A stretch of 64,000 bases of DNA from Paenibacillus sp. G2S3 (GTDB taxonomy: Bacteria; Bacillota; Bacilli; Paenibacillales; Paenibacillaceae). The notes under the pieces are model-generated. The model did not search any database. It had not been told where the DNA came from and was given only the letters and a program-made list of their open reading frames with translations. Each line of letters opens with the position of its first letter. Positions within the stretch are counted from its first letter, which is position 1. Shown here piece by piece: positions 1 through 64,000 of this stretch. The position numbers and the translations under genes were made by a program. The stretch lies in the NCBI RefSeq assembly GCF_030123105.1, contig NZ_CP126095.1:6324001-6388000 (forward strand), in the 5' to 3' direction.

Positions 1-181
1 CAAAGATCCGGAAGGGAAGCTTCATCTGGTGGACAGAACCTGTACTCACATGGGCTGTGAATGCGACTGGAATGACGGCGATCGTTCTTGGGATTGCCCT
101 TGTCACGGCTCCCGTTTCTCCTATGATGGAGAAGTATTAGAGGGACCCGCATCGGTGCCGCTAACGAAGCTTTCCGAATAA
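1..181 (+). CDS. Rieske [2Fe-2S] domain protein, C-terminal fragment
   Basis: Only the last 59 codons are in the window; the reading frame starts at base 2 and ends at TAA 179-181. The fragment shows a complete Rieske cluster-binding pair, CTHMGC followed 13 residues later by CPCHGS, so two Cys and two His are present to hold a 2Fe-2S cluster. The protein ends about 20 residues after the second motif. This fits the Bacillales FAD-dependent oxidoreductases that carry a C-terminal Rieske domain, but the domain alone would look the same in a small Rieske ferredoxin. The family assignment is therefore inference; the Rieske call is direct. Confidence 0.85.
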
Positions 182-287
182 ATTTATTTCGTTCGTGAAA
201 ACAAATGCTATATTCATGGAAATCTATATGTCCAAGAAAAATAACATCGATATTCACGGGAATCTTCAAACTGCTTTCTTCGGGTGA

Positions 288-318
288 TTGTAAATGCCCT
301 ATAGCATTCAGGTATAAT
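288..318 (+). promoter_or_regulatory. Candidate sigma-A promoter of the short-chain dehydrogenase
   Basis: TTGTAA (288-293) and a perfect TATAAT (313-318) are separated by 19 bp, slightly longer than optimal, and lie about 57 bp upstream of the start codon. Upstream are two direct copies of a TATTCAYGGRAATCT sequence (211-225 and 251-265) spaced 40 bp apart. Confidence 0.45.
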
Positions 319-374
319 AGGACATGTAATGAAGCATTAGCTTCAATAATGTTTAAAGGAGCGTGACGTTAGAG

Positions 375-1094
375 ATGGATTTGAGAGGAAAGAGTGTTGT
401 AATTACTGGTGCAGGCAAAGGGATCGGCAAAGCCTTGGCCATGGCACTAGCTAAGGAAGGTGCTAATTTGGGTCTGATCTCCAGAACATCAGGCGATCTC
501 GAAGCGTTAAAATCAGCCTTAACGGAAGTATACGACGTTAAAGTCAGCATTGCCGTTGCGGATATCGCTGTACGCGAAGAAGCTGAACGTGCGGTTGCTT
601 TCTTACAAAATGAGCTTGGAACATTTGACGCATTAATCAACAATGCCGGAATTGCAAAATTCGGCACTTTGGTAGAAATGGACCCTGCCGATTGGGAAAG
701 TCATATCCAAGTTAATCTTTACGGTACCTATTATGTAACTCGCGCTGCGCTGCCAGCTATGATTGAGAAGAATGGTGGAAACATCATCAATATCTCCTCC
801 ACTGCCGGAGAACGCGGCTTTGCTACAGGCTCGGCTTACTGCGCATCTAAGTTCGCACTGATGGGCATGACCGAAGCCCTCGCACAAGAGGTGCGTAAGC
901 ACAACATCCGCGTCGTAGCCTTGACTCCAAGCACTGTTAACACTGGGCTAGCTTCCAGCGCTGGACTTAAGATCGGTGACGAAGACCGTATGATGCAGCC
1001 TGAGGATGTAGCTGAATTGGCGTTAACAGCCTTGAAGCTGCCGGATCGTGTCTTCCTAAAAACAGCAGGACTCTGGACCACTAATCCGCAATAA
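375..1094 (+). CDS. Short-chain dehydrogenase/reductase, FabG-like (3-ketoacyl-ACP reductase type)
   Basis: A 239-residue classical SDR. It has the nucleotide-binding TGAGKGIG (residues 11-18), NNAG (89-92), catalytic Ser142 and the YCASK active site (Tyr155, Lys159); the Ser-Tyr spacing is the usual 13. The frame is open from a GTG at 363, but that codon abuts the AAAGGAGC ribosome binding site (355-362). ATG 375 has proper spacing and is preferred. It probably reduces a ketone or 3-ketoacyl thioester with NAD(P)H; the substrate cannot be read from the sequence. No operon partner is visible: the Rieske gene ends 190 bp upstream and a long non-coding tract follows. Confidence 0.85.
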   Translation: MDLRGKSVVITGAGKGIGKALAMALAKEGANLGLISRTSGDLEALKSALTEVYDVKVSIAVADIAVREEAERAVAFLQNELGTFDALINNAGIAKFGTLVEMDPADWESHIQVNLYGTYYVTRAALPAMIEKNGGNIINISSTAGERGFATGSAYCASKFALMGMTEALAQEVRKHNIRVVALTPSTVNTGLASSAGLKIGDEDRMMQPEDVAELALTALKLPDRVFLKTAGLWTTNPQ

Positions 1095-1119
1095 AAGGGA
1101 GCAGCTGGTTCTACGCCAT

Positions 1120-1790
1120 GCTCTGATTGCACTTGTTCAGGAGAATGCGGCTGGATGTAGGAGGAAGAAGCTTGGATTGTTTGGTTGCAATTTGTGATCG
1201 ATAATCCCTCAGGCTCTAACTCCTCTCCATGCTCTGATTGCACTTTGTGCAATAGAATGTCTCTGGGGGCGGCTAAAACTTGGTTTGATTGCACTTTGTG
1301 CAATCAAACTGGGGAAAAACACTACTTTAGGCGATTTAACCTTAATTCAATTGTACAGAGTGCAACAGAATACCTTTTGTAGACTAGTTTCTGGCTATTC
1401 TGTTGCACATTTTGCAATCAAACTTCACTTTCATCACCAGAGTAGGCAAGTGGGGTTTAGGTACTTATTTAATTGTTGGTACTAATAATAATGTGGGTGC
1501 TTATAGTCATCTTATAGTTGTGATTGGTACTTGTAATTACGATAAGTAATTGTAGTTAAGGGTCGTTATTTCGAGCGCTAGACACAACTAGGCGTTCTAA
1601 TACGATAGTTGCACTTTGTACATCTATTCAGCGTAATTAGAGGATCCTTCACACTTTAATTGCACTCTGTGCAACTAAAAGCAGGCAATTCTCAACCATT
1701 CGCCAAATTCATAAAATTTAGTTGCGGAGAATACACTTATCGCTTCGTTTTTAACGAAACAGAACTTTTAAGTGTATAAAGTGCAATTAT
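1120..1790. repeat. Palindrome array A: spaced copies of a TTGCACTTTGTGCAA-type dyad
   Basis: This 750-bp gap between genes holds about ten 15-bp dyads related to TTGCACTTTGTGCAA. Their centres are near 1134, 1192, 1245, 1296, 1358, 1410, then 1616, 1667, 1729 and 1779. Consecutive distances are 58, 53, 51, 62, 52, (206), 51, 62 and 50 bp. The best copy, at 1284-1308, has perfect 11-bp arms (TTTGATTGCAC) around a TTT loop. Outer copies are degenerate, and 1411-1608 has no clear copy. Short frames across the tract do not look coding. The 51-62-5x spacing is shared with arrays B and C, which use a different core. Confidence 0.85.
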
Positions 1791-1848
1791 ATATTCAACC
1801 TATTGTTTATGTATGGATATCACACTACTGAACGGAGGTTTACCTAAT

Positions 1849-2166
1849 ATGCTAGTAGTAACAAATACTATTAAGGTTAAAGAAGGTCATGGTGAAGCCA
1901 TTGCTCAACGTTTCGGAGGAAATAATGGTGTACAGGATATGCCAGGATTCGTCCGTATGGAGGTGTGGCAAGGAAGTGCCAAAGAAGGTGTTGAGGAATT
2001 AAAGATCTGTACTATGTGGGAGAATGAGGAGGCATTTAAAGGCTGGACCTCTAGTGACTCCTTCCGTCAATCACACCGCGGTGCTGGTGGCAATGAAGCC
2101 ATTCTTGGTGCTTCGATCGACAAATATAAGCTTATGATCAGCCGAACACCCGGCACAAGCAATTAA
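1849..2166 (+). CDS. Haem-degrading monooxygenase, IsdG/HmoA family
   Basis: A 105-residue ABM-fold protein. The IsdG/IsdI catalytic residues fall almost exactly in place: Asn6 (TNTIKVK), Trp66 and His76 (WTSSDSFRQSH), one residue off the Asn7/Trp67/His77 of staphylococcal IsdG. It should open the haem ring to release iron in the cytoplasm. ATG 1849 is chosen over an in-frame ATG at 1813 because ACGGAGG lies at about 1832-1838 with ten bases of spacing. It stands alone, downstream of palindrome array A, and is followed by a strong hairpin. No Fur box was seen in front of it. Electron donor and exact product are unknown. Confidence 0.85.
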   Translation: MLVVTNTIKVKEGHGEAIAQRFGGNNGVQDMPGFVRMEVWQGSAKEGVEELKICTMWENEEAFKGWTSSDSFRQSHRGAGGNEAILGASIDKYKLMISRTPGTSN

Positions 2167-2267
2167 GTGTAGAGAATGGACAACTAATCGTAAACTCTTC
2201 GCACAGCTAGCAATTGGACCATCATCGCTATCTATAATAAGCATTGGGTTTCGACCACGACAATAAC

Positions 2268-2314
2268 AACAGGGATGTCCTAGCCATTATGGCTTTGGGA
2301 CATCCCTGTTTGTT
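2268..2314. terminator. Rho-independent terminator between convergent genes
   Basis: Arms AACAGGGATGTCC (2268-2280) and GGACATCCCTGTT (2298-2310) enclose a smaller AGCC/GGCT hairpin, followed by TGTTTT. It sits between the haem monooxygenase and the convergent MMPL gene and could serve both. Confidence 0.8.
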
Positions 2315-2328
2315 TTACAGTGTATCGC

Positions 2329-4557
2329 TTATTGCTTACTACCACTTGGCAAAGTTTGCTCCACCTCTTGATGTTTCCCTGGCCAGAATGCCCACCGACC
2401 AAAAAGCGTCGTAATAGCGGGCACAAGGAACGGACGAACAACGAAGGTATCGAGCAGAATACCTAGAGCGGTGATGATCCCAAACTGCACAAGCACCTGA
2501 ATCGGTAAGCTAGCTAATACAGCAAAAGTACCTGCCAGAATGAGGCCCGCAGAGGTAATTACCGAGCTGGTCTCATTTACGCCTTCCGCGATCGCCTGCT
2601 TAAGCGGCATGGTCTTACGCTTTTTCCAAATATTCGAGATCATGAAGATGTTGTAATCTTCTCCTAGTGCCACCAGGAATACAAAGGAATAAAGCGGGAT
2701 CGCTCCCTGAATGGCATCTGCCCCCATCACATAGTGAATGATGATCCAGCCTAAGCCAAGTGCAGAGAAGAAGGAGAGAATGACCGTTCCGACTAGATAA
2801 ATGGTTGCCACTATAGAACGCAGATATATCAACAACAGCAAAGTGATCAATCCGATGACAACAGGGATAATCAGATCGGTGTCACGATCCCCAATCTTTT
2901 TAGTGTCATACTGAGTCGCTGTCTGACCACTTACCCACACATGATCTGCAGGATTCTCAACCCCTACATCAATTAGCGCCTGTTCTGCCGTTGCTAGAAG
3001 GGCTGGAATATGCCCCATTGCTTCAAGTGAATAAGGATTGTTTTTAAATTCGATATCATACCCCAGAATATCCTTATTCACAGCGCCTTGCTGCGGATCG
3101 GAAACCGTGTCCACATACGTGAGCCCTCCGAGAATGACTTTAAGATCCTCTCCACTCGCTTGCCCCTTAGTATCAATAATCAGCTTAGCGGGAGCTAGTT
3201 CTCCCGGAGAAAACTGCTTACCGATGAGGTCGAACCCTTCGCGGGACTCCATATTTTTAGGAAAAGAAGAAAGGATATCATACGTAAATTTGATTCCACT
3301 GGAGAATGAAGCCAGAATCCCCAGTCCGATAACGGTCACTCCTACAATAGCCCAAGGCCGGGAAACTACAAATCCACCAATCCCCTTTTTATGGGAGACC
3401 TTTGGTTCTGGAGCTGGTTTGCCTTTAGCCTTAGCCCGTTCAACCTCCATTTGCGGTGTGCGCGGAATGAATGGGAAGAACGAGGTCCGTCCGAAGATCG
3501 CCAAAAGTGCAGGTACAAGCGTTAAGCTAGCAATTCCCATAATGAAAATCGACACGCTGAATGGTATTGCAAAGCGATGGTACGCTCCATACTTGGCCAG
3601 TAATAGTGCGAACAGCGCAAGCACAACGGTGAAGCCACTCATTGCGATAGCCCCTGAAGAATCGGTAATGGAACGAAGCAGGGCACGAGTTTTGCTTTGC
3701 TCTATCTTCAGAAGCTGGCGGAATCGCGAAATCAGGAACAAACAATAGTCCGTACCCGCACCGAACAACAGAACCGTCATAATGGAGACTGCCTGCGAAT
3801 CCACCGTGATCCAGCCTTCTTGCGCCATTTTTCCAAGAATCGGGCTTGTTACACCATAAGCGAATCCAACGGCTATAAGCGGTATAAACGCTAAAATAGG
3901 TGAACGATAAATCACCAATAAGAACACAAGCACAAGCATAACTGTAGCAATTAGCAAGGAAACGTCAGCGTTCTTGAATAAGCCTGAAGCGTCTATAGAA
4001 ATGCCCACAGGACCTGTAACACGTAAACTCAGATCATTTCCATCTGCCTTAGCAGCGGAAGGGTCTCCCCCAGTCTCAGTGCTTATGATCTCTTTCATTT
4101 CTGTCACAGCTTCGCGAAGCTGATCACTATCTGCCGTTTTATCGAAGAGCACGGGTGTTACCAGTGTACTAAGATCCTCAGATAATGAGGTTTGCAACGC
4201 CTGCGGCGGCAGCTTTCCTAGTGGGGGAACAAAGTTCTGATGAGGCAAAGGTTGCTGCTCCAACTTGTTGTATACAGCAGTGATATGTACTAAGTCATCT
4301 TGCGAAAGCCCACCTTCTCTATGCCATACGAGCAATGCAGGTACTCCGCTTCCACTTGGAAATTCTTGTTCTGCAATTGCTGTTGCCTGTATTGATTGTG
4401 CATCATCTGGGAGGTTGGGCGCATTATTAGCAACTTGAGAATTCACTGCAGGCCATAATAGGGTAAGTACACCTACTAGCACTATCCATACGAGAAGAGT
4501 AATCCACTTCGTCTTTTTTCCTGCCACCCATTTACCGTAGCCTGACATTCCCTTCAT
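2329..4557 (-). CDS. MMPL/RND-superfamily membrane transporter (YdfJ/YdgH type)
   Basis: A 742-residue polytopic protein with the two-fold MMPL layout. Each half has one N-terminal membrane helix, a large outside domain (about residues 40-190 and 430-550) and a block of five helices. GTDYCLFLISRFR in the first half and GEDYNIFMISNIW in the second match the conserved helix that carries the proton-relay Asp residues in this family. Gram-positive relatives export lipids or hydrophobic drugs using the proton gradient; the substrate here is unknown. ATG 4557 sits only three bases from AAAGGAG, so ATG 4548 is an equally possible start. A 24-bp dyad precedes the gene. Confidence 0.85.
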   Translation of the reverse strand: MKGMSGYGKWVAGKKTKWITLLVWIVLVGVLTLLWPAVNSQVANNAPNLPDDAQSIQATAIAEQEFPSGSGVPALLVWHREGGLSQDDLVHITAVYNKLEQQPLPHQNFVPPLGKLPPQALQTSLSEDLSTLVTPVLFDKTADSDQLREAVTEMKEIISTETGGDPSAAKADGNDLSLRVTGPVGISIDASGLFKNADVSLLIATVMLVLVFLLVIYRSPILAFIPLIAVGFAYGVTSPILGKMAQEGWITVDSQAVSIMTVLLFGAGTDYCLFLISRFRQLLKIEQSKTRALLRSITDSSGAIAMSGFTVVLALFALLLAKYGAYHRFAIPFSVSIFIMGIASLTLVPALLAIFGRTSFFPFIPRTPQMEVERAKAKGKPAPEPKVSHKKGIGGFVVSRPWAIVGVTVIGLGILASFSSGIKFTYDILSSFPKNMESREGFDLIGKQFSPGELAPAKLIIDTKGQASGEDLKVILGGLTYVDTVSDPQQGAVNKDILGYDIEFKNNPYSLEAMGHIPALLATAEQALIDVGVENPADHVWVSGQTATQYDTKKIGDRDTDLIIPVVIGLITLLLLIYLRSIVATIYLVGTVILSFFSALGLGWIIIHYVMGADAIQGAIPLYSFVFLVALGEDYNIFMISNIWKKRKTMPLKQAIAEGVNETSSVITSAGLILAGTFAVLASLPIQVLVQFGIITALGILLDTFVVRPFLVPAITTLFGRWAFWPGKHQEVEQTLPSGSKQ

Positions 4558-4580
4558 CCTCTCCTTTACCTTACAATCTT

Positions 4581-4605
4581 AAAAATGAGCCGTGGGTCAT
4601 TTTTT
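4581..4605. promoter_or_regulatory. Dyad operator candidate upstream of the MMPL gene
   Basis: AAAAATGA and TCATTTTT form perfect 8-bp arms around GCCGTGGG, whose CC/GG extends the symmetry. The dyad ends 24 bp before the MMPL start codon, a usual place for a TetR- or MarR-type repressor site. No regulator gene is adjacent, so the binding protein is unknown. Confidence 0.5.
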
Positions 4606-4686
4606 AATTCTATCATATCTATCCTTAAATTTTTAATCAAACTTTTTTTTATTTTTCACAAAAATTAAAACACCTCAGCACATATA

Positions 4687-4738
4687 AAATACCCCTCCTT
4701 CACATAAATAATCAGCAAATGTGAAAGGAGGGGTATTT
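4687..4738 (-). terminator. Terminator of the MarR-ABC exporter operon
   Basis: AAATACCCCTCCTTCACAT (4687-4705) pairs with the near-complementary run ATGTGAAAGGAGGGGTATTT (4719-4738). It lies about 30 bp downstream of the last ABC gene on the minus strand, and the arm ends in a T-rich run in that direction. Confidence 0.75.
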
Positions 4739-4768
4739 AGTTTGCTATAATTTTTTCTTCACTTCAAT

Positions 4769-6658
4769 TTAGCCTGCGTCCAAATCTCCTTCGGAGAACT
4801 GACTGTTGTAAAGATCCGCATAGAAGCCGCCTTGTGCTAGCAGTTCCTCGTGGTTGCCCTTCTCGATTACGCTACCTTGATTCATAACAAGGATAAGGTC
4901 AGCATCTCGAATCGTCGAAAGACGGTGAGCAATTACGAAGCTGGTTCTGTTTTGCATCAATGCCTTCATTGCTTTTTGAATCAACAATTCTGTCCGTGTA
5001 TCGACACTGCTCGTTGCTTCATCAAGAATGAGGATCGATGGATCGGCCAGAATCGCACGGGCAATCGTAATCAGCTGCTTCTGTCCTTGTGAAATATTAG
5101 AAGCTTCTTCATTTAACACCGTATTATAACCAAGCGGAAGTGTGCGGATAAAGTGATCGGCATGAGCAGCCTTGGCAGCACGCACCACATCAGCTTCTGA
5201 GGCACCTTCACGTCCATAAGCAATGTTATCGCGGATCGTACCATTGAACAGCCAGGTATCCTGAAGCACCATACCAAATTTGCTGCGCAGGTCACTCCGT
5301 CTCATGTTGGTAATATTGACACCATCAATGATAATTTCCCCATCATTAAGCTCGTAGAAGCGCATCAACAGGTTAATCAGAGTGGTTTTACCAGCACCAG
5401 TAGGACCGACAATCGCTATAGTCTGACCTGGACTAACCTCAATATTCATGTCCTCAATCAGAATCGCATCTTCTTTATATCCGAATTTCACATGACGGAA
5501 CTCAACGGAACCTTCCGGAGTACCTTCATCAAGCTTCGCAAGTGTAGTATTAACTTCCTTAACTTCCTCTTCTTCGTCTAGAAGTTCAAATACACGTTCT
5601 GCGGAAGCGATAGTGGATTGAATAATATTAGCAATGTTAGCCGTTTGTGCAATCGGCTGGGTGAACTGACGGGAATACTGAATAAAGGCTTGGATATCAC
5701 CAACATCAATCATTTTTTTAGTAACAAAGATACCGCCGACTACACAGATCATTACATAACCCAAGTTACCAATGAACATCATGAGCGGCATAATCATACC
5801 GGACATGAATTGAGCACGCCAGCCAGAGTCATAAAGCTTATCGTTAATTTCATCGAAATCCTTAAGGGACTGCGGTTCGCGACCAAATGCTTTAATAATC
5901 CGGTGACCTGTATACATTTCTTCTACATGACCATTCAATTGACCTAGCGATTTCTGCTGTCCGACAAAATAAGTCTGCGAACGCTTGGAGATAGCTATAA
6001 TCACAACAAAGCTGAGTGGCAATGTAACAATTGTAATCAAAGTCAGCCATGGGCTGATCGTAAGCATCATTACAATGACACCGATAATAGTCACGATAGA
6101 AGTAATCAATTGAGTTAAGCTCTGTTGCAGTGTAGTACTGATGTTATCCACATCATTCGTAGCACGGCTAAGAATTTCCCCATGTGTACGAGAATCAAAA
6201 TATTTCAAAGGCAATCGTTCCAGCTTGCTGTTAATTTGCTCACGCATGTCGTAAACGACCTTCTGAGCTACACCAGCCATTACATACTGCTGAATATAGC
6301 TGAACAGAGCACTAAGCAAATACAGACCCGCAAGTATGATCAGGATTTCATTAATGTATCCAAAATCAATGGAGGCTCCCTCAACACCCATTAATTTACC
6401 GTAAGCACCTTCAAACAGCTTAGTCGTTGCTTTACCCATAACCTTAGGACTGAAAATACTGAATACAGTACTGGCAATAGCCATAACCAAAACGATGATT
6501 AATTGAACCATACGAGGTCTTAAATACTTAATCAGACGACGAAGTGTACCCTTAAAGTCCTTAGCCTTTTCTGCAGGCATCCGCATGCCAGGACCGCCAC
6601 CAGGTCCAGGACCTTTATGGGCGCGCGGAGCAGCAGGTTTGTTGTTTTGTTCGCTCAT
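4769..6658 (-). CDS. Heterodimeric ABC multidrug exporter, catalytic half (BmrD/YheH-like)
   Basis: 629 residues: an N-terminal Pro/Gly-rich cytoplasmic tail, six membrane helices (about 45-345) and an ABC ATPase. Walker A is GPTGAGKTT (Lys424) and Walker B is ILILDEA with the catalytic Glu547. The signature is degenerate (ISQGQ, 522-526), while the partner's signature is canonical. This is the split-site pattern of BmrCD-type heterodimers: one ATP site is made from this protein's Walker motifs plus the partner's good signature. The start codon overlaps the partner's stop in an ATGA, so the two are translationally coupled. It probably exports drugs or amphiphiles; the substrate is inferred from the family only. 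Confidence 0.88.
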   Translation of the reverse strand: MSEQNNKPAAPRAHKGPGPGGGPGMRMPAEKAKDFKGTLRRLIKYLRPRMVQLIIVLVMAIASTVFSIFSPKVMGKATTKLFEGAYGKLMGVEGASIDFGYINEILIILAGLYLLSALFSYIQQYVMAGVAQKVVYDMREQINSKLERLPLKYFDSRTHGEILSRATNDVDNISTTLQQSLTQLITSIVTIIGVIVMMLTISPWLTLITIVTLPLSFVVIIAISKRSQTYFVGQQKSLGQLNGHVEEMYTGHRIIKAFGREPQSLKDFDEINDKLYDSGWRAQFMSGMIMPLMMFIGNLGYVMICVVGGIFVTKKMIDVGDIQAFIQYSRQFTQPIAQTANIANIIQSTIASAERVFELLDEEEEVKEVNTTLAKLDEGTPEGSVEFRHVKFGYKEDAILIEDMNIEVSPGQTIAIVGPTGAGKTTLINLLMRFYELNDGEIIIDGVNITNMRRSDLRSKFGMVLQDTWLFNGTIRDNIAYGREGASEADVVRAAKAAHADHFIRTLPLGYNTVLNEEASNISQGQKQLITIARAILADPSILILDEATSSVDTRTELLIQKAMKALMQNRTSFVIAHRLSTIRDADLILVMNQGSVIEKGNHEELLAQGGFYADLYNSQFSEGDLDAG

Positions 6659-8424
6659 GCTATTTCCTCCTCTGACAGCTGCGAGGATACGATCTCGCGG
6701 TACACATCACTGCTCGCGAGCAGTTCACGGTGAGTGCCCATTCCGGCGATTTCACCCTCATCAATAACAATAATTCGGTCGGCATCCATAACGGTACTAA
6801 CCCGTTGAGCTACGATTAGAACAGTGGATTCCGTGGTTTCATCTTTGAGTGCCGCACGAAGCTTAGCATCTGTTTTGAAATCAAGTGCTGAGAAGCTGTC
6901 GTCGAACAGATAAACTTGAGGTTTTCTCACAAGCGCACGTGCAATGGACAGCCGCTGTTTCTGACCACCGGAGACATTACTACCGCCTTGAGCAATTTCC
7001 GAATCAAACCCATCTTTCATTGCTGATACGAAATCGTAGGCTTGAGCTACCTTGGCTGCATGAATAATTTCTTCATCGGTAGCATCCTCTTTACCGTAGC
7101 GAATATTCTCGTTAATCGTGCCTGAGAACAATACCGCTTTTTGAGGGATGTAACCAATTTTGCTCCGTAGCTCTTCCTGAGTCATCTCACGCACATCTAC
7201 TCCGTTAACACGTACAGCACCTTCGTTAACATCATAGAACCTTGGAATCAAGCTAAGCAGCGTAGATTTACCTGAACCAGTACCGCCGATAATCGCAGTA
7301 ACTTCACCTGGGCGAGCACTGAAGCTAATTTTCGAAAGTGCAGGTTGTTCCGCGCCAGGATAAGAAAAGGAAACATTATCAAATTCAACAAAACCACGCA
7401 TATGATCACGGCCGTCTTTTTTAGTTGCTTGAGCCGTTGTTTGCAATTCACTCTCTGAAGGATCTGTAAACTCTGGCCGCATATCGAGCACCTCATTGAT
7501 ACGCAAGGCTGAAGCTGAAGCACGAGGAATCAGCACGAACATCATCGACACCATAATCAGGGAGAACATGATTTGCATCGCATATTGAATAAATGCCATC
7601 AGTGAGCCGACTTGTAAATCGCCATCGCCAATTCGGATTCCACCAAAGTAAAGAATTGCGATCATGGAAAAGTTCATAACAATCATCATAATCGGCATCA
7701 AACCGGCCATGATTTTATTTACTTTGATAGCTGTGTCTGTCAGATCACGGTTAGCCTCGGAGAAGCGTTTATTCTCATGATCAATTCGGTTAAATGAACG
7801 GATAACACGGATCCCCGTCAAATGTTCACGTAGCACCAGATTTAATTTATCCAGCTTAATCTGTATCGCTTTAAACAACGGTAATCCCTTCATCCCGATT
7901 AAGAAAATTGCGCCAACGAGTACCGGGATAACTACTACAAAGATCAATGATAATTTCGCATCTTCAGACACCGCCATGATGATACCACCAATCATCATCA
8001 TTGGTGCACCGATCATCATGCGCAACATCATAGTAAGTACAGTCTGTACTTGCGTAATATCATTCGTTGTACGCGTAATTAAAGATGCGGTACCGAGCTT
8101 ATCGAATTCATGCAGCGTGAAATTCTCTACATGATTAAACACACGAGCACGGGTAATTTTACCGAACCCCGCTGCTACCTTTGCCGATAAATAACTCGCT
8201 ATGACTGAACATAAAGCCCCGCCCCCTGCAACTAAAAGCATGAAGCTACCTATTTTCCAAATAAAAGTACGATCTCCCTGAACAATTCCTTTGTCGACAA
8301 TGTCGGACATCAGTGTAGGCAGGTATAAGTCGCCCATGGACTGCAAGAACACAAGAATTAATACAGCACCAATAGCTACTCGAAATGGCTTCAGTTGTTT
8401 AAATAATTTAATCAAGCTTCTCAT
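6655..8424 (-). CDS. Heterodimeric ABC multidrug exporter, degenerate-site half (BmrC/YheI-like)
   Basis: 589 residues with six membrane helices followed by an ABC domain. Walker A is GGTGSGKST (Lys386) and the signature is canonical (VSGGQ, 484-488). Walker B reads VYLFDDS, with Asp509 where the catalytic Glu should be. That substitution marks the non-hydrolytic nucleotide site of heterodimeric exporters and complements the 629-residue partner, which has the Glu but a poor signature. The start ATG lies 17 bases inside the 3' end of the marR gene, so all three genes form one tightly coupled operon. Confidence 0.88.
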   Translation of the reverse strand: MRSLIKLFKQLKPFRVAIGAVLILVFLQSMGDLYLPTLMSDIVDKGIVQGDRTFIWKIGSFMLLVAGGGALCSVIASYLSAKVAAGFGKITRARVFNHVENFTLHEFDKLGTASLITRTTNDITQVQTVLTMMLRMMIGAPMMMIGGIIMAVSEDAKLSLIFVVVIPVLVGAIFLIGMKGLPLFKAIQIKLDKLNLVLREHLTGIRVIRSFNRIDHENKRFSEANRDLTDTAIKVNKIMAGLMPIMMIVMNFSMIAILYFGGIRIGDGDLQVGSLMAFIQYAMQIMFSLIMVSMMFVLIPRASASALRINEVLDMRPEFTDPSESELQTTAQATKKDGRDHMRGFVEFDNVSFSYPGAEQPALSKISFSARPGEVTAIIGGTGSGKSTLLSLIPRFYDVNEGAVRVNGVDVREMTQEELRSKIGYIPQKAVLFSGTINENIRYGKEDATDEEIIHAAKVAQAYDFVSAMKDGFDSEIAQGGSNVSGGQKQRLSIARALVRKPQVYLFDDSFSALDFKTDAKLRAALKDETTESTVLIVAQRVSTVMDADRIIVIDEGEIAGMGTHRELLASSDVYREIVSSQLSEEEIA

Positions 8425-8929
8425 CTCCGTTCATTTGTAGCCTATCCCAATTAGGTGGCGGATTATCCTCAACGAATGCATGTACTTTCAGCAACAGTTC
8501 TGTGAGCTGCTTAGTCTCTTTTTCACCTAAGTACTGTACGAGCTCATCAAACATTGCATCTCTATATTGCTCTGCTCTTCGTGTGAGTTTTTTTCCACTC
8601 TCCGTTAATTTCACGCGCACGACTCTTCGGTCCGAAGGATCTGCGTGTCTTTCCACCATCTGTTTCGCCTCAAGACTATTTATCAACTGCGTAATAGTTG
8701 GAGGTGTGAATCCGAGAAGTCGACTGATTTCAGATATCTTTAGACCCTCATCATCAGAATGATTCCATTTTTCAATGCATATCATTAAAGTCATCTCACT
8801 CGGCTTATGGCCTTCAACACCCTTTTGCCATTGGCCTTTATGCAGCCGTTTCATTGCCGCAAAAAGCTCGTGTGCGACTGAATTTTCAGTATTTTCTGTA
8901 TTTCCTCCGTTTATCCCAATTTCTTTCAC
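8408..8929 (-). CDS. MarR-family regulator of the ABC exporter operon
   Basis: A winged-helix protein of about 170 residues. The recognition segment is LLGFTPPTITQLINSLEAK and the wing contains DPSDRRVVRVKLTESG. It is the first gene of a three-gene operon with the two ABC halves, the usual MarR autoregulation arrangement; two TTAG/CTAA dyads lie just upstream. The start is uncertain. The GTG at 8929 overlaps its own AAGAGGTG. A better AACGGAGG lies about nine codons inside, but no ATG, GTG or TTG in frame follows it at normal spacing. Confidence 0.82.
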   Translation of the reverse strand: MKEIGINGGNTENTENSVAHELFAAMKRLHKGQWQKGVEGHKPSEMTLMICIEKWNHSDDEGLKISEISRLLGFTPPTITQLINSLEAKQMVERHADPSDRRVVRVKLTESGKKLTRRAEQYRDAMFDELVQYLGEKETKQLTELLLKVHAFVEDNPPPNWDRLQMNGDEKLD

Positions 8930-8936
8930 CTCTTAT

Positions 8937-8985
8937 TTAGTTAGGTCAACTAATTATTAAACACTATATTATTTAGGCTACCTAA
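8937..8985. promoter_or_regulatory. Paired dyads, probable operators of the MarR-ABC operon
   Basis: TTAGTTAGGTCAACTAA (8937-8953) and TTAGGCTACCTAA (8973-8985) are two short palindromes with matching TTAG/CTAA ends, about 34 bp centre to centre, in the AT-rich DNA just upstream of marR. Two sites in front of an autoregulated marR are typical; binding is inferred. Confidence 0.6.
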
Positions 8986-9049
8986 TTATATTTTCGGTGC
9001 AACGCTTTGTCAAATTTTGAATACGCTATCAATTATTACGAAAAAGAAA

Positions 9050-9076
9050 ACTCCCAAGCTCAATCGCAAGGGAGTC
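9050..9076 (-). terminator. Terminator after the peptide gene
   Basis: ACTCCC and GGGAGT form the hairpin; on the minus strand it runs into TTTTCTTTTT. It ends the receptor-peptide transcription unit about 60 bp after the peptide stop codon. Confidence 0.75.
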
Positions 9077-9137
9077 CAATTTCATATATGTATTACTCTG
9101 TATTATAAGAATGCTGAATAGATAGATAGATTTATTC

Positions 9138-9260
9138 CTACCAATTCGCTCCGTGCTCGTAAGTCGTAATACCTCCATTACTTCCAGAGCCTACAGGTCC
9201 GATAATGATGAAGCTAAACAATGCTAACACACTTACCATCATCAATAGTGATTTTTTCAT
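9138..9260 (-). CDS. Short secreted peptide precursor, probable quorum-sensing signal of the adjacent receptor
   Basis: A 40-codon gene too short for ordinary callers. It opens with MKKSLLMMVSVLALFSF, a Lys-Lys then hydrophobic export signal, continues through IIIGPVGSGSNGG and ends with ITTYEHGANW. The start ATG 9260 has a near-perfect AAAGGAGGTGA (9267-9277) seven bases upstream. The gene overlaps the last 47 bases of the receptor gene in another frame, and a terminator follows its stop. A basic/hydrophobic leader plus a short polar tail, directly 3' of a TPR receptor, is the layout of PapR, NprX, AimP and the Paenibacillus AloP precursors. The mature signal is probably within the last 5-10 residues; the cleavage site is inference. 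Confidence 0.8.
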   Translation of the reverse strand: MKKSLLMMVSVLALFSFIIIGPVGSGSNGGITTYEHGANW

Positions 9261-10614
9261 GCTGTCTCACCTCCTTTATCAAATTCCTATATTTGATTTG
9301 CTGATCAGTAGTAGCATAATCCCTATTGGTCTCAAATAAAGTTACACAATTAATAAAATCTTTTCCGTTATTCTGCTTAATAGCTAACTCCAAACACTGA
9401 ATAATATAATCCACACCAGTACTGTACTGTTTACGGGTTATAAGGTACATGGCTACTTGATAGTTTAGCCGATATACACGATCCACATTATTGGGCTCCT
9501 GAAACTCCTCAAATCGCAACATCTCGCGCGAGAAACGTGAAAGTACGTTATCGGCAGAGAACCCATGGCGATTAGCTGCATCCATAATAGTAATAAGACC
9601 TACCAAAATTTCACCAGGGTGATCGGCCAAAAAAGCTGTATATTCAGGTAAAACAGCCACATTTCCCGCTAACATCTCCAGCGTAAAACTATTGGCCGTT
9701 GCAAACAACCGGAAATGCTCTACAGCTTCACGACCTTCATCATCCATCATTTCGAACCAGCTCAGATCAGCGTAGCCTGCAGTATACTTTTTCGCTGCTT
9801 CATAATTGCCTTGCTTGGTTAAAGCTGTCCCTTTGAGCAAATACCCATGACCATAATAGACGATGAGCGGACGTTCCGTACGAAGATCTTCTGTTCGTCT
9901 ACCTTCACTCTTTCGCAGTTGATCACGATACACGGCATTGGCCAAGGTTCTCAATTCATCAGCATACCCTTCCATATCTACCCATCTGCGCAGACCGTAG
10001 CATAATTGTGATAGCATTAGTAAACCATCCAATTGCATACTCTCAGGAAGGCGTCCTCTAAATGGTCCAAAGGTAATCACTGCGCGTAATTTCTCATCTG
10101 TATCAACTATTGATTGCATCGATCTAAAAATACGAAAATGACTGATCGCCAGTCTCTCAGAGTAACTATCCGACTCATTCTCGGTCACTATTTTATAAAA
10201 GTATATTGATTCATCTACTTTTCCTTTATTAAACAATTTATCAGCTACCGAATAAACGATATCTAGCGATTTCGGATATTCCAATAACCTGCTTAATGTT
10301 TCATCAATACATTGCTGCTTACCCAGTTCAGCGCAGCGTATTAAAAAAGGCTCCACCCTCCGGCGTGAGACCTTCTCTTCATTGAAGCATTCATCAACAT
10401 ACAGTGGATACAACCAACCGTCAGGAAATCCAAAGGCTTTAATGATTGCATCTATTTGTCCCAAGGACATAGGCTTCGGCGGATTCCCATGCAAAATTGC
10501 ACTGAGACTTCCACGATTCAGGCCACAAATTTTTGAAAATGAGGCGAGATTATGGCCGGAGCGAGACAGATTTTTCTCAATTTCTGAGCGTATAGTTGTT
10601 AACTTCCCCTCCAC
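9214..10614 (-). CDS. HTH-TPR peptide receptor of the RRNPP class (AloR/AimR-like)
   Basis: 466 residues. The N-terminus is an Xre-like helix-turn-helix (about 5-65; LASFSKICGLNRGSLSAIL is the likely binding helix pair). The rest is all helical with recurrent TPR-like pairs (for example KGTALTKQGNYEAAKKYTAG), the fold that binds short re-imported peptides in PlcR, NprR, AimR and Rap. Directly downstream and overlapping is a 40-codon secreted peptide gene, so this is very probably a cell-cell communication receptor. The start is GTG 10614 with GGGGGTG six bases upstream. The Spo0E-like gene just upstream on the same strand suggests a link to sporulation, but that is inference. Confidence 0.82.
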   Translation of the reverse strand: MEGKLTTIRSEIEKNLSRSGHNLASFSKICGLNRGSLSAILHGNPPKPMSLGQIDAIIKAFGFPDGWLYPLYVDECFNEEKVSRRRVEPFLIRCAELGKQQCIDETLSRLLEYPKSLDIVYSVADKLFNKGKVDESIYFYKIVTENESDSYSERLAISHFRIFRSMQSIVDTDEKLRAVITFGPFRGRLPESMQLDGLLMLSQLCYGLRRWVDMEGYADELRTLANAVYRDQLRKSEGRRTEDLRTERPLIVYYGHGYLLKGTALTKQGNYEAAKKYTAGYADLSWFEMMDDEGREAVEHFRLFATANSFTLEMLAGNVAVLPEYTAFLADHPGEILVGLITIMDAANRHGFSADNVLSRFSREMLRFEEFQEPNNVDRVYRLNYQVAMYLITRKQYSTGVDYIIQCLELAIKQNNGKDFINCVTLFETNRDYATTDQQIKYRNLIKEVRQHEKITIDDGKCVSIV

Positions 10615-10704
10615 TCGGCACCCCCAAAGTTCGACTTGAAAAGATTCTATTAATTGACATTATAGGTGAAAGTTATGGATTGTACAACAAATAGATTGTA
10701 CGAC

Positions 10705-10733
10705 AAAAAGAGGAGCGTATTTCTCTCCTCTTT
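10705..10733 (-). terminator. Terminator of the Spo0E-like gene
   Basis: AAAGAGGAG and CTCCTCTTT form a hairpin that on the minus strand ends in CTCTTTTTG, about 50 bp after the Spo0E-like stop codon. Confidence 0.75.
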
Positions 10734-10780
10734 ATCGGTTGTATCTTCATAATAATGTAATTCTATGGTTGTATCGAAGT

Positions 10781-11050
10781 TTAACTTATTGTAATAGCGG
10801 CTTTTGAGCTTCTGCAGTAAGCTGTTGCACTTGCCTTGCGACTGCGCAAATTCTCCATCATCTTACGTTGTGCCAGCAAAATATAGCTGTCCAATCGCTC
10901 ACTTAACTCTAAGACAGCATGATCACTAAGACTCCGTTGCTCCGCGACTTCCAGCAATTCGCATCTAAGGCTCTCTATAGTCACAAACAGCTCATCTTCT
11001 CTGTAGTCTCTTCTATAAATATTCTCGGAAGAACCTTGATATAGTGTCAC
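10781..11050 (-). CDS. Spo0E-like aspartyl-phosphate phosphatase
   Basis: 89 residues. The core IESLRCELLEVAE, SDHAVLELSERLD and a following Gln-rich helix match the two-helix Spo0E family, whose SQELD-type motif is LSERLD here. Family members dephosphorylate Spo0A~P and hold back sporulation. The frame is open further upstream (to 11119), but GTG 11050 has AAGGAG six bases before it and gives a protein of normal family length; the upstream residues do not look coding. It is a single gene between a LysR regulator and the peptide receptor, all on the minus strand, with its own terminator. Confidence 0.75.
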   Translation of the reverse strand: MTLYQGSSENIYRRDYREDELFVTIESLRCELLEVAEQRSLSDHAVLELSERLDSYILLAQRKMMENLRSRKASATAYCRSSKAAITIS

Positions 11051-11164
11051 AACTCTCTCCTTCTCTCTATCAACATCTCCCCCTATCATAATCCATGATA
11101 CCAAAAAACATATTTTCAAAAAAAAGAAAAAATTGTAGTGTATCTACAAAAATAAAATCGCTAT

Positions 11165-12094
11165 CTATTCAGAAAGATCCTTGGAATCGTAAGGAAGCTC
11201 ATTTGGGTACTGTTCTCTTAATAGTCCCTTTGCAAAAGAAATCCATTCCCGTGCTGCAAAAGATAAATAACGGTCTCTACGCCATGCCATAGCGAGCTGC
11301 CAAGGAATTACCGGATCTGTCAAAGGAATGACTACTAACCGTGAGCGATCCATGTCGCGGCAAATGGTTTCCGGCAATAATGCGATTCCCATTCCCGCGG
11401 CTACCATTTTGCTAATTAAGTCCCATTGGGAGCTTTCATAAATAACCTTCGGTTGAAATCCAGCCTTCACACATTCCGTAATAATCCGATCATGTAATGT
11501 GAAATCTTCACGGAAAAGAACGAATTCCTCTTCAGCCAGCTCACTAAGCGGAACAAGCTTTGCTTCGGCCAGCCGATGTCCCAAAGGTAAAATAAGATTT
11601 AGCTTCTCTTCAACAAAAGTGAAGCTATGAAGCTTGGCTGTATTAACAGGTAGCACGACCATCCCAATGTCCAGCAGTCCTGTTTCCACATCTTCCTCCA
11701 CTTTTTTTGCCCCATCCTCATGCAGACGAATCGTAACCTGCGGATACCGTTTATGAAATTGGCCGATGACCGAAGGAAAAAAGCTTGCTCCTACCATTGG
11801 AGGCAAACCAATGCGAATGTGACCCTGCTCCAGATTTCGTAAGCTATCCAGTTCGGAAGACAAGCTGGCGAATGACTCTACGATATTTTGCGCTTTGGTA
11901 AACAGAATTTCCCCCGCATCTGTAAGCCGAATGCTTTTCCCTTCACGGTAGAACAAGTCTGCCTCCAGTTCGACCTCCATATTCCGAATCATTTTACTGA
12001 TCGTGGGCTGTGTTATATATAATGATTCGGCAGCTCGAGTAAAGCTTTTCATTCGTGCTGCTTGGACGAAATATTCTAATTGTCGGATATCCAT
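11165..12094 (-). CDS. LysR-family regulator, CidR/YwbI-like
   Basis: 309 residues with an N-terminal winged HTH (FTRAAESLYITQPTISKMIR) and a C-terminal periplasmic-binding-like sensor domain (about 90-295). It is divergent from the lrgA/lrgB-like pair, matching B. subtilis ywbI-ywbHG and staphylococcal cidR-cidAB. In those systems the regulator activates the holin-like genes in response to acetate or overflow metabolism. A 17-bp dyad with the LysR-type layout sits in the shared promoter region. Effector and direction of control are inferred from the family. Confidence 0.85.
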   Translation of the reverse strand: MDIRQLEYFVQAARMKSFTRAAESLYITQPTISKMIRNMEVELEADLFYREGKSIRLTDAGEILFTKAQNIVESFASLSSELDSLRNLEQGHIRIGLPPMVGASFFPSVIGQFHKRYPQVTIRLHEDGAKKVEEDVETGLLDIGMVVLPVNTAKLHSFTFVEEKLNLILPLGHRLAEAKLVPLSELAEEEFVLFREDFTLHDRIITECVKAGFQPKVIYESSQWDLISKMVAAGMGIALLPETICRDMDRSRLVVIPLTDPVIPWQLAMAWRRDRYLSFAAREWISFAKGLLREQYPNELPYDSKDLSE

Positions 12095-12121
12095 TTTAGT
12101 GCCCCCGATACATAGATAAAA

Positions 12122-12138
12122 GGAATGTTATTTATTCC
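12122..12138. promoter_or_regulatory. LysR-type operator between the regulator and lrgAB
   Basis: GGAATGTTATTTATTCC is a dyad with 5-bp arms and a 7-bp AT-rich centre, and flanking ATAGAT/ATCTAT add outer symmetry. It lies 28 bp upstream of the lysR start and about 70 bp upstream of lrgA, where a LysR activator would bind to serve both. Confidence 0.6.
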
Positions 12139-12205
12139 ATCTATTCATTGTACCTATGAAAACAATTGATGTAAACTTTCATTATCATGAAAGGAGCGAA
12201 GCCTT

Positions 12206-12580
12206 ATGAAAAAGATTACTATAGGCTTGCTGCAGGTAGCGGGACTTACTTTATTTTCAATAGTCATTAATGCTGTAACCCCATTATTGCATATCCCTAT
12301 TCCCGGAAGCATACTCGGAATGATTATATTGTTTCTCCTGCTTGAGTTTGGTGTCATTCGTTTAAATTGGGTGGAAGTTGGTGCTTCCTGGTTACTAGCC
12401 GAGCTCCTACTATTCTTCATTCCATCTGCTATAGGGGTAATGAAATACGCTAATATCCTGGAAACGGATGGATTACGCATTCTTGCCGTTGTCGTCTTGG
12501 GCACATTTGTTGTGATGGCCAGTTCCGGATTACTTACCAGTAGAATTTATAAAGCGAAGGAGCGGAAAGGCTCATGTTAA
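12206..12580 (+). CDS. CidA/LrgA-family holin-like membrane protein
   Basis: 124 residues with four membrane helices (about 7-25, 32-50, 62-80, 90-112). The PIPGSILGMIILFLLLEFG segment is the hallmark of the LrgA/CidA family. The proteins are holin-like or, in more recent work, metabolite transport partners of LrgB. ATG 12206 follows AAAGGAG at good spacing. The stop overlaps the start of the LrgB-like gene by seven bases, indicating coupled synthesis. Confidence 0.88.
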   Translation: MKKITIGLLQVAGLTLFSIVINAVTPLLHIPIPGSILGMIILFLLLEFGVIRLNWVEVGASWLLAELLLFFIPSAIGVMKYANILETDGLRILAVVVLGTFVVMASSGLLTSRIYKAKERKGSC

Positions 12581-13257
12581 ACGCTCTGTTATTCTTTGGT
12601 CTCACGGTCGCGGTGTATTTACTCGCGAAACGTATCTATGCTTCTACTGGTAAAGTCTACACCTCTCCATTAATCATCACACCAGTGATTATGATCATCA
12701 TTCTGCTCATAACAGGCATTACTTATGACTCATACAATGCGGGAGGAAAATGGCTGACGGATTTGCTGCAACCGGCAACCATGGCCTTTGCCATCCCTTT
12801 GCATAAGAACTTCAAGGTGCTCAAAAAGCACGCCGCCGAAATTGCGGCAGGCGTGCTATCAGGGACGATAGTTGCGGTGATCTCTTCCATTCTGCTCGCC
12901 AAATGGCTGCATGTTAGCGGCGATCTGGCAGCCAGTCTGGTACCGCGTTCGGTAACTACACCGATCGCTATGAGCATCTCGCAAAGTATCGGCGGTGTTC
13001 CGAGTATTACGGCAGTCTTCGTCATTATTACCGGGATACTTGGTACAATGATGGGCCCTACTGTACTTCGCATCTTCCGCATTGAGAATGAAGTTGCGCG
13101 CGGTGTATCGCTGGGAACCGCTGCACATGGTACAGGAACATCTAAAGCCTTCGAGCTTAGTTCACTGACCGGAACCATCTCCAGTATTGCGATGATTCTG
13201 TCCGCGCTGTTATCTATAGGTGTAGCGCCAGCTTTGCTCGCGATATTCCTCCACTAG
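12574..13257 (+). CDS. LrgB/CidB-family membrane protein
   Basis: 227 residues, about six to seven membrane helices. The family signature VPRSVTTPIAMSISQSIGG (about 127-145) and the AAHGTGTSKAFE segment are both present. It forms a two-gene unit with the LrgA/CidA-like protein, and B. subtilis YwbG/YsbB relatives are linked to pyruvate or overflow-metabolite handling and lysis control. It overlaps the upstream gene by seven bases and is followed directly by a terminator. Confidence 0.88.
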   Translation: MLNALLFFGLTVAVYLLAKRIYASTGKVYTSPLIITPVIMIIILLITGITYDSYNAGGKWLTDLLQPATMAFAIPLHKNFKVLKKHAAEIAAGVLSGTIVAVISSILLAKWLHVSGDLAASLVPRSVTTPIAMSISQSIGGVPSITAVFVIITGILGTMMGPTVLRIFRIENEVARGVSLGTAAHGTGTSKAFELSSLTGTISSIAMILSALLSIGVAPALLAIFLH

Positions 13258-13275
13258 GCTAACCCAGCTTGGGCC

Positions 13276-13318
13276 AAGGACATGTCTCTTTAGTACATCT
13301 AAAGTAGCATGTCCTTTT
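13276..13318 (+). terminator. Terminator of the lrgAB-like operon
   Basis: AAGGACATG (13276-13284) pairs with CATGTCCTT (13308-13316), with an inner CTTTAG/CTAAAG stem, then TTTTTC. Confidence 0.8.
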
Positions 13319-13334
13319 TCTATGAATTGAACAT

Positions 13335-14303
13335 TTAGAACTTAACGGGCAATCCGCTTTGCGCTGAATCGTAGGCCGCACAGGTAACTTTAAGGGTTTT
13401 GTACCCCTCCTCATAATCGCATAAAATGCGCGACCGATCCCCCGTCCGTACAGCATGTATGAAGGCTTCACTTTCTTCTAAATATGGGTTTCCTGTATTC
13501 TCATATTCGGTACTATTGCCGCTTCGCACTTCCAAGAGACGATCTGGGTTCCAGTCCAATAGTCCCCGATCATTATAGAAGCTAAGACCTACACTTCCCA
13601 CCTCATCAGGTAATACGCATGTATTTGAAATATTAGCAATGATTCCATTTTCAAGCTTGAGGGATACGGTACCTACATCGGCGACGCTCACACCTTCATG
13701 CTGCTCGTGCATAATCCGGTTTCCGAACATGCCGTAGACTTCCTTCACTTCTCCAGCCAGATAGCGAACCAAATCGACAATATGCGTTGTCTGCTCTGTG
13801 AATTGTCCTCCGGATTGCTTCTGATCGCGCCACCAAGCTACGCCTGGCATACCGCCCATCCATTGCCCCATAATCATACCGACCTTGTCCCCACGCAATG
13901 TTTCTTTCAGACGTTTAATGTTCTCCTGATAGCGGAAATGATATCCTACCGAGGTTAGCAAATTATGCTCTTTAATATCCTGAAGTAGGCTTGCGGGAAT
14001 TTCAGTCGTCATACTAAGCGGTTTTTCTATAAAAAAGGGAATATCCCTCTTGATTAATGATCGTTCGATCGCACCATGAGATTGTGGAGGCACACAAATA
14101 TAAACAGCATCGAGCTTCTCCGCATCCAGCATCTCCGTAATATCACCATATCCAGCAGCATCGTAAGGACGTGCCATATCTTCGCCTTTAGCCTTACTAC
14201 TTCCGCAGACCGCCTGCAAACGGACATCATCCATCTCTGCAAGTAAATCAGCATGTACCTTAGAGAACCAACCCGTACCCACAATACCCACTTTTAATGT
14301 CAT
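13335..14303 (-). CDS. Gfo/Idh/MocA-family NAD(P)-dependent oxidoreductase
   Basis: 322 residues. The Rossmann motif GIVGTGWFSKVH is at the N-terminus and the family Lys motif EKPLS at about residue 94. A C-terminal alpha/beta domain carries the GGQFTEQTTHIVDLVRYL segment with the family His. Such enzymes oxidise or reduce sugars, inositols or bile pigments; nothing nearby fixes the substrate. AGGAGG stands just upstream of the ATG. It is a single gene convergent with the lrgAB operon. A second, unrelated family member lies at 34063-35058. Confidence 0.82.
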   Translation of the reverse strand: MTLKVGIVGTGWFSKVHADLLAEMDDVRLQAVCGSSKAKGEDMARPYDAAGYGDITEMLDAEKLDAVYICVPPQSHGAIERSLIKRDIPFFIEKPLSMTTEIPASLLQDIKEHNLLTSVGYHFRYQENIKRLKETLRGDKVGMIMGQWMGGMPGVAWWRDQKQSGGQFTEQTTHIVDLVRYLAGEVKEVYGMFGNRIMHEQHEGVSVADVGTVSLKLENGIIANISNTCVLPDEVGSVGLSFYNDRGLLDWNPDRLLEVRSGNSTEYENTGNPYLEESEAFIHAVRTGDRSRILCDYEEGYKTLKVTCAAYDSAQSGLPVKF

Positions 14304-14356
14304 TCTTTTTCCTCCTGCCGATTGATTATGAATACCTTTTCATAGATTATACCCTC

Positions 14357-16663
14357 TTATGAGCGGATAAGATAATCTCTCCATTCTTCGGGAAGCAAAT
14401 GCTTATAAGGACTCTGCAAAAAACGATCATCCGCAAGCACAATAATGCCTGTATCTGTCTCACTTCGAATCAGCCTGCCTCCAGCTTGCAATACCTTGCA
14501 CATTCCCGGGTAGACATAAGCATAATCAAAGCCGTTTTTGCCTCTGGCATTAAAATACTGACGCAGCAGATTACGCTCAAGACCAAGCTGTGGTAGGCCA
14601 ACACCAACAACCATTACCCCGTTGAGACGGTCTCCTGGCAGATCTACACCTTCCGAAAAGATCCCTCCGAGTACAGCAAATCCTAACAGCGTCTCATCAT
14701 TATCTGGACTAAATGAAGCTAAAAAACTTTCTCTAGCCTGCTCACTCATGCCCGTATCCTGCATCAAAGTCCGTATTTCGGGGTAATTCTCCGTAAAGGC
14801 CTGATATACATTTTGTAAATAGAGATATGAAGGAAAAAACACCAGATAATTGCCCTTCTTAGAAACCATTTGATTCAATGCCTGAGTTAAAGGGATTAGA
14901 GAAGCCTCCCGGTCATGATAACGTGTGGAAACAGGTAGTACGGTCACTTCCCATTGCTCCTTCTGAAAAGGAGATGAAACCGTTAAACTGTAATCTTTCT
15001 CCACTGCACCAATCATATCCCGATAGTACGATAATGGAGAAAGCGTAGCAGAGAACAGAATCTGACTTCGGAAGCTCTTAGACATTTGCCGGAGCAAATG
15101 CGATGGATCCAAATTGAATAGCTTAATATACACATCGCCGCGCCGAACCTCAGCATAGGTTATGTAACGTTCATCATAGGTCTTAAAGGTGCGAAGCATC
15201 CCTTGAACTGCAAAATAGGTATCCAGGAGAACATTCTCTCCTTCTCCATTCAGAGGAACAATGCTGGCGCTTGGATGAATAAGCTCCTGTTCTGCTTCCA
15301 AAGAAAAGGTCTCCAGCAAGGCTGGCAGCTCCTCCGGGAACGAAGCCCATTGTCCCTGTCCCTCATCATTACAATTTTTACGAAGGGAGATGAAAAAAGC
15401 ATTCACCGATTTAGCGGCCACACTCAGATTCCGGTTCATTTCTTTATACTGGCGCTGGATTTCCAGAAAAGGGGCCTTCAGCAAAGAGGCGGAGAACATT
15501 TCCCGTCCTCGGTCTACCAGGTTATGCGCTTCATCTACTAGAAGCACCGTTTCTCTTTTTCTCTCCTCCGTTAGCCGTTTCAGGCTGATCCGAGGATCAT
15601 ATATATAATTGTAATCGCAGATCACCGCATCGCAGGCATAAGCTGCATCCAGCGAGAACTCAAACGGGCACACTTTATGTTTGTGAGCATACAGTGCTAT
15701 GGTGTCTCTGCTCATCAGCGTCTCATGCTGTAATAGATCCATTACCGCATCGTTAATCCGATCATAATAGCCATCCGTATAAGGACAGGAATCTTTACCG
15801 CAAATCCCTTCATCACGAAAACAGGTTTTCTCTTTAGCCGTAAGTGTGATGACATGCAGCTGAAGTCCCTGCGTCAGCAGTAGCGAGATAGCTTCCTGCG
15901 CGGCAAAACGGGTAACCGTCTTAGCCGTTAAATAGAACAATCCTTTGGCTTGTCCTTCGCCCATTGCTTTAAGGACCGGGAACAGCGTCGACATTGTTTT
16001 TCCAATACCTGTGGGGGCCTGAGCGAACAGACTGACCTTTTCCACCACGGATTTGTACACCGCTCCGGCAAAATGCCGTTGTCCCTTTCGATAAGAAGCA
16101 AACGGAAAACACAACTCGCGAAGGCTCTGCTCTTTCTTAGCATCATGACGAACCATCATCTCGGCGTATGGAGCATATCTAGCTACGGTTTCATTAGCGA
16201 ATGAGACCAGTTCTTCTACCGACAACGTTCGGTACAAGCTTTTTTGCTCATCAGTAGCCCGGTGAACATAGGTAAGCTTTACCTGAATAGAAGAAAGCTC
16301 CTGCTCCAGCGATACCATATATGCGTACATCAGCGCCTGTGCCCAATGAACCTCATGTCCCTCTTCCAGCATATCCAGCAGTCCGGAGGTTGATTTAATT
16401 TCTTCGACCATAAGGCTCCCATTCTCCGAAATAAGCAATCCGTCACAGCGCCCATCCACTATATAAAGTAAGCTACCATAAGGGATCTCTGCTTTCAGAT
16501 AGACCTCCTTGCGATCACCTTCCTTATATTGCTTTTGGATCTTCTGATGAATTCGCGTTCCTTCAACCATAGAAGAAGTGCCATGAAATCCAGGCTCAAT
16601 ACTACCGCTGCGAAAAACATACTCAACGAGAGTTCTAACGGATAGGGTTACAGTTTGATTCAT
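14357..16663 (-). CDS. XPD/DinG-type iron-sulfur helicase fused to a PD-(D/E)XK nuclease domain
   Basis: 768 residues. The N-terminal ~180 residues look like a Cas4/RecB-type PD-(D/E)XK nuclease: His39, Asp74 (GRCDGLL) and Glu88-x-Lys90 (EEIKST). A superfamily 2 helicase follows with Walker A APTGIGKT (216-223) and DEAH 377-380. Between them are Cys281, Cys288, Cys293 and Cys332, placed like the 4Fe-4S ligands of XPD/DinG. C-terminal motifs include LFSATLSPL and GGRLIRSETDTG. It should be a 5'-3' DNA helicase with nuclease activity, in repair or recombination. Domain calls are by eye; a helicase-nuclease of this architecture exists in Bacillales but its role is little studied. Confidence 0.82.
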   Translation of the reverse strand: MNQTVTLSVRTLVEYVFRSGSIEPGFHGTSSMVEGTRIHQKIQKQYKEGDRKEVYLKAEIPYGSLLYIVDGRCDGLLISENGSLMVEEIKSTSGLLDMLEEGHEVHWAQALMYAYMVSLEQELSSIQVKLTYVHRATDEQKSLYRTLSVEELVSFANETVARYAPYAEMMVRHDAKKEQSLRELCFPFASYRKGQRHFAGAVYKSVVEKVSLFAQAPTGIGKTMSTLFPVLKAMGEGQAKGLFYLTAKTVTRFAAQEAISLLLTQGLQLHVITLTAKEKTCFRDEGICGKDSCPYTDGYYDRINDAVMDLLQHETLMSRDTIALYAHKHKVCPFEFSLDAAYACDAVICDYNYIYDPRISLKRLTEERKRETVLLVDEAHNLVDRGREMFSASLLKAPFLEIQRQYKEMNRNLSVAAKSVNAFFISLRKNCNDEGQGQWASFPEELPALLETFSLEAEQELIHPSASIVPLNGEGENVLLDTYFAVQGMLRTFKTYDERYITYAEVRRGDVYIKLFNLDPSHLLRQMSKSFRSQILFSATLSPLSYYRDMIGAVEKDYSLTVSSPFQKEQWEVTVLPVSTRYHDREASLIPLTQALNQMVSKKGNYLVFFPSYLYLQNVYQAFTENYPEIRTLMQDTGMSEQARESFLASFSPDNDETLLGFAVLGGIFSEGVDLPGDRLNGVMVVGVGLPQLGLERNLLRQYFNARGKNGFDYAYVYPGMCKVLQAGGRLIRSETDTGIIVLADDRFLQSPYKHLLPEEWRDYLIRS

Positions 16664-16827
16664 TTATTTACACCCACCTTAATTATCCATTTAAACTTTT
16701 TGTTCCCAATATCTATTTTAGTTCTTTAATCGCTGTATAACCTCATATGACAGCAGAAACATCATCTTTCACCCATATGTATTTAACTTTACGCATCCAA
16801 CAAGGCTTATACTTACGTTTTCGATTT

Positions 16828-16856
16828 TTGACTTTCTATAGCTAGCCCTGCATAAT
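16828..16856 (+). promoter_or_regulatory. Sigma-A promoter candidate for the LTA synthase gene
   Basis: TTGACT (16828-16833) and CATAAT (16851-16856) are spaced by exactly 17 bp, about 90 bp upstream of the GTG start. Nothing else stands out in 16664-16948. Confidence 0.55.
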
Positions 16857-16948
16857 AAATTTTATTACTATGGAATCATTTTGTCTGGAGCGCTGTTTCT
16901 TCCTAGCCGGGAAATGGCATTTTATCATATAGAAAGAGGGGCGAAGCT

Positions 16949-18808
16949 GTGTCATCCTTTAACATTAAACAGTGGATCGTTAAACCTTTTGTGTTTTTCA
17001 CCATACTTTTTATTCTAAAAGCTTTCTTAGCCTGGGGTGTAATTTTTGACGATGTACTACCTTGGAAGTCATTACTGACAGAAATCCCTTTTGCCTGGGC
17101 AATCTTCTGTATCATTGAACGTTTCGCTTCCAAGCGCAAGCTTGGATATTACATGACAGTCAATTTATTAGTAACAGCCATCTTTTTCGCAGCCATTATG
17201 TATTTTAAATACTATGGTGTCATTGTAACTTACCATGCGGCAGAGCAGGTGAATCAAGTGACAGCCGTCAGCAACAGCGTATTCTCACTCATGGATCCTT
17301 ACTACCTGTTAATCTTTACAGATATTATTGTCCTAGGAGGCTATTTCTTCTTTAATAAGAAAGGCCGGGTCTATAAAAAAGAAAAGATCAACCGTCGTAA
17401 TGGAAAAATAAAGTATAGTGTTCTATTCGCAATCTCACTTGGGCTATGCTTGTTCAACATTTTGCCTAATAAAGCTAGTATGAACGAAATTAAGAAAGCC
17501 CAGGAGATGGGTATTCTTAATTATGAAGCCTATACGATCTTTGCTAAAGAAGAACCAGAGCTTGTGCAATCAAGTGACATTACACAGGAAGCCATCAACA
17601 AAGTGAAGGGGATTAATACTGCGGCTAGTTCTCCACTTCACGGCACGGCTAAAGGCAAGAATCTTATTATCATTCAATTGGAATCCTTCCAGAACTTTTT
17701 GCTGGGACTTAAGCTAGACGGTCAAGAGATTACACCGAACCTGAACAAGGTCATGAAGGATAGTCTCTACTTCCCTAATTTCTATCAAATGGTCGGTCAA
17801 GGGAATACGTCGGATGCAGAGTTCGTAGTGAACACTTCAGCCTACATCCCTCCACGCGGTGCGGCAACCATGTCCTATGTGGATAAGGTGCTACCAAGTC
17901 TGCCGCGCTTGCTTAAAGACAATGGTTATCAGACCGCAACCTTCCACACGAATGTCGTAGAGTTCTGGAACCGTGGTGAACTATATGAATCACTGGGCTT
18001 CGATCATTATTATGATCGCTCATTTTTCGGTGAAGATGATGTTTTCTTCTTCGGCGCTTCTGATGATACGCTCTACAGTAAAACAGCTGATAAGCTAAAA
18101 GACATGAGCAAAGAGGGGCAACCTTTCTACGCTCAAATTATTTCGATGTCAGCGCATCACCCATTCACAATCCCTGAGGAAAAATACCGCATGAAGCTGC
18201 CAGAGCGTTACGAAGGTACTTTTGTGGGTGATTATATCCGTTCCCAAAACTATGCAGATGATGCCTTCGGACATTTCGTAGAAGAGCTTAAAGCGAATGG
18301 CGTATGGGATAACAGCGTGATCATGATTTATGGAGACCATATGGGACTGCCTATTTATTCTCTCGATCATGATGATAAGAAATTAATGACTGAAATTTAT
18401 GGTCATGAATATACCTATGCGGATATGTTAAACATTCCTCTGCTCATTCATGCAGGAGACAGCACAGCACCACAGACCTTAGAGCAAGTCGGAGGCGAAG
18501 TGGATATTATGCCAACTGCTGCTGGTCTTCTTGGAATTTCATTAGAGAATAACCTAGTTTTCGGTCAAGATCTACTCAGTCAGACTTATAACTTACTGCC
18601 AGAAAGATATTATTTACCTTCTGGTTCTTTCATTTCCAACTCAGGACTACTTATTCCGGGTAACAGCTTTGAAGATAATACCCAATATCCTATTTATAAT
18701 GGAAAAGCACCGGCTGCCACTGAGGATGAATACAACCGAGCATTGAGACTTCTACAGCTTTCCCATAGCTACATTACGCAGCTGCCAGACAAACCAATTG
18801 AACCTTAG
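16949..18808 (+). CDS. Lipoteichoic acid synthase family protein (sulfatase fold)
   Basis: 619 residues. Five N-terminal membrane helices (within about 10-175) are followed by an outside sulfatase-type domain. The catalytic set is visible: Glu245 (IQLESFQN), the nucleophile Thr287 (QGNTSDAEF), and Asp463-His464 (YGDHMG) for the Mn ion. These match LtaS Glu255, Thr300 and Asp475-His476 in order. It transfers glycerol phosphate from phosphatidylglycerol to the growing lipoteichoic acid chain, or is a primase or stress paralogue. The start is GTG 16949 with GAGGGG upstream. The length is close to LtaS (about 640-650). Confidence 0.87.
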   Translation: MSSFNIKQWIVKPFVFFTILFILKAFLAWGVIFDDVLPWKSLLTEIPFAWAIFCIIERFASKRKLGYYMTVNLLVTAIFFAAIMYFKYYGVIVTYHAAEQVNQVTAVSNSVFSLMDPYYLLIFTDIIVLGGYFFFNKKGRVYKKEKINRRNGKIKYSVLFAISLGLCLFNILPNKASMNEIKKAQEMGILNYEAYTIFAKEEPELVQSSDITQEAINKVKGINTAASSPLHGTAKGKNLIIIQLESFQNFLLGLKLDGQEITPNLNKVMKDSLYFPNFYQMVGQGNTSDAEFVVNTSAYIPPRGAATMSYVDKVLPSLPRLLKDNGYQTATFHTNVVEFWNRGELYESLGFDHYYDRSFFGEDDVFFFGASDDTLYSKTADKLKDMSKEGQPFYAQIISMSAHHPFTIPEEKYRMKLPERYEGTFVGDYIRSQNYADDAFGHFVEELKANGVWDNSVIMIYGDHMGLPIYSLDHDDKKLMTEIYGHEYTYADMLNIPLLIHAGDSTAPQTLEQVGGEVDIMPTAAGLLGISLENNLVFGQDLLSQTYNLLPERYYLPSGSFISNSGLLIPGNSFEDNTQYPIYNGKAPAATEDEYNRALRLLQLSHSYITQLPDKPIEP

Positions 18809-18829
18809 AACTTATCATTATTATATTTC

Positions 18830-18870
18830 AAAGAAGGCCACCTTCTCTTCAGAGAGGGTGGCCTTCTTTC
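18830..18870. terminator. Bidirectional terminator
   Basis: AAGAAGGCCACC (18831-18842) and GGTGGCCTTCTT (18857-18868) form a perfect 12-bp stem with A/T flanks, between the convergent LTA synthase and marR genes. Confidence 0.85.
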
Positions 18871-18894
18871 TGTATCTATGCCAAAGCTAGAAAT

Positions 18895-19326
18895 TTACCG
18901 TTCCTGATCCTCGATCATACGGTAGTACTCCGCAAACTTCTGCAGCTCTTCAGGCTTCAGTATAGATAAATGCTCAGCAAGCAGCTGTTTTGAACGGAAA
19001 TGTCCTTCTTCAAGTGTTTGCTGACCTCGCTCGGTGATGGTCACCACAACCGCTCTCCGATCATTTCCATCCGTCTCACGCTTAATAAAACCCAGCGCTT
19101 CCAGACGATCAAGCATCACTGTAATGGCACTGGATTTGACCTCCATAGACTCCGCCAGCTGTACCACCCGCGATTTTTTCTCTTTCGCTACTATATTTAA
19201 CAGACCCATCTGAGGTACGGTAAGTCCAAGTTCTTTATGCAAAGTCCTTTGAGACATGATCTTACGCTGTACTCTCCACATGGATAATCCAAGACGCTCT
19301 ATTAACGGATCTAATGGATGCGGCAT
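18895..19326 (-). CDS. MarR-family transcriptional regulator
   Basis: 143 residues when started at ATG 19326, which has TTGGGAG upstream; an in-frame TTG at 19344 overlaps that site and is less likely. The winged HTH is AESMEVKSSAITVMLDRLEA with wing residues GNDRRAVVVTITERG. It is a lone gene convergent with the LTA synthase, with no visible divergent partner, so the regulon is unknown. The upstream 19345-19573 shows no clear operator. Confidence 0.82.
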   Translation of the reverse strand: MPHPLDPLIERLGLSMWRVQRKIMSQRTLHKELGLTVPQMGLLNIVAKEKKSRVVQLAESMEVKSSAITVMLDRLEALGFIKRETDGNDRRAVVVTITERGQQTLEEGHFRSKQLLAEHLSILKPEELQKFAEYYRMIEDQER

Positions 19327-19573
19327 CTTTGTTTCAACTCCCAATCCGTTTTTAATAACTCAAGCGTACCACTAGAACTGGTTAGGATTCAACGCTTTTG
19401 TCTACTAAACATTTCATAATCACGTTTATTTCCATAATTTTTCCACCAATTTACAATATCCGACACAAAAATACTATATTCTATGTAAGGTCCTAAGCTT
19501 AACGATACGCTATAATCGTAGCAGTGAGAGCGATTGTCACCGAAAACATAATTTGTCAAGGTTGGTGCAAAGA

Positions 19574-21268
19574 ATGAAATTGGCAACTAAATTAACTTGG
19601 ATGATGTTCATCGTGTTACTTCTTGTTGGATCATCCATCGGGTTCTTCGGATACCGTACTGCGTACAAGCAAGTAGACGAGGCAGCTGGTATCGAATTGG
19701 TAGGATGCGCCAATATTACAACCGGGCTGATTGATCCATCAGACATTACCGCATTAATTGCTGGAGATCAAAGCAAACTGGAGGCTGTCGAGGACCGGAT
19801 CGGTTGGATTGTGGCACATAAGGCTATTTTTAAAGAGGCGTTCATTTTATCGTTAGATGGAAAGATACTCGCCGCAGATTCAAGCTTCAAAGCAAGAGGT
19901 TATAAAGCAGGCGATACTTTTTATTTCTCAGATGAAGAGAAGCACAAGATCACTACATCTAAGCATTCCGCCTACTCCAAGGTTTATACATACGAAGGTA
20001 CCTCACTCAAGACGGGTTACGGCCCCATCTATCAGGATCATGATCCGTCCAAGCCTATAGTCGCTTTAATGGCCATTAACTTCGATGGCCCATTAATTCA
20101 AGAACGGACTCGGGACATTATTGTTCAGCCCTTTATTATCGGGACTTCCATTCTAGTTATTGCTATTGTCGCAGCTTATCTTCTCATCCGCCGAATGGTA
20201 AGTCCATTAACGAAGCTGTCCAAAGGCGTAAATCTCGTTGCACAGGGTGATCTTACTCATGATCCTATTTCTTTCAACAGCAAGGATGAGATTGGTACAC
20301 TAGCTCGAAATTTCAACCACATGACACAGAGCCTACGCCTGCTCATTACCGAGGTCAATGAAACCTCCATGCAGGTGGCATCTTCATCCGAAGAGCTCTC
20401 TGCCAGTGCGCAAGAAACTAACCGGGCGGGTGAACACAGTGTCAACGTTACGATTGAGCTTTCCGATGGAGCCAATACTCAGCTACAGAATTTGGAGGGT
20501 GGATATAAGTCTGTACAAGACTTGTCACGCTTCATTACAGAGATTGCAGGTAATGCCGATCATGCTATGGATAATGCCGCTAATAATGCTGACAAGGCAC
20601 GCTCAGGACGAGAAGCCATGGATTCCACTACGAAACAAATGAGCATCGTCAGTGAGAGCATCACTGATCTGGCTGTCATTATTGACACCTTGGGTGGATA
20701 TTCCAAGGAAATTGAGAATATCGTGGGCACGATTGCGAGCATCGCAGAAGAAACCAATCTACTGTCGCTGAATGCAGCCATTGAAGCCGCTAGAGCCGGA
20801 GAAGAGGGAAGAGGATTTGCGGTAGTAGCCCATTCCGTACGTAAGCTTGCCGAACGATCCGCTCACTCTGCTGCTCAAATTGGTCAACTTGTAAGTATCA
20901 TCGTAAACCAAATGGACCAAGCAGGAGAAACCATGAAACGCTCTACAGAAGAGATGGACCAAGGCCGGGAAATGATCATAACAGCAGGCCAATCTTTCTC
21001 CGAGATTGAGACGTCTGTCTCTGGGATGGCTTCACAAAGTCAGCAGATTTCCGGAACAGTCCGTGAGCTAGCGTTAATCTCCGATGGTCTCGTTGCTGCT
21101 CTTCAGAATATCGTAGACGTTGCTAATCAAACAGCAAGCGGTGCAGAAACATTATCCGCCTCTTCACAAGAACAGCTTGCAGCCATGGAAGAAGTGGAAT
21201 CAGCTGCAGGTTTCCTGTCTTCATTAGCGGAGAAACTACAGATTCTTGTTGAACGTTTCAAAGTATAA
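19574..21268 (+). CDS. Methyl-accepting chemotaxis protein with an extracellular Cache-like sensor
   Basis: About 564 residues. TM1 is near 5-25, an extracellular domain of about 150 residues follows (KTGYGPIYQDHDP is typical of a Cache fold), then TM2 near 180-205, a HAMP domain (RRMVSPLTKLSKGVNLVAQG) and the cytoplasmic hairpin. The hairpin tip, IAEETNLLSLNAAIEAARAG, is the near-invariant CheA/CheW-binding sequence. It senses a small molecule and feeds the chemotaxis kinase. The frame is open to TTG 19553; ATG 19574 is preferred though its AAGG site is weak. A TATAAT at 19511-19516 could be the -10. Confidence 0.88.
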   Translation: MKLATKLTWMMFIVLLLVGSSIGFFGYRTAYKQVDEAAGIELVGCANITTGLIDPSDITALIAGDQSKLEAVEDRIGWIVAHKAIFKEAFILSLDGKILAADSSFKARGYKAGDTFYFSDEEKHKITTSKHSAYSKVYTYEGTSLKTGYGPIYQDHDPSKPIVALMAINFDGPLIQERTRDIIVQPFIIGTSILVIAIVAAYLLIRRMVSPLTKLSKGVNLVAQGDLTHDPISFNSKDEIGTLARNFNHMTQSLRLLITEVNETSMQVASSSEELSASAQETNRAGEHSVNVTIELSDGANTQLQNLEGGYKSVQDLSRFITEIAGNADHAMDNAANNADKARSGREAMDSTTKQMSIVSESITDLAVIIDTLGGYSKEIENIVGTIASIAEETNLLSLNAAIEAARAGEEGRGFAVVAHSVRKLAERSAHSAAQIGQLVSIIVNQMDQAGETMKRSTEEMDQGREMIITAGQSFSEIETSVSGMASQSQQISGTVRELALISDGLVAALQNIVDVANQTASGAETLSASSQEQLAAMEEVESAAGFLSSLAEKLQILVERFKV

Positions 21269-21297
21269 TCCTTCTTATTCATGAAGTTCTTAACCTT

Positions 21298-21347
21298 AAA
21301 AGGGCTAGCGACGAAGCAGAGAAATTCTGCTTGATCGCTAGCCCTTC
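21298..21347. terminator. Terminator between convergent signalling genes
   Basis: AAGGGCTAGCG (21300-21310) pairs with CGCTAGCCCTT (21336-21346), with an inner GCAGA/TCTGC stem. Confidence 0.8.
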
Positions 21348-21366
21348 TTCTATGTATTTATTGAGA

Positions 21367-23148
21367 TCATGACGCTGCCGTATTCGCTATAAACCACTCG
21401 CCCAGTTCTTGAACAGGCATCGGCCGACCGTAATAATAACCCTGCATGACTCTACAACCCAGCGATTTCAGCAATTCGATCTGCTCTGGTGTCTCCACGC
21501 CTTCCGCCACAACTTCCATATTAAGATGGGTCGCAATCGCAATAATATTGCTGATAATAGCTTTCTTGGAGTGCATTTTGCTGTTCCGAATAAATACTTG
21601 GTCAATCTTGAGTGTGTTGACTGGAATCTCATCCAAATTACCAAGGGAAGAGAAACCTGTCCCAAAGTCATCCAGCGATACTCTTACCCCAAGCTTCCGA
21701 AGTCTGGACAGCTGCGCAACCGTCTCTATCATGTTATTCATCGCAATGGACTCGGTAATCTCCAGTTCTAGGAAGTGTGGCTCTAGTTCTGAACGTGTGA
21801 GAGCTTCCTCTACAACATCGTATAAACTGCCGTCCTCAAACATCCGTGCTGACATATTAATAGAGACTGGGACGTTAGCAATCTCTTCCTTATGCCAGAA
21901 CCTGTTCTGGCTGCACACATCATGCAGCATCCAATAGGTAATCGGAACAATTAGTCCAGTCTCTTCTGCAATAGGAATGAATTCAGCTGGTGAAATGATC
22001 CCATGCTCTGGGTGTCTCCAGCGCAGCAGCGCTTCAAGACCCACCGTAACATTCATGTAAGAATCCCATTTAGGCTGATACACAACCATAAACTCAGAAC
22101 GAGCCAACGCTTTGCGAAGATCCTTCTCCAGCGACATCCGCCGCAACTGATTGCGATTTACTTCCTGATCGAACACACTGCATTTATTCTTACCTGAATC
22201 CTTAGAAGTATAAAGAGCCGTATCCGCAGCCTTCATTAGCGCTGAGCGGTCAGTCCCATGCAAAGGCGTCATACTGATTCCAACGCTTGCAGTAACATAT
22301 AGCTCATTGCCCTGAATACGATAGAATTTCTTAAGTTCATGCATAATATGCCCTGCCTCTTCCTGCGCAACCTCCAGCGTGCAATCTGGAAGAGCGATCA
22401 GAAATTCGTCACCACCTAAACGGAAGATTTTCCCTTTATCTCCTACAGAACGAGTCAGTCTTGCAGCGACCTCCTGCAGTAACATATCTCCTATATCATG
22501 TCCAAGCGTATCATTAATCGACTTAAAGCGATCTAGATCCACAAAAAAAACGGCACCGGATTTACTACCGAAAAATTCATCATTAAAATAGCGTTCCAGT
22601 CCATGTCGATTCGGCAGCGCTGTTAGTGGATCATGATAAGCCATTCGTTCGAACACATGGCGATCCAGAAATACGGCGCCAGCAGAAACTGTGAGCATGA
22701 GTAGCACTCCCAATGAAACTCCCATTAAGAGAACATCATCATTTTCCACAAAATACATAACAGATATTCCGATATAATGCATAGCCAAAAAGCCGCTTCC
22801 CAAGAGAATACCACCTACTACTAAATGCCATGTCCTTATCTGAGGAACAGATGTGACCCGGAATGCCAAATAGCAGAATAACACACCGACCAATAGTGAT
22901 AATATAGCTCTGCCTGGATAATAATTGACCTCTGCCGGAAAGCGACTCGCCATTATCCCAACATAATATATTGCCCAAACACCGCAGCCTAGCACACAAG
23001 CCCCCGAGATCAACCACAGTCCTCGGATTTTGCCGGTAGAACGCGAAACCTGCGAGATCAGATTCAGTACGAAATAAGTAGCTGTCGCCGCTAGCGCAAA
23101 TGATAGTAAAATAACCCAAACATTATAGTGGATGCCCATTTTATCCAT
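21367..23148 (-). CDS. MHYT-GGDEF-EAL cyclic di-GMP turnover protein
   Basis: 593 residues. Seven N-terminal helices (about 8-160) contain MHYT-like motifs, one degenerate (WAIYYVG, 58-64) and one near-intact (MHYIG, 123-127). The GGDEF motif is intact (245-249), and no RxxD inhibitory site lies upstream of it. The EAL domain keeps EALLRW (Glu372), EITES, DDFGTGFS (493-500), LKID and AEGVE, so both cyclase and phosphodiesterase chemistry look possible. MHYT domains are thought to sense oxygen, CO or NO through metal. A single gene convergent with the chemoreceptor. Confidence 0.87.
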   Translation of the reverse strand: MDKMGIHYNVWVILLSFALAATATYFVLNLISQVSRSTGKIRGLWLISGACVLGCGVWAIYYVGIMASRFPAEVNYYPGRAILSLLVGVLFCYLAFRVTSVPQIRTWHLVVGGILLGSGFLAMHYIGISVMYFVENDDVLLMGVSLGVLLMLTVSAGAVFLDRHVFERMAYHDPLTALPNRHGLERYFNDEFFGSKSGAVFFVDLDRFKSINDTLGHDIGDMLLQEVAARLTRSVGDKGKIFRLGGDEFLIALPDCTLEVAQEEAGHIMHELKKFYRIQGNELYVTASVGISMTPLHGTDRSALMKAADTALYTSKDSGKNKCSVFDQEVNRNQLRRMSLEKDLRKALARSEFMVVYQPKWDSYMNVTVGLEALLRWRHPEHGIISPAEFIPIAEETGLIVPITYWMLHDVCSQNRFWHKEEIANVPVSINMSARMFEDGSLYDVVEEALTRSELEPHFLELEITESIAMNNMIETVAQLSRLRKLGVRVSLDDFGTGFSSLGNLDEIPVNTLKIDQVFIRNSKMHSKKAIISNIIAIATHLNMEVVAEGVETPEQIELLKSLGCRVMQGYYYGRPMPVQELGEWFIANTAAS

Positions 23149-23378
23149 TAGTTAACCTCTTCACCGGTTTTGAATCCCGTAATCGCTTCAGCGTATTTCT
23201 CAAGTAAAAAATCATTACACGAATATCAGATATGGAAGAGTGCGTAAGATTATAGGTGATCCTCAAAAAAGAAACTTTAGATGTATTCTACTCTGTATTC
23301 AGAAGATTGTCTAAGTAAATACTGGAATTTATACCCTTTTTTTATTAGGCGAAAAATGTCCATATTTGACACAATCAC

Positions 23379-25037
23379 TCAGCCTGGAATATTGGAACTA
23401 TGACCTGTTGGCGATACGTTTTTGGGAAAGGTAATTCGCCATATCCATAGATTCAAAACTACCAGAGTCAACAGGTAGATATAAATTCCACCCGTAAATA
23501 AAGTGAAGACATAATGTATACCTGCCATCCCCATCAACAAGAATATCAACCCAAAGGAGTTTGCGGTGTAATCTTTCTGTTTAGCAGCCTCATAACGTTC
23601 TGAGAAAGGTAGTACCGGGGGATAAGAACGGAAGCAAATGACCGCATAGATCAGCATTGCGAACAGCACGACTATTAAGTCTGGCACAATCCGCAGCCCA
23701 AACAACCAAAGATATACTATTGCCTCTATAGCGAATAAAGGTAATAGCAAGCGAACTATCGCTGCCTTAAGCATTCCACGATAGATGGGTGCGGTGTTCG
23801 GCAGAGGAATCAGCTTATAAATCCAAGAACCTTTATAACTCGCAGAGTACCTTAGCATTAGAACAACCGTCTGAAGTAGCGTCGCACCGAAGTAAATCAT
23901 CAGGAATATGTTTGAATCCTTGATAGACGATGCATTTCCATCCCAAAAGATCCCAAATATAAAAATGAACGGAAAAACAATAGAATAGCCGATTGCAGGA
24001 TATACCTTTAACTTGAAGTCACGCTCATTCTTCATCATCGACCAGCTAAAACGAAAGAACATTCTCTCTACCGGGTTCTTACATGTTATTTTCGATAACC
24101 TGTCCACCAATCGGGCGTTATCTTTGCCAACGTTCCCTTGCTCTGAAAGCTTCTGTAAGCTCTTTTCGAATAGAGGCATCAGCTTAATATAAGCCACAAT
24201 CAGCATCAGTGGAAATACTAAAGCTAGCACTGAAAGCACCACAAAGTGTGTATCTCTCGCCCCACCAATCAACATCTCAAATGGAGCCGCAAACCAAATC
24301 GGAGAAATCAAATACTGCCACCATGCCGGCTTAAAAGAGAGGCTCAGTTCAGCAATATCGAACAGTCTAACAACGAGCTGATACCCTACTGTAATTCCTA
24401 TAGTCAAAATGATCTGTACATAATTTATAATATCCTTGAGTTTCTCCCCGTCGAAAAACTTCATAATCAATAAATAAAGCAGCGCCGTAATGACGAGGAT
24501 AAAGCAGTCCATCAGAATGATTTCAACAGCATATAGCAGGAAAAAAGGCACTCCCTGTTTGAACAGGCACAAAATCAGTGAAGGTCCGGTCAATGTGAGC
24601 GTCACTGAAAATAAATAAATGAGAATGTGGATGCTCTTCGCCATGTTCAAGGTACGGCGGTTCACTGGCTTTGAAGCCAGTATGTTCTTGTCCCGAAGAT
24701 CTAGCATCACGGAAGAGAAATCAGAGATCAGCGTGGTTGTAATCATAAACATCACTACACCAAATACAAGGCTCATTTGCAGCATATAGTTCCCCGTTAA
24801 CATCATCAGAGGAATTAACATGACTCCAAAAAGTAAATAAATCCATTGCACACGTAGCGGCGATCCCTCTTTCTTCTCCTCCTTTTTCTGCATTCCAGCA
24901 AGCACTGTCGGTGTTCTTCTTCCGTCCATTGTAAGTTTGACCTGCAGAATACTCCGCATCATGTCATAATCAACTCCGATTCGGCCAAACCCACCTCGCA
25001 GCTTATCCAGAAGCTTCAGCACATAGAAATCAGTCAT
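23379..25037 (-). CDS. ABC-2-type exporter permease (YthQ-like)
   Basis: About 552 residues with around ten to twelve membrane helices in two groups. The frame is open upstream to 25097, but ATG 25037 is chosen: it lies at the ATPase gene's end as ATGACTGA, eight bases shared, with AGAGG upstream. A 552-residue protein then begins MTDFYVLKLLDKLRGG. It pairs with the ATPase at 25030-25830, resembling B. subtilis YthP-YthQ in order and size. The transported substrate is unknown. No terminator is obvious in 23149-23378. Confidence 0.78.
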   Translation of the reverse strand: MTDFYVLKLLDKLRGGFGRIGVDYDMMRSILQVKLTMDGRRTPTVLAGMQKKEEKKEGSPLRVQWIYLLFGVMLIPLMMLTGNYMLQMSLVFGVVMFMITTTLISDFSSVMLDLRDKNILASKPVNRRTLNMAKSIHILIYLFSVTLTLTGPSLILCLFKQGVPFFLLYAVEIILMDCFILVITALLYLLIMKFFDGEKLKDIINYVQIILTIGITVGYQLVVRLFDIAELSLSFKPAWWQYLISPIWFAAPFEMLIGGARDTHFVVLSVLALVFPLMLIVAYIKLMPLFEKSLQKLSEQGNVGKDNARLVDRLSKITCKNPVERMFFRFSWSMMKNERDFKLKVYPAIGYSIVFPFIFIFGIFWDGNASSIKDSNIFLMIYFGATLLQTVVLMLRYSASYKGSWIYKLIPLPNTAPIYRGMLKAAIVRLLLPLFAIEAIVYLWLFGLRIVPDLIVVLFAMLIYAVICFRSYPPVLPFSERYEAAKQKDYTANSFGLIFLLMGMAGIHYVFTLFTGGIYIYLLTLVVLNLWIWRITFPKNVSPTGHSSNIPG

Positions 25038-25830
25038 GAGAAGATACCTCTTGCATGACCGCAACAAATTCCCCAGCAATATCACGGTATTTATCAAATC
25101 CAGTTAACTGATTAAAAATATCCTCAAGCGACCCTTCACGGCCCCTTTCTTTAAGCTCCGCAAAGCTCCCATCCGCCACGATATCACCACCATCGATCAA
25201 AACAATCCGGCTACTGATCTTCTCAACCACATCCATAATGTGTGAAGAGTAGAAAATGGTCTTGCCCCTTGCCGCCAATGATGCAAAAATCTCCTTTACT
25301 ACCATTACGCTATTAGCATCCAGGCCGCTCAGCGGTTCATCCAGGAATAGAATATCGGGATCATGAAGCATGCTGGAGATCAGCAATACCTTTTGTTTCA
25401 TCCCTTTGGAAAAGGTTGCGATCCTCGAATCATAGGCTTTCTCAAGACCTAGTAAGGCCATTAATTTTCCAGCTTTGTAGTCCACATCACTACGCTTCAT
25501 GCCATACAACTCACCTATAAAGGTTAGATACTCTCTAGCGGTGAGGCTATCATATAATTCGGCTACCTCCGGCACATAACCTATTCTTTTCTTGTAAGAA
25601 ACATCTCCATCAGCAATATCCCTACCGAAAATCTCTACTTTCCCGTTATAACCTTCTACCAGACCGAGCATTATCTTAACGGTTGTACTCTTGCCTGCCC
25701 CATTAGGGCCGATATAGCCAATAATTTGTCCTCTGTATACCTTAAGATCAATGCCCCTAAGCACCATTCGGTCCGTATAGTTCATCCATAAACCAGAAAT
25801 AGCAATGACTGGATCATCAGCAAGGCCCAT
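25030..25830 (-). CDS. ABC transporter ATP-binding protein (YthP-like)
   Basis: 266 residues. Walker A is GPNGAGKST, the signature is an atypical FSKGMKQKV, Walker B is ILFLDEPLSGLD, and the switch His is in YSSHIMD. The FSKGM-type signature is common in ABC-2 exporter ATPases. It is the first gene of a two-gene operon with the permease, overlapping by eight bases. GAGGGGATTAGGAT precedes the ATG. Confidence 0.87.
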   Translation of the reverse strand: MGLADDPVIAISGLWMNYTDRMVLRGIDLKVYRGQIIGYIGPNGAGKSTTVKIMLGLVEGYNGKVEIFGRDIADGDVSYKKRIGYVPEVAELYDSLTAREYLTFIGELYGMKRSDVDYKAGKLMALLGLEKAYDSRIATFSKGMKQKVLLISSMLHDPDILFLDEPLSGLDANSVMVVKEIFASLAARGKTIFYSSHIMDVVEKISSRIVLIDGGDIVADGSFAELKERGREGSLEDIFNQLTGFDKYRDIAGEFVAVMQEVSSHD

Positions 25831-25977
25831 ATCCTAATCCCCTCTCTAGCGACTAATCGACAATGTTAAAAATTACTATTTAATGAAATTACAATTATTG
25901 TATCATTCAACTGAATCCAACTCCATAATTTAACTCACTTATCTTATATCTATGAATGCTAATCTCTTCTTCATCAC

Positions 25978-26003
25978 AAAAAGGAGAACCATCGGTTCCC
26001 CCT
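25978..26003 (-). terminator. Terminator of the hxlR gene
   Basis: GGAGAACC/GGTTCCCCC stem; on the minus strand it ends in CTCCTTTTTG, about 30 bp after the HxlR stop. Confidence 0.7.
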
Positions 26004-26030
26004 TAGAGTGTAAAGATTATCCCTCGCAAA

Positions 26031-26432
26031 TTAATCCACTTCATCCGCTTGATCCACTTGATCATATGCAGCTCTGGCCTTTTCAACCCATACATAATTT
26101 TTACTCGTCCACTGATTTAACGCCCTCATAGGCTCACGTAAAGATACCCCTAGAGGGGTTAGAGAATACTCTACGATGGGTGGAACAGATGGTGTAATCT
26201 CACGCTTTACCAACCCATCACGTTCCAGTTGCCGCAAAGTTTGAGTAAGCATTTTTTTAGATATGCCTTCGATTCGTCTTCTGATATCACTGTAACGAAT
26301 GATTCCATCTTCCATGGCATAGATGACCAAAGCTGTCCATTTATTAGAGATAATATCAAGGACCTTACTGTACCCACAAATCGATAACGAGATATCAGGC
26401 TCTACGGCATTCGTCGAAAATGGATGGTTCAT
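26031..26432 (-). CDS. HxlR-family winged-helix regulator
   Basis: 133 residues. The HxlR core is complete: LDIISNKWTALVIYAM, ISKKMLTQTLRQLERDGLV and the wing VEYSLTPLG. A single Cys19 (SICGYSKV) sits at the dimer-end helix where redox-sensing relatives such as YodB and HypR carry their reactive Cys. It is divergent from a quinone-reductase-type gene, as in several electrophile-responsive pairs. AGGAGG lies seven bases before the ATG. A thiol-switch role is inference. Confidence 0.85.
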   Translation of the reverse strand: MNHPFSTNAVEPDISLSICGYSKVLDIISNKWTALVIYAMEDGIIRYSDIRRRIEGISKKMLTQTLRQLERDGLVKREITPSVPPIVEYSLTPLGVSLREPMRALNQWTSKNYVWVEKARAAYDQVDQADEVD

Positions 26433-26447
26433 ATGAAGTCCTCCTAT

Positions 26448-26495
26448 GCACTTTTCGGTTCCCTGGACACTATAAAGTGCCTCCTTACTTAAGTG
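26448..26495. promoter_or_regulatory. Inverted repeats in the hxlR/oxidoreductase divergent promoter
   Basis: GCACTTT (26448-26454) and AAAGTGC (26474-26480) form a spaced dyad. A compact TTACTTAAGTGTAA dyad follows at about 26484-26497. HxlR proteins bind sites of this sort between divergent genes; which one is used is not known. Confidence 0.5.
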
Positions 26496-26546
26496 TAATT
26501 AATGAATTATTGTATGTCTATGCAATTCAAAAAGGAGAGATCGCCC

Positions 26547-27560
26547 ATGAAAGTATACGAAATTCAAAGTGAATTTGGCCTCGATCAACTGAAATTAACC
26601 GAACGTCCAATTCCTAATCCTGGTTCCGGTGAGGTTCGTATAAAAATGCGGGCAGTTGCCCTTAACGCTAGGGATTTAGGTGTAATTGATGGCTTTTATA
26701 ACCCGATTTTGAACTCTCCATTAATTCCGGTATCAGACGGTGTTGGTGAAATTGTCGCTTTAGGTGAGCATACGTCCAGATTCAAGATTGGTGACCGGGT
26801 AAGTGGCATTTTTACTCAAAGCTGGATCACGGGAGAACCTACACAAGAAAATTGGGTGAGCTCATTGGGAAGTCCGCTTGATGGGCTGCTTGCAGAATAT
26901 GTTGTGCTTCCCGAGGAGGGATTGGTTCGTGTGCCAGATCTATTAACTGATGAAGAAGCGGCAACACTTCCCTGTGCAGGTGTTACAGCATGGCATGCTA
27001 TTGTTGAAGAAGGAAAGGTGAAGGCTGGAGAGACTGTAGTAATACAAGGAACTGGTGGAGTTTCTCTATTCGCGCTTCAATTTGCCAAGCTTCACGGCGC
27101 ACAGGTGATCATCACATCAAGCAGCGATGAGAAGCTTAAGCGGGCCAAAGGATTGGGAGCGGATTTTGGTGTCAATTATTTAAAAACCCCTGAATGGGAT
27201 AAAGCTGTTCTTGAACTGACGGGGGGACGCGGAGCAGACCATATTGTTGATCTTGGTGGATCATCTACATTGAACAAGTCCATCAGGGCGCTGCGGGTGG
27301 GTGGAAGGATCAGTCTAATAGGCGGTCTGTCGGGCTTCCAAGTGGAGGGTTTTGAAATCATCCCTGCCATTCTGAGAAAAGCGCGCCTTCAAGCCATCAA
27401 CGTCGGAAGCCGTGACATGTTTGAGACGATGAACCATGCGATCGAACAAAATGGGCTTCGCCCGATGGTTGACGCTGTATTTCCATTTGAACATTCTGTT
27501 GATGCATTGCAATACTTGGCCAAGGGTTCAACCTTCGGAAAAATTTGCATTAAGTTTTAA
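26547..27560 (+). CDS. NAD(P)-dependent quinone oxidoreductase-type MDR protein
   Basis: 337 residues from ATG 26547, with AAAAGGAGAG upstream; an in-frame start at 26502 has no ribosome binding site. It has the MDR fold: a GroES-like N-terminal half, then a Rossmann domain with IQGTGGVSLFALQFAK. The zinc-ligand Cys/His/Glu positions of alcohol dehydrogenases are absent (SDGVGEI replaces the usual HExxG region), so it is of the zinc-free quinone reductase or YogA type. It probably detoxifies quinones or enals under control of the divergent HxlR protein. Confidence 0.8.
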   Translation: MKVYEIQSEFGLDQLKLTERPIPNPGSGEVRIKMRAVALNARDLGVIDGFYNPILNSPLIPVSDGVGEIVALGEHTSRFKIGDRVSGIFTQSWITGEPTQENWVSSLGSPLDGLLAEYVVLPEEGLVRVPDLLTDEEAATLPCAGVTAWHAIVEEGKVKAGETVVIQGTGGVSLFALQFAKLHGAQVIITSSSDEKLKRAKGLGADFGVNYLKTPEWDKAVLELTGGRGADHIVDLGGSSTLNKSIRALRVGGRISLIGGLSGFQVEGFEIIPAILRKARLQAINVGSRDMFETMNHAIEQNGLRPMVDAVFPFEHSVDALQYLAKGSTFGKICIKF

Positions 27561-27565
27561 CATTA

Positions 27566-27594
27566 GAAACCCCCTGTTTGTTTACAGGGGGTTC
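27566..27594 (+). terminator. Terminator of the MDR oxidoreductase gene
   Basis: AACCCCCTGT and ACAGGGGGTT form a ten-bp stem around TTGTTT, immediately after the stop codon. Confidence 0.75.
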
Positions 27595-27621
27595 TCGACA
27601 TTATATTCAGCTACTGCTTAA

Positions 27622-30600
27622 TTATTTTGACAGTAGATTATAAATAACTTGTGCCGCTTGCGCTCTTGTAGTGACTTCTTTAGGACTCAGCTTGCTATTC
27701 GCTCCGGTCACTATACCTCTTTCCACCAGCGCCTGAAGGGCTTCCTGTGCATAGACAGCAATCTCCCCTGCATCACCAAAATCAGAAAGAGCTACAGCCT
27801 TCTTCTCGGATGGCAGTTCACCTAGCGCTACAAGTGAGCGATACAAGAGTGTAAATAGCTCCTGTCTAGTGATCTGAACCTCTGGCTGGAATTGATTATC
27901 TCCCGAACCTGTGGCTACCCCAAGGCGCTTAGCAGTCGCGAGATAGTTCGTGTAATACGTATTGCCCGCATCCGCAAAATTATCAGTTGCGGTAGCGTCC
28001 GGTGTGATGCCGTAAGCATTCAAGAGCAAGACTATAAATTGGCCTCTAGTTATTGCAGCATTCGGACTGTAATGCTCTGCATCCGTACCGGATGTGATAC
28101 TGCGTGCCGCAAGATAACCTACTGCACTGCTATACCATGAAGTCTCCGCAACATCCGAAAAGCTCACCTTGTTATATCCAATGATATATTGGGAGAAATG
28201 TGTGGTAACAAAATCTACGGTTTTCTTGGCAGCATTATAATTACCACGTACATTCTCCAAGCTTCCAGTGGTATTGATATGGTATACAATAACCGCATCT
28301 TTCTGTTCTCCTGTTTGCAGCGTATATGGCACACTGATATGGACACTGCCTCCACCAAAGGTGGAAAGGGTACTCTGGCCTGCTTTTACCGACAAATCAT
28401 AAACGGGTCTGTCACCGAGAACAGCCTTACCTTCTGCCGTTAATGAAACCTTAGCGATGGTTATGACAATATCCCCTGCATCTGAGGCTGCACTGATACT
28501 TGCCAAAGATTTGGCATCGAGTGTAATCGTACCTACATTCTCATAATGAATGGTAATCTCAGCCTTCGTACCAGAGACCAACTCGTTAATTATGCTTCTC
28601 GGTAGGGTAAGCTCGGCTGTTTTGGTTTCAGAAGTAGCCGCAACTTTAATTTCCAGTGCGGCTTTCTTCCCATCCGCTTCTGCCTTTTTAGCAAGATTCA
28701 CAAGCTCGGTAGCAGCTTCTTTCGTGATTGTTGCTGTAGTTACTCCTGTGGTTGTATCCGTCTTGGTTGTTGCTGTTAATGATAGATTCACGGTGTTGCC
28801 TGTTGTTGTAGTAACCGTTTGAGGATTTGCTGTTGGCGTTGGTGTAGTCGTGCTCGGCGCAGGATTGCTGCTGCCGCCTGGTCCACTTGTTCCTGGGTCT
28901 GAAATAGACACATACGCAGGGACAACAATATTAGTTACTGGACTCGCCTTATACCCCTCTTTCGCTGCGTATCGTACTTGATACGTACCCGGTATTAGGC
29001 CTGTAATCTCCTTATCTGGTGCATACACATAATTAGTTACACTGGACAGCTTATATTCTAAGGCTGTCGTGGTGCCCGTAATTTTCCCATCATTGTTCGC
29101 TGTAGAGGTAGGTGCTACACCCTGCAACCCGGATGGCGCTGCTTGCTCTGCAGTGAATACTGGAACGATCACTTCTGCTGCTCTACCCGCATTAAACCCC
29201 TCTTTGGCTACGTATCTTACCTGATACGTCCCCGGTACCAATCCAACGATCTCTACATCTGTTGCATAAACATAATCAGTAACCGTTGACAGCTTATATT
29301 CCAAAGCTTTCGTAGTCCCTGTGATTTTACCATCATTATTGGCTGCAGTAGTCGGCGCTACGCCCACTAGTCCTACAGGAGCTGCTTGCTCACCATAAGC
29401 CGGAACTTCAACAGTAGCATCTTTACCTACGCTGTATCCCTCTTTTGCCGCATATCGTACATTATAAAAACCTGGAGTAAGACCTGTAATGGCTACGCCC
29501 GTTACAGGCTTATAGTCAGCTTCTCCAACACCCTTATACTCCTGCCCTTCAGCTGAGCCCGTAATTTGCCCATCGTCATTAGCTTCAGAAGTAGGAGCTA
29601 CGCCTAATAGACCTGTCGGAGCTGCTTGTTGATGGATATAAGCAGGCACCTCCACACTTACGTCTTCGCCAGCATTATAAGAAATGATCGTTGGTCCCAC
29701 TGCGTTCGTTGGACCTTGATATCCTGATGTAGCCGCATATCTTACCTTATAAATACCAGGCGCAAGCCCTGTAATCGCTGATCCTGATATTGGCGTATAT
29801 GCCGTATCTCCAGCTAGCTTATATTCCAAGGCAGAACTTGTGCCCAAGATTTGCCCATCCTTACTGTCTGCTGCGGTTGGTGCTACACCCGTAAGTCCAG
29901 TCGGCACAGCTTCCAGTTTAGAGAATAGCTTATCCAGAGCTGTTGTAGTGTTAGTGTATCTGGCTCCGACTGGGTAATTCGCCTGCACGTAATCCGGTTG
30001 GATGTTCGTCCAGCTGTACATAAGCTCAATATGCCCCAGAATAGGTGCGTTAGAACCACCTGCATCTTTGTTGTCCTTGTTGTACGTGAACAGATACGGA
30101 ACTTGAAGTCTGTCTCCAATCACGGTGTTTCCAAGCCCATCCACATAACTAATCACAGATGGTTTGGCTGCTGTATTGTTTTCGGTCTTGATATTAGTCA
30201 GATTAGTACGAACCAAATCAACATACAAATTCGCATATGGATGATTGGTTGTTCTAATCTGAAGCTCATTATTATTATGCGGATTAGCATTGCCCTTAGT
30301 GCCGCTGTTATTGCTCGGTTCAGCAACCGTCACTCCAGAGTCGAGCTTCGTATCGAAAAAGTAGATCTTATCGATATTATGTTTTTTGGCATACTCGTTG
30401 ATATATTTGATAACCGCTTGCGTGTTAGGGCACCATGATCCGCCTAACAAAATCGCATAGTTACCATCACTCGCCAAAATTTGCTTCAACTGATGGTAGG
30501 TCACATGTTCATACACGAGCGTACCGTCCGATTCGTTGAAAATCGTAGGTTTGCCCTCATTTTCGCCCTCGTAGTTCTTGTTAAACGCCGCCTTGATATA

Positions 30601-31344
30601 AGCAGATTCATCGATCGTGCTATACCCAGAAGCGGCACTAAGTACCTCTCTTACTGATGCTTTATACGCATTAACCTTCGCAGCATCAAGTGTTCCGTTC
30701 GTCAGGAACTCATTCCACGAATAGCTCTTATCCAGATAGGATACAACAGGAGCACTATTTCCTTGTGCATCCTTGTGATCCTTGTTGTAGACCAACAGGA
30801 ATGGAGATTCGATCTTATTAGCAGTTACGATATCCCCGTTTTTATCGGTGTAGCTGACATTGCGTTCTGGAACATCCTTTGAGGATAGATTTAAATTCTT
30901 CAAATATTTATTTACTAGATCAACGTATTTGTAAGCAAATTTATTATTGCTGTCTGCAATCTGAAGGGTATCCCCATCCAGCTTAGTATCAAAGTTATAA
31001 ATCGTAGAGATGCCATATTCCTTGGCTACCTCATTGATAAAGCCGATGTCGGCCTGTGTATTGTCGCTCCAAGCGCCGCCCACCAGGACAGCGTAAGTGC
31101 CTTCACTCTCAAAAAGATGAACGATATCCTCATAGGTTGCCGTTTTAAATACATGGTTAGGATCATTCAGACGGTCATATACATGACTGAAATAATCAAA
31201 GTGGCTAACGCCGCCTTGGGAAGAGGTTATCGCCTCTGCGTTATCCGGATTAGCATAAGCTCTTCCTGCCTGAGTAGGCAGAATTAGCAGGGAGGCTGCC
31301 AGCAGCAGCGTTAGAATTTTTTTGAAGGTTAATGGTCGTATCAT
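27622..31344 (-). CDS. Large SLH-anchored surface protein with two thioredoxin-like domains and four tandem repeats
   Basis: About 1240 residues, secreted. A signal peptide (ILTLLLAASLLILPTQAGRA) is followed by two related thioredoxin-like domains. The first has GGAWSDNTQ and the second GGSWCPNTQ, with one Cys where thioredoxins have CxxC. Four repeats of about 75-90 residues follow (GVAPT, DGKITG, EYKLS, GLxPGTYQVRYAAKEG), then a Pro/Thr linker and three C-terminal SLH domains that bind the cell-wall polymer. ATG 31344 has GAGG eight bases upstream. The repeats are visible in DNA as four blocks of about 235-280 bp between 28915 and 29905. It lies 73 bp after a smaller secreted protein and probably shares its leader. 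Function unknown. Confidence 0.85.
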   Translation of the reverse strand: MIRPLTFKKILTLLLAASLLILPTQAGRAYANPDNAEAITSSQGGVSHFDYFSHVYDRLNDPNHVFKTATYEDIVHLFESEGTYAVLVGGAWSDNTQADIGFINEVAKEYGISTIYNFDTKLDGDTLQIADSNNKFAYKYVDLVNKYLKNLNLSSKDVPERNVSYTDKNGDIVTANKIESPFLLVYNKDHKDAQGNSAPVVSYLDKSYSWNEFLTNGTLDAAKVNAYKASVREVLSAASGYSTIDESAYIKAAFNKNYEGENEGKPTIFNESDGTLVYEHVTYHQLKQILASDGNYAILLGGSWCPNTQAVIKYINEYAKKHNIDKIYFFDTKLDSGVTVAEPSNNSGTKGNANPHNNNELQIRTTNHPYANLYVDLVRTNLTNIKTENNTAAKPSVISYVDGLGNTVIGDRLQVPYLFTYNKDNKDAGGSNAPILGHIELMYSWTNIQPDYVQANYPVGARYTNTTTALDKLFSKLEAVPTGLTGVAPTAADSKDGQILGTSSALEYKLAGDTAYTPISGSAITGLAPGIYKVRYAATSGYQGPTNAVGPTIISYNAGEDVSVEVPAYIHQQAAPTGLLGVAPTSEANDDGQITGSAEGQEYKGVGEADYKPVTGVAITGLTPGFYNVRYAAKEGYSVGKDATVEVPAYGEQAAPVGLVGVAPTTAANNDGKITGTTKALEYKLSTVTDYVYATDVEIVGLVPGTYQVRYVAKEGFNAGRAAEVIVPVFTAEQAAPSGLQGVAPTSTANNDGKITGTTTALEYKLSSVTNYVYAPDKEITGLIPGTYQVRYAAKEGYKASPVTNIVVPAYVSISDPGTSGPGGSSNPAPSTTTPTPTANPQTVTTTTGNTVNLSLTATTKTDTTTGVTTATITKEAATELVNLAKKAEADGKKAALEIKVAATSETKTAELTLPRSIINELVSGTKAEITIHYENVGTITLDAKSLASISAASDAGDIVITIAKVSLTAEGKAVLGDRPVYDLSVKAGQSTLSTFGGGSVHISVPYTLQTGEQKDAVIVYHINTTGSLENVRGNYNAAKKTVDFVTTHFSQYIIGYNKVSFSDVAETSWYSSAVGYLAARSITSGTDAEHYSPNAAITRGQFIVLLLNAYGITPDATATDNFADAGNTYYTNYLATAKRLGVATGSGDNQFQPEVQITRQELFTLLYRSLVALGELPSEKKAVALSDFGDAGEIAVYAQEALQALVERGIVTGANSKLSPKEVTTRAQAAQVIYNLLSK

Positions 31345-31417
31345 TATGTGCACCTCGCCTTAAATAGGTTTATGTGATGGATGGGCTGAAAGGAATCCTG
31401 AATGAGCCTGCTGCTCA

Positions 31418-32200
31418 TCAAGGACAAACCTCTTCCTCAGCGGCTGGTGGGGGTGCAGGTGCTTGAGCCGGTTCAGCTGGAGCAGCTGCTGGTGCGTTGA
31501 CCGTGGATGATGCAGGTGCAGAAGACGATGTCTTCGGTTGGGCAGACTCAACTACCGGAGCTGCTGTCGCTTTAACCACCTCAGTTGTAGAGAAGGTAAT
31601 GGATTTCGATTTGGAAGGTGCTTCCGTTGCCGTTACAACAGGCGCCGCAGTTGCCTTAGGCTGAGCTGATACGACAGGAGCAGACGCCGGTTGAGCTGCT
31701 TTGGCGGTTACGATTGCTTTTGGAGCCGTCGTAGGTGCAGCGGTTGGAGCCGGTGTAGCTGTTTGAGTTTGTGTTTTGACAGTCGCAGCTACTGTGGTTG
31801 CAGTTGTTGCTGCTTTAGCGGTATCCGCAGCTGGAGCTGCAGTCGCCTTAGGCTGAGCTTCACCTACTGCTGGAGCGGCTGAGGCAACGGCCTTCGTCGT
31901 TGAATCAACTGAGGCATCTGGGGCAGCAGTCGCTTCTGCCGAGACAGTCTCCACTGCTGGAGCCGAAGATTCCGGCTGAACCGTTACTGCAACAGGAGCT
32001 GAGGTAGCTTCTGCTTGAACAACGACTGCGGCTGCAGAAGTAGCTACAGGTGCAGCGGCTGCAGAAACGGATACTGCTGTATTACTGCTTGCTTCAATGG
32101 ATGCTGCCTCTGCTGTCTTTTTATTAGCGGATACTGCGGCATACGTCAGTGCGGAGAAGACGACAGTTGCAGCAACCAAAGATATCGTAAGTTTTTTCAT
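31418..32200 (-). CDS. Ala/Pro/Thr-rich secreted or membrane-anchored protein, function unknown
   Basis: 260 residues. An N-terminal export signal (MKKLTISLVAATVVFSALTY) is followed almost entirely by low-complexity sequence rich in Ala, Thr, Pro, Val and Ser. Recurring QPKATAAPV blocks are present. The C-terminus ends in acidic residues and a lone Cys (EEEVCP). ATG 32200 has AAAGGATGG eight bases upstream. The frame stays open to 32416, but that extension is the non-coding leader: its two STGQPEIQ repeats come from the duplicated hairpin. The protein resembles a cell-wall-spanning spacer. It probably forms an operon with the SLH protein, which keeps a single Cys in its second thioredoxin-like domain. 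Confidence 0.65.
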   Translation of the reverse strand: MKKLTISLVAATVVFSALTYAAVSANKKTAEAASIEASSNTAVSVSAAAAPVATSAAAVVVQAEATSAPVAVTVQPESSAPAVETVSAEATAAPDASVDSTTKAVASAAPAVGEAQPKATAAPAADTAKAATTATTVAATVKTQTQTATPAPTAAPTTAPKAIVTAKAAQPASAPVVSAQPKATAAPVVTATEAPSKSKSITFSTTEVVKATAAPVVESAQPKTSSSAPASSTVNAPAAAPAEPAQAPAPPPAAEEEVCP

Positions 32201-32229
32201 AATTTGTACCATCCTTTTCAAATAAAATA

Positions 32230-32287
32230 AGACCCAACACGGCACGTTATTACGCACCTGTTGAATCTCTGGCTGTCCAGTAGATCC
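32230..32287 (-). ncRNA. Leader element copy 2: small hairpin overlapping a terminator-like hairpin
   Basis: In the minus-strand RNA, GGATCT / AGATTC and CTGG-ACAG-CCAG form a hairpin (32263-32287). Its 3' arm also begins a longer alternative stem, AGATTCAACA with TGTTGGGTCT (32230-32268), followed by TTATTTTATTT. The two folds cannot coexist, as in attenuators. It ends about 30 bases before the start codon of the Ala-rich protein. Confidence 0.65.
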
Positions 32288-32352
32288 ATGCCACTTCACT
32301 ACATTTTCATACTTAACCCCCATTACCTCTCCCTTCTCTAAAAATAAAAAAA

Positions 32353-32414
32353 GAGACTCAACGAGACGCAAAATACGCGTCTTTCGTTGAATCTCCGGCT
32401 GTCCAGTCGATTCC
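32353..32414 (-). ncRNA. Leader element copy 1: small hairpin overlapping a strong intrinsic terminator
   Basis: In the minus-strand RNA, GAATC / GATTC and CTGG-ACAG-CCGG form a hairpin (32389-32414). The GATTC arm is shared with a strong terminator (32353-32395): GAGATTCAACG pairs with CGTTGAGTCTC, with an AGACGC/GCGTCT top, followed by TTTTTTTATTTTT. Copy 2 lies 127 bp downstream and pairs CTGG with CCAG instead of CCGG, which keeps the stem. The fold is mutually exclusive with the terminator. No known riboswitch or RAT consensus matches, though the layout recalls RAT antiterminators. Confidence 0.7.
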
Positions 32415-32436
32415 AAGTGGCTTGTGATTAAGTTCC

Positions 32437-32465
32437 ATATTATTCATGCTATAGTCCCTTGTCAA
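32437..32465 (-). promoter_or_regulatory. Strong sigma-A promoter of the leader and surface-protein operon
   Basis: Consensus TTGACA (32460-32465) and TAATAT (32437-32442) with exactly 17 bp between them, on the minus strand. It predicts a transcript start near 32430 and an untranslated leader of about 230 bases containing both hairpin elements. Confidence 0.8.
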
Positions 32466-32607
32466 TCAATTTTTATTTTTCACATGGTTTTTATCGGAAT
32501 TAATTATTTTTAACATATAATGACATTGACTTTACTATAAATTCTATATAGATTGATTTCATTAGGATTAATCACATTAAAAAACTAGGTTTAAGGGGGT
32601 ATTAGTA

Positions 32608-33972
32608 GTGAACATAGATAACAACTTGTTATCCGCCATCGAAACGAACTGGTATGGATTTGTTGCTTCCATATTTGTGTTTGCAATTTTGTTTCTACTA
32701 GCACGTAAAAGGATTGGATTTGGTACTCGGGTACTCATCGGACTTGGCATCGGACTTATTGCCGGAATATTCTTTCAATACTTCGATTTAGAGACCAAAG
32801 CTATCAGTACATTCGGCAGCATTTATGTCAGCTTGATTCGCATGCTCGTCATTCCTTTAGTATTCATACTCGTATTAAACAGTATTTCTTCATTAACTAA
32901 CCTGGAGTATCTGCGCAAAATAGGGATCAAAACTTTCGCCTGGTTCCTCGGAACGACGGGTATCGCTTCTATTATTGGCCTATCGGTTGCGCTGCTGTTC
33001 AATCCTGGTCAAGGGATACAACAGGACGTACCTGCAGATTTTGCTGCTCGGGAAATTCCGACCTTCTCACAGGTTATTCTGGATCTTGTGCCATCTAACC
33101 CTGTGAATGAAGCAGCTACGGGTAAGGTTGTGCCTCTGCTCATTTTCGCTATCTTCCTAGCAGTAGCTATAATCAAGATTGGCTCCAAGAAACCGGAAGC
33201 CGTCAAACCTGTACGTGATCTTATTGAATCACTGACACTGATACTGCATCAGGTCGTGAAATTCATTATTCGCCTGACGCCTTATGGTGTCTTTGCACTG
33301 ATTGCGGGAATTACCGCACGTTATGGCTGGGAAACGTTGCAGGAGCTGGGTAGCGTAATAATTACCTCATATGTCGCTATGATTATTCATTTTGTTCTTA
33401 TCTTTGGTGGATTGGTTCTATTAGTAGCGAAGGTCAATCCAATTCGTTTCTTCCGCAAAATCTATCCAACCATTACCGTAGCCTTCACGACTAGAAGCAG
33501 CTACGCAACGCTTCCTGTCAATCTTGAAGTCATTACGAAGCGCCTTCATGTCTCCCCGCGGATCGCAAGCTTTATTGCGCCTTTAGGAGCATCGGTCAAC
33601 TTTAATGCGTGCGGTGGCATTTGGCCGGCGATTGTGGCTGTGTTTACCGCCCAAGTATTCGGCATTGATCTGAACTGGACCGACTACATCACTCTGGTAT
33701 TAGTAAGTATTATCTCTTCCATTGGCGTAGCCGGCGTACCTGGACCTGCCGTAATCTCCACCACGGTAGTCTTAACCGCTCTTGGCCTGCCGCTTGAAGG
33801 AATCGCTATCGTTGCGGGTGTAGAAGCGCTCATCGATATGGGTCGTACCGCTGTAAATGCTACTGGAACAGCCGTAACTGCGCTGTTGGTGGCGAATTCC
33901 GAAGGTGAATTTGACCGCGAAGCCTTTAATAGCAATGATGACGAAGATGATATTCTCTTGAGCACAGTTTAA
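32608..33972 (+). CDS. Dicarboxylate/amino acid:cation symporter family, TcyP (L-cystine)-like
   Basis: 454 residues with about nine to ten membrane helices. The family features are clear: the serine-rich hairpin TTRSSYATLPVNLEV and the NFNACGGIWPAIVAVFTAQ segment near the substrate site. The N-terminal layout, a helix then ARKRIGFGTRVLIGLGIG, is closer to TcyP-type cystine symporters than to GltP. GTG 32608 follows AAGGGGGT. It stands alone with a terminator behind it. Substrate is by resemblance only; glutamate or dicarboxylate transport is the alternative. Confidence 0.8.
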   Translation: MNIDNNLLSAIETNWYGFVASIFVFAILFLLARKRIGFGTRVLIGLGIGLIAGIFFQYFDLETKAISTFGSIYVSLIRMLVIPLVFILVLNSISSLTNLEYLRKIGIKTFAWFLGTTGIASIIGLSVALLFNPGQGIQQDVPADFAAREIPTFSQVILDLVPSNPVNEAATGKVVPLLIFAIFLAVAIIKIGSKKPEAVKPVRDLIESLTLILHQVVKFIIRLTPYGVFALIAGITARYGWETLQELGSVIITSYVAMIIHFVLIFGGLVLLVAKVNPIRFFRKIYPTITVAFTTRSSYATLPVNLEVITKRLHVSPRIASFIAPLGASVNFNACGGIWPAIVAVFTAQVFGIDLNWTDYITLVLVSIISSIGVAGVPGPAVISTTVVLTALGLPLEGIAIVAGVEALIDMGRTAVNATGTAVTALLVANSEGEFDREAFNSNDDEDDILLSTV

Positions 33973-33990
33973 AAAACGAACATGCAAGCA

Positions 33991-34036
33991 AAAAAACCTC
34001 CGGCAGCTGCTTATAGCAGCAAGCCGGAGGTTTTTT
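33991..34036. terminator. Bidirectional terminator
   Basis: AAAAAACCTCCGGC (33991-34004) pairs with GCCGGAGGTTTTTT (34023-34036), with an inner GCTGC/GCAGC stem, between convergent genes. Confidence 0.88.
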
Positions 34037-34062
34037 AACGTAGATCCATATTAGATTCGCTG

Positions 34063-35058
34063 TTACAGCATGCTAATTCTTTGCCGCTGTTTAGCCGAAG
34101 CAAGGCAGGTTTCGATCAGCCGCATACTCAGCACCGGATCTTCAGGTGCAATGAGTCTCTTACCTGTGAACACAGCGGCTGCAAAGTCATCCACCTGCTG
34201 AATGTACGGATTAGCCCCTGTGGCATCGACCCGTCTCATCTCATCGCCAGTGTACACAAAGAATTCCGCATCCTCGTCTCTAGCGTTGAAAGGCATAGGC
34301 ACCTCAATGCGTCCCTCAGTCCCAAGAATCTCCAAGAGCTGGCGGTTATATGCCCACATTCCGCAATCAAAGATCAAGCTTAACCCATTTGGAAACTCTA
34401 CCAGCCCTGAAGCCATCATATCTACATGATCATGTTCAGGGGAGAACATCGCATGCACGGTCACAGCTTCCGGCTCCGCCCCAAACAACAGTCGAGCCGC
34501 GCTTAACGGATAACAGCCAACATCATAAAGCGAGCCGCCACCCCAAGCCGATTTAAAACGAATATTTGAAGTGTCCGTAGCATCATTGTAAGTAAACGTG
34601 CCTCGAATCGAGCGTAATTCTCCGATTTCGCCGCTAGCGATAATGTCCTGAAGCTCAGCAATCCGCGGATGATGCCGATACATATACGCTTCTGCTAAGT
34701 GTACGCCTGCATCGTTGCACGCTTTCACCATCTCTGCAGCCTCTCCACTGTTCAGTGCGATCGGTTTCTCACATAACACATGCTTACCTGCTTCTGCCGC
34801 TCGGATCACCCATTCACGATGGAGATGATTAGGTAGCGGAACATACACCGCATCAATTTCATTATCTGCAAGTAACTCTTCATAACTGCCATACGCTTTC
34901 TCTATTCCGAACTCTGCGGCTACAGCACTGCTTTTTTCCAAGCCACGACTCGCTACCGCTGCAATCACTCCCGAATCTGAATTCATGATAGCTGGCATCA
35001 CTGAGCCTGTCGCAATCTGCGCACAGCCTATGATTCCCCAGCGAAGTTTTTGTACCAT
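34063..35058 (-). CDS. Gfo/Idh/MocA-family oxidoreductase
   Basis: 331 residues. The Rossmann start is WGIIGCAQIATGSVMPA, the family motif CEKPIALN is near residue 96, and the catalytic-domain segment GGGSLYDVGCYPLSAARLLF is present. It resembles the dehydrogenases acting on D-xylose, glucose-fructose or trans-dihydrodiols, but the substrate is unknown. AGAGGTG stands upstream of the ATG. Single gene, convergent with the symporter. Confidence 0.83.
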   Translation of the reverse strand: MVQKLRWGIIGCAQIATGSVMPAIMNSDSGVIAAVASRGLEKSSAVAAEFGIEKAYGSYEELLADNEIDAVYVPLPNHLHREWVIRAAEAGKHVLCEKPIALNSGEAAEMVKACNDAGVHLAEAYMYRHHPRIAELQDIIASGEIGELRSIRGTFTYNDATDTSNIRFKSAWGGGSLYDVGCYPLSAARLLFGAEPEAVTVHAMFSPEHDHVDMMASGLVEFPNGLSLIFDCGMWAYNRQLLEILGTEGRIEVPMPFNARDEDAEFFVYTGDEMRRVDATGANPYIQQVDDFAAAVFTGKRLIAPEDPVLSMRLIETCLASAKQRQRISML

Positions 35059-35155
35059 AATGGCTACACCTCTTCCCTTGGATTAGTTACTATACTTTAA
35101 GACACCTTACCATAGAATGAAACTCATCACTAATAGAAAAGAACACTCACAACGC

Positions 35156-35203
35156 AAAAAGCAGTACCCAAAGGAGCTTTGACTCCGATAGATACTACTT
35201 TTT
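35156..35203 (-). terminator. Terminator of the UbiA operon
   Basis: AAAAAGCAGTA and TACTACTTTTT arms with an inner GGAG/CTCC stem, just beyond the last UbiA stop codon on the minus strand. Confidence 0.7.
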
Positions 35204-35210
35204 AATTCAA

Positions 35211-36164
35211 TTACATTACCATATTTAACAGCACAGCTGCACCAAGCACAACAATACGCGCCGCGTTCATCAACACGAAATTTTTGACGGCAAGAATAAA
35301 GGTACTCGCCTTCTCTTGCCTCTGTGTGAACAAATCGATATTTCGGTGCAGCGGGATCAGTGTAAGAAGAATCGCCAAGACAAGAATAGGGTTAATCCCC
35401 AAAATCAACAGCACTACAAGATCCAGATAAGAGACATAGTAGAGATATTTAAATAGCAAGAGCGCATTGCGGCGACCAATATAGACCGGAAGCGTATACC
35501 TGCGGTTCTCCACATCTTCATCAATATCACAGATATTATTAGCGAGCATAATCCCTGCGATCCCCAGAATAGCGGGAACAGAGAACCAGAACAGGTACAA
35601 CACTTCCACAATGTTGATATTCAGGCTGACCCAGCCGTTCTGGAGCAGCAGCGACACTATATGCTCATCCGTATGAATATAGGCAGAGATAAAAATAATG
35701 ACAAAGCCCATAAACAAACCTGAGAACAGCTCACCTAACGGCATCCGTGAGATCGGAATCGGCCCGAATGAATAAAGGATACCTATTAAGAAAGATAGCC
35801 CACCCAGCAAAAAGACCAGCAAACCCGTCTGCGTAACAAGTGCAATCCCGCCCCCTGCAGCCAGAGCCAGCAAAATAACAATCGTCGCCACGACGGTGCT
35901 CTCTTTTAGCTTAAAATGTACAATCGCATTATGCGTCTCATAGCCATAGCCGTGGGTTTTGGAAGCTTTTTTAAAATCGTAATAGTTGTTAATCGCCGTC
36001 GTTGCCATATCAAAACTAAGCAGGGAAACGAACATCAAGCCAAAACGCAACACATAAAAATCCTCAAACCGATATAGGGCATACAGCGTTCCCATCAGAA
36101 AGGGGATCATACTAGCTACTTTTGTCGGCAGCTCCACAAATCTTAGAAAGCTTTTAATATTCAC
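35211..36164 (-). CDS. UbiA-family prenyltransferase (MenA-like), second copy in the operon
   Basis: 317 residues with about eight membrane helices. The first Asp-rich motif appears as NNYYDF with NN in place of ND. The second is DIDEDVENRRYTLPV, with the acidic cluster that binds Mg-prenyl diphosphate. GTG 36164 is chosen because AAGGG lies six bases before it; GTG 36173 abuts that site. Family members attach a prenyl chain to an aromatic acceptor in the membrane. It is the third gene of an operon with a beta-rich protein and another UbiA protein. The acceptor is unknown. Confidence 0.83.
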   Translation of the reverse strand: MNIKSFLRFVELPTKVASMIPFLMGTLYALYRFEDFYVLRFGLMFVSLLSFDMATTAINNYYDFKKASKTHGYGYETHNAIVHFKLKESTVVATIVILLALAAGGGIALVTQTGLLVFLLGGLSFLIGILYSFGPIPISRMPLGELFSGLFMGFVIIFISAYIHTDEHIVSLLLQNGWVSLNINIVEVLYLFWFSVPAILGIAGIMLANNICDIDEDVENRRYTLPVYIGRRNALLLFKYLYYVSYLDLVVLLILGINPILVLAILLTLIPLHRNIDLFTQRQEKASTFILAVKNFVLMNAARIVVLGAAVLLNMVM

Positions 36165-36202
36165 ACCATACACCCTTATTTATCAATTGAGCCTGCATTG
36201 TA

Positions 36203-36979
36203 TTACTGTTCAGTCGTTGTAATCTTCACTGGGGACCATTCTGCAATAACCGTTTGTCCATGCACAGACACGCTGCCTTCAGGACTCAGATCCTTCTCTG
36301 TCATAATTCCGAGCGCTACTGTAAAGTTGTTGAATTTGATCGGAATATTTTTCTCCCGGCGTACTTCTTTACCATTCAAATAAAATATAGCCTCATCGTT
36401 GCCACGGTGGTACGTAATGCGGTAGGTATTAAATTCACGTGGTTTGAAATCCGTATCTTCTTTAAAGATGCAAAAATATTTCGTTCCTTTGCTCTCCGGT
36501 ACTTGTACCCCTGGGAACGGCAAAATACCATACACGCTAGCATATTTATCATTTCCCGCAAAAAAGTCTAGCGCCGCACCTGTCGTAAAATCAAGCAAGT
36601 TCAGCGATACATAACCATCGTACAAATCTCCAGGTGCTGTTCCTTGTGTACGGCTACGAATTTGCAGCTCAAAGCTAATCTCTCCGGCCTCAGGAATTAC
36701 CACTGGCTCCGCGGAGTAATACATATGCTTAGCATTGTCTAGAATTTGTACTTGATGGTTCTCACGAGATAATTTCGCGCGCACATACAAGGTATCATTA
36801 CGAACGATAACTACCGCTTCCGGTTCACGATAAGCCCAGAAGGATCCATCAGGCAATGTAAATCCACCTGTCTTCCAAACCTTTCCTTCTTCTAAAATAG
36901 AGTGGAAATCTCCGAGCACCATTTGGTTGCCTTTAACGTTTTGTTCTTCCTTCATCAATTCCTTGTCCTTCTTTTCCAT
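36203..36979 (-). CDS. Soluble beta-rich protein of unknown function (possibly DUF6081-like), between two prenyltransferase genes
   Basis: 258 residues, no signal peptide or membrane helix. The sequence is dominated by predicted beta-strands with a LamG/concanavalin-like feel: WKTGGFTLPDGSFWAYREPE, then FELQIRSRTQGTAPGDLYDG, then TYRITYHRGNDEAIFYLNGKE. The last segment is typical of jelly-roll lectin-like folds. It may be related to the DUF6081 group, recalled rather than searched. AAGGAGTGAG precedes ATG 36979. The gaps to its neighbours are 35 and 38 bp, so co-transcription is likely, and a role with the prenylated product or its precursor is inferred. Confidence 0.6.
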   Translation of the reverse strand: MEKKDKELMKEEQNVKGNQMVLGDFHSILEEGKVWKTGGFTLPDGSFWAYREPEAVVIVRNDTLYVRAKLSRENHQVQILDNAKHMYYSAEPVVIPEAGEISFELQIRSRTQGTAPGDLYDGYVSLNLLDFTTGAALDFFAGNDKYASVYGILPFPGVQVPESKGTKYFCIFKEDTDFKPREFNTYRITYHRGNDEAIFYLNGKEVRREKNIPIKFNNFTVALGIMTEKDLSPEGSVSVHGQTVIAEWSPVKITTTEQ

Positions 36980-37014
36980 GAAAGCTCACTCCTTCTGTAT
37001 GTTAAATATTAGTA

Positions 37015-37932
37015 TCAGAATAATCCTTGAATTAGTAATGCTGCAGCCATCACTACTCCGCAACGAACGGAGGCTTTTTGTGAAGCACCCATGAGCGGGA
37101 TATAAGCTGGCGAAGCATTATGCGGCTTCAGTCCACGATAAATACGAATCGGCCAGAAGGCTGTAACTAGCGCCAACAGTGCATAAACTGGAAGCACACC
37201 CATCAGCACACAGATCACCACAGATGCATAACCGGTGAAGAGGAGCACACGCGAGAATACAAGTGCTTTTTGCTCACCCCACACTACAACAAGTGTAAGT
37301 TTTCCAGCCTGCTCATCCGCTTTCCAATGTAGGAAATGATGATTAAACAACAGTAATGTAGTCAGGAATCCAACCGGCAACGAAAGAATGACAGGCTTCA
37401 TGCTAAAATGACCCGTTTGTACGAAAAAGGAGCCTAACACAGGCATAATCCCAAAAGCTATAAAGATAGCCATCTCACTGTATCCCTTGCCGCGATATCC
37501 ATAACGCAGTGGTGGGGCTACATAGAAATAAGCGATTAAAGCACCGACAAGTACAAACCAGAGGATATTCCAACCGCTATATATACTTAGAATTCCACCG
37601 CAGATGAGGGCAATCGCCAACATACTCCAGGTCATCTTTGCATAAAAAGACTCCGAGAGAATCCCACCTGTAAGTAGCCCGGAGTTTGTGCTGATTTCAC
37701 CAGCGGAATTTTTCGCCTCTGTATCTGTTCCGTTACGAAAATCCCAAAGATCATTCACCATATTGGAGAATAGATGCGCGGAAATCGCCCCTATTAAGGT
37801 TAGAATAAATAAGACCGGATGGAATGACCTTTCCCATACATATGCCCCAACTGTACCTAAAACAATCGGGATGAGCATAACAGAAAAACTCCAAAACCGG
37901 GTCGCCTTCGTAAATAATGTCCATTTGTTCAC
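37015..37932 (-). CDS. UbiA-family prenyltransferase (MenA-like), first gene of a Fur-box operon
   Basis: 305 residues with about eight membrane helices. The first motif is complete (NMVNDLWDFRNGTD). The second is altered to HWKADEQAGKLTLVV with one Asp-Glu pair. The ASQKASVRCGVVMAA tail is MenA-like. It may prenylate 1,4-dihydroxy-2-naphthoate or another aromatic acid. Start is GTG 37932 with AAAGGCGG upstream. A perfect Fur-type box lies 30 bp upstream of the start codon, so expression is likely raised in iron limitation. With a second UbiA gene in the operon, at least one is unlikely to be housekeeping menA. Confidence 0.83.
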   Translation of the reverse strand: MNKWTLFTKATRFWSFSVMLIPIVLGTVGAYVWERSFHPVLFILTLIGAISAHLFSNMVNDLWDFRNGTDTEAKNSAGEISTNSGLLTGGILSESFYAKMTWSMLAIALICGGILSIYSGWNILWFVLVGALIAYFYVAPPLRYGYRGKGYSEMAIFIAFGIMPVLGSFFVQTGHFSMKPVILSLPVGFLTTLLLFNHHFLHWKADEQAGKLTLVVVWGEQKALVFSRVLLFTGYASVVICVLMGVLPVYALLALVTAFWPIRIYRGLKPHNASPAYIPLMGASQKASVRCGVVMAAALLIQGLF

Positions 37933-37961
37933 TTAAAGCTTACCGCCTTTTCTTTATGACT

Positions 37962-37976
37962 TGATAATAATTATCA
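37962..37976. promoter_or_regulatory. Fur box (perfect 7-1-7)
   Basis: TGATAATAATTATCA matches the Bacillus 7-1-7 Fur consensus TGATAATNATTATCA at every position. It sits 30 bp upstream of the first UbiA gene. An AGATTATCACTG half-site follows about 40 bp further away. PerR or Zur share similar boxes and cannot be ruled out from sequence alone. Confidence 0.8.
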
Positions 37977-38144
37977 CTGACTATTATACATCAATTTTCA
38001 ACAGATTGTGAAGATTATCACTGCATATAATGTCTAATCTTGACATAATACCTCGGTTTGTTTGGCTAAAAGGTTTGTTCATTGAAGACAAAAACATCAA
38101 TAACCTCTTATTGGACACAGGACCATCAATTCACGACAAAAAAT

Positions 38145-38225
38145 GAGTGCTGTTTTATAGGCAAGCCCATACCGATATGATATGATAGGCAAGCCTATGA
38201 GCAGCGCTCCTTGAGTGCTGTTTTT
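38145..38225. promoter_or_regulatory. Tandem ATAGGCAAGCCYAT sites inside a direct repeat, upstream of the acetate-type transporter
   Basis: ATAGGCAAGCCCAT (38157-38170) and the perfect palindrome ATAGGCAAGCCTAT (38185-38198) lie 28 bp apart. They are flanked by direct repeats GAGTGCTGTTTT (38145-38156 and 38213-38224). The block ends about 43 bp before the gene. Its regulator is unknown. Confidence 0.55.
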
Positions 38226-38267
38226 AAGAGCGTAAAACTATATATAATAATGGAGGCTTTTACTGTC

Positions 38268-38891
38268 ATGTCAGCGCAATCCCCTAACACCCAATCTGTT
38301 AAAATCGTCACCGCAGACCCTAGCGCCATCGGGCTATTCGGACTGGCGATTGTCACATTGGTTGCTTCTTCACAGAAGCTTGAGTTTACAACAGGACTTA
38401 GCTACGTCATTCCTTGGGCTATCTTCCTGGGAGCATTCGCTCAACTATTCGCCGCAATTCAAGATGCTAAGCACAACAACACTTTTGGTATGACCGCTTT
38501 TGGCGCCTACGCTTTCTTTTGGTTCGGCATGGCTAGCAGCTGGCTGATCAAGCTCGGCGTATTCGGCCCAACGCTCGCAGAGGCTGTAGATCCTAAGCAG
38601 CTCGGATTTGTATTTCTGGGTTACTTGATCTTTACAATCTTTATGACCATTGGCGCGGTTGAGGCTAATAGAGTTTTGCTTATCATTTTTGTATTGATAG
38701 ATTTCCTCTTTATTGGACTAACCTTCGATTCCTTTGGTATCGCTCCAGAATTCTTCCATAAGCTTGCTGCTTGTGCCGAACTTGGAATTGGTATCGTGTC
38801 CTTATACGGATGTGGCGCTTCTGTGCTAAATGCTCATTTCGGACGCACTTTCTTACCGATTGGTGCTCCGCTAGGTATCTTCAAGAAATAG
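38268..38891 (+). CDS. Acetate uptake transporter family (SatP/GPR1/YaaH)
   Basis: 207 residues with six membrane helices. The family's N-terminal motif NPAPLGL appears as DPSAIGLFG. The FGMTAFGAYAFFWFGMA segment and the C-terminal AHFGRTFLPIGAP match the family. It should move acetate or succinate with protons. ATG 38268 is chosen because GGAGG lies 11 bases upstream; the frame is open to 38211. A small membrane protein gene follows 56 bp later and probably shares the transcript. Confidence 0.83.
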   Translation: MSAQSPNTQSVKIVTADPSAIGLFGLAIVTLVASSQKLEFTTGLSYVIPWAIFLGAFAQLFAAIQDAKHNNTFGMTAFGAYAFFWFGMASSWLIKLGVFGPTLAEAVDPKQLGFVFLGYLIFTIFMTIGAVEANRVLLIIFVLIDFLFIGLTFDSFGIAPEFFHKLAACAELGIGIVSLYGCGASVLNAHFGRTFLPIGAPLGIFKK

Positions 38892-38947
38892 TAATTCACC
38901 TTTTTTGAATCACCTAACTTTTGCAAGCCGAAAGGATGCCTGAGACC

Positions 38948-39265
38948 ATGCATGTCCTATCCTCTTCTGAATTAGCCGTAACCGCTATTTTTGCGCTTAT
39001 TCTCGCAGTTATTGCCTATTGGATCATTCGGAATATCCCAAAGATGACTGGAGATATTGCGGCTTTTCGCAAAAGAACACTGGTCTGGACCCAGGTTTCG
39101 CTTGTACTAACGGTACTTCAGCTGAACTTTAAAGCAGGCGACTGGCGATTTTCTATCGTTCTTGGACTCATCGTATTATTTACCGGAAGCATTTGGCTTT
39201 CCGCCCGTTACCATGATATCCGCAGCACTTTAGATCCGGAATCTAAAGATTCTGGAGTACATTAG
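38948..39265 (+). CDS. Small membrane protein, function unknown
   Basis: 105 residues with three hydrophobic segments (about 8-28, 48-66 and 72-90) and a hydrophilic C-terminal tail. No family is recognised. ATG 38948 is the best guess: AAAGG lies 12 bases upstream, and the ATG at 38936 directly abuts that site. It follows the acetate-type transporter closely and is followed by a terminator, so the two likely form an operon. Confidence 0.6.
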   Translation: MHVLSSSELAVTAIFALILAVIAYWIIRNIPKMTGDIAAFRKRTLVWTQVSLVLTVLQLNFKAGDWRFSIVLGLIVLFTGSIWLSARYHDIRSTLDPESKDSGVH

Positions 39266-39296
39266 TAGAAGCTAAGGCAACAGAATAAAGGTGATG

Positions 39297-39322
39297 AAGC
39301 TCCCGTAAGGGGGCTTTTTTTT
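39297..39322 (+). terminator. Terminator of the acetate-type transporter operon
   Basis: AAGCTCCC-GTAA-GGGGGCTT hairpin followed by a run of eight T. Confidence 0.88.
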
Positions 39323-39381
39323 ATAAATTTAGAAGCTCCTTTCGCATACTTCTCCCCTCCATAACCATACTAAGGACATTC

Positions 39382-39478
39382 CAAGCTAACACGCCTTCGG
39401 CGTCCTCTTAAGGACCGTAAGCGTTTATGCAAGAATTATAAGGATAACGTATATCGTGAAACTTATACTTTCTTATCA
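39382..39478. repeat. Dispersed structured repeat, copy 1
   Basis: About 97 bp, roughly four fifths identical to 54713-54811. Shared landmarks in order are CAAGC, ACGCCTTCGGCGTCC, a TTAAGGAC or TATAAGGAC dyad, GTAAGCGTTT or ATAAGCGTTT, ATAAGGAT, and GTGAAACTTATA. In this copy the closing arm of the second stem is decayed. It sits just upstream of the DsrE-like gene. Confidence 0.8.
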
Positions 39479-39502
39479 TTCAAAACAAGTAACAGGAGGA
39501 CT

Positions 39503-39985
39503 ATGCAGGTGAGTAAAAAAATAAATCTTCTGATGTTCAGCGGAGAATACGACAAAGCCATGGCTGGACTGATCCTAGCGAATGCCGCGAGAGATATTGA
39601 TGTAGAGGTTACGATGTTTTTCTCTTTCTGGGGTTTGTTTCTGGTGCGTGATCCGGAGAAAATGACACTTGAGGATAAGAGTATTTATGAGAAGCTGATG
39701 GATGTCATTACGCCAAAGGGCCCTGGGCAACTGCCACTCTCCCATTTGAATTTCAACGGGCTGGGCCGGATGATGCTAGAGGAGATGATGGAGGAGCAAG
39801 GCGCGCCGAAGCTGATTCATTTTCTAAAAGGGGCTCGTAAAAAAAATATCAAGTTCTATGCCTGCAAGCTCTCTGTCGAGATCATGGGCTTTAAAACAGA
39901 GGAGCTGCTGCCAGAGGTTGAGATTATCGATGCTGCGGCATATTTAAAAGATGCACTAGAAAGCGATGTTCAATTATTTATTTAA
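39503..39985 (+). CDS. DsrE/DsrF-like sulfur-relay family protein
   Basis: 160 residues with the DsrE-like alpha/beta fold. It begins NLLMFSGEYDKAMAGLILAN and contains the typical FFSFWGLFLV strand. One Cys (FYACKLSVEIMGF) sits at the position of the conserved Cys in the peroxiredoxin-like DrsE_2 subgroup. Such proteins handle sulfane sulfur or bind partners of rhodaneses and desulfurases. ATG 39503 has AGGAGG upstream. The next gene, 125 bp downstream, is a cysteine-desulfurase-like enzyme, so a persulfide transfer role is plausible but inferred. Confidence 0.78.
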   Translation: MQVSKKINLLMFSGEYDKAMAGLILANAARDIDVEVTMFFSFWGLFLVRDPEKMTLEDKSIYEKLMDVITPKGPGQLPLSHLNFNGLGRMMLEEMMEEQGAPKLIHFLKGARKKNIKFYACKLSVEIMGFKTEELLPEVEIIDAAAYLKDALESDVQLFI

Positions 39986-40110
39986 ATGATTCCACTAGGC
40001 TTTAACCCAATTCTCCAAGCAAGCATATACTGGTGCCATAGAAACTACTGGTACGCCGAAAACACACTTATAACCTTAGAATAAACGGTGTACGGGCTGG
40101 AGGGAAATCC

Positions 40111-41625
40111 GTGCTAAACATCATCCACGCCTCTTCTGCAGAGACGCCCGCTTCACTACAAAACCATTTTGAGACTTTTCGTGAGCACACCATTGGAATT
40201 CGGCATCAGATTACCACGCCCTATGGTAGACAGCCACTGCTGTATGCCGATTGGACCGCAAGCGGACGCTTATATGAACCGATTGAGCGGAAGCTGCAGG
40301 AAGCCTTCGGTCCATATGTTAGCAATCCGCATACAGACTCCAACACGACCGGATTAACTATGACACTGGCTTATCATGAAGCACGGCAAATCATCAAAAA
40401 GCATGTAAATGCTGGCCCTAAGGACGTCCTGCTCTTCTGTGGAAATGGAACAACGGGAGCCGTAAACAAGCTACAGCGCATTATGGGTTTAAGGCTCCCC
40501 GAATGGCTTCAGGAATATAACACCCATTCGATGGAAGAGCGTCCTGTGATCTTCACCAGCCATATGGAGCATCATTCCAATATCCTTCCCTGGCAGGAGG
40601 GGATTGGTGACGTTGTGACTGTTCCTCCCGGAGAGGACGGGAATATAGATCTCCAGCAGCTTGAAGCCCAGTTGAAATTGTATCAGCATCGCCGCTGGAA
40701 AATCGGTTCATTCACAGCTTGCTCCAATGTGACCGGAATTCAGACCCCCTACCAAAAGCTTGCCGCGATTATGCACCGTCACGGAGGCCTGTGTTTTGTA
40801 GATTTTGCCGCCAGTGCTCCCTATGAGCCTATCAATATGCATCCTGTCTCGCCGCTGGAGAAGCTGGATGCAATCTTTTTTTCTCCGCATAAATTTCTTG
40901 GTGGACCGGGCACGAACGGAGTTCTAATCTTTGACGAAGGACTAAGTAATGGGCGTATTCCTGACGAACCAGGTGGGGGTACAGTGGCTTGGGTCAATCC
41001 TTGGGGAGGACGCCGTTACACCAATGAAATAGAGATGCGGGAAGACGGGGGAACACCAGGGTTTCTGCAAGCTTTTCGGACGGCATTATGTGTGAAATTG
41101 AAGGACCAAATGAATGGAAGCGGTCATTATATGGTGATTAGAGAGCACGAGCTGTGCCAGCAATTAATGAACGGGCTCCGCCGCATACCCGAATGTTCGC
41201 TGCTAGCTGGACATCATACAGAACGCCATGGCATTGTCTCTTTTACACTGCGTGATATTCATTATAACCTAGCAGTCCAGCTACTGAATGATCGCTTCGG
41301 TATACAAGCCCGGGGTGGATGCTCTTGTGCAGGTCCATATGGGCATTACCTGCTTGAATTAGGATGGACGCAATCTGCTCAGATCGCTGAGGCTATTACT
41401 GTAGGAGACCAGTCGCTTAGACCGGGTTGGATCCGCATCTCTCTACACCCCATTATGACGAATCAGGAAGTAGAGAGAATTGTATCCGCCGTACGGAGTA
41501 TTGTGAACCATATCCAGCAATGGAAACAGGACTATTTTTATGATTCCTCGACAAACAGTTGGACTCATATCTACAATGAGGATCATCCTGCTGAGGCGAA
41601 GGTCAAAGAGCTTTTTTCAGTGTAG
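40111..41625 (+). CDS. Class V aminotransferase, cysteine desulfurase-like
   Basis: 504 residues, a PLP enzyme of fold type I. The Schiff-base Lys261 lies in FFSPHKFLGGPGTNGVL. The N-terminal DWTASGRLYEPIE and CGNGTTGAVNKL segments and a late Cys pair (GGCSCAGPYG) are typical of the desulfurase/selenocysteine lyase group. It is longer than IscS/SufS (about 400) by an N-terminal and a C-terminal extension. GTG 40111 has GGAGGG upstream. A neighbouring DsrE-like protein suggests sulfur mobilisation; isopenicillin-N-epimerase-like chemistry is the alternative. Confidence 0.8.
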   Translation: MLNIIHASSAETPASLQNHFETFREHTIGIRHQITTPYGRQPLLYADWTASGRLYEPIERKLQEAFGPYVSNPHTDSNTTGLTMTLAYHEARQIIKKHVNAGPKDVLLFCGNGTTGAVNKLQRIMGLRLPEWLQEYNTHSMEERPVIFTSHMEHHSNILPWQEGIGDVVTVPPGEDGNIDLQQLEAQLKLYQHRRWKIGSFTACSNVTGIQTPYQKLAAIMHRHGGLCFVDFAASAPYEPINMHPVSPLEKLDAIFFSPHKFLGGPGTNGVLIFDEGLSNGRIPDEPGGGTVAWVNPWGGRRYTNEIEMREDGGTPGFLQAFRTALCVKLKDQMNGSGHYMVIREHELCQQLMNGLRRIPECSLLAGHHTERHGIVSFTLRDIHYNLAVQLLNDRFGIQARGGCSCAGPYGHYLLELGWTQSAQIAEAITVGDQSLRPGWIRISLHPIMTNQEVERIVSAVRSIVNHIQQWKQDYFYDSSTNSWTHIYNEDHPAEAKVKELFSV

Positions 41626-41633
41626 TTTCCAGC

Positions 41634-42548
41634 TTATTGCGCAGTATCCTTCACCATATCCAGATCAGCAGCGCTGGCGTTAGAGATAACTTGTTCTACA
41701 TTTTTACAACCTGGAATTACACTGGTTACTGCGGAATGCTGAAGACACCACGCCAAAGCCCACTGCGCCATATCGAGACCAGAAGGCACTTCGTTGGCAG
41801 CAATTTCAGCTACAGCGCGCAGCTGTTTTTGCCTTACATCCTCATTATGGTTAGCACGGACATCACCCTGTCCAAAAACCGCATCCGGCTTATATTTACC
41901 GCTCAAATAACCACTTGCCAACGGAACGCGAGCCAACACACCTAATTGATTCTCAATGCATAGCGGAAGAATCTCTTCCTCAGGTTGACGATCCAGCCGA
42001 TTATATACTACTTGTATGGCCTCTGCCTGCACATCCGCTGCCGCAGAGGTCTGATGTACACCCGAGCCCGATGCACTTATAGAAACGCCTAAATGACGGA
42101 TTTTCCCTGCCTGCTTCTGTCTGTCGAGCATACTCCACAGCTTATCATTATCAAATTGCTCATCGGTTCCAGAATGGAATTGATAGAGGTCGATGTATTC
42201 GGTCTGAAGCGCTCGCAGGGAATCATCCAGCTGCTTCAGTACATCCTCTGCACGCCATAGCTGTTCCCGCTGCAAATGCCCCTGAAAATGATGACCGAAT
42301 TTCGTAGCTACAATCCAGTCCTCGCGTTTCCGGCGGGCCAGATAACCCCCGATGAACTTCTCCGACAAGTGATCCCCGTAACATTCTGCCGTATCAATCA
42401 GGTTAATACCCAGCTCTCCAGCCTTATCCAGCATGGCATCAACTTCTGCTTGAGTGAAATCCTTGCCCCACTCTCCACCGAACTGCCAAGTACCCAAGCC
42501 AATCACCGATACATTCATCCCTGTACTGCCAAGCTTGCGATATTTCAT
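41634..42548 (-). CDS. Aldo/keto reductase
   Basis: 304 residues from the third of three successive ATGs (42548), which has the best spacing from AAAGGAGG. The family pattern is complete: NVSVIGLGTWQFGG, the catalytic Asp-Tyr in IDTAECYG, and Lys in VATKFGHHF. The NADPH-site region near the C-terminus contains TSVIPGCKNVEQV. It reduces aldehydes or ketones in the cytoplasm. Its stop is only eight bases from the convergent aminotransferase stop, with no clear terminator. Confidence 0.87.
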   Translation of the reverse strand: MKYRKLGSTGMNVSVIGLGTWQFGGEWGKDFTQAEVDAMLDKAGELGINLIDTAECYGDHLSEKFIGGYLARRKREDWIVATKFGHHFQGHLQREQLWRAEDVLKQLDDSLRALQTEYIDLYQFHSGTDEQFDNDKLWSMLDRQKQAGKIRHLGVSISASGSGVHQTSAAADVQAEAIQVVYNRLDRQPEEEILPLCIENQLGVLARVPLASGYLSGKYKPDAVFGQGDVRANHNEDVRQKQLRAVAEIAANEVPSGLDMAQWALAWCLQHSAVTSVIPGCKNVEQVISNASAADLDMVKDTAQ

Positions 42549-42592
42549 CATCATTTCCTCCTTTGTTCTATCAAAATAGTCCTTACACAGCG

Positions 42593-43210
42593 CTAAGCAA
42601 TCTCTTTCCCTTCCTGTGCTGTTCTAGCGAACCGCGCCTCGATGGCTTTGACTCCCCATAACGACAGTCCAATAAACAAAACAACATAGATAATCTCCCA
42701 CGGTTGGCGAATGAAGCGTTCCAAATCGTTGCCAATGTATGAAACTGCGAATACCATGATTGCTTTGCCCACAGTGAGCGCAAGGAGATATGAACGAAAC
42801 CTCATGCCAGCAAGACCAGCAGCCATATTAATTACAACGAAGGGGCCCACCGGAAATATACTAAGCAGAAATACATAACTGAACCCGCTTTGCCGTACCC
42901 ATGTCATGCTTTTCGCTACCTTTGGCCGCTCTGCCCATTTGCGCAGATATCGATGGGAGGCTACTTTGCGAATAATCCAAAATGTTGTCACACAGCCCGC
43001 AACAAGGCCAATCCAAGAATACAAAAAACCTAACCATAAACCATATACAGCCCCGTTTAATCCGACGATCGCAATAGTTGGTAGTGGTGGTATAAATGAT
43101 TTCATAAACGTTAATGCGATGCCCGGAAAGGGCCCAAACGAACGATATTGTTCAAGCAGATGCCGCAGATTATCCTCTGTCAGCCAAGACATAATATCAA
43201 GAAAGTACAT
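42593..43210 (-). CDS. TVP38/TMEM64 (DedA-superfamily) membrane protein
   Basis: 205 residues with five to six membrane helices. The VTT-domain signature segments are present: FMKSFIPPLPTIAIVGLNGA and SYVFLLSIFPVGPFVVINMA. DedA/TVP38 proteins act in phospholipid carrier recycling and membrane homeostasis. GAGGAG lies upstream of ATG 43210. It is 44 bp upstream of the aldo/keto reductase on the same strand and may be co-transcribed with it. Confidence 0.85.
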   Translation of the reverse strand: MYFLDIMSWLTEDNLRHLLEQYRSFGPFPGIALTFMKSFIPPLPTIAIVGLNGAVYGLWLGFLYSWIGLVAGCVTTFWIIRKVASHRYLRKWAERPKVAKSMTWVRQSGFSYVFLLSIFPVGPFVVINMAAGLAGMRFRSYLLALTVGKAIMVFAVSYIGNDLERFIRQPWEIIYVVLFIGLSLWGVKAIEARFARTAQEGKEIA

Positions 43211-43386
43211 AACCAGCTGATCTCCTCATCCGATTGGAATTCTTAACACCTGGTCTCAATTATACACGAAGTTGCGAGCATTCCTACAGCTGTTCCAATA
43301 TAAAGAAAACAAGCTAGAACTACATGAATGACAGCGGGTAAACACTCAGTTACTATAGATAGAAAATACATATGAGATAGGGGCGC

Positions 43387-43896
43387 ATGGTTATGATCAT
43401 TCATTCAGCAGCCTTGAATCTAAAACGTACTACAGAGCAGGATTTAGCATTCGTATTAGCGACAGAACAAAACGAAGGAAACCGTGCCTATATCGGACAA
43501 TGGAGCAAAGAGGAGCACACTACAGCCATCCATGATTCAGATATTCTGCACCTTACAATTAGGGATCGCTCTGGAAAAAGAGTCGGTTATATCATCGTAA
43601 CAGGACTTCAGGACACCCATCTTTCCGTCTGCATTAAAAGATTCGTCATCCATTCCAAGGAGCTTGGATATGGCAAACTGTCGCTTCGGCTCGTGAGCGA
43701 CTGGATCTTCCAACACACCAAGACGCATCGGCTATGGTTGGATGTTAGAGATCACAACCATCGAGCTCGACATGTCTATGAAAGCTGTGGCTTTACACTG
43801 GAAGGCACTCTTCGTGATTGTATAAAAGTAGGGGAACAATTTGAATCTCTGCATGTCATGTCCATATTGCGGCATGAGTATATGGAGCGTGAGTAG
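43387..43896 (+). CDS. GNAT-family N-acetyltransferase (RimJ/SpeG-like)
   Basis: 169 residues. The GNAT core is visible: LKRTTEQDLAFVLATE at the start, the acetyl-CoA loop KELGYGKLSLRLV, and the C-terminal RARHVYESCGFTLEGTLRD. The acceptor is unknown; SpeG-like polyamine and ribosomal protein acetylases share this layout. ATG 43387 has TAGGGGC upstream; ATG 43393 is an equally possible start. Single gene. Confidence 0.85.
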   Translation: MVMIIHSAALNLKRTTEQDLAFVLATEQNEGNRAYIGQWSKEEHTTAIHDSDILHLTIRDRSGKRVGYIIVTGLQDTHLSVCIKRFVIHSKELGYGKLSLRLVSDWIFQHTKTHRLWLDVRDHNHRARHVYESCGFTLEGTLRDCIKVGEQFESLHVMSILRHEYMERE

Positions 43897-43908
43897 CAGC
43901 AGAAATAG

Positions 43909-44141
43909 ATTAGGGAAATCCTCCCTGATTTTTGGTATTTTAGTTGCTTAAAACTGATAATTAGGGAAAACTTCCCTAATATTTAGCGGATTTGCGTAAA
44001 ATCGGCCCTATTCCAGTGATTTTTAGGGAGGTTTTCCCTAAAACATCTAGTTTGGGGCCGTAATCGGCTATTTTTGGGGAGGATTTCCCTAAAAAGTATA
44101 TTTCGATACGATAATCGGCTACTTTCAAGGAGGTTATCTTC
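43909..44141. repeat. Palindrome array B: AGGGA/TCCCT dyads at fixed spacing
   Basis: Four clear dyads of the form TTAGGGA-n-TCCCTAA have centres at 43919, 43970, 44032 and 44083. A weak fifth lies near 44134. Spacings are 51, 62, 51 and about 51 bp. TAATCGGCTA recurs just before the third-to-fifth units. The 62-bp step breaks any reading frame, so this is not a repeat-protein gene. Confidence 0.85.
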
Positions 44142-44229
44142 ACACATCTCTCATGGGCACAACAAAAAAGCCGAGCACCGAGCACCCAATCCTACAGGAG
44201 CTCATTACTCAGCTTCAAATCCCCTCACT

Positions 44230-44481
44230 TCAAACCTCTCCACTGTAACAACTGGATTGCTCGCCTGCCACCCTCAGCTCCGCAACCACAAGGGTCGTCA
44301 CGTACTTACGGGCATCCGCTGTCAGTAATAGTAGTTCTATTGAGCTCTTGGCCGGTTCCCCTCTAACAAACTTTATCCGAGCGCCGTCCAAATCCTCTTG
44401 AATATTGGCAATTGTATATCCTTTAAAGAGCAGCCCGTCGATCTCTTGCTGTTCTTTGGCATATTCCGCAAAAGCAGACAT
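44230..44481 (-). CDS. Small conserved-looking protein at the end of the pyrimidine catabolic operon
   Basis: 83 residues, soluble, no recognised domain. It begins [20 protein letters not shown] and has a central segment [20 protein letters not shown]. The start ATG overlaps the stop of the hydantoinase gene as TGATG, so it is translationally coupled to it. A hydrophilic mixed alpha/beta composition is all that can be said. It is too small to be the missing N-carbamoyl-beta-alanine amidase. A subunit or regulator of the upstream enzymes is possible. Confidence 0.65.
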
Positions 44482-45908
44482 CAGACTACACCTCCGCTAA
44501 TTTCCGCCTTGGAAGGAAGAGGAGCCTCCGCTGCAAAACGTTTGCGTTTTAAATATTTTCCCGAGCCAGCTTTGCCGACAAATTGCTTATCTCGGATCAC
44601 AAACTCGCCTCGACTGAGGACGAAAACAGGCTCTCCCTTTACTTCAAAGCCCTCAAACGCATTATAATCGACGTTCATATGGTGCGTTTCTGCGGAGAGT
44701 GTTCTTTCTACAGCTGGATCAAAAATAACCAGGTCAGCGTCGCTACCTACCGCTACTGTGCCTTTTTGCGGGTACAATCCAAACAGCTTGGCACTGGAGG
44801 TCGAAATAATATCCACGAATTTATTCAGCGAGATCCGGCCTTTCTGCACACCTTCCGAATATAGAATCGTAAACCGATCCTCGATGGTCGGCCCACCGTT
44901 CGGGATTTTGGAGAAATCGCCAAGTCCCAGATCCTTTTGCCCTTTGAAATCAAAGGAACACTGATCCGAACCAATCGTCTGCAAGCTGCCGCTCCATAGC
45001 GCATCCCACAATACATCCTGATTCCACTGCTCACGCAGTGGCGGAGACCACACGTATTTGGCGCCTTCGAAATTAGGCTTTTCCAGCGCCGTCTGATCCA
45101 GCACTAAATACTGCGGGCAAGTCTCGCCGTAGACGCGCAGTCCCTTTTTACGCGCTTCAGCAATCTTCCAAGCAGCTTCTGCACAGGTCACGTGTACAAC
45201 GTACAGCTGAGAATCTGTCAGTTCGGTTAGATAAGCTGCACGTCCCGTGGCTTCACCCTCCAGCTCCGGCGGGCGGGTCAGCGCATGAAAGATCGGGTCA
45301 GTGTTGCCTGCGGCCAAGGCCTGCTCAACAAGATATTCAATGACATCTCCATTCTCTGCATGCACCATTACGAGCGCACCTTCTTTTTTCGCGGCTTGGA
45401 GGGTCTTAAAAAGTGTGCCGTCATCCGCCTGAAAAGTATTCTTATAAGCCATAAATACTTTGAGCGAGGTAATGCCTTCATTCTCTATAATCTCCGGAAG
45501 CTCGCCCAGTACTTTATCGTTTAATTCTGAGACCATAAGGTGGAAGCTGTAATCAATCACCGCTTTATGCTGCGACTTATGATGCCATGTATCTACAGCC
45601 TGCTGCAGCGGTTGTCCTTTGGTCGTTAAACAAAAATCAATCACTGTAGTGGTTCCGCCATATGCAGCCGCAATGGTTCCCGTCTCGAAATCATCCGCTG
45701 TAACTGTGCCGCCAAAAGGCATATCCAGATGCGTATGAGGATCAATGCCTCCAGGGAACACATAACACCCAGAGGCATCTATAACCTCCGCACCCGGGGC
45801 CTCCAAATGAAGACCGATCTCCGTAATCACCCCATTTTCAATAGCGACATCACCCGTATAAGTATCTGCTGCGGTAACGATGATGCCATTTTTAATAAGC
45901 TTCTTCAT
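44481..45908 (-). CDS. hydA: Dihydropyrimidinase / D-hydantoinase
   Basis: 476 residues from ATG 45908. An ATG at 45914 is also open, but 45908 has better spacing from GGAGG. With this start the binuclear zinc ligands fall exactly on the Bacillus D-hydantoinase numbering: His58, His60, carbamylated Lys150, His183, His239 and Asp315, with Tyr155 also present. The enzyme opens dihydrouracil or dihydrothymine to N-carbamoyl-beta-amino acids in the cytoplasm. It follows the PreA gene with almost no gap, so it is the second step of the same operon. Confidence 0.9.
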
Positions 45909-45910
45909 CC

Positions 45911-47200
45911 TCATACCACCTCCACTTCTGAATAAGTACCATTCAAGCTGCCAATCACCTTCTGACGCTCATTCCAGGTCAGAGGGGCTGCCCCAGTGTC
46001 CACCGGTACCATCTCGATCGCGCCGTCTGCTGGACAGACAATAGAACAGAGATTACAGCCTACACAATCTTCCTCGCGGACCTGTAGAATAGCTTTCCCA
46101 TCTGCATTAGTTAACATATCAATACATTGATGTGAAGCATCTTCGCAGGCAATATGGCATTTATTACAGTTGATACAGTTCTCCTCATTAATGCGGGCAA
46201 CAACCTTATAGTTGAGATCGAGATCCCCCCAGTTGGAGTATCTAGATACCGATTTGCCGATTAGCTCTGTTACGGAAGCCAACCCTTTATCATCCAAATA
46301 GTTGTTCAGCCCATCGATCATTTCCTCCAAAATCCGGAAGCCATGATGCATGACCGCTGTACACACCTGAATGCCCGTTGCACCCATCAGCATGAACTCC
46401 ACAACATCCTGCCAGGTCGAAATCCCCCCAATACCAGAGATAGGAATACCCACACCTCGATCACGAGCACATTCCGCTACCATGCTAAGCGCAATAGGCT
46501 TTACAGCCGGACCACAGTATCCGCCATGTGCGCCCTGCCCCCCAACGTTCGGAATGGTGTTCCAGCTATGAATATCTACACCAGCAAGACTGTTGATGGT
46601 GTTGATCATACTAATCGCATCCGCCCCACCCTTAACCGCATGACGGGCAACGACGGTGATATCCGTAATGTTGGGCGTCAGCTTCACTATCACCGGAGTA
46701 GTCGCTACTTCTTTTACCCAGGTGGTTTGCGCCTGCACCAGATCTGGTTGCTGCCCCGAGGCAGCGCCCATCCCGCGCTCAGCCATTCCATGTGGACAGC
46801 CAAAGTTAAGCTCCAGACCATCTACACCAACGTCCTCTACCCGCTTAACGATCTCATGCCATTTATGCTGCGTTGGTTCTACCATCAGGGAGGCTATAAT
46901 CGCATGATTCGGGAATCTTTTCTTCGTTTCATAGATTTCCTTTAGGTTGACCTCAAGCGGACGGTCGGTGATCAGCTCGATATTGTTAAAGCCCGCAACC
47001 CGCTGACCATTGAAGTTCACAGCCGCAAAACGCGATGAGGTATTAATGATCGGATCACCAAGCGTCTTCCACACCGCTCCGCCCCAGCCCGCTTCAAAGG
47101 CCCGCTGCACTTGATAGCCTGTATTCGTAGGCGGCGCGGAGGCCAGCCAGAACGGATTGGGTGATTTGATTCCTGCGAGATTAATGCTTAAATCTGCCAT
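45911..47200 (-). CDS. preA: NAD-dependent dihydropyrimidine dehydrogenase, PreA-type subunit
   Basis: 429 residues. The N-terminal ~310 form an FMN-binding dihydroorotate-dehydrogenase-like barrel (GLELNFGCPHGMAERGMGA, then GADAISMINTINSL). The C-terminus holds two 4Fe-4S motifs: CINCNKCHIAC and CVGCNLCSIVCP. It reduces uracil and thymine to the dihydro forms using electrons passed from PreT. GGAGGG precedes the ATG. The order PreT, PreA, hydantoinase on one strand is the standard reductive pathway operon. Confidence 0.9.
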   Translation of the reverse strand: MADLSINLAGIKSPNPFWLASAPPTNTGYQVQRAFEAGWGGAVWKTLGDPIINTSSRFAAVNFNGQRVAGFNNIELITDRPLEVNLKEIYETKKRFPNHAIIASLMVEPTQHKWHEIVKRVEDVGVDGLELNFGCPHGMAERGMGAASGQQPDLVQAQTTWVKEVATTPVIVKLTPNITDITVVARHAVKGGADAISMINTINSLAGVDIHSWNTIPNVGGQGAHGGYCGPAVKPIALSMVAECARDRGVGIPISGIGGISTWQDVVEFMLMGATGIQVCTAVMHHGFRILEEMIDGLNNYLDDKGLASVTELIGKSVSRYSNWGDLDLNYKVVARINEENCINCNKCHIACEDASHQCIDMLTNADGKAILQVREEDCVGCNLCSIVCPADGAIEMVPVDTGAAPLTWNERQKVIGSLNGTYSEVEVV

Positions 47201-47245
47201 TGATGTTCCCTCCCTGTCATGTAAAATCCAATTTGATTGCTACGC

Positions 47246-48637
47246 TCAACCCGCAGATCTAACAACGACCTCCTGCTGGCCTGAGAACTGTTTTACAATT
47301 GCATAGGCTGCGTCTTTCCCCTGCTGGGCTGCTGATACTACCATGGCCTCACCTTTGCCTGAACCAAATATGATATCGCCAGCGGCATAAATTTGCGGAT
47401 CGGAGGTTTGACAGGTGGCTTCATCCACCTTTACAACCCCACGGTCATGCACAAGGCCTAAGGAATCTATTAGATCTAGGCGACGCTTTTGACCTATAGC
47501 TATTACAACTGCGTCTACAGGAATCAAGAACTCCGAACCCTCTGTCGGCATAGGCACTGGACGTCCATCCTTGCCCAGCTCCTCTGTCAGCTTCATCTGC
47601 ACACATTCCAGTGCGGTTACATTTCCAAGCTCATCCCCCACGATACGTTTCGGTAAGGTAAGCCAACTGAACTCCACACCTTCCTGCTTCGCAAATTCAT
47701 ATTCAAAGTCGTAAGCCGTCATCTCTTCACGCGTCCGGCGATAGATCATTTTTACATTAGCGGCCCCTAGCCGCACCGAGCATGTAGCTGCATCAATAGC
47801 CGTATTGCCCGCACCTATGACAGCGACCCGCTGGCCCATCAGCTCTAGCAGAGGATTGCCAGTCTTAGTGGATTCTACGAGTGCAATGGCATCATATACG
47901 CCAGCCAATTTTTCACCTTCAATCCCTATCGAAGGCACATAACCCATACCCGCTGCCAAAACGATGGCATCATAGTCGGACTTCAACTCGTCTACAGAGA
48001 CATTTACTCCGACTTTTACACCTGTACGTATTTCCACACCCAGCTTTTCTACCTGCTCTACTTCCCAAAGAGATATAGACTGCGGAAGCCGAAACGACAC
48101 AATCCCATGCGTATCTAGTCCACCAGCCAATTCCTTCGCCTCATAGATCACAACAGCAAAACCTTCACGGGCGAGCTCCCTAGCCGCCGACAAGCCCGCA
48201 GGACCACCGCCGATTACGGCTACCTTTTTCCCATTAGGAATGCCAGCCTTAAATAATTGAACTCCGCTGTTCATCGCCCAATCTGTCGCATAACGCTGCA
48301 GTAGTCCGATTTGGATCGGCGCCGAAGCATCATTTAACACACAAGCTCCTTCGCACAGTTCATCTGTAGGACACACGCGAGCACAGCTGGCACCCACAGG
48401 ATTGGAATCCATAATCGTCTGTGCCGAACCTTTCAAATTGTCAGTAGCGATCCGTTTGATAAAGGAGGGGATATTAATGCTGGTCGGACAAGCTTTTATG
48501 CAAGGGGCATCGTAGCAATATAGACAGCGGTTAGCCTCATCCATGGCACCCTTATGAGTCAGAGGCGGCTCAGCCTCGGCAAAGTTACGCATGAACATAT
48601 CTGGTGTAAATGCTGTTAACGGAGAAGAATGCTCCAT
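47246..48637 (-). CDS. preT: Dihydropyrimidine dehydrogenase, PreT-type FAD/FeS subunit
   Basis: 463 residues from ATG 48637 (AAGGAGG eight bases upstream; GTG 48640 also open). The N-terminal Cys-rich region (CLYCYDAPCIKACPTSINIP, then CARVCP) binds 4Fe-4S clusters. Two dinucleotide folds follow: AVIGGGPAGLSAAREL for FAD and AVIGAGNTAIDAATCS for NAD(P)H. This is the glutamate-synthase-small-subunit-like layout of PreT, which passes electrons from NADH to PreA. It is the first gene of the operon, divergent from pucR. Confidence 0.88.
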   Translation of the reverse strand: MEHSSPLTAFTPDMFMRNFAEAEPPLTHKGAMDEANRCLYCYDAPCIKACPTSINIPSFIKRIATDNLKGSAQTIMDSNPVGASCARVCPTDELCEGACVLNDASAPIQIGLLQRYATDWAMNSGVQLFKAGIPNGKKVAVIGGGPAGLSAARELAREGFAVVIYEAKELAGGLDTHGIVSFRLPQSISLWEVEQVEKLGVEIRTGVKVGVNVSVDELKSDYDAIVLAAGMGYVPSIGIEGEKLAGVYDAIALVESTKTGNPLLELMGQRVAVIGAGNTAIDAATCSVRLGAANVKMIYRRTREEMTAYDFEYEFAKQEGVEFSWLTLPKRIVGDELGNVTALECVQMKLTEELGKDGRPVPMPTEGSEFLIPVDAVVIAIGQKRRLDLIDSLGLVHDRGVVKVDEATCQTSDPQIYAAGDIIFGSGKGEAMVVSAAQQGKDAAYAIVKQFSGQQEVVVRSAG

Positions 48638-48672
48638 CACTAGTCCCTCCTTATGGGTACTTTCTCAATTTT

Positions 48673-48691
48673 ATGTTATATAATATAACAT
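48673..48691. promoter_or_regulatory. Palindrome in the preT promoter region
   Basis: ATGTTATATAATATAACAT has perfect 9-bp arms around a central A. It lies 36 bp upstream of the preT start codon and probably covers its -10 region. It may be a regulator site or merely AT-rich promoter DNA. Confidence 0.45.
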
Positions 48692-48844
48692 TAATTCATT
48701 TTTTTCTGAATCTTTTGCTTACATCTTTGAATTATTGTAGTAATATAAGCATTAATAGAAATTATCTCTCAACGCTCTTCCTAATCAAGTTATATATACT
48801 GACATTCGTTAATCAAACTATAGTCATTTCGAATTTTCGTTGCA

Positions 48845-48861
48845 TTAGACACTTTGTCTAA
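48845..48861. promoter_or_regulatory. Candidate PucR operator in the preT-pucR intergenic region
   Basis: TTAGACACTTTGTCTAA is a perfect dyad (TTAGACA / TGTCTAA, 3-bp centre) about 94 bp upstream of pucR and 208 bp upstream of preT. The same two half-sites recur, spread over 49 bp, in front of the pyrimidine-locus ABC importer. It does not resemble the B. subtilis PucR box that I recall. Confidence 0.6.
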
Positions 48862-48954
48862 TTTCGAAACCGTATTTTTTACGTGTGAGAATAGGCTGAG
48901 AATAACAGGACGTTAAACAGTGGGCATAGCACAGAAAAGCGAGGGGGAATAACT

Positions 48955-50643
48955 ATGGATTGGGAGCTTGTGTTAACCATTCGTGACGCTTTAAAAAGAC
49001 CACTATTCGCAAAAGCAGAGGTCATCGGTGGCAAAAGTGGCTTAAGCCGTGCCATTCGTTGGGTGCATGTGCTGGAAAGTGCCAACTTTGATACTCTAAT
49101 TCATGGGGAAGAAATGATTCTGACTACGGGGATTGGCGCAAGTGTCGATCTGCCTTCCTCCTTGGAATTCATGCAGAACCTAATCGATAAAAATGCAGCC
49201 TGTTTATGTATTGAGTTAGGCACATATTTCAGCACTATCCCACAAGAGATGATCGACTTAGCTAACGCAAATGATTTCCCGCTGATCATCTTCACCCGCA
49301 CGGTTCGCTTCGTTGATATCACCCTAGACCTCCATTCCATCATCATCAATCGGCATCACCGGATGCTGCAAGAGCTCGAAAGCATCTCGCGCGAATTTCA
49401 CCGCCTGACGTTAACCTCACAAGGAACAGTGAAGGTGCTGCAATTATTATGTAAAAGCACTCGCACACAAATTATCTATATGCAATTGCAAGGCAAGCCC
49501 TTGTTCTTCCCAGCACTCTCGCCTGAAGAGCAAGCGCCTCTACTGAATTTCTTCACCGTCTTCGGTGACGAGATGGAAGGTATTCAACCAGACACCGCTC
49601 CTTACACCCGAGAATACGGACAAAAGACGATTGCTATTAAGCCTGTGGGCGCGCTGGATCAGACCTGGGCTTATATCCTGATGGTCTGCAATCACAAGCC
49701 ACAAGAATTTGATTGCCTGTTGCTAGATTCCGCCTCTCTGTCCATTGCTCAAGAGCTACTGCGTACCCGGTATATGGAGGAGCGTAAGCTTTTTTCAGAA
49801 AATCTATGGGTCGATGAGCTGATCAATGGTCGTATAGAGGATGACAATCGTTTAAAAGGCTTGATCGGTTCCAATTTCAACATGGTCAACGAACTCCCTT
49901 ACCGTGTATGCCTTATTGAAATCAAGAACCCTAGAGACGTAAAATGGAACAGCTCAGAGAACGAATGGGAATCAATCACCTTCCACCTTTCGCTCATCCT
50001 GCGTTCCATTTTCGAAAAATATTCCCTACGTCCGCTGATCACACTCAAGAACAATCGCCTCACCGTCATCGCACTCGACATTCAATCGAAAATGCCTGGA
50101 AAAATGCGGCTGCAGCAAGCACTTGAGTCCCTTCAGCATATCCGCTCCGATGAGAAGCTCAAAGATTTGCAGCTGGTCATCGGAGTCAGCAAATCGCATA
50201 AGCGTCTAAAACAAGCCTATTCCGGTTATCAAGAAGCCCTGCAAGCTTTATCGTTATACTCTTGTTATCAGAAGTCACCGCTCTTTTACGATGAGCTTGG
50301 CGTATTCCAGTTGCTACTTAGTCTAAATGACGGAAAAACGTTGCAGAACTTCATTCGCAGCTATCTCGGCCCACTGATCGATCACGATCAAACTAAAGGC
50401 AGCGAGCTCCTTCTCACGCTCCGTGTCTACCTTGATCATGATGGTTCCAAACAAATTGCCGCACGGAATTTATTCATCGTCAGACAGTCACTTTATTACC
50501 GTCTGGACAAAATAACAGAGCTGCTAGGCGAAGACTTCATGCAGCCAGAGAACCGGATCTCCATTCAGGTCGCCCTGCGCGCCTACCAATTTCTATATCC
50601 GGACAAAATCACTTTGCCCAGCCCCCGCTCAGTACAGATTTGA
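48955..50643 (+). CDS. PucR-family transcriptional regulator of pyrimidine/purine catabolism
   Basis: 562 residues. It has an N-terminal PucR sensor domain (about 8-130; AIRWVHVLESANFDTLI is diagnostic), a central GGDEF-like domain, and a C-terminal PucR-type HTH (SKQIAARNLFIVRQSLYYRL). B. subtilis PucR controls purine catabolism in response to allantoin-type effectors. Here the gene lies between the preTA-hydantoinase operon and the aminotransferase/dehydrogenase/importer genes, so it most likely controls pyrimidine breakdown. GAGGGGGAATAACT precedes ATG 48955. Its last 35 bases overlap the convergent aminotransferase gene. Confidence 0.87.
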   Translation: MDWELVLTIRDALKRPLFAKAEVIGGKSGLSRAIRWVHVLESANFDTLIHGEEMILTTGIGASVDLPSSLEFMQNLIDKNAACLCIELGTYFSTIPQEMIDLANANDFPLIIFTRTVRFVDITLDLHSIIINRHHRMLQELESISREFHRLTLTSQGTVKVLQLLCKSTRTQIIYMQLQGKPLFFPALSPEEQAPLLNFFTVFGDEMEGIQPDTAPYTREYGQKTIAIKPVGALDQTWAYILMVCNHKPQEFDCLLLDSASLSIAQELLRTRYMEERKLFSENLWVDELINGRIEDDNRLKGLIGSNFNMVNELPYRVCLIEIKNPRDVKWNSSENEWESITFHLSLILRSIFEKYSLRPLITLKNNRLTVIALDIQSKMPGKMRLQQALESLQHIRSDEKLKDLQLVIGVSKSHKRLKQAYSGYQEALQALSLYSCYQKSPLFYDELGVFQLLLSLNDGKTLQNFIRSYLGPLIDHDQTKGSELLLTLRVYLDHDGSKQIAARNLFIVRQSLYYRLDKITELLGEDFMQPENRISIQVALRAYQFLYPDKITLPSPRSVQI

Positions 50644-51976
50644 AGGTATCTATAATAAACTCTATATCTTCATCTGTGGAGGATAACGGCGGGGCGAAGG
50701 TAAGCACATTGTTGAACCCAGCTACCGTATCACCATTCTTGCCGATAATAAGTCCTTTGGATTTACATTCAGCAATAATGCCTTTCACAATACTCAGATC
50801 AACTGGCTTTTTGCTAACCTTATCTTCAACTAGCTCGATGCCTGTCACTAAACCAAAGCTGCGGACATCCCCTACAAGCTTGTGATCAAGCAGCTCGGTG
50901 AATTCCGTATTTAGCCTTTCGCCTAAAAGATCCGCACGTTCCACCAGTTTCTCCTGCTCGATAATTTCCAGATTACGCAGCGCCAGCGCACATGAGGCAG
51001 GATTGCCACCAAAGGTATTCACATGGCGAAAATGGCCATAGTCATCGCTATTGTCCTTAAACGCCTCATAGATATCCTTACGAACAGCGGTGGCGGACAA
51101 GGGAAGATAAGCACTAGTCAGCCCCTTAGCCATCGTCACGATGTCAGGCTTCACATTATAGTTGTGATGTCCAAACTTACGTCCAGAGCGCCCAAATCCA
51201 CAAATCACTTCATCCATAATAAGCAGCACGCCGTGTGTGCGGCAGATTTCCTGCACCCGATCCAAATAAACCTGATGAGGTACAATGACGCCACCGCCCG
51301 TAATTACAGGCTCCATGATCACCGCAGCTATCGTCTCCACGCCTTCCCAGATGATCGTATCCTCAATGGACTGGGCACACTGGAGGTTAAATTCTTCTAC
51401 AGACATCCCTGCCGGGCGGCGATAGCTGTCCGGGGGAGCTACATGCAGAAACCCACCTGTCAGCGGTTCATATTTATATTTGCGTTGTGCCTGACCTGTT
51501 GCGGATAACGCACCCAGCGAGCTGCCGTGATATCCACGATAACGGGCAATGAATTTATGGCGATAATGCTGGCCAATTTGCTGCTGGTACTGGCGGGCCA
51601 TTTTGAAGGCAGCCTCATTGGCTTCTGACCCACTATTGGAAAAGAAGATAACATACTCGTCTCCAAGCCACTCATTCAGCTTCTCTGCCAGCGCTATCGC
51701 CGGGAGATGACTTTGAGTCAGTGGAAAATAAGGCAGGGTCAGCAATTGATTATAGGCTGCTTCTGCCAGCTCCTTGCGGCCGTATCCCACATTTACACAC
51801 CATAACCCAGACATTCCATCCAAAAAGCGGTTGCCCTGTATATCCGTAATCCACGACCCACTTGCCGAAGCGGCAATCATAGGTGGGTTCTTTTCACTAT
51901 AAGGCGTGATATTGTGCCATAAATATTTCTGATCCTTGTTTACCGCAAGCTCACTATCATTCCCCAGACTCTGCAT
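50609..51976 (-). CDS. Class III omega-aminotransferase, probably beta-alanine:pyruvate type
   Basis: 455 residues. It is a PLP fold type I enzyme with the Asp of the cofactor pocket in LLIMDEVICGFGRSG and the Schiff-base Lys284 (TMAKGLTSAYLPLSA). The NVGYGRKEL and SNSGSEANEAAFKMARQY segments are typical of the beta-alanine/omega-amino acid:pyruvate group. In context it would turn beta-alanine or 3-aminoisobutyrate into the semialdehyde, which the next enzyme oxidises. AGAGGAG lies upstream of ATG 51976, 31 bp after the dehydrogenase stop. Confidence 0.85.
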   Translation of the reverse strand: MQSLGNDSELAVNKDQKYLWHNITPYSEKNPPMIAASASGSWITDIQGNRFLDGMSGLWCVNVGYGRKELAEAAYNQLLTLPYFPLTQSHLPAIALAEKLNEWLGDEYVIFFSNSGSEANEAAFKMARQYQQQIGQHYRHKFIARYRGYHGSSLGALSATGQAQRKYKYEPLTGGFLHVAPPDSYRRPAGMSVEEFNLQCAQSIEDTIIWEGVETIAAVIMEPVITGGGVIVPHQVYLDRVQEICRTHGVLLIMDEVICGFGRSGRKFGHHNYNVKPDIVTMAKGLTSAYLPLSATAVRKDIYEAFKDNSDDYGHFRHVNTFGGNPASCALALRNLEIIEQEKLVERADLLGERLNTEFTELLDHKLVGDVRSFGLVTGIELVEDKVSKKPVDLSIVKGIIAECKSKGLIIGKNGDTVAGFNNVLTFAPPLSSTDEDIEFIIDTFKSVLSGGWAK

Positions 51977-52007
51977 AACATTTTCTCCTCTCAGTAGCTC
52001 ATTTTCT

Positions 52008-53471
52008 CTAATAACGGGCAGTGATCATCTTTTTACGGGTATAGAATTCCACCCCATCACGCCCATTGGCATGCAGATCTCCATAGAACGATTTCTTATA
52101 ACCCGAGAAAGGGAAAAAGGCCATTGGCGCAGGCACGCCTAGATTCACACCCAGCATCCCTGCATCAATCTCTTCCCGGAACTCGCGGATCGCTTTAGCA
52201 CTATCTGTGTAAATGCACGCCCCATTCGCGAATGGAGACTGATTCGTCACCGCAATAGCTTCACTCAAATTCTTCACACGAATCACAGACAATACCGGCG
52301 CAAAAATCTCATCCTCCCAGAGGGTCATTCCCGGCTGCACATGATCAAATATCGTCGGCCCGATAAAATAACCCACACCGCCCGCAGCCGCATCTTTCCG
52401 CCCATCTCTCACTAGCTTGGCTTGTTCAGCTTCTCCAATCTCAATGTAATCGAGCGTACGATCCTTATTCGACTGACGGATTACCGGTCCCAGAAACACC
52501 CCATCATCGGCACCATTACCCATCTTAAGCTCATTCGCAGCCGCTACCAGGCGACTGACTAGCTCGTCAGCGATAGCCTCATGGACTACCACAACCGAGC
52601 AAGCCATACACCGCTCACCCGCAGAGCCAAACGCAGCGGCAATTATATTTTTCACCGCATTATCCAGTTCTGCGTCAGGCAGCACAATCGAATGGTTTTT
52701 AGCTCCTGCTAACGCCTGCACTCGTTTCCCCTGCGCCGTCCCTGTCTTGTATACATATTCCGCTACCGGCTGAGAACCCACGAACGAAATCGCCTTCACT
52801 TCCTCATGCTCCAACAGCCCGTTTACCACCTCATGCGCTCCATGAACAACATTCAGCACACCGGGCGGAAAGCCCGCTTCAGCAAATAGTTCAGTTAACC
52901 GATTAACCAGCAGCGGCGTACGCTCCGAAGGCTTCAGCACAAAGGTATTCCCGCAAGCAATGGCGAGTGGAAACATCCAGCAAGGGACCATCATCGGAAA
53001 ATTGAACGGAGCAATCCCACCAATAACTCCTAGCGGATAGCGGTACATCCCGGATTCAATTCCAGTAGCAATATCCGGAAGCTGGCTGCCCATCATCAAT
53101 GTGGGGATGCCTGCGGCAAATTCAACACACTCAATGCCGCGCTGCACCTCACCCTGCGCCTCTTCCAGATTCTTACCGTTCTCCAGCGTAATCAGCTCAC
53201 CCAGCTCATGCCAATGCTCTACCAGTAGCTGTTGATATTGAAAAAAATAGCGTGCGCGACGCGGTACAGCGACTTTTTTCCAAGATTGAAATGCCGTAGC
53301 CGCAGCCTCGACCGCCATTCCCAACTCTTCTTTATTTGATATAGGTACATAAGCAATCACTTCGCCGGTCGCCGGATTGTATACCTCTTCTTCCTGTCCG
53401 GATAACGACTCTACCCAAGCTCCATTCACATAATTCTTAACCTTCTCGACTTGTTTCACTAGGAGAGACAT
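52008..53471 (-). CDS. mmsA: CoA-acylating methylmalonate/malonate-semialdehyde dehydrogenase
   Basis: 487 residues from ATG 53471 (GAGGTG upstream; GTG 53480 is in frame but overlaps that site). It is an aldehyde dehydrogenase fold with the MmsA-type active site [15 protein letters not shown], and [19 protein letters not shown] in the cofactor region. The length equals known MmsA proteins (about 488). It converts malonate or methylmalonate semialdehyde with CoA and NAD to acetyl- or propionyl-CoA. It is followed directly by the aminotransferase gene that would supply its substrate. Confidence 0.87.
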
Positions 53472-53521
53472 AACTCGCACCTCTTTCTCTATTTCAGATG
53501 CACAGATGGACTGCTGATTAC

Positions 53522-53555
53522 AATAGATGACCGCCAGAACGGGCGGCCATCTATT
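53522..53555 (-). terminator. Intercistronic stem-loop between the binding protein and mmsA genes
   Basis: AATAGATGaCCGCC pairs with GGCGGcCATCTATT around a short loop. There is no T-run on the minus strand, so it may stabilise the upstream mRNA end or act as a partial terminator rather than a full stop. Confidence 0.5.
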
Positions 53556-53575
53556 ATAACTATAAGTTCGGCTTG

Positions 53576-54676
53576 TTATTTTGCTGCCATTTCTACGATT
53601 TCGTTCGTGTAAGCCTCATCCACCTTAGCTGGCTCTTTAATAACACCGAACTTTTGCGAAATATCAGCCGTTTGTTGAAAGGCCGCTGCATCGGTATATC
53701 CCATTTTCGCACTGTCAAAGCCTTCTGGCAGAATCAGCTTGGCAACCTCGGTCATCATCGTCAATTGATGCTCCTTAGTAGTACTGCCGTCTTCCGCTTG
53801 CTTCATTACACTGTCCACCGCAGCTGCAGGATCGGTAATGGCGTCTTTCCAGCCTTTCAATGAGGCGCGAACAAACTTCGCCGCAGTCTCCTTGTTCTCC
53901 GCAAGCCATTCTTTATTGGCGAATAAGTTATCCTCAAGCATCGCTACGCCTTCTGTATTCATATCAATGACATTCAGATCCTCTGCTTTAATGCCCGACT
54001 CAAGCACAACCTGATATTCGTTATAAGTCATCGCCGAAGCCGCATCAATCTGATCACCCAAGAACTGATCCATCGTAAAACCTTGCTTCGTAAAGCTTAA
54101 ATCCTTATTCGGATCGAATTTATATTTATCGAATAGGGCTAATAACTCAAATTCATTGCCACCCATCCAGTTTCCAACTTTTTTACCTTTTAGATCGGCT
54201 GCGGAGTTGATGCCCGCCGATTTTTTGGAGACCAGGACCAGTCCGCTCTTTTGATAGATTTGCGCGATCTGCACCAGAGGCATTCCCTCTTCAAGACTTG
54301 GAAGCAAACTTGCTACCCAGCCAACACCGATATCCGCAGAGCCCCCTGCCACTTGCTGTTCTGGAACAATATCCGGACCTCCCGGCAAAATCTCTACATT
54401 CAGTCCTTCTTCCTTGTAATAACCTTTATCCTGCGCCACAAAATACCCAGCGAATTGTGCCTGTGGCACCCATTTCAACTGCAGCTTCACTGTAACTGGA
54501 TCAGCCGCAGGTTCAGTCGTAGCACTTGCCTCAGGAGCTACTGAAGCTTCAGGGGCAGTCGTGGCTTCAGCAGCCGAATTATTATTGTTGCCCCCGCAAC
54601 CCGCCATTAAAGAAACTACCAGCATCATCACTACCACCAACAACCCACCACGAAATTTGCGTTTTTTCCCGTTCAT
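53576..54676 (-). CDS. NMT1/THI5-like substrate-binding lipoprotein of the pyrimidine-locus ABC importer
   Basis: 366 residues. A lipoprotein signal ends in LMAGC, followed by an Asn/Ala/Glu-rich spacer and the periplasmic-binding fold [20 protein letters not shown], the signature of NMT1/THI5-like proteins. Relatives bind pyrimidine precursors of thiamine, riboflavin or related heterocycles. ATG 54676 has GGGGGAG eight bases upstream. With two permeases, an ATPase and pyrimidine-degrading genes alongside, the ligand is probably a pyrimidine or hydantoin. A structured repeat separates it from the permease gene. Confidence 0.85.
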
Positions 54677-54712
54677 CAATCGAACTCCCCCTACCGTAAT
54701 TTAGGTTTGTAA

Positions 54713-54811
54713 CAAGCAAAACGCCTTCGGCGTCCTTATAAGGACGATAAGCGTTTAAGCGAGAAATATAAGGATGATGTATAGTGTGAAACTTATAAAT
54801 CCTTATATTTT
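54713..54811. repeat. Dispersed structured repeat, copy 2, inside an operon
   Basis: This copy keeps all stems. AAACGC / GCGTTT encloses CGCC-TTC-GGCG and the palindrome GTCCTTATAAGGAC, forming a branched fold. A second stem pairs TATAAGGAT with ATCCTTATA. It lies between the second permease gene and the binding-protein gene (54680-54920), which are on the same strand. Confidence 0.82.
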
Positions 54812-54920
54812 AAGACAGCACAGTATGGACAATCATCGTGATGCGTTTTATGCACACAGCTGCGGGCGGTTTCTCTATTCCATTCCCACATAGCTGGATG
54901 TAGTGATGCTAAGGCTAATG

Positions 54921-55835
54921 CTATCGTTGCGAAGGGTGCCACTTAATGAACACTTTCTCAAGCCGCTCAACCACCAGGTAGAAGAGTACCCCTGCAATTG
55001 CAGCCAGGACAATACAGGACCAGCCAAGCGGCATTTTGGCGACCTTTATGGAATTGGAGAGCAAATACCCAAGCCCTTTGGAGGAGAAAAAGAATTCCCC
55101 GACAATAGCCCCGATCATGCTGGCAGTGGCATTAATTTTCAGCGCCGTAAATACATAGGGAAGACTGTTTCGAATCCGCAAATAACGGAACACTGCAGGT
55201 TTACCCGCCGCATAAGAGTGCATCAGATCCAGCGCCAGCGGATCAATCGCTGCCATGCCTTTATAGGCGTTGATTGCCATCGCAGCCATCGTAGTTGCAG
55301 TTACTATGGCAATTCGCGAGCCAATCCCATCCCCGAACCATAGATTCATAATGGGCGCGAGGGCGACGATGGGTACAGCATTTAGAGCAGCAACCAAAGT
55401 TAGACTTCCACTTCCCCAACGCGGCCACGCTGTAGCAGCTAGAGCAATCAGAAATCCGATCGCAGAACCAACCAACATTCCCAGCACAGCCTCAGTAAGG
55501 GTGTATCCGGTATAGGACAACAACATGCTGAAATTATCCCTCATGGTCGTGGCAATTGCTGTAGGAAGCGGCAGCTGATATTTTTTCAGATCAAAGATCT
55601 TATGAAAAATTTGAAATTCCCATAGTGCAAGGAATAGTACACCAGCTAATACAGGCAACATCACCCCTGCACTAAACATTCTCTTCAGCATTCGCGAACT
55701 GCCCCAACGTGTAGCCTCTTCCATAGGCTTTGGAATTGCCACAGCATTCTTCTGTGCAGCCGTTAGTGCTGGCTGAGCCATCTCTTTACTTGTTGGGCCA
55801 ATAAACTTGGTCTCCCGAACGGAGTTGGTTTCCAT
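54921..55835 (-). CDS. ABC importer permease (SsuC/TauC-like), second
   Basis: 304 residues. A 50-residue cytoplasmic N-terminus precedes about six membrane helices. The EAA loop is AAGKPAVFRYLRIRNSLPYV. This family imports sulfonates, nitrate or pyrimidine-type molecules; the NMT1/THI5-like binding protein of the same operon favours the last. The start overlaps the previous permease stop as TAATG. A 241-bp gap containing a structured repeat follows before the binding-protein gene. Confidence 0.85.
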   Translation of the reverse strand: METNSVRETKFIGPTSKEMAQPALTAAQKNAVAIPKPMEEATRWGSSRMLKRMFSAGVMLPVLAGVLFLALWEFQIFHKIFDLKKYQLPLPTAIATTMRDNFSMLLSYTGYTLTEAVLGMLVGSAIGFLIALAATAWPRWGSGSLTLVAALNAVPIVALAPIMNLWFGDGIGSRIAIVTATTMAAMAINAYKGMAAIDPLALDLMHSYAAGKPAVFRYLRIRNSLPYVFTALKINATASMIGAIVGEFFFSSKGLGYLLSNSIKVAKMPLGWSCIVLAAIAGVLFYLVVERLEKVFIKWHPSQR

Positions 55836-56647
55836 TAGCAGCTACCTCCCTTCGGTCGAAATTCAGGCTGCCACGGTGCCACTAGACGTTCTATTAGACT
55901 GATCAACCAATAACTTGCAATCCCCAACAAAGCACCCACAATCACCGTAGACCAGAACATATAGGTATGAGAGCTGCCATAGTAGAGATTGCGCAGCATG
56001 ATTACACCAACCCCGTGCTGCGCACCCATAAGTTCTACGAGAATAGCGCCAGTTACAGCAAGCGGAGCAGCAATCTTAAGTCCTCCGAACAGTCCTGGCA
56101 GAGCCGCTGGAAATCTGAGCTTCCAATAGACTGCCCATGGTTTTGCTGCGTAAGAATGCATTAATTCGAGCGCTGAAGGATCTACACTTCGCAAGCCGCG
56201 CAGCATGTTCAGTGCCACCGGGAAAAAGGTGATATATCCCGAAATAATAATCCGCGAGGTCTGCTCATCACGCACAATCCCATAAATAATCGGCGCCAGC
56301 CCCAGAATCGGAATCATCTGGGAGGCGATAGCGTAAGGAAATGTTAACTGCTCTATCGTCTTCGATAAGCTCATCAGTACTGCCAGCGAGGCACCAGCCA
56401 CCGCGCCAATCAGAAAGCCAACACCAGCATTGCCAAAGGTCGCAGCCCCCTCCTTCAGAAGTGTGCCACTATACTTCCACAGCGTGGATAGCACCTCATG
56501 AACATAAGGCAATTTGGACTGAGCTAGCGGTGTCTCCACCACATGGAGCAACATCCATGAGGTCCCTTCCCAGACCAGCAGCAAACCAAATATCCAGACA
56601 AACAACGGCAGCAGGCGCCCCCGTGCAAAGATAGTGCCCCCTTTCAT
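55835..56647 (-). CDS. ABC importer permease (SsuC/TauC-like), first
   Basis: 270 residues with six membrane helices and the EAA loop (YAAKPWAVYWKLRFPAALPG). Two distinct permeases in one operon imply a heterodimeric channel. It starts two bases after the ATPase stop, and its stop overlaps the next permease start, so expression is coupled. Confidence 0.85.
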   Translation of the reverse strand: MKGGTIFARGRLLPLFVWIFGLLLVWEGTSWMLLHVVETPLAQSKLPYVHEVLSTLWKYSGTLLKEGAATFGNAGVGFLIGAVAGASLAVLMSLSKTIEQLTFPYAIASQMIPILGLAPIIYGIVRDEQTSRIIISGYITFFPVALNMLRGLRSVDPSALELMHSYAAKPWAVYWKLRFPAALPGLFGGLKIAAPLAVTGAILVELMGAQHGVGVIMLRNLYYGSSHTYMFWSTVIVGALLGIASYWLISLIERLVAPWQPEFRPKGGSC

Positions 56648-56649
56648 CC

Positions 56650-57432
56650 CTACACCCCTTCGAAGCTGTCGCGAATACTCGCGATCAGCTCGAAAAACTC
56701 TGGGCTGTTTCTCATTTCCGCGGTGCGTGGACGTGACAGAGGAATTTCAACCACAGCGGACAAGCGACCTGGATGTGGGGACAGAACAAACACCCGGTCA
56801 GAGAGGAATATAGATTCAGGAATACTATGAGTTACAAAAACAATTGTGTTCTGCACCTTGCTCCAGACGGACAACAGCTCTTCATTCAGACGCTCACGTG
56901 TAAACTCATCCAGCGCAGAGAACGGTTCATCCATCAGCAAAATTTCCGGCTCCATCGACAACGCTCTGGCAATTGCTACACGTTGCTGCATCCCCCCACT
57001 AAGCTGCCAAGGATATTTATCTGCGAAGCTCTGCAGGCCCACTAAATCAAGAAGCTCCAACGCCTTCTCCTCACGGATCGACTTCTTCACTCCCATCAAT
57101 TCCAGTGGCAATGTAATGTTATGTTTTACCTTGCGCCAGTCATACAGCACAGGACTTTGAAAAACAATGCCATATTTCTGCGCTAGCCTTGCTTCTCTAG
57201 CGCTTTTTCCAGCCACTACAATGTTCCCACCTGTTGGCACGATGAGATCGGCCATCAGTCTCAAAAGTGTTGTTTTTCCACATCCGGAAGGTCCGAGCAG
57301 TGAGACGAACTCCCCCTTGGCAATATCAAGACTCACCTGATGCAGCGCAAGCACATCGGCAGCTTCTGTCTGATAGCGCATTTCAACATTTTCCAGCTGA
57401 ATTTCAGGAATATTTGTCGTGAGTAATGACAT
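56650..57432 (-). CDS. ABC importer ATPase (SsuB/TauB-like)
   Basis: 260 residues. Walker A is GPSGCGKTT, the signature is LSGGMQQRVAIARAL, Walker B is ILLMDEPFSALDE, and the switch His is in VFVTHSIPES. This is the nitrate/sulfonate/pyrimidine importer ATPase group. It is the first gene of the importer operon; AAGGGGGG precedes the ATG. Two TTAGACA/TGTCTAA half-sites lie 130-180 bp upstream. Confidence 0.88.
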   Translation of the reverse strand: MSLLTTNIPEIQLENVEMRYQTEAADVLALHQVSLDIAKGEFVSLLGPSGCGKTTLLRLMADLIVPTGGNIVVAGKSAREARLAQKYGIVFQSPVLYDWRKVKHNITLPLELMGVKKSIREEKALELLDLVGLQSFADKYPWQLSGGMQQRVAIARALSMEPEILLMDEPFSALDEFTRERLNEELLSVWSKVQNTIVFVTHSIPESIFLSDRVFVLSPHPGRLSAVVEIPLSRPRTAEMRNSPEFFELIASIRDSFEGV

Positions 57433-57565
57433 TCTCAGCCCCCCTTATCAAAATAAGCTGTGCAATTAATGTTAATTAATCTGACTCATCAGAGAGTGTT
57501 CCGAGTTAAAATCTTCTGTTGTGTAGTATTAACTAACATGTTACACGCTGCTCACTGGACTCTCA

Positions 57566-57614
57566 TTAGACAATTAGTAAAATAGCTCCCGCTAAATCAC
57601 GTCATTTTGTCTAA
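57566..57614. promoter_or_regulatory. Spread TTAGACA/TGTCTAA half-sites upstream of the importer operon
   Basis: TTAGACA (57566-57572) and TGTCTAA (57608-57614) are in inverted orientation 42 bp apart, four helical turns. They are identical to the halves of the dyad at 48845-48861 near pucR. This region is shared with the divergent diguanylate cyclase gene, so the site could serve either. Confidence 0.5.
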
Positions 57615-57713
57615 GGGACATTTATTCGAGTTTAAAATGAAGTGATTTTTAAATATTTGTAGATATGTGGTAATATTTATCCATATCTTTCCTTGGTAGG
57701 TGACAATAGACCC

Positions 57714-59306
57714 ATGGGATCTATAATCTCGAATTATATTGTAATTGTTGCTATATCAGGTGTGCTGAGCGTGTTACTAGCCCTTTTCGCCTATTATAAA
57801 AAAACTGATTTCTTAGGAATTAGAGCCTTTGTTATAAGCTCTTGCACTTCCGCGATTTATACCTTCGGCTTCGCACTAGAGCTGTCGGGAAAAACACTGG
57901 AGGAAATGAGTTTTTGGATTAAAGTAGAGTATCTGGGGATGCCTTTTATAGCGCCGGCGAGCCTTATCATGGTGATGCATTTCGTGGGGCTGGAGAGTCT
58001 ACTTAAAAAGGGCATGCGAACGGCACTGTACATAATACCGTTTATTACAACGCTGATGGTATGGACCAATGATTACCACCATCTCTTCTATAAATCCATT
58101 TACTTGCGGGACAATACTCCCTCCCCACTTGTTGATGTAATAATGGGACCTTGGTATATCATTCACGGCAGCTTTACCTTTGGCTGTCTACTGGCAGCTA
58201 TCTGCCTCATGTTGTGGCAGTGGAATCGGATGAAACGGGTATACCGCAGACAAATCGTAACCATTCTAATTGGACTAAGCCTCCCAACTTTAGGCTCTTT
58301 TTTATATTTGATGGGCCTGACTCCCTACGGTATGGATCCCGTTCCAATCATTATGAGTATCACTTCCACCCTATATATCTGGGCCATCCTATCAAGAGGC
58401 ATGTTAACAGCTGCGCCTATCGCTCGTGAGAATTTATTTGAAAGCATGAGAGATGGGGTGCTTGTTACCGATCTCTCGGACATGCTCGTTGATTACAATA
58501 GCGCAGCCGCGGATATGATAGAAGGACTTAATTCCTCGGCGATTGGCAAACCGCTGGCGCAACTGTTTCTTAGTGCAGGCAAAGATGCCTTGTCCTATGT
58601 TATGGATGCACAGCCGCTACTGCGCGAAGAACGGGAAGTTGCTTGGAACAAAGCAGACGAGACTTGTTACTATCAAATTCGATCCTCTCCCGTACAGAAA
58701 CAAGGGGGGGACATAGCAGGACAAATGATCATGCTGATTGACGTAACTGACCGAGTCCTACTTCAAGACAAGCTACGTCAATTGGCTACTACAGACAGTC
58801 TGACGGGGATTTATAACCGTACCTACTTTTTGGAACTGAGCCGAGAGCTTCTTGTTCAGGCCGCGAGCAGTCGGAGTTCATTAGCGATTATTTTGATGGA
58901 TGTGGACTTCTTCAAGAGCATTAATGACCGCTATGGACATCTATATGGAGATCAAGCTCTCCAGCATATTGTTCAGGTCTGCAGCAGGCATCTGCGGGAG
59001 GGAGATCTCTTTGGCCGTTATGGTGGCGAGGAGTTTGTGATCTGTCTGCCAGATACGTCGCTCAAGCAAGCCGCACAGCTTTGTGAAACCATCCGCGCTG
59101 ATATTGAACAAAGTGTCTTGTATACCCTCATCGGGCCTATTAACGTGACCGCCAGCTTCGGAGTTGTGGAAGCCCTAAGTCCTGAAGCCACTCTAGAAGA
59201 GCTGCTGTCAGAGGCTGACCATGCCCTGTACAGTTCCAAACGAAACGGACGCAACGCTGTCCACCTCTCCCAGAGGTCAGAAATTACACTTTTCAAGCCT
59301 ATATAA
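57714..59306 (+). CDS. Diguanylate cyclase with 7TM sensor and PAS-like domain
   Basis: 530 residues from ATG 57714 (TAGGTGA upstream; TTG 57693 also open). Seven N-terminal helices (about 5-225) resemble the histidine-kinase-type 7TM sensor, followed by a PAS-like region (about 240-350) and a GGDEF domain. The active site is GGEEF (437-441), and an RxxD inhibitory site (Arg428-Asp431) lies five residues before it, so the enzyme should be active and feedback-inhibited by c-di-GMP. There is no EAL domain. It is divergent from the importer operon. Confidence 0.87.
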   Translation: MGSIISNYIVIVAISGVLSVLLALFAYYKKTDFLGIRAFVISSCTSAIYTFGFALELSGKTLEEMSFWIKVEYLGMPFIAPASLIMVMHFVGLESLLKKGMRTALYIIPFITTLMVWTNDYHHLFYKSIYLRDNTPSPLVDVIMGPWYIIHGSFTFGCLLAAICLMLWQWNRMKRVYRRQIVTILIGLSLPTLGSFLYLMGLTPYGMDPVPIIMSITSTLYIWAILSRGMLTAAPIARENLFESMRDGVLVTDLSDMLVDYNSAAADMIEGLNSSAIGKPLAQLFLSAGKDALSYVMDAQPLLREEREVAWNKADETCYYQIRSSPVQKQGGDIAGQMIMLIDVTDRVLLQDKLRQLATTDSLTGIYNRTYFLELSRELLVQAASSRSSLAIILMDVDFFKSINDRYGHLYGDQALQHIVQVCSRHLREGDLFGRYGGEEFVICLPDTSLKQAAQLCETIRADIEQSVLYTLIGPINVTASFGVVEALSPEATLEELLSEADHALYSSKRNGRNAVHLSQRSEITLFKPI

Positions 59307-59447
59307 ATAGCATCCTTGTCCCTCCCAGCGCATTCATCAGCCGGCCATATTTTTCATAGTCTGTTTTTAAGTTTAATAAGAGTTATCTGAAAATCTAATC
59401 AGAGTGTAGAAAAAATTCGCTTTATGGATATGGAGGCGCAAGAAATA

Positions 59448-60917
59448 ATGAGGAACCATACAATGATGCAGTTTTTTGAATGGCATGTTGCTGCGGACGG
59501 CAAACACTGGGATCGCCTAAAAGAAACAGCTCCCGCACTAAAAGCCGTAGGCATTGATTCTGTTTGGGTACCTCCTGTGACAAAGGCTGTCTCCGCCGAC
59601 GATACAGGCTATGGCGTGTATGATCTATACGATCTGGGCGAATATGACCAAAAAGGTACGGTACGCACCAAATATGGCACCAAACAAGCACTGATTGACG
59701 CAATTTCGGAATGTCAAAAAAACGGCATCGCCGTGTACGTTGATTTGGTCATGAATCATAAGGCAGGTGCGGATGAAAAGGAAGTCTTCCAGGTTATCGA
59801 AGTCGATCCTAATGACCGGATGAAAGAGATCTCGAAGCCTTTCGAGATTGAGGGCTGGACGAAATTCACCTTCCCCGGCCGTGGGGATAAACACTCTTCT
59901 TTTAAGTGGAATCACAATCATTTTAACGGCACTGACTTTGACGCCAAATCGGGGCGAACAGGTGTATTCCGTATCGTAGGAGAGAATAAAACCTGGAACC
60001 AGAATGTCGACGACGAGTTCGGTAACTACGATTACCTAATGTTCGCAAATATCGATTACAGCCATCCAGAAGTCAAAAAAGAAATGATTCAATGGGGAAA
60101 ATGGCTGGTGGACACACTCCACTGCAGCGGCTTTCGCTTGGACGCCATCAAGCATATCAACCATGAGTTTGTGAAAGAATTCGCGGTAGAGTTGTTCAAT
60201 AAATGTGAGAAGGATTTCTATATCGTGGGTGAGTTCTGGAATTCGGATTTAGAATCCTGTCGACAATTTCTAAATACCGTCGATTATAAAATCGACCTCT
60301 TCGACGTATCCCTTCACTACAAGCTGCATTCGGCTTCTTTGGGGGGCAGAAACTATGATTTAACCAAAATTCTTGACGACACACTGGTGCAGACTCATCC
60401 TACCAATGCTGTAACGTTCGTGGACAATCATGATTCTCAGCCCCATGAAGCTCTGGAATCGTGGGTGGATGATTGGTTTAAGCAAAGTGCCTACGCGCTT
60501 ATCCTGCTGCGACGCGATGGATATCCTGTGGTCTTTTATGGCGATTATTATGGAATCGAGGGTCCTACACCCGTAGCAGGTAAAAAAGAGGCGATTGACC
60601 CGCTACTATACACCCGCTATCACAAGGCCTATGGTGAACAGAAGGATTATTTCGATCATCCCAATACGATTGGTTGGACACGACTCGGCGTGAAAGACAT
60701 CGAACGCTCCGGCTGCGCAGTAGTGATCAGTAACGGTGAGAACGGTCAGAAAAGAATGTTCGTAGGGGAACAACGCGCTGGTGAAGCATGGGTAGATTTC
60801 ACTCATAATCACAAGGCGACTATAACGATTGAAAAAGATGGCTGGGCGACCTTCCCCGTCAACGGTGGAAGCGTATCTGTCTGGGCCCTACCTGATGCAG
60901 AAGTCGACAAAAAATAA
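59448..60917 (+). CDS. Intracellular GH13 alpha-amylase
   Basis: 489 residues from ATG 59448 (GGAGG 12 bases upstream). No signal peptide, so it is cytoplasmic. The catalytic triad is in place: Asp232 (FRLDAIKH), Glu262 (VGEFWNS) and Asp329 (FVDNHDSQP), each one residue later than in B. licheniformis amylase. The N-terminus MMQFFEWHVAADGKHW and the C-terminal beta domain match GH13 subfamily 5. It should cut internal alpha-1,4 bonds in maltodextrin or glycogen. Single gene followed by a hairpin. Confidence 0.88.
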   Translation: MRNHTMMQFFEWHVAADGKHWDRLKETAPALKAVGIDSVWVPPVTKAVSADDTGYGVYDLYDLGEYDQKGTVRTKYGTKQALIDAISECQKNGIAVYVDLVMNHKAGADEKEVFQVIEVDPNDRMKEISKPFEIEGWTKFTFPGRGDKHSSFKWNHNHFNGTDFDAKSGRTGVFRIVGENKTWNQNVDDEFGNYDYLMFANIDYSHPEVKKEMIQWGKWLVDTLHCSGFRLDAIKHINHEFVKEFAVELFNKCEKDFYIVGEFWNSDLESCRQFLNTVDYKIDLFDVSLHYKLHSASLGGRNYDLTKILDDTLVQTHPTNAVTFVDNHDSQPHEALESWVDDWFKQSAYALILLRRDGYPVVFYGDYYGIEGPTPVAGKKEAIDPLLYTRYHKAYGEQKDYFDHPNTIGWTRLGVKDIERSGCAVVISNGENGQKRMFVGEQRAGEAWVDFTHNHKATITIEKDGWATFPVNGGSVSVWALPDAEVDKK

Positions 60918-60930
60918 GGCTGTGCTATTT

Positions 60931-60994
60931 AAAATAGATGAGGCTGTCCTGCAAAGTAGTGAATGCTGCTTACGGGGCAGCTTCATCTATTTTA
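60931..60994 (+). terminator. Terminator after the amylase gene
   Basis: AAAATAGATGAGGCTG pairs with CAGCTTCATCTATTTT across a loop of about 30 bases. The rest of the gap 60995-61160 shows only G-rich sequence with no clear feature. Confidence 0.65.
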
Positions 60995-61160
60995 TGGAAT
61001 AGTCCAAGTAAAGATCTCACTTAACTATTAAACCTTTTCAGATTGGGTGATGATGGCAGACGATGATGAGGATATAGAGCGGGAATGTGGAGCGGGGACG
61101 TAGGATGTCCGCGGGGATGTTAGGTGGGCTTTTTTTGCGGTGGGCGGAGTAGGTATAACA

Positions 61161-61348
61161 CTAATTAGGGAAAAGCTCCCTGAAAATATTCGATATTCGC
61201 TTATAATCAACGAAATTAGGGAATTCCTCCCTAAAAATTAGGGTAATGACTTGAATTTCTACCAAATCAGATGAATTTAAGGGATATTTTCCCTAATTAT
61301 AAATCTAATGACCAGTAATCTTAGAATTTCAGGGAGAAATTCCCTAAT
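61161..61348. repeat. Palindrome array C: AGGGA/TCCCT dyads with the same spacing as array B
   Basis: Four dyads of the form TTAGGGA-n-TCCCTAA have centres at 61174, 61225, 61287 and 61338. Spacings are 51, 62 and 51 bp, the order found in array B. Sequence between dyads is poorly conserved apart from a TAATC shortly before some units. The tract lies between the amylase gene and the convergent mprF terminator. Confidence 0.85.
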
Positions 61349-61403
61349 TGTTGTATTGGTGTTTCACTCAATCCATCATTTCAAACTTCAATTAACCCTC
61401 AAC

Positions 61404-61460
61404 GAAAAAAAAGGGGCGTACCCAAGTAGCTAAAACTACTTTGAGACGGTCCCCTTTTCT
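61404..61460 (-). terminator. Terminator of mprF
   Basis: AAAAGGGG and CCCCTTTT outer arms with an inner CAAGTAG/CTACTTTG stem. On the minus strand it leads into a TTTTTTTT run, about 40 bp after the mprF stop. Confidence 0.8.
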
Positions 61461-61498
61461 TTAGCTCCAATGTACGCAGACTTCGCGTTCATCTCCCT

Positions 61499-64000
61499 CT
61501 ATTCCTCCGCCTTAGGATGGCGGGATACTAACCTCACCAGATCCAGCGTCAAGATCGGCAACGCTATGGAAGCCGGATAAGCCAAGTAACGCGGTTCCCA
61601 CTCCGGACTGAACTTTTCTTTATACCGGCGCAATCCGACAAAGCCGTACCAATGCCCCCCTCTTTTAAATACGAGATGAGCCAGCTTCTCCTCTTTCAAG
61701 GCACCCACATTCTCACCTACACTGGACAGCGGAGCATTACCTAGATTAAATCGATGATATCCCTTAGATTTCGCCCATTCTAGCAAACGGACAAATAAAT
61801 AATCCATCGTTCCGTTCGGTACATTCTTTCGATGTCGCATTAAATCAATCGATAGGGTCATGCCCTGATCATACCCGTATGCAATAGATGCAAATGCCAG
61901 GATCGTCCCTTTGGCATTCCGAAGCAGCACGATCGGAGCCAGTTGCAGATAGGCTTCATTAAACCAACCCAACGAATACCCTTTTTCGGTACGTCCGTTC
62001 AACCATTCGTCTGAAACAGATCGCAGCTCCCTTAGCAAATCTTCAGCGTGCGGCGTCTCTACAACTTCGAACGCATATCCTTCCCGCTCAAATCGGTTGC
62101 ATACGCTTCGCAGATCACTGTTCTTCTTGCCACTGAGCGTAAAGGTATCAAGCGTTACCAACGCCTCTTCCCCCAGCTTGAAAAAGTGATATCCCTGCTC
62201 ATGATAGATCGATAAGAAATCAGGTGTGGCCTGATAAAAAACTACTACCAAACCGAACTTATCCGCAGCTTGCCTAAATTCACTGATCGCCTCATTCATG
62301 AGACTTCTATTTCCCAATGGATCACCAAGGACTACAAGCTTATCTCTAACCCTAGCGAAAGCGAGCAGCACCTTGCCGTCTTGCGCCCAGAAGAAGCTTT
62401 TGTCACCCAAAAACAACATATGCGTTAAGGCATTACCTTGAGCTTCGCCTAGAAAACGTTCCAGCCTTGCCATATCAAAATTCCCGAATAACTCCTCAGG
62501 TTTACGATGGGGTCTAAGGGTTATCAGCAAAGTAAGAATGATCCAAGAGAAAGCCAGCCCCCCCACGGCTGTAAAAGCAACATGACTATGCCGCTGTAGC
62601 CACTCTGGCTCTACACCGGGTGGGAGATGCTTCAGAAACCCACGATGAACATGGCTTCCCAATAGATAGTAGCTTAAGGCAATTACTGAAGTAAGCGCAA
62701 GCCACCAGATCGTATTCTGTCTGCTGACAGGAGCACTAATCCTGTAGAACCGGGATCTGGAGATCCACAGAATGAGTGCAACGAGGAGCAGAAACAGTGC
62801 CTCTTCATAATCAAAGCCTTTTGCCACCGCAAACACGGACCCAGAAAATAACAGAATACTGGTCCAAATATACGCGCTACGGACCCGTAATGTAATGCCT
62901 CGCGACAACAATATGAGCATAAAACCAATAAGCACAGATAAATGATGTGAGAGCTGCATGATCGAGAATGACAATATTTCCTCTGTAATCTTCAGCCGGT
63001 ACAACAATCCAGGCGTAGCAGTTGATAGTAATAGTATAAGCCCACTAGCTAATACAAGCTTGCCTAGAGCCCACACACCAAGATCGCTCAGAAAGGTATA
63101 CTGACCCGGCCATCCCCAGATCTTCTGCCATATGTTAAGAGAGGGTTCGAACCCTGGAGCTGAACGATCTTGACCCTTTTTTCCCTGCAGACCAAACTCC
63201 AGAGCAGCCAGCACCAGACCGATCAACCATGGAATGAGATAATAGAACAATCTAAAAATTACAAGCACCGCCATGGCCTGATCACTTTTGAATCCAAGCT
63301 GCGTGAGACCCAGCAATGCGATAAGATCAAAAGCACCGATACCACCAGGTGCCATACTCAAGATGCCCGCGATCGCAGCAATCGTAAAAATACCGAATAT
63401 GACTGGAAAATGAACCTCGTGCAAGAGATGGCTACTGATTGTCCAAAACGTTACGCCAGCAAAACTCCATTCCAGAAAGGAGGCACCCACAGAAGCAACT
63501 ACTGTAAGCCAGGGTGTTCTACCTTGTCCCCGATTAATCCACTTTGCATAAAGAGCAGAGCGCTGTACAAACACAAAAAACGGTAAATAAAGCGCCATCC
63601 CCCATACCGCAAATACTAACCAATGATGCTCTTCCAGCAATGCCGTTGCCGGGAGTAAACCAAAAATATTTGCCCAAGAAAGTAAAGATAACCCGGTAAT
63701 CATGAGTGGTGATAGAAATACGATTGCCGGTGTTAGGACGGAAGTTGGCACTCCGCTTTTTTTGTACATCAACGTTCTTAAACCTACTCCAGCCAGACCT
63801 GCAAAACCAATTAAATTATTAAACGTATTAGCAATCCAGGCATAGCGGAAGGTGTCCCACAGCCCTACTTTTAAACGAAAATGTGCCCGAATCAAATAAT
63901 CGTAGGCACTCATTACAGCTACTGCAAGAAGCGCAAATCCAATCATTTGCAAAACGGCAGACGTAGGCACTCTTCTTAACTCGCGCATAATAAGTCCTAA
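61499..64000 (-). CDS. mprF: MprF phosphatidylglycerol flippase/lysyltransferase, 5' end outside the window
   Basis: At least 833 residues. About thirteen membrane helices (the flippase part) precede a cytoplasmic synthase domain (about 510-820). That domain has the DUF2156/GNAT-like segments GNALTHMLFLGDKSFFWAQD, VVLGDPLG and YHRFNLGNAPLS. It adds lysine or alanine from tRNA to phosphatidylglycerol and flips the product, which protects against cationic peptides. ATG 63988 is in frame, but no ribosome binding site precedes it. The frame stays open to the window edge, and the usual first membrane helix is missing, so the true start probably lies beyond 64000. Confidence 0.88.
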   Translation of the reverse strand, partial: LGLIMRELRRVPTSAVLQMIGFALLAVAVMSAYDYLIRAHFRLKVGLWDTFRYAWIANTFNNLIGFAGLAGVGLRTLMYKKSGVPTSVLTPAIVFLSPLMITGLSLLSWANIFGLLPATALLEEHHWLVFAVWGMALYLPFFVFVQRSALYAKWINRGQGRTPWLTVVASVGASFLEWSFAGVTFWTISSHLLHEVHFPVIFGIFTIAAIAGILSMAPGGIGAFDLIALLGLTQLGFKSDQAMAVLVIFRLFYYLIPWLIGLVLAALEFGLQGKKGQDRSAPGFEPSLNIWQKIWGWPGQYTFLSDLGVWALGKLVLASGLILLLSTATPGLLYRLKITEEILSFSIMQLSHHLSVLIGFMLILLSRGITLRVRSAYIWTSILLFSGSVFAVAKGFDYEEALFLLLVALILWISRSRFYRISAPVSRQNTIWWLALTSVIALSYYLLGSHVHRGFLKHLPPGVEPEWLQRHSHVAFTAVGGLAFSWIILTLLITLRPHRKPEELFGNFDMARLERFLGEAQGNALTHMLFLGDKSFFWAQDGKVLLAFARVRDKLVVLGDPLGNRSLMNEAISEFRQAADKFGLVVVFYQATPDFLSIYHEQGYHFFKLGEEALVTLDTFTLSGKKNSDLRSVCNRFEREGYAFEVVETPHAEDLLRELRSVSDEWLNGRTEKGYSLGWFNEAYLQLAPIVLLRNAKGTILAFASIAYGYDQGMTLSIDLMRHRKNVPNGTMDYLFVRLLEWAKSKGYHRFNLGNAPLSSVGENVGALKEEKLAHLVFKRGGHWYGFVGLRRYKEKFSPEWEPRYLAYPASIALPILTLDLVRLVSRHPKAEE

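Follow-up and report, generated by a model that had tools for sequence, protein, structure and literature searches.

The locus studied here raises the question of what keeps short palindromes at the same distances from one another when the palindromes themselves are spelled differently. In the window analysed, a stretch of 64,000 nucleotides from Paenibacillus sp. G2S3 (positions 6324001-6388000 of the 6.70-Mb single contig of this genome, hereafter G000, at the start of which a gene recognised by eye is presumably dnaA, and whose HisF shares 96% identity with that of P. agri, in line with a Paenibacillus), series of 15-bp dyads with two different cores are placed at steps close to 51, 62 and 51 bp. 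Distances that are kept while the letters of the palindromes change suggest a landing pad for a protein complex that would read position along the helix, a proposal drawn from sequence comparison.

Arrays in the window and their excess over chance

Array A1 (1238..1417) consists of four TTGCA-N5-TGCAA dyads, two in forward orientation (centres 1245 and 1296) followed by two in reverse (1358 and 1410), with steps of 51-62-52, and array A2 (1609..1786) has its centres at 1616, 1667, 1729 and 1779, with steps of 51-62-50; the preliminary description had given these centres and steps, and they were re-derived unchanged. The third and fourth dyads of A2 are weak, having 3 and 2 mismatches to TTGCA-N5-TGCAA respectively. 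A possible decayed extra A1 dyad with 3 arm mismatches, TTGCAATTTGTGATC, is found at 1185..1199, and in the relative G001 additional TTGCAC dyads are present upstream of the A1 ortholog. Arrays B (43912..44090; centres 43919, 43970, 44032 and 44083) and C (61167..61345; centres 61174, 61225, 61287 and 61338) are built on AGGGA-N5-TCCCT and both follow the 51-62-51 rule previously reported for them, but the fifth dyad formerly counted in array B, at 44134, is badly decayed (4 arm mismatches). The two cores had been regarded as unrelated; their letters do differ, but TTGCA-N5-TGCAA and AGGGA-N5-TCCCT have an identical 15-bp layout and share a G at arm position 3 and an A at position 5.

Both cores are more frequent in the window than expected, with 13 matches to TTGCACTTTGTGCAA at up to 3 mismatches against 2.57 expected and 9 matches to AGGGAN5TCCCT at up to 1 mismatch against 1.70 expected, counts reached in 0 of 100 shuffles in each case.

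Terminator-like hairpins flank array C (60930-60994 and about 61405-61460), and hairpins of similar look were seen by eye near other B arrays (G000:1150288 and G001:250121). Elsewhere in the window, tandem repeats of about 240-285 bp extend over 28942-29827, within a reading frame of 1243 aa on the minus strand (27622-31353).

Spacing preference in the whole genome

A search of the host genome with the two-core pattern gave 49 pairs at 51 bp for the B core (up to 2 mismatches), which by our own grouping form 31 loci, together with 19 pairs at 51 bp for the TTGCAC core (up to 3 mismatches) and 11 pairs at 62 bp for the TTGCA core (up to 2 mismatches), the combined A-core lists amounting to about 18 loci. 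Each of these three pair searches gave 0 matches with the pattern read backwards. Both cores together thus mark about 49 dyad loci in G000, the full four-dyad set being established at only part of them.

A distance-free test was performed on 1435 dyads over 864 kb by recording the distances between like-core dyads; this sequence was partly chosen around known core matches, which affects dyad density but not the distance test. The 54 like-core pairs comprised 13 at 51 bp, 10 at 113 bp, 8 at 164 bp and 5 at 62 bp, compared with a mean of 0.055 pairs per distance at the other distances between 16 and 300 bp, peaks and their neighbours excluded. At the set mismatch limit, 18 quads were recovered from the 864 kb against 0 from the reversed sequence. 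The spacing rule of the preliminary description is thereby confirmed and reaches well beyond the window.

The 31 B loci become sparser with distance from the origin, with 9, 12, 8 and 2 loci in successive quarters of the way to the terminus, which was assumed to lie opposite dnaA (uncorrected KS p 0.005); this gradient could equally reflect how old the respective region is.

Anatomy of the unit and its conservation between two species

The arrays had been described as a plain row of dyads obeying one spacing rule; the rule stands, but the unit is mirror-symmetric around the 62-bp gap, with the dyads in the order forward-forward-reverse-reverse and 36, 47 and 36 bp between them. In a set of 34 A and 28 B arrays taken from sequence of several genomes, duplicates removed, the spacing is exactly 51-62-51 in 22 of the A and 19 of the B arrays and one base off in at least one step in the remainder, the tally having admitted only steps of 50-52 and 60-63. 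All steps are near whole helical turns, as had been claimed (51/5=10.2, 62/6=10.33 and, over the whole unit, 164/16=10.25). Logos of the same set display high information in the dyads that continues 4-6 bp inward, where A arrays carry GAAT/ATTC adjoining the dyads; on the outer side almost none is left from about 5 bp past the outer dyads onward. The spacers are otherwise weakly similar, with a faint GGC/GCC near their middle.

G000 and G001 align in blocks longer than 3 kb that are, among the matches listed, mostly 80-97% identical. In G001 the A1 ortholog lies at 6456999 (51-63-52), that of A2 at 6457446 with identical steps of 51-62-50, and that of array B at 6499136 (51-61-52), while array C is absent, the gap between the same genes measuring about 80 bp there versus about 600 bp in G000. 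Thirteen of 18 G000 arrays have both flanks in the compared G001 stretches, and 9 of them recur in G001 as complete quads at the corresponding position, 2 are broken (A162282 and A1036867) and 2 are missing (A1269014 and array C). Conversely, the G001 array at 250121 has no counterpart in G000. In the nine quads common to both genomes, identity amounts to 372/408 (91%) in the arms, 732/1067 (69%) in the spacers and 1203/1968 (61%) in the 120-bp flanks, and 21 of 27 spacers have kept their length, the other 6 differing by one base. The alignment of 11 arrays to syntenic G001 sequence, which includes A1269014 although its array is gone from G001, gave 430/504 identical positions in the arms, 130/156 in the loops, 506/791 in the 51-spacers, 376/517 in the 62-spacers and 1626/2566 in the flanks. 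The selection of arrays with recognisable dyads, and with spacings no more than one base off, means that these figures overstate the constraint; the two-species conservation is partly circular and would be supportive of a constraint on the dyads rather than proof of it.

Other species and other cores

Extended to relatives, the two-core search recovered A-core pairs in 16 of 60 genomes (G000 counted), all within the 37 genomes of the same genus and 0 of the 23 outside it, the single matches in G012 and G031 being weak since G015 also gave one backward-control match; B-core pairs were recovered in 6 of 60 (G000 counted). Core-blind pairing in parts of further genomes of this genus revealed AGTCCC/GGGACT dyads at 51 bp in G006 and AACGA/TCGTT dyads at 50-51 and 62 bp in G014, while the 200 kb of G010 that were scanned yielded no pairs so spaced.

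A core-blind quad scan of 80 named hisF loci yielded 11 matches, of which 10 were accepted, in 7 loci. These belong to P. psychroresistens (L177, one 51-62-51 quad), Fontibacillus panacisegetis (L185, two quads), Paenibacillus sp. 32O-W (L189, one quad), P. vini (L197, two quads with different cores), P. faecis (L215, two quads), Paenibacillus sp. J2TS4 (L217, one quad) and P. nanensis (L220, one quad). The excluded match, at 17366 of L177 (AACGATGAAAAACATGCTA), appears by eye to be chance or a coding repeat. The cores of these named species read CGGGA, TTGGA and CTGGA (all N5), CTGCA (N4) and GTTGC, to which AACGA in G014 and TGGGA in one marginal quad of G031 can be added. Most cores, TTGCA and AGGGA included, fit NNG[GC]A-N5-T[GC]CNN, commonly a 5-bp arm, N5 and a 5-bp arm, and thus give the impression of a single recognition scheme that has drifted.

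Since reversal of the sequence preserves both dyads and spacing, the core-blind scan was controlled with decoy spacings. In seven sequence sets, 11, 13, 8, 0, 0, 1 and 1 matches were obtained with the real spacing, compared with a single match, an 11-bp tandem repeat in G014, for four decoy spacings in the same sets (28 tests). Swapping the 62 and 51 steps gave six matches, 2 from the his set and 4 from G000, and all of them overlap real arrays.

Tandem arrays of 51 bp with other dyad cores (ACGGTATAAATCCCGT, CGTCCC/GGGACT, AACGGCAGAAATGCCGTT) were also observed in G001 (299809-301002, L107 and L108; 347214-348449, L110; 1015655-1016179, L113), in G006 (L136-L139) and in G031 (L167-L174). In Cohnella, dyads such as AGTCGGTGAGACCGACT and alike recur every 52 bp (L244:8131-8546 and L229:9061), and G001:1040726-1040895 is a simple repeat of CCCCGTA-like units.

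Genomic context

The arrays are intergenic and mostly downstream of genes. This position, together with the 62-bp step, a length not divisible by three, and with spacers that are unlike between copies, upholds the earlier argument against decayed repeat proteins, and decayed coding repeats were rejected. Among the 18 G000 arrays, 13 lie in co-directional, 4 in convergent and 1 in divergent gaps, compared with 57, 9 and 30 respectively of the 96 gaps of at least 200 bp in the first 400 kb, with genes called from the longest open frames, so that individual gap types may err (array B is perhaps convergent). Two arrays are located within the hisA-hisF gap, inside the his operon. This gap is at most 86 bp in 34 of the 42 named loci in which hisA could be placed beside hisF, whereas it carries TTGCAC-core quads in G000 and G001, and in Fontibacillus panacisegetis, where it measures 265 bp, a CTGCA-core quad (L185:9736-10001).

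Operators of a single transcription regulator would be consistent with 15-bp dyads occurring several per site, but only 1 of 18 arrays occupies a divergent gap, a gap type that makes up 30 of the 96 reference gaps, and the few neighbours read, putatively his genes, rnr/smpB and alanine dehydrogenase, look unrelated. We consider such operators very unlikely.

Protein on DNA or RNA hairpins

The preliminary description had allowed both for a protein-binding phased array and for an RNA with serial hairpins. A structured RNA or 3' UTR would be in line with the ability of the dyads to form hairpins and with the location of 17 of the 18 arrays in co-directional or convergent gaps, the hisA-hisF gap within the his operon being an example. 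Flank positions 9-10 also pair in excess, with 91 versus 48.2 and 100 versus 65.9 expected Watson-Crick pairs in A arrays and 96 versus 57.8 and 69 versus 51.5 in B arrays. This flank match, however, extends over the eight half-sites of the whole array without being stronger inside a single dyad, as if each array had one binding specificity; subfamily descent could be another source of it. The core arms, for their part, are without Watson-Crick excess: at position 4 of the A core 76 of 136 dyads are paired, where independence predicts 76.9, positions 3-7 of the B core pair at expectation, and A-C as well as G-T mismatches are frequent in the A arms (41 and 19 at position 4, 47 and 21 at position 8, 14 and 24 at position 7). 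Without co-variation, the core arms do not behave as hairpin stems would.

Moreover, an RNA offers no evident reason for the one-base precision of a poorly conserved 36-nt linker, whereas a linker fixed in length but not in sequence bears the mark of DNA geometry. A search of Rfam returned 0 matches above the gathering score in the window, so that no named RNA family was recognised there, and the literature searched contained no description of such arrays, the four core strings being absent from the papers searched; the earlier remark that no named family was known to follow this rule agrees with both results. Serial RNA hairpins are accordingly improbable in our judgement, and the unlike spacers of fixed length and the absence of core pairing excess favour the alternative of a protein on DNA.

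Mobility and the IS110 element

The main rival is a non-autonomous REP/BIME- or MITE-like mobile element, in which the forward pair and the reverse pair would be the two ends and a transposase acting in trans would fix the spacing. The forward-forward-reverse-reverse order indeed resembles two transposon ends, and the element would be extragenic and present in tens of copies, as the arrays are. B copies are alike over about 190-240 bp, and their similarity extends some 20 bp past the outer dyads before it stops, so that dispersal or copying also occurs. An IS110-family element (PF01548, PF02371) is present in two G000 copies, the stretches they share being 575668-577189 (L010) and 4108161-4109684 (L019), which continue into the dyad; in the first the transposase appears in two frames. 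In each copy the right end of the element meets a B dyad at the dyad's left edge, the orientation being the same both times, and one copy has dyad-like sequence also left of the element. The arrays are thus the target of a site-specific IS, much as REPs are described as targets of IS elements in the available text of PMC1525189.

With regard to a transposase, matches to Y1 (IS200/RAYT; PF01797), the only family searched, were found in some array-bearing genomes (9 in G007, 12 in G028 and 11 in G034), but none in the array-rich G000, G001, G012 and G023 (the last 72% complete), which hold 45, 53, 22 and 13 B pairs respectively in the 60-genome search; mobilisation by RAYT is therefore not supported for these four. 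No autonomous copy was noticed among the listed G000 B pairs. At the two sites lacking an array in one of the species (array C and G001:250121) the entire intergenic gap differs, with no clean element boundary and no target-site duplication by eye, and most of the checkable arrays are complete quads at matching positions in both species. A mobile element thus appears somewhat unlikely, while being the strongest competitor of the protein site. Phage and plasmid origins were also rejected, as no exact A or B pair was found in viral_contigs and no plasmid matched arrays A1 and C.

Proposed model

The observed geometry, its persistence across species despite the change of core, the conservation centred on the dyads plus some bases next to them and the mostly 3'-of-gene location find their simplest account in a phased, mirror-symmetric site for four protein dimers. 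Judged on sequence evidence, we give about an even chance to the reading of each array as a helically phased four-dimer site of a putative DNA-binding protein. Each array of about 180 bp would be one compound binding site, with one dimer per 15-bp dyad contacting two half-sites of 5 bp that are separated by one helical turn. The four dimers would lie on one face of the helix, at steps of five, six and five turns and in mirror order, and could come together in a symmetric complex by which the DNA is bent, wrapped or looped. We infer that protein does bind the arrays and that the binder would be a dimer from one family with shifting specificity; its role would be in chromosome architecture or insulation rather than in the control of one promoter set, and is probably architectural.

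More tentatively, and with the odds against it, the arrays may be Paenibacillaceae-wide sites whose geometry is conserved while their letters drift with the binder, in the manner of a sequence-specific nucleosome-like particle with a species-specific code. Constant spacing with sequence turnover between species would make a shape rule separable from a letter rule, and if the protein complex is true, a positioned DNA-wrapping or looping particle would be available at dozens of natural sites per genome. The 51-62-51 rule also provides a core-blind way to locate such sites in unannotated genomes.

Comparison with known systems

Like CRISPR, the arrays combine short palindromic repeats with uniform, dissimilar spacers. 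CRISPR repeats, however, stand in one orientation with equal spacers, whereas here 15-bp repeats, typically four units, are inverted half-way and separated by 36, 47 and 36 bp, one spacer being longer.

REP hairpins carry a conserved tetranucleotide, GTAG or GGAG, at their foot, and this is absent from the logos of the A and B arrays. The resemblance to REP/BIME with RAYT lies in many short extragenic palindromes combined in units, with cores that vary by species. Both are also IS targets, as described for REPs in PMC1525189. The differences are the fixed 51-62-51 spacing common to different cores, the mirror order of four and the four array-rich genomes without a Y1/RAYT match.

For RemA of B. 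subtilis, a ring protein, wrapping of DNA across repeated sites has been proposed, which is the point of likeness, but its sites, in the available text of PMC8481266, are 7-bp AT-rich direct repeats at 3-bp intervals, and no dyads are described there.

In dyad design the arrays resemble Lrp/AsnC operators, which share the 15-bp dyads, the 5-bp arms with N5 and the placement on one helix face (the CTGCA core has N4). The arms of core A are those of the Ss-LrpB consensus, TTGCAAAATTTGCAA, as given in the excerpt of PMC4046817. The archaeal Lrp sites reported in the consulted portion of PMC2995911, however, are spaced by two or three turns as against five, six and five here, and the arrays are mostly outside divergent promoter gaps. 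All of the 60 genomes possess Lrp/AsnC genes, in numbers that do not follow those of the arrays, which rules out Lrp copy number as an array marker. Because the spacing differs and the gene number does not track, the arrays were not filed under Lrp/AsnC; their binder is nevertheless possibly Lrp/AsnC-like, and for Lrp-type octamers, which are made of four dimers, DNA wrapping has been proposed in the available accounts of the Ss-LrpB and B. subtilis LrpC systems.
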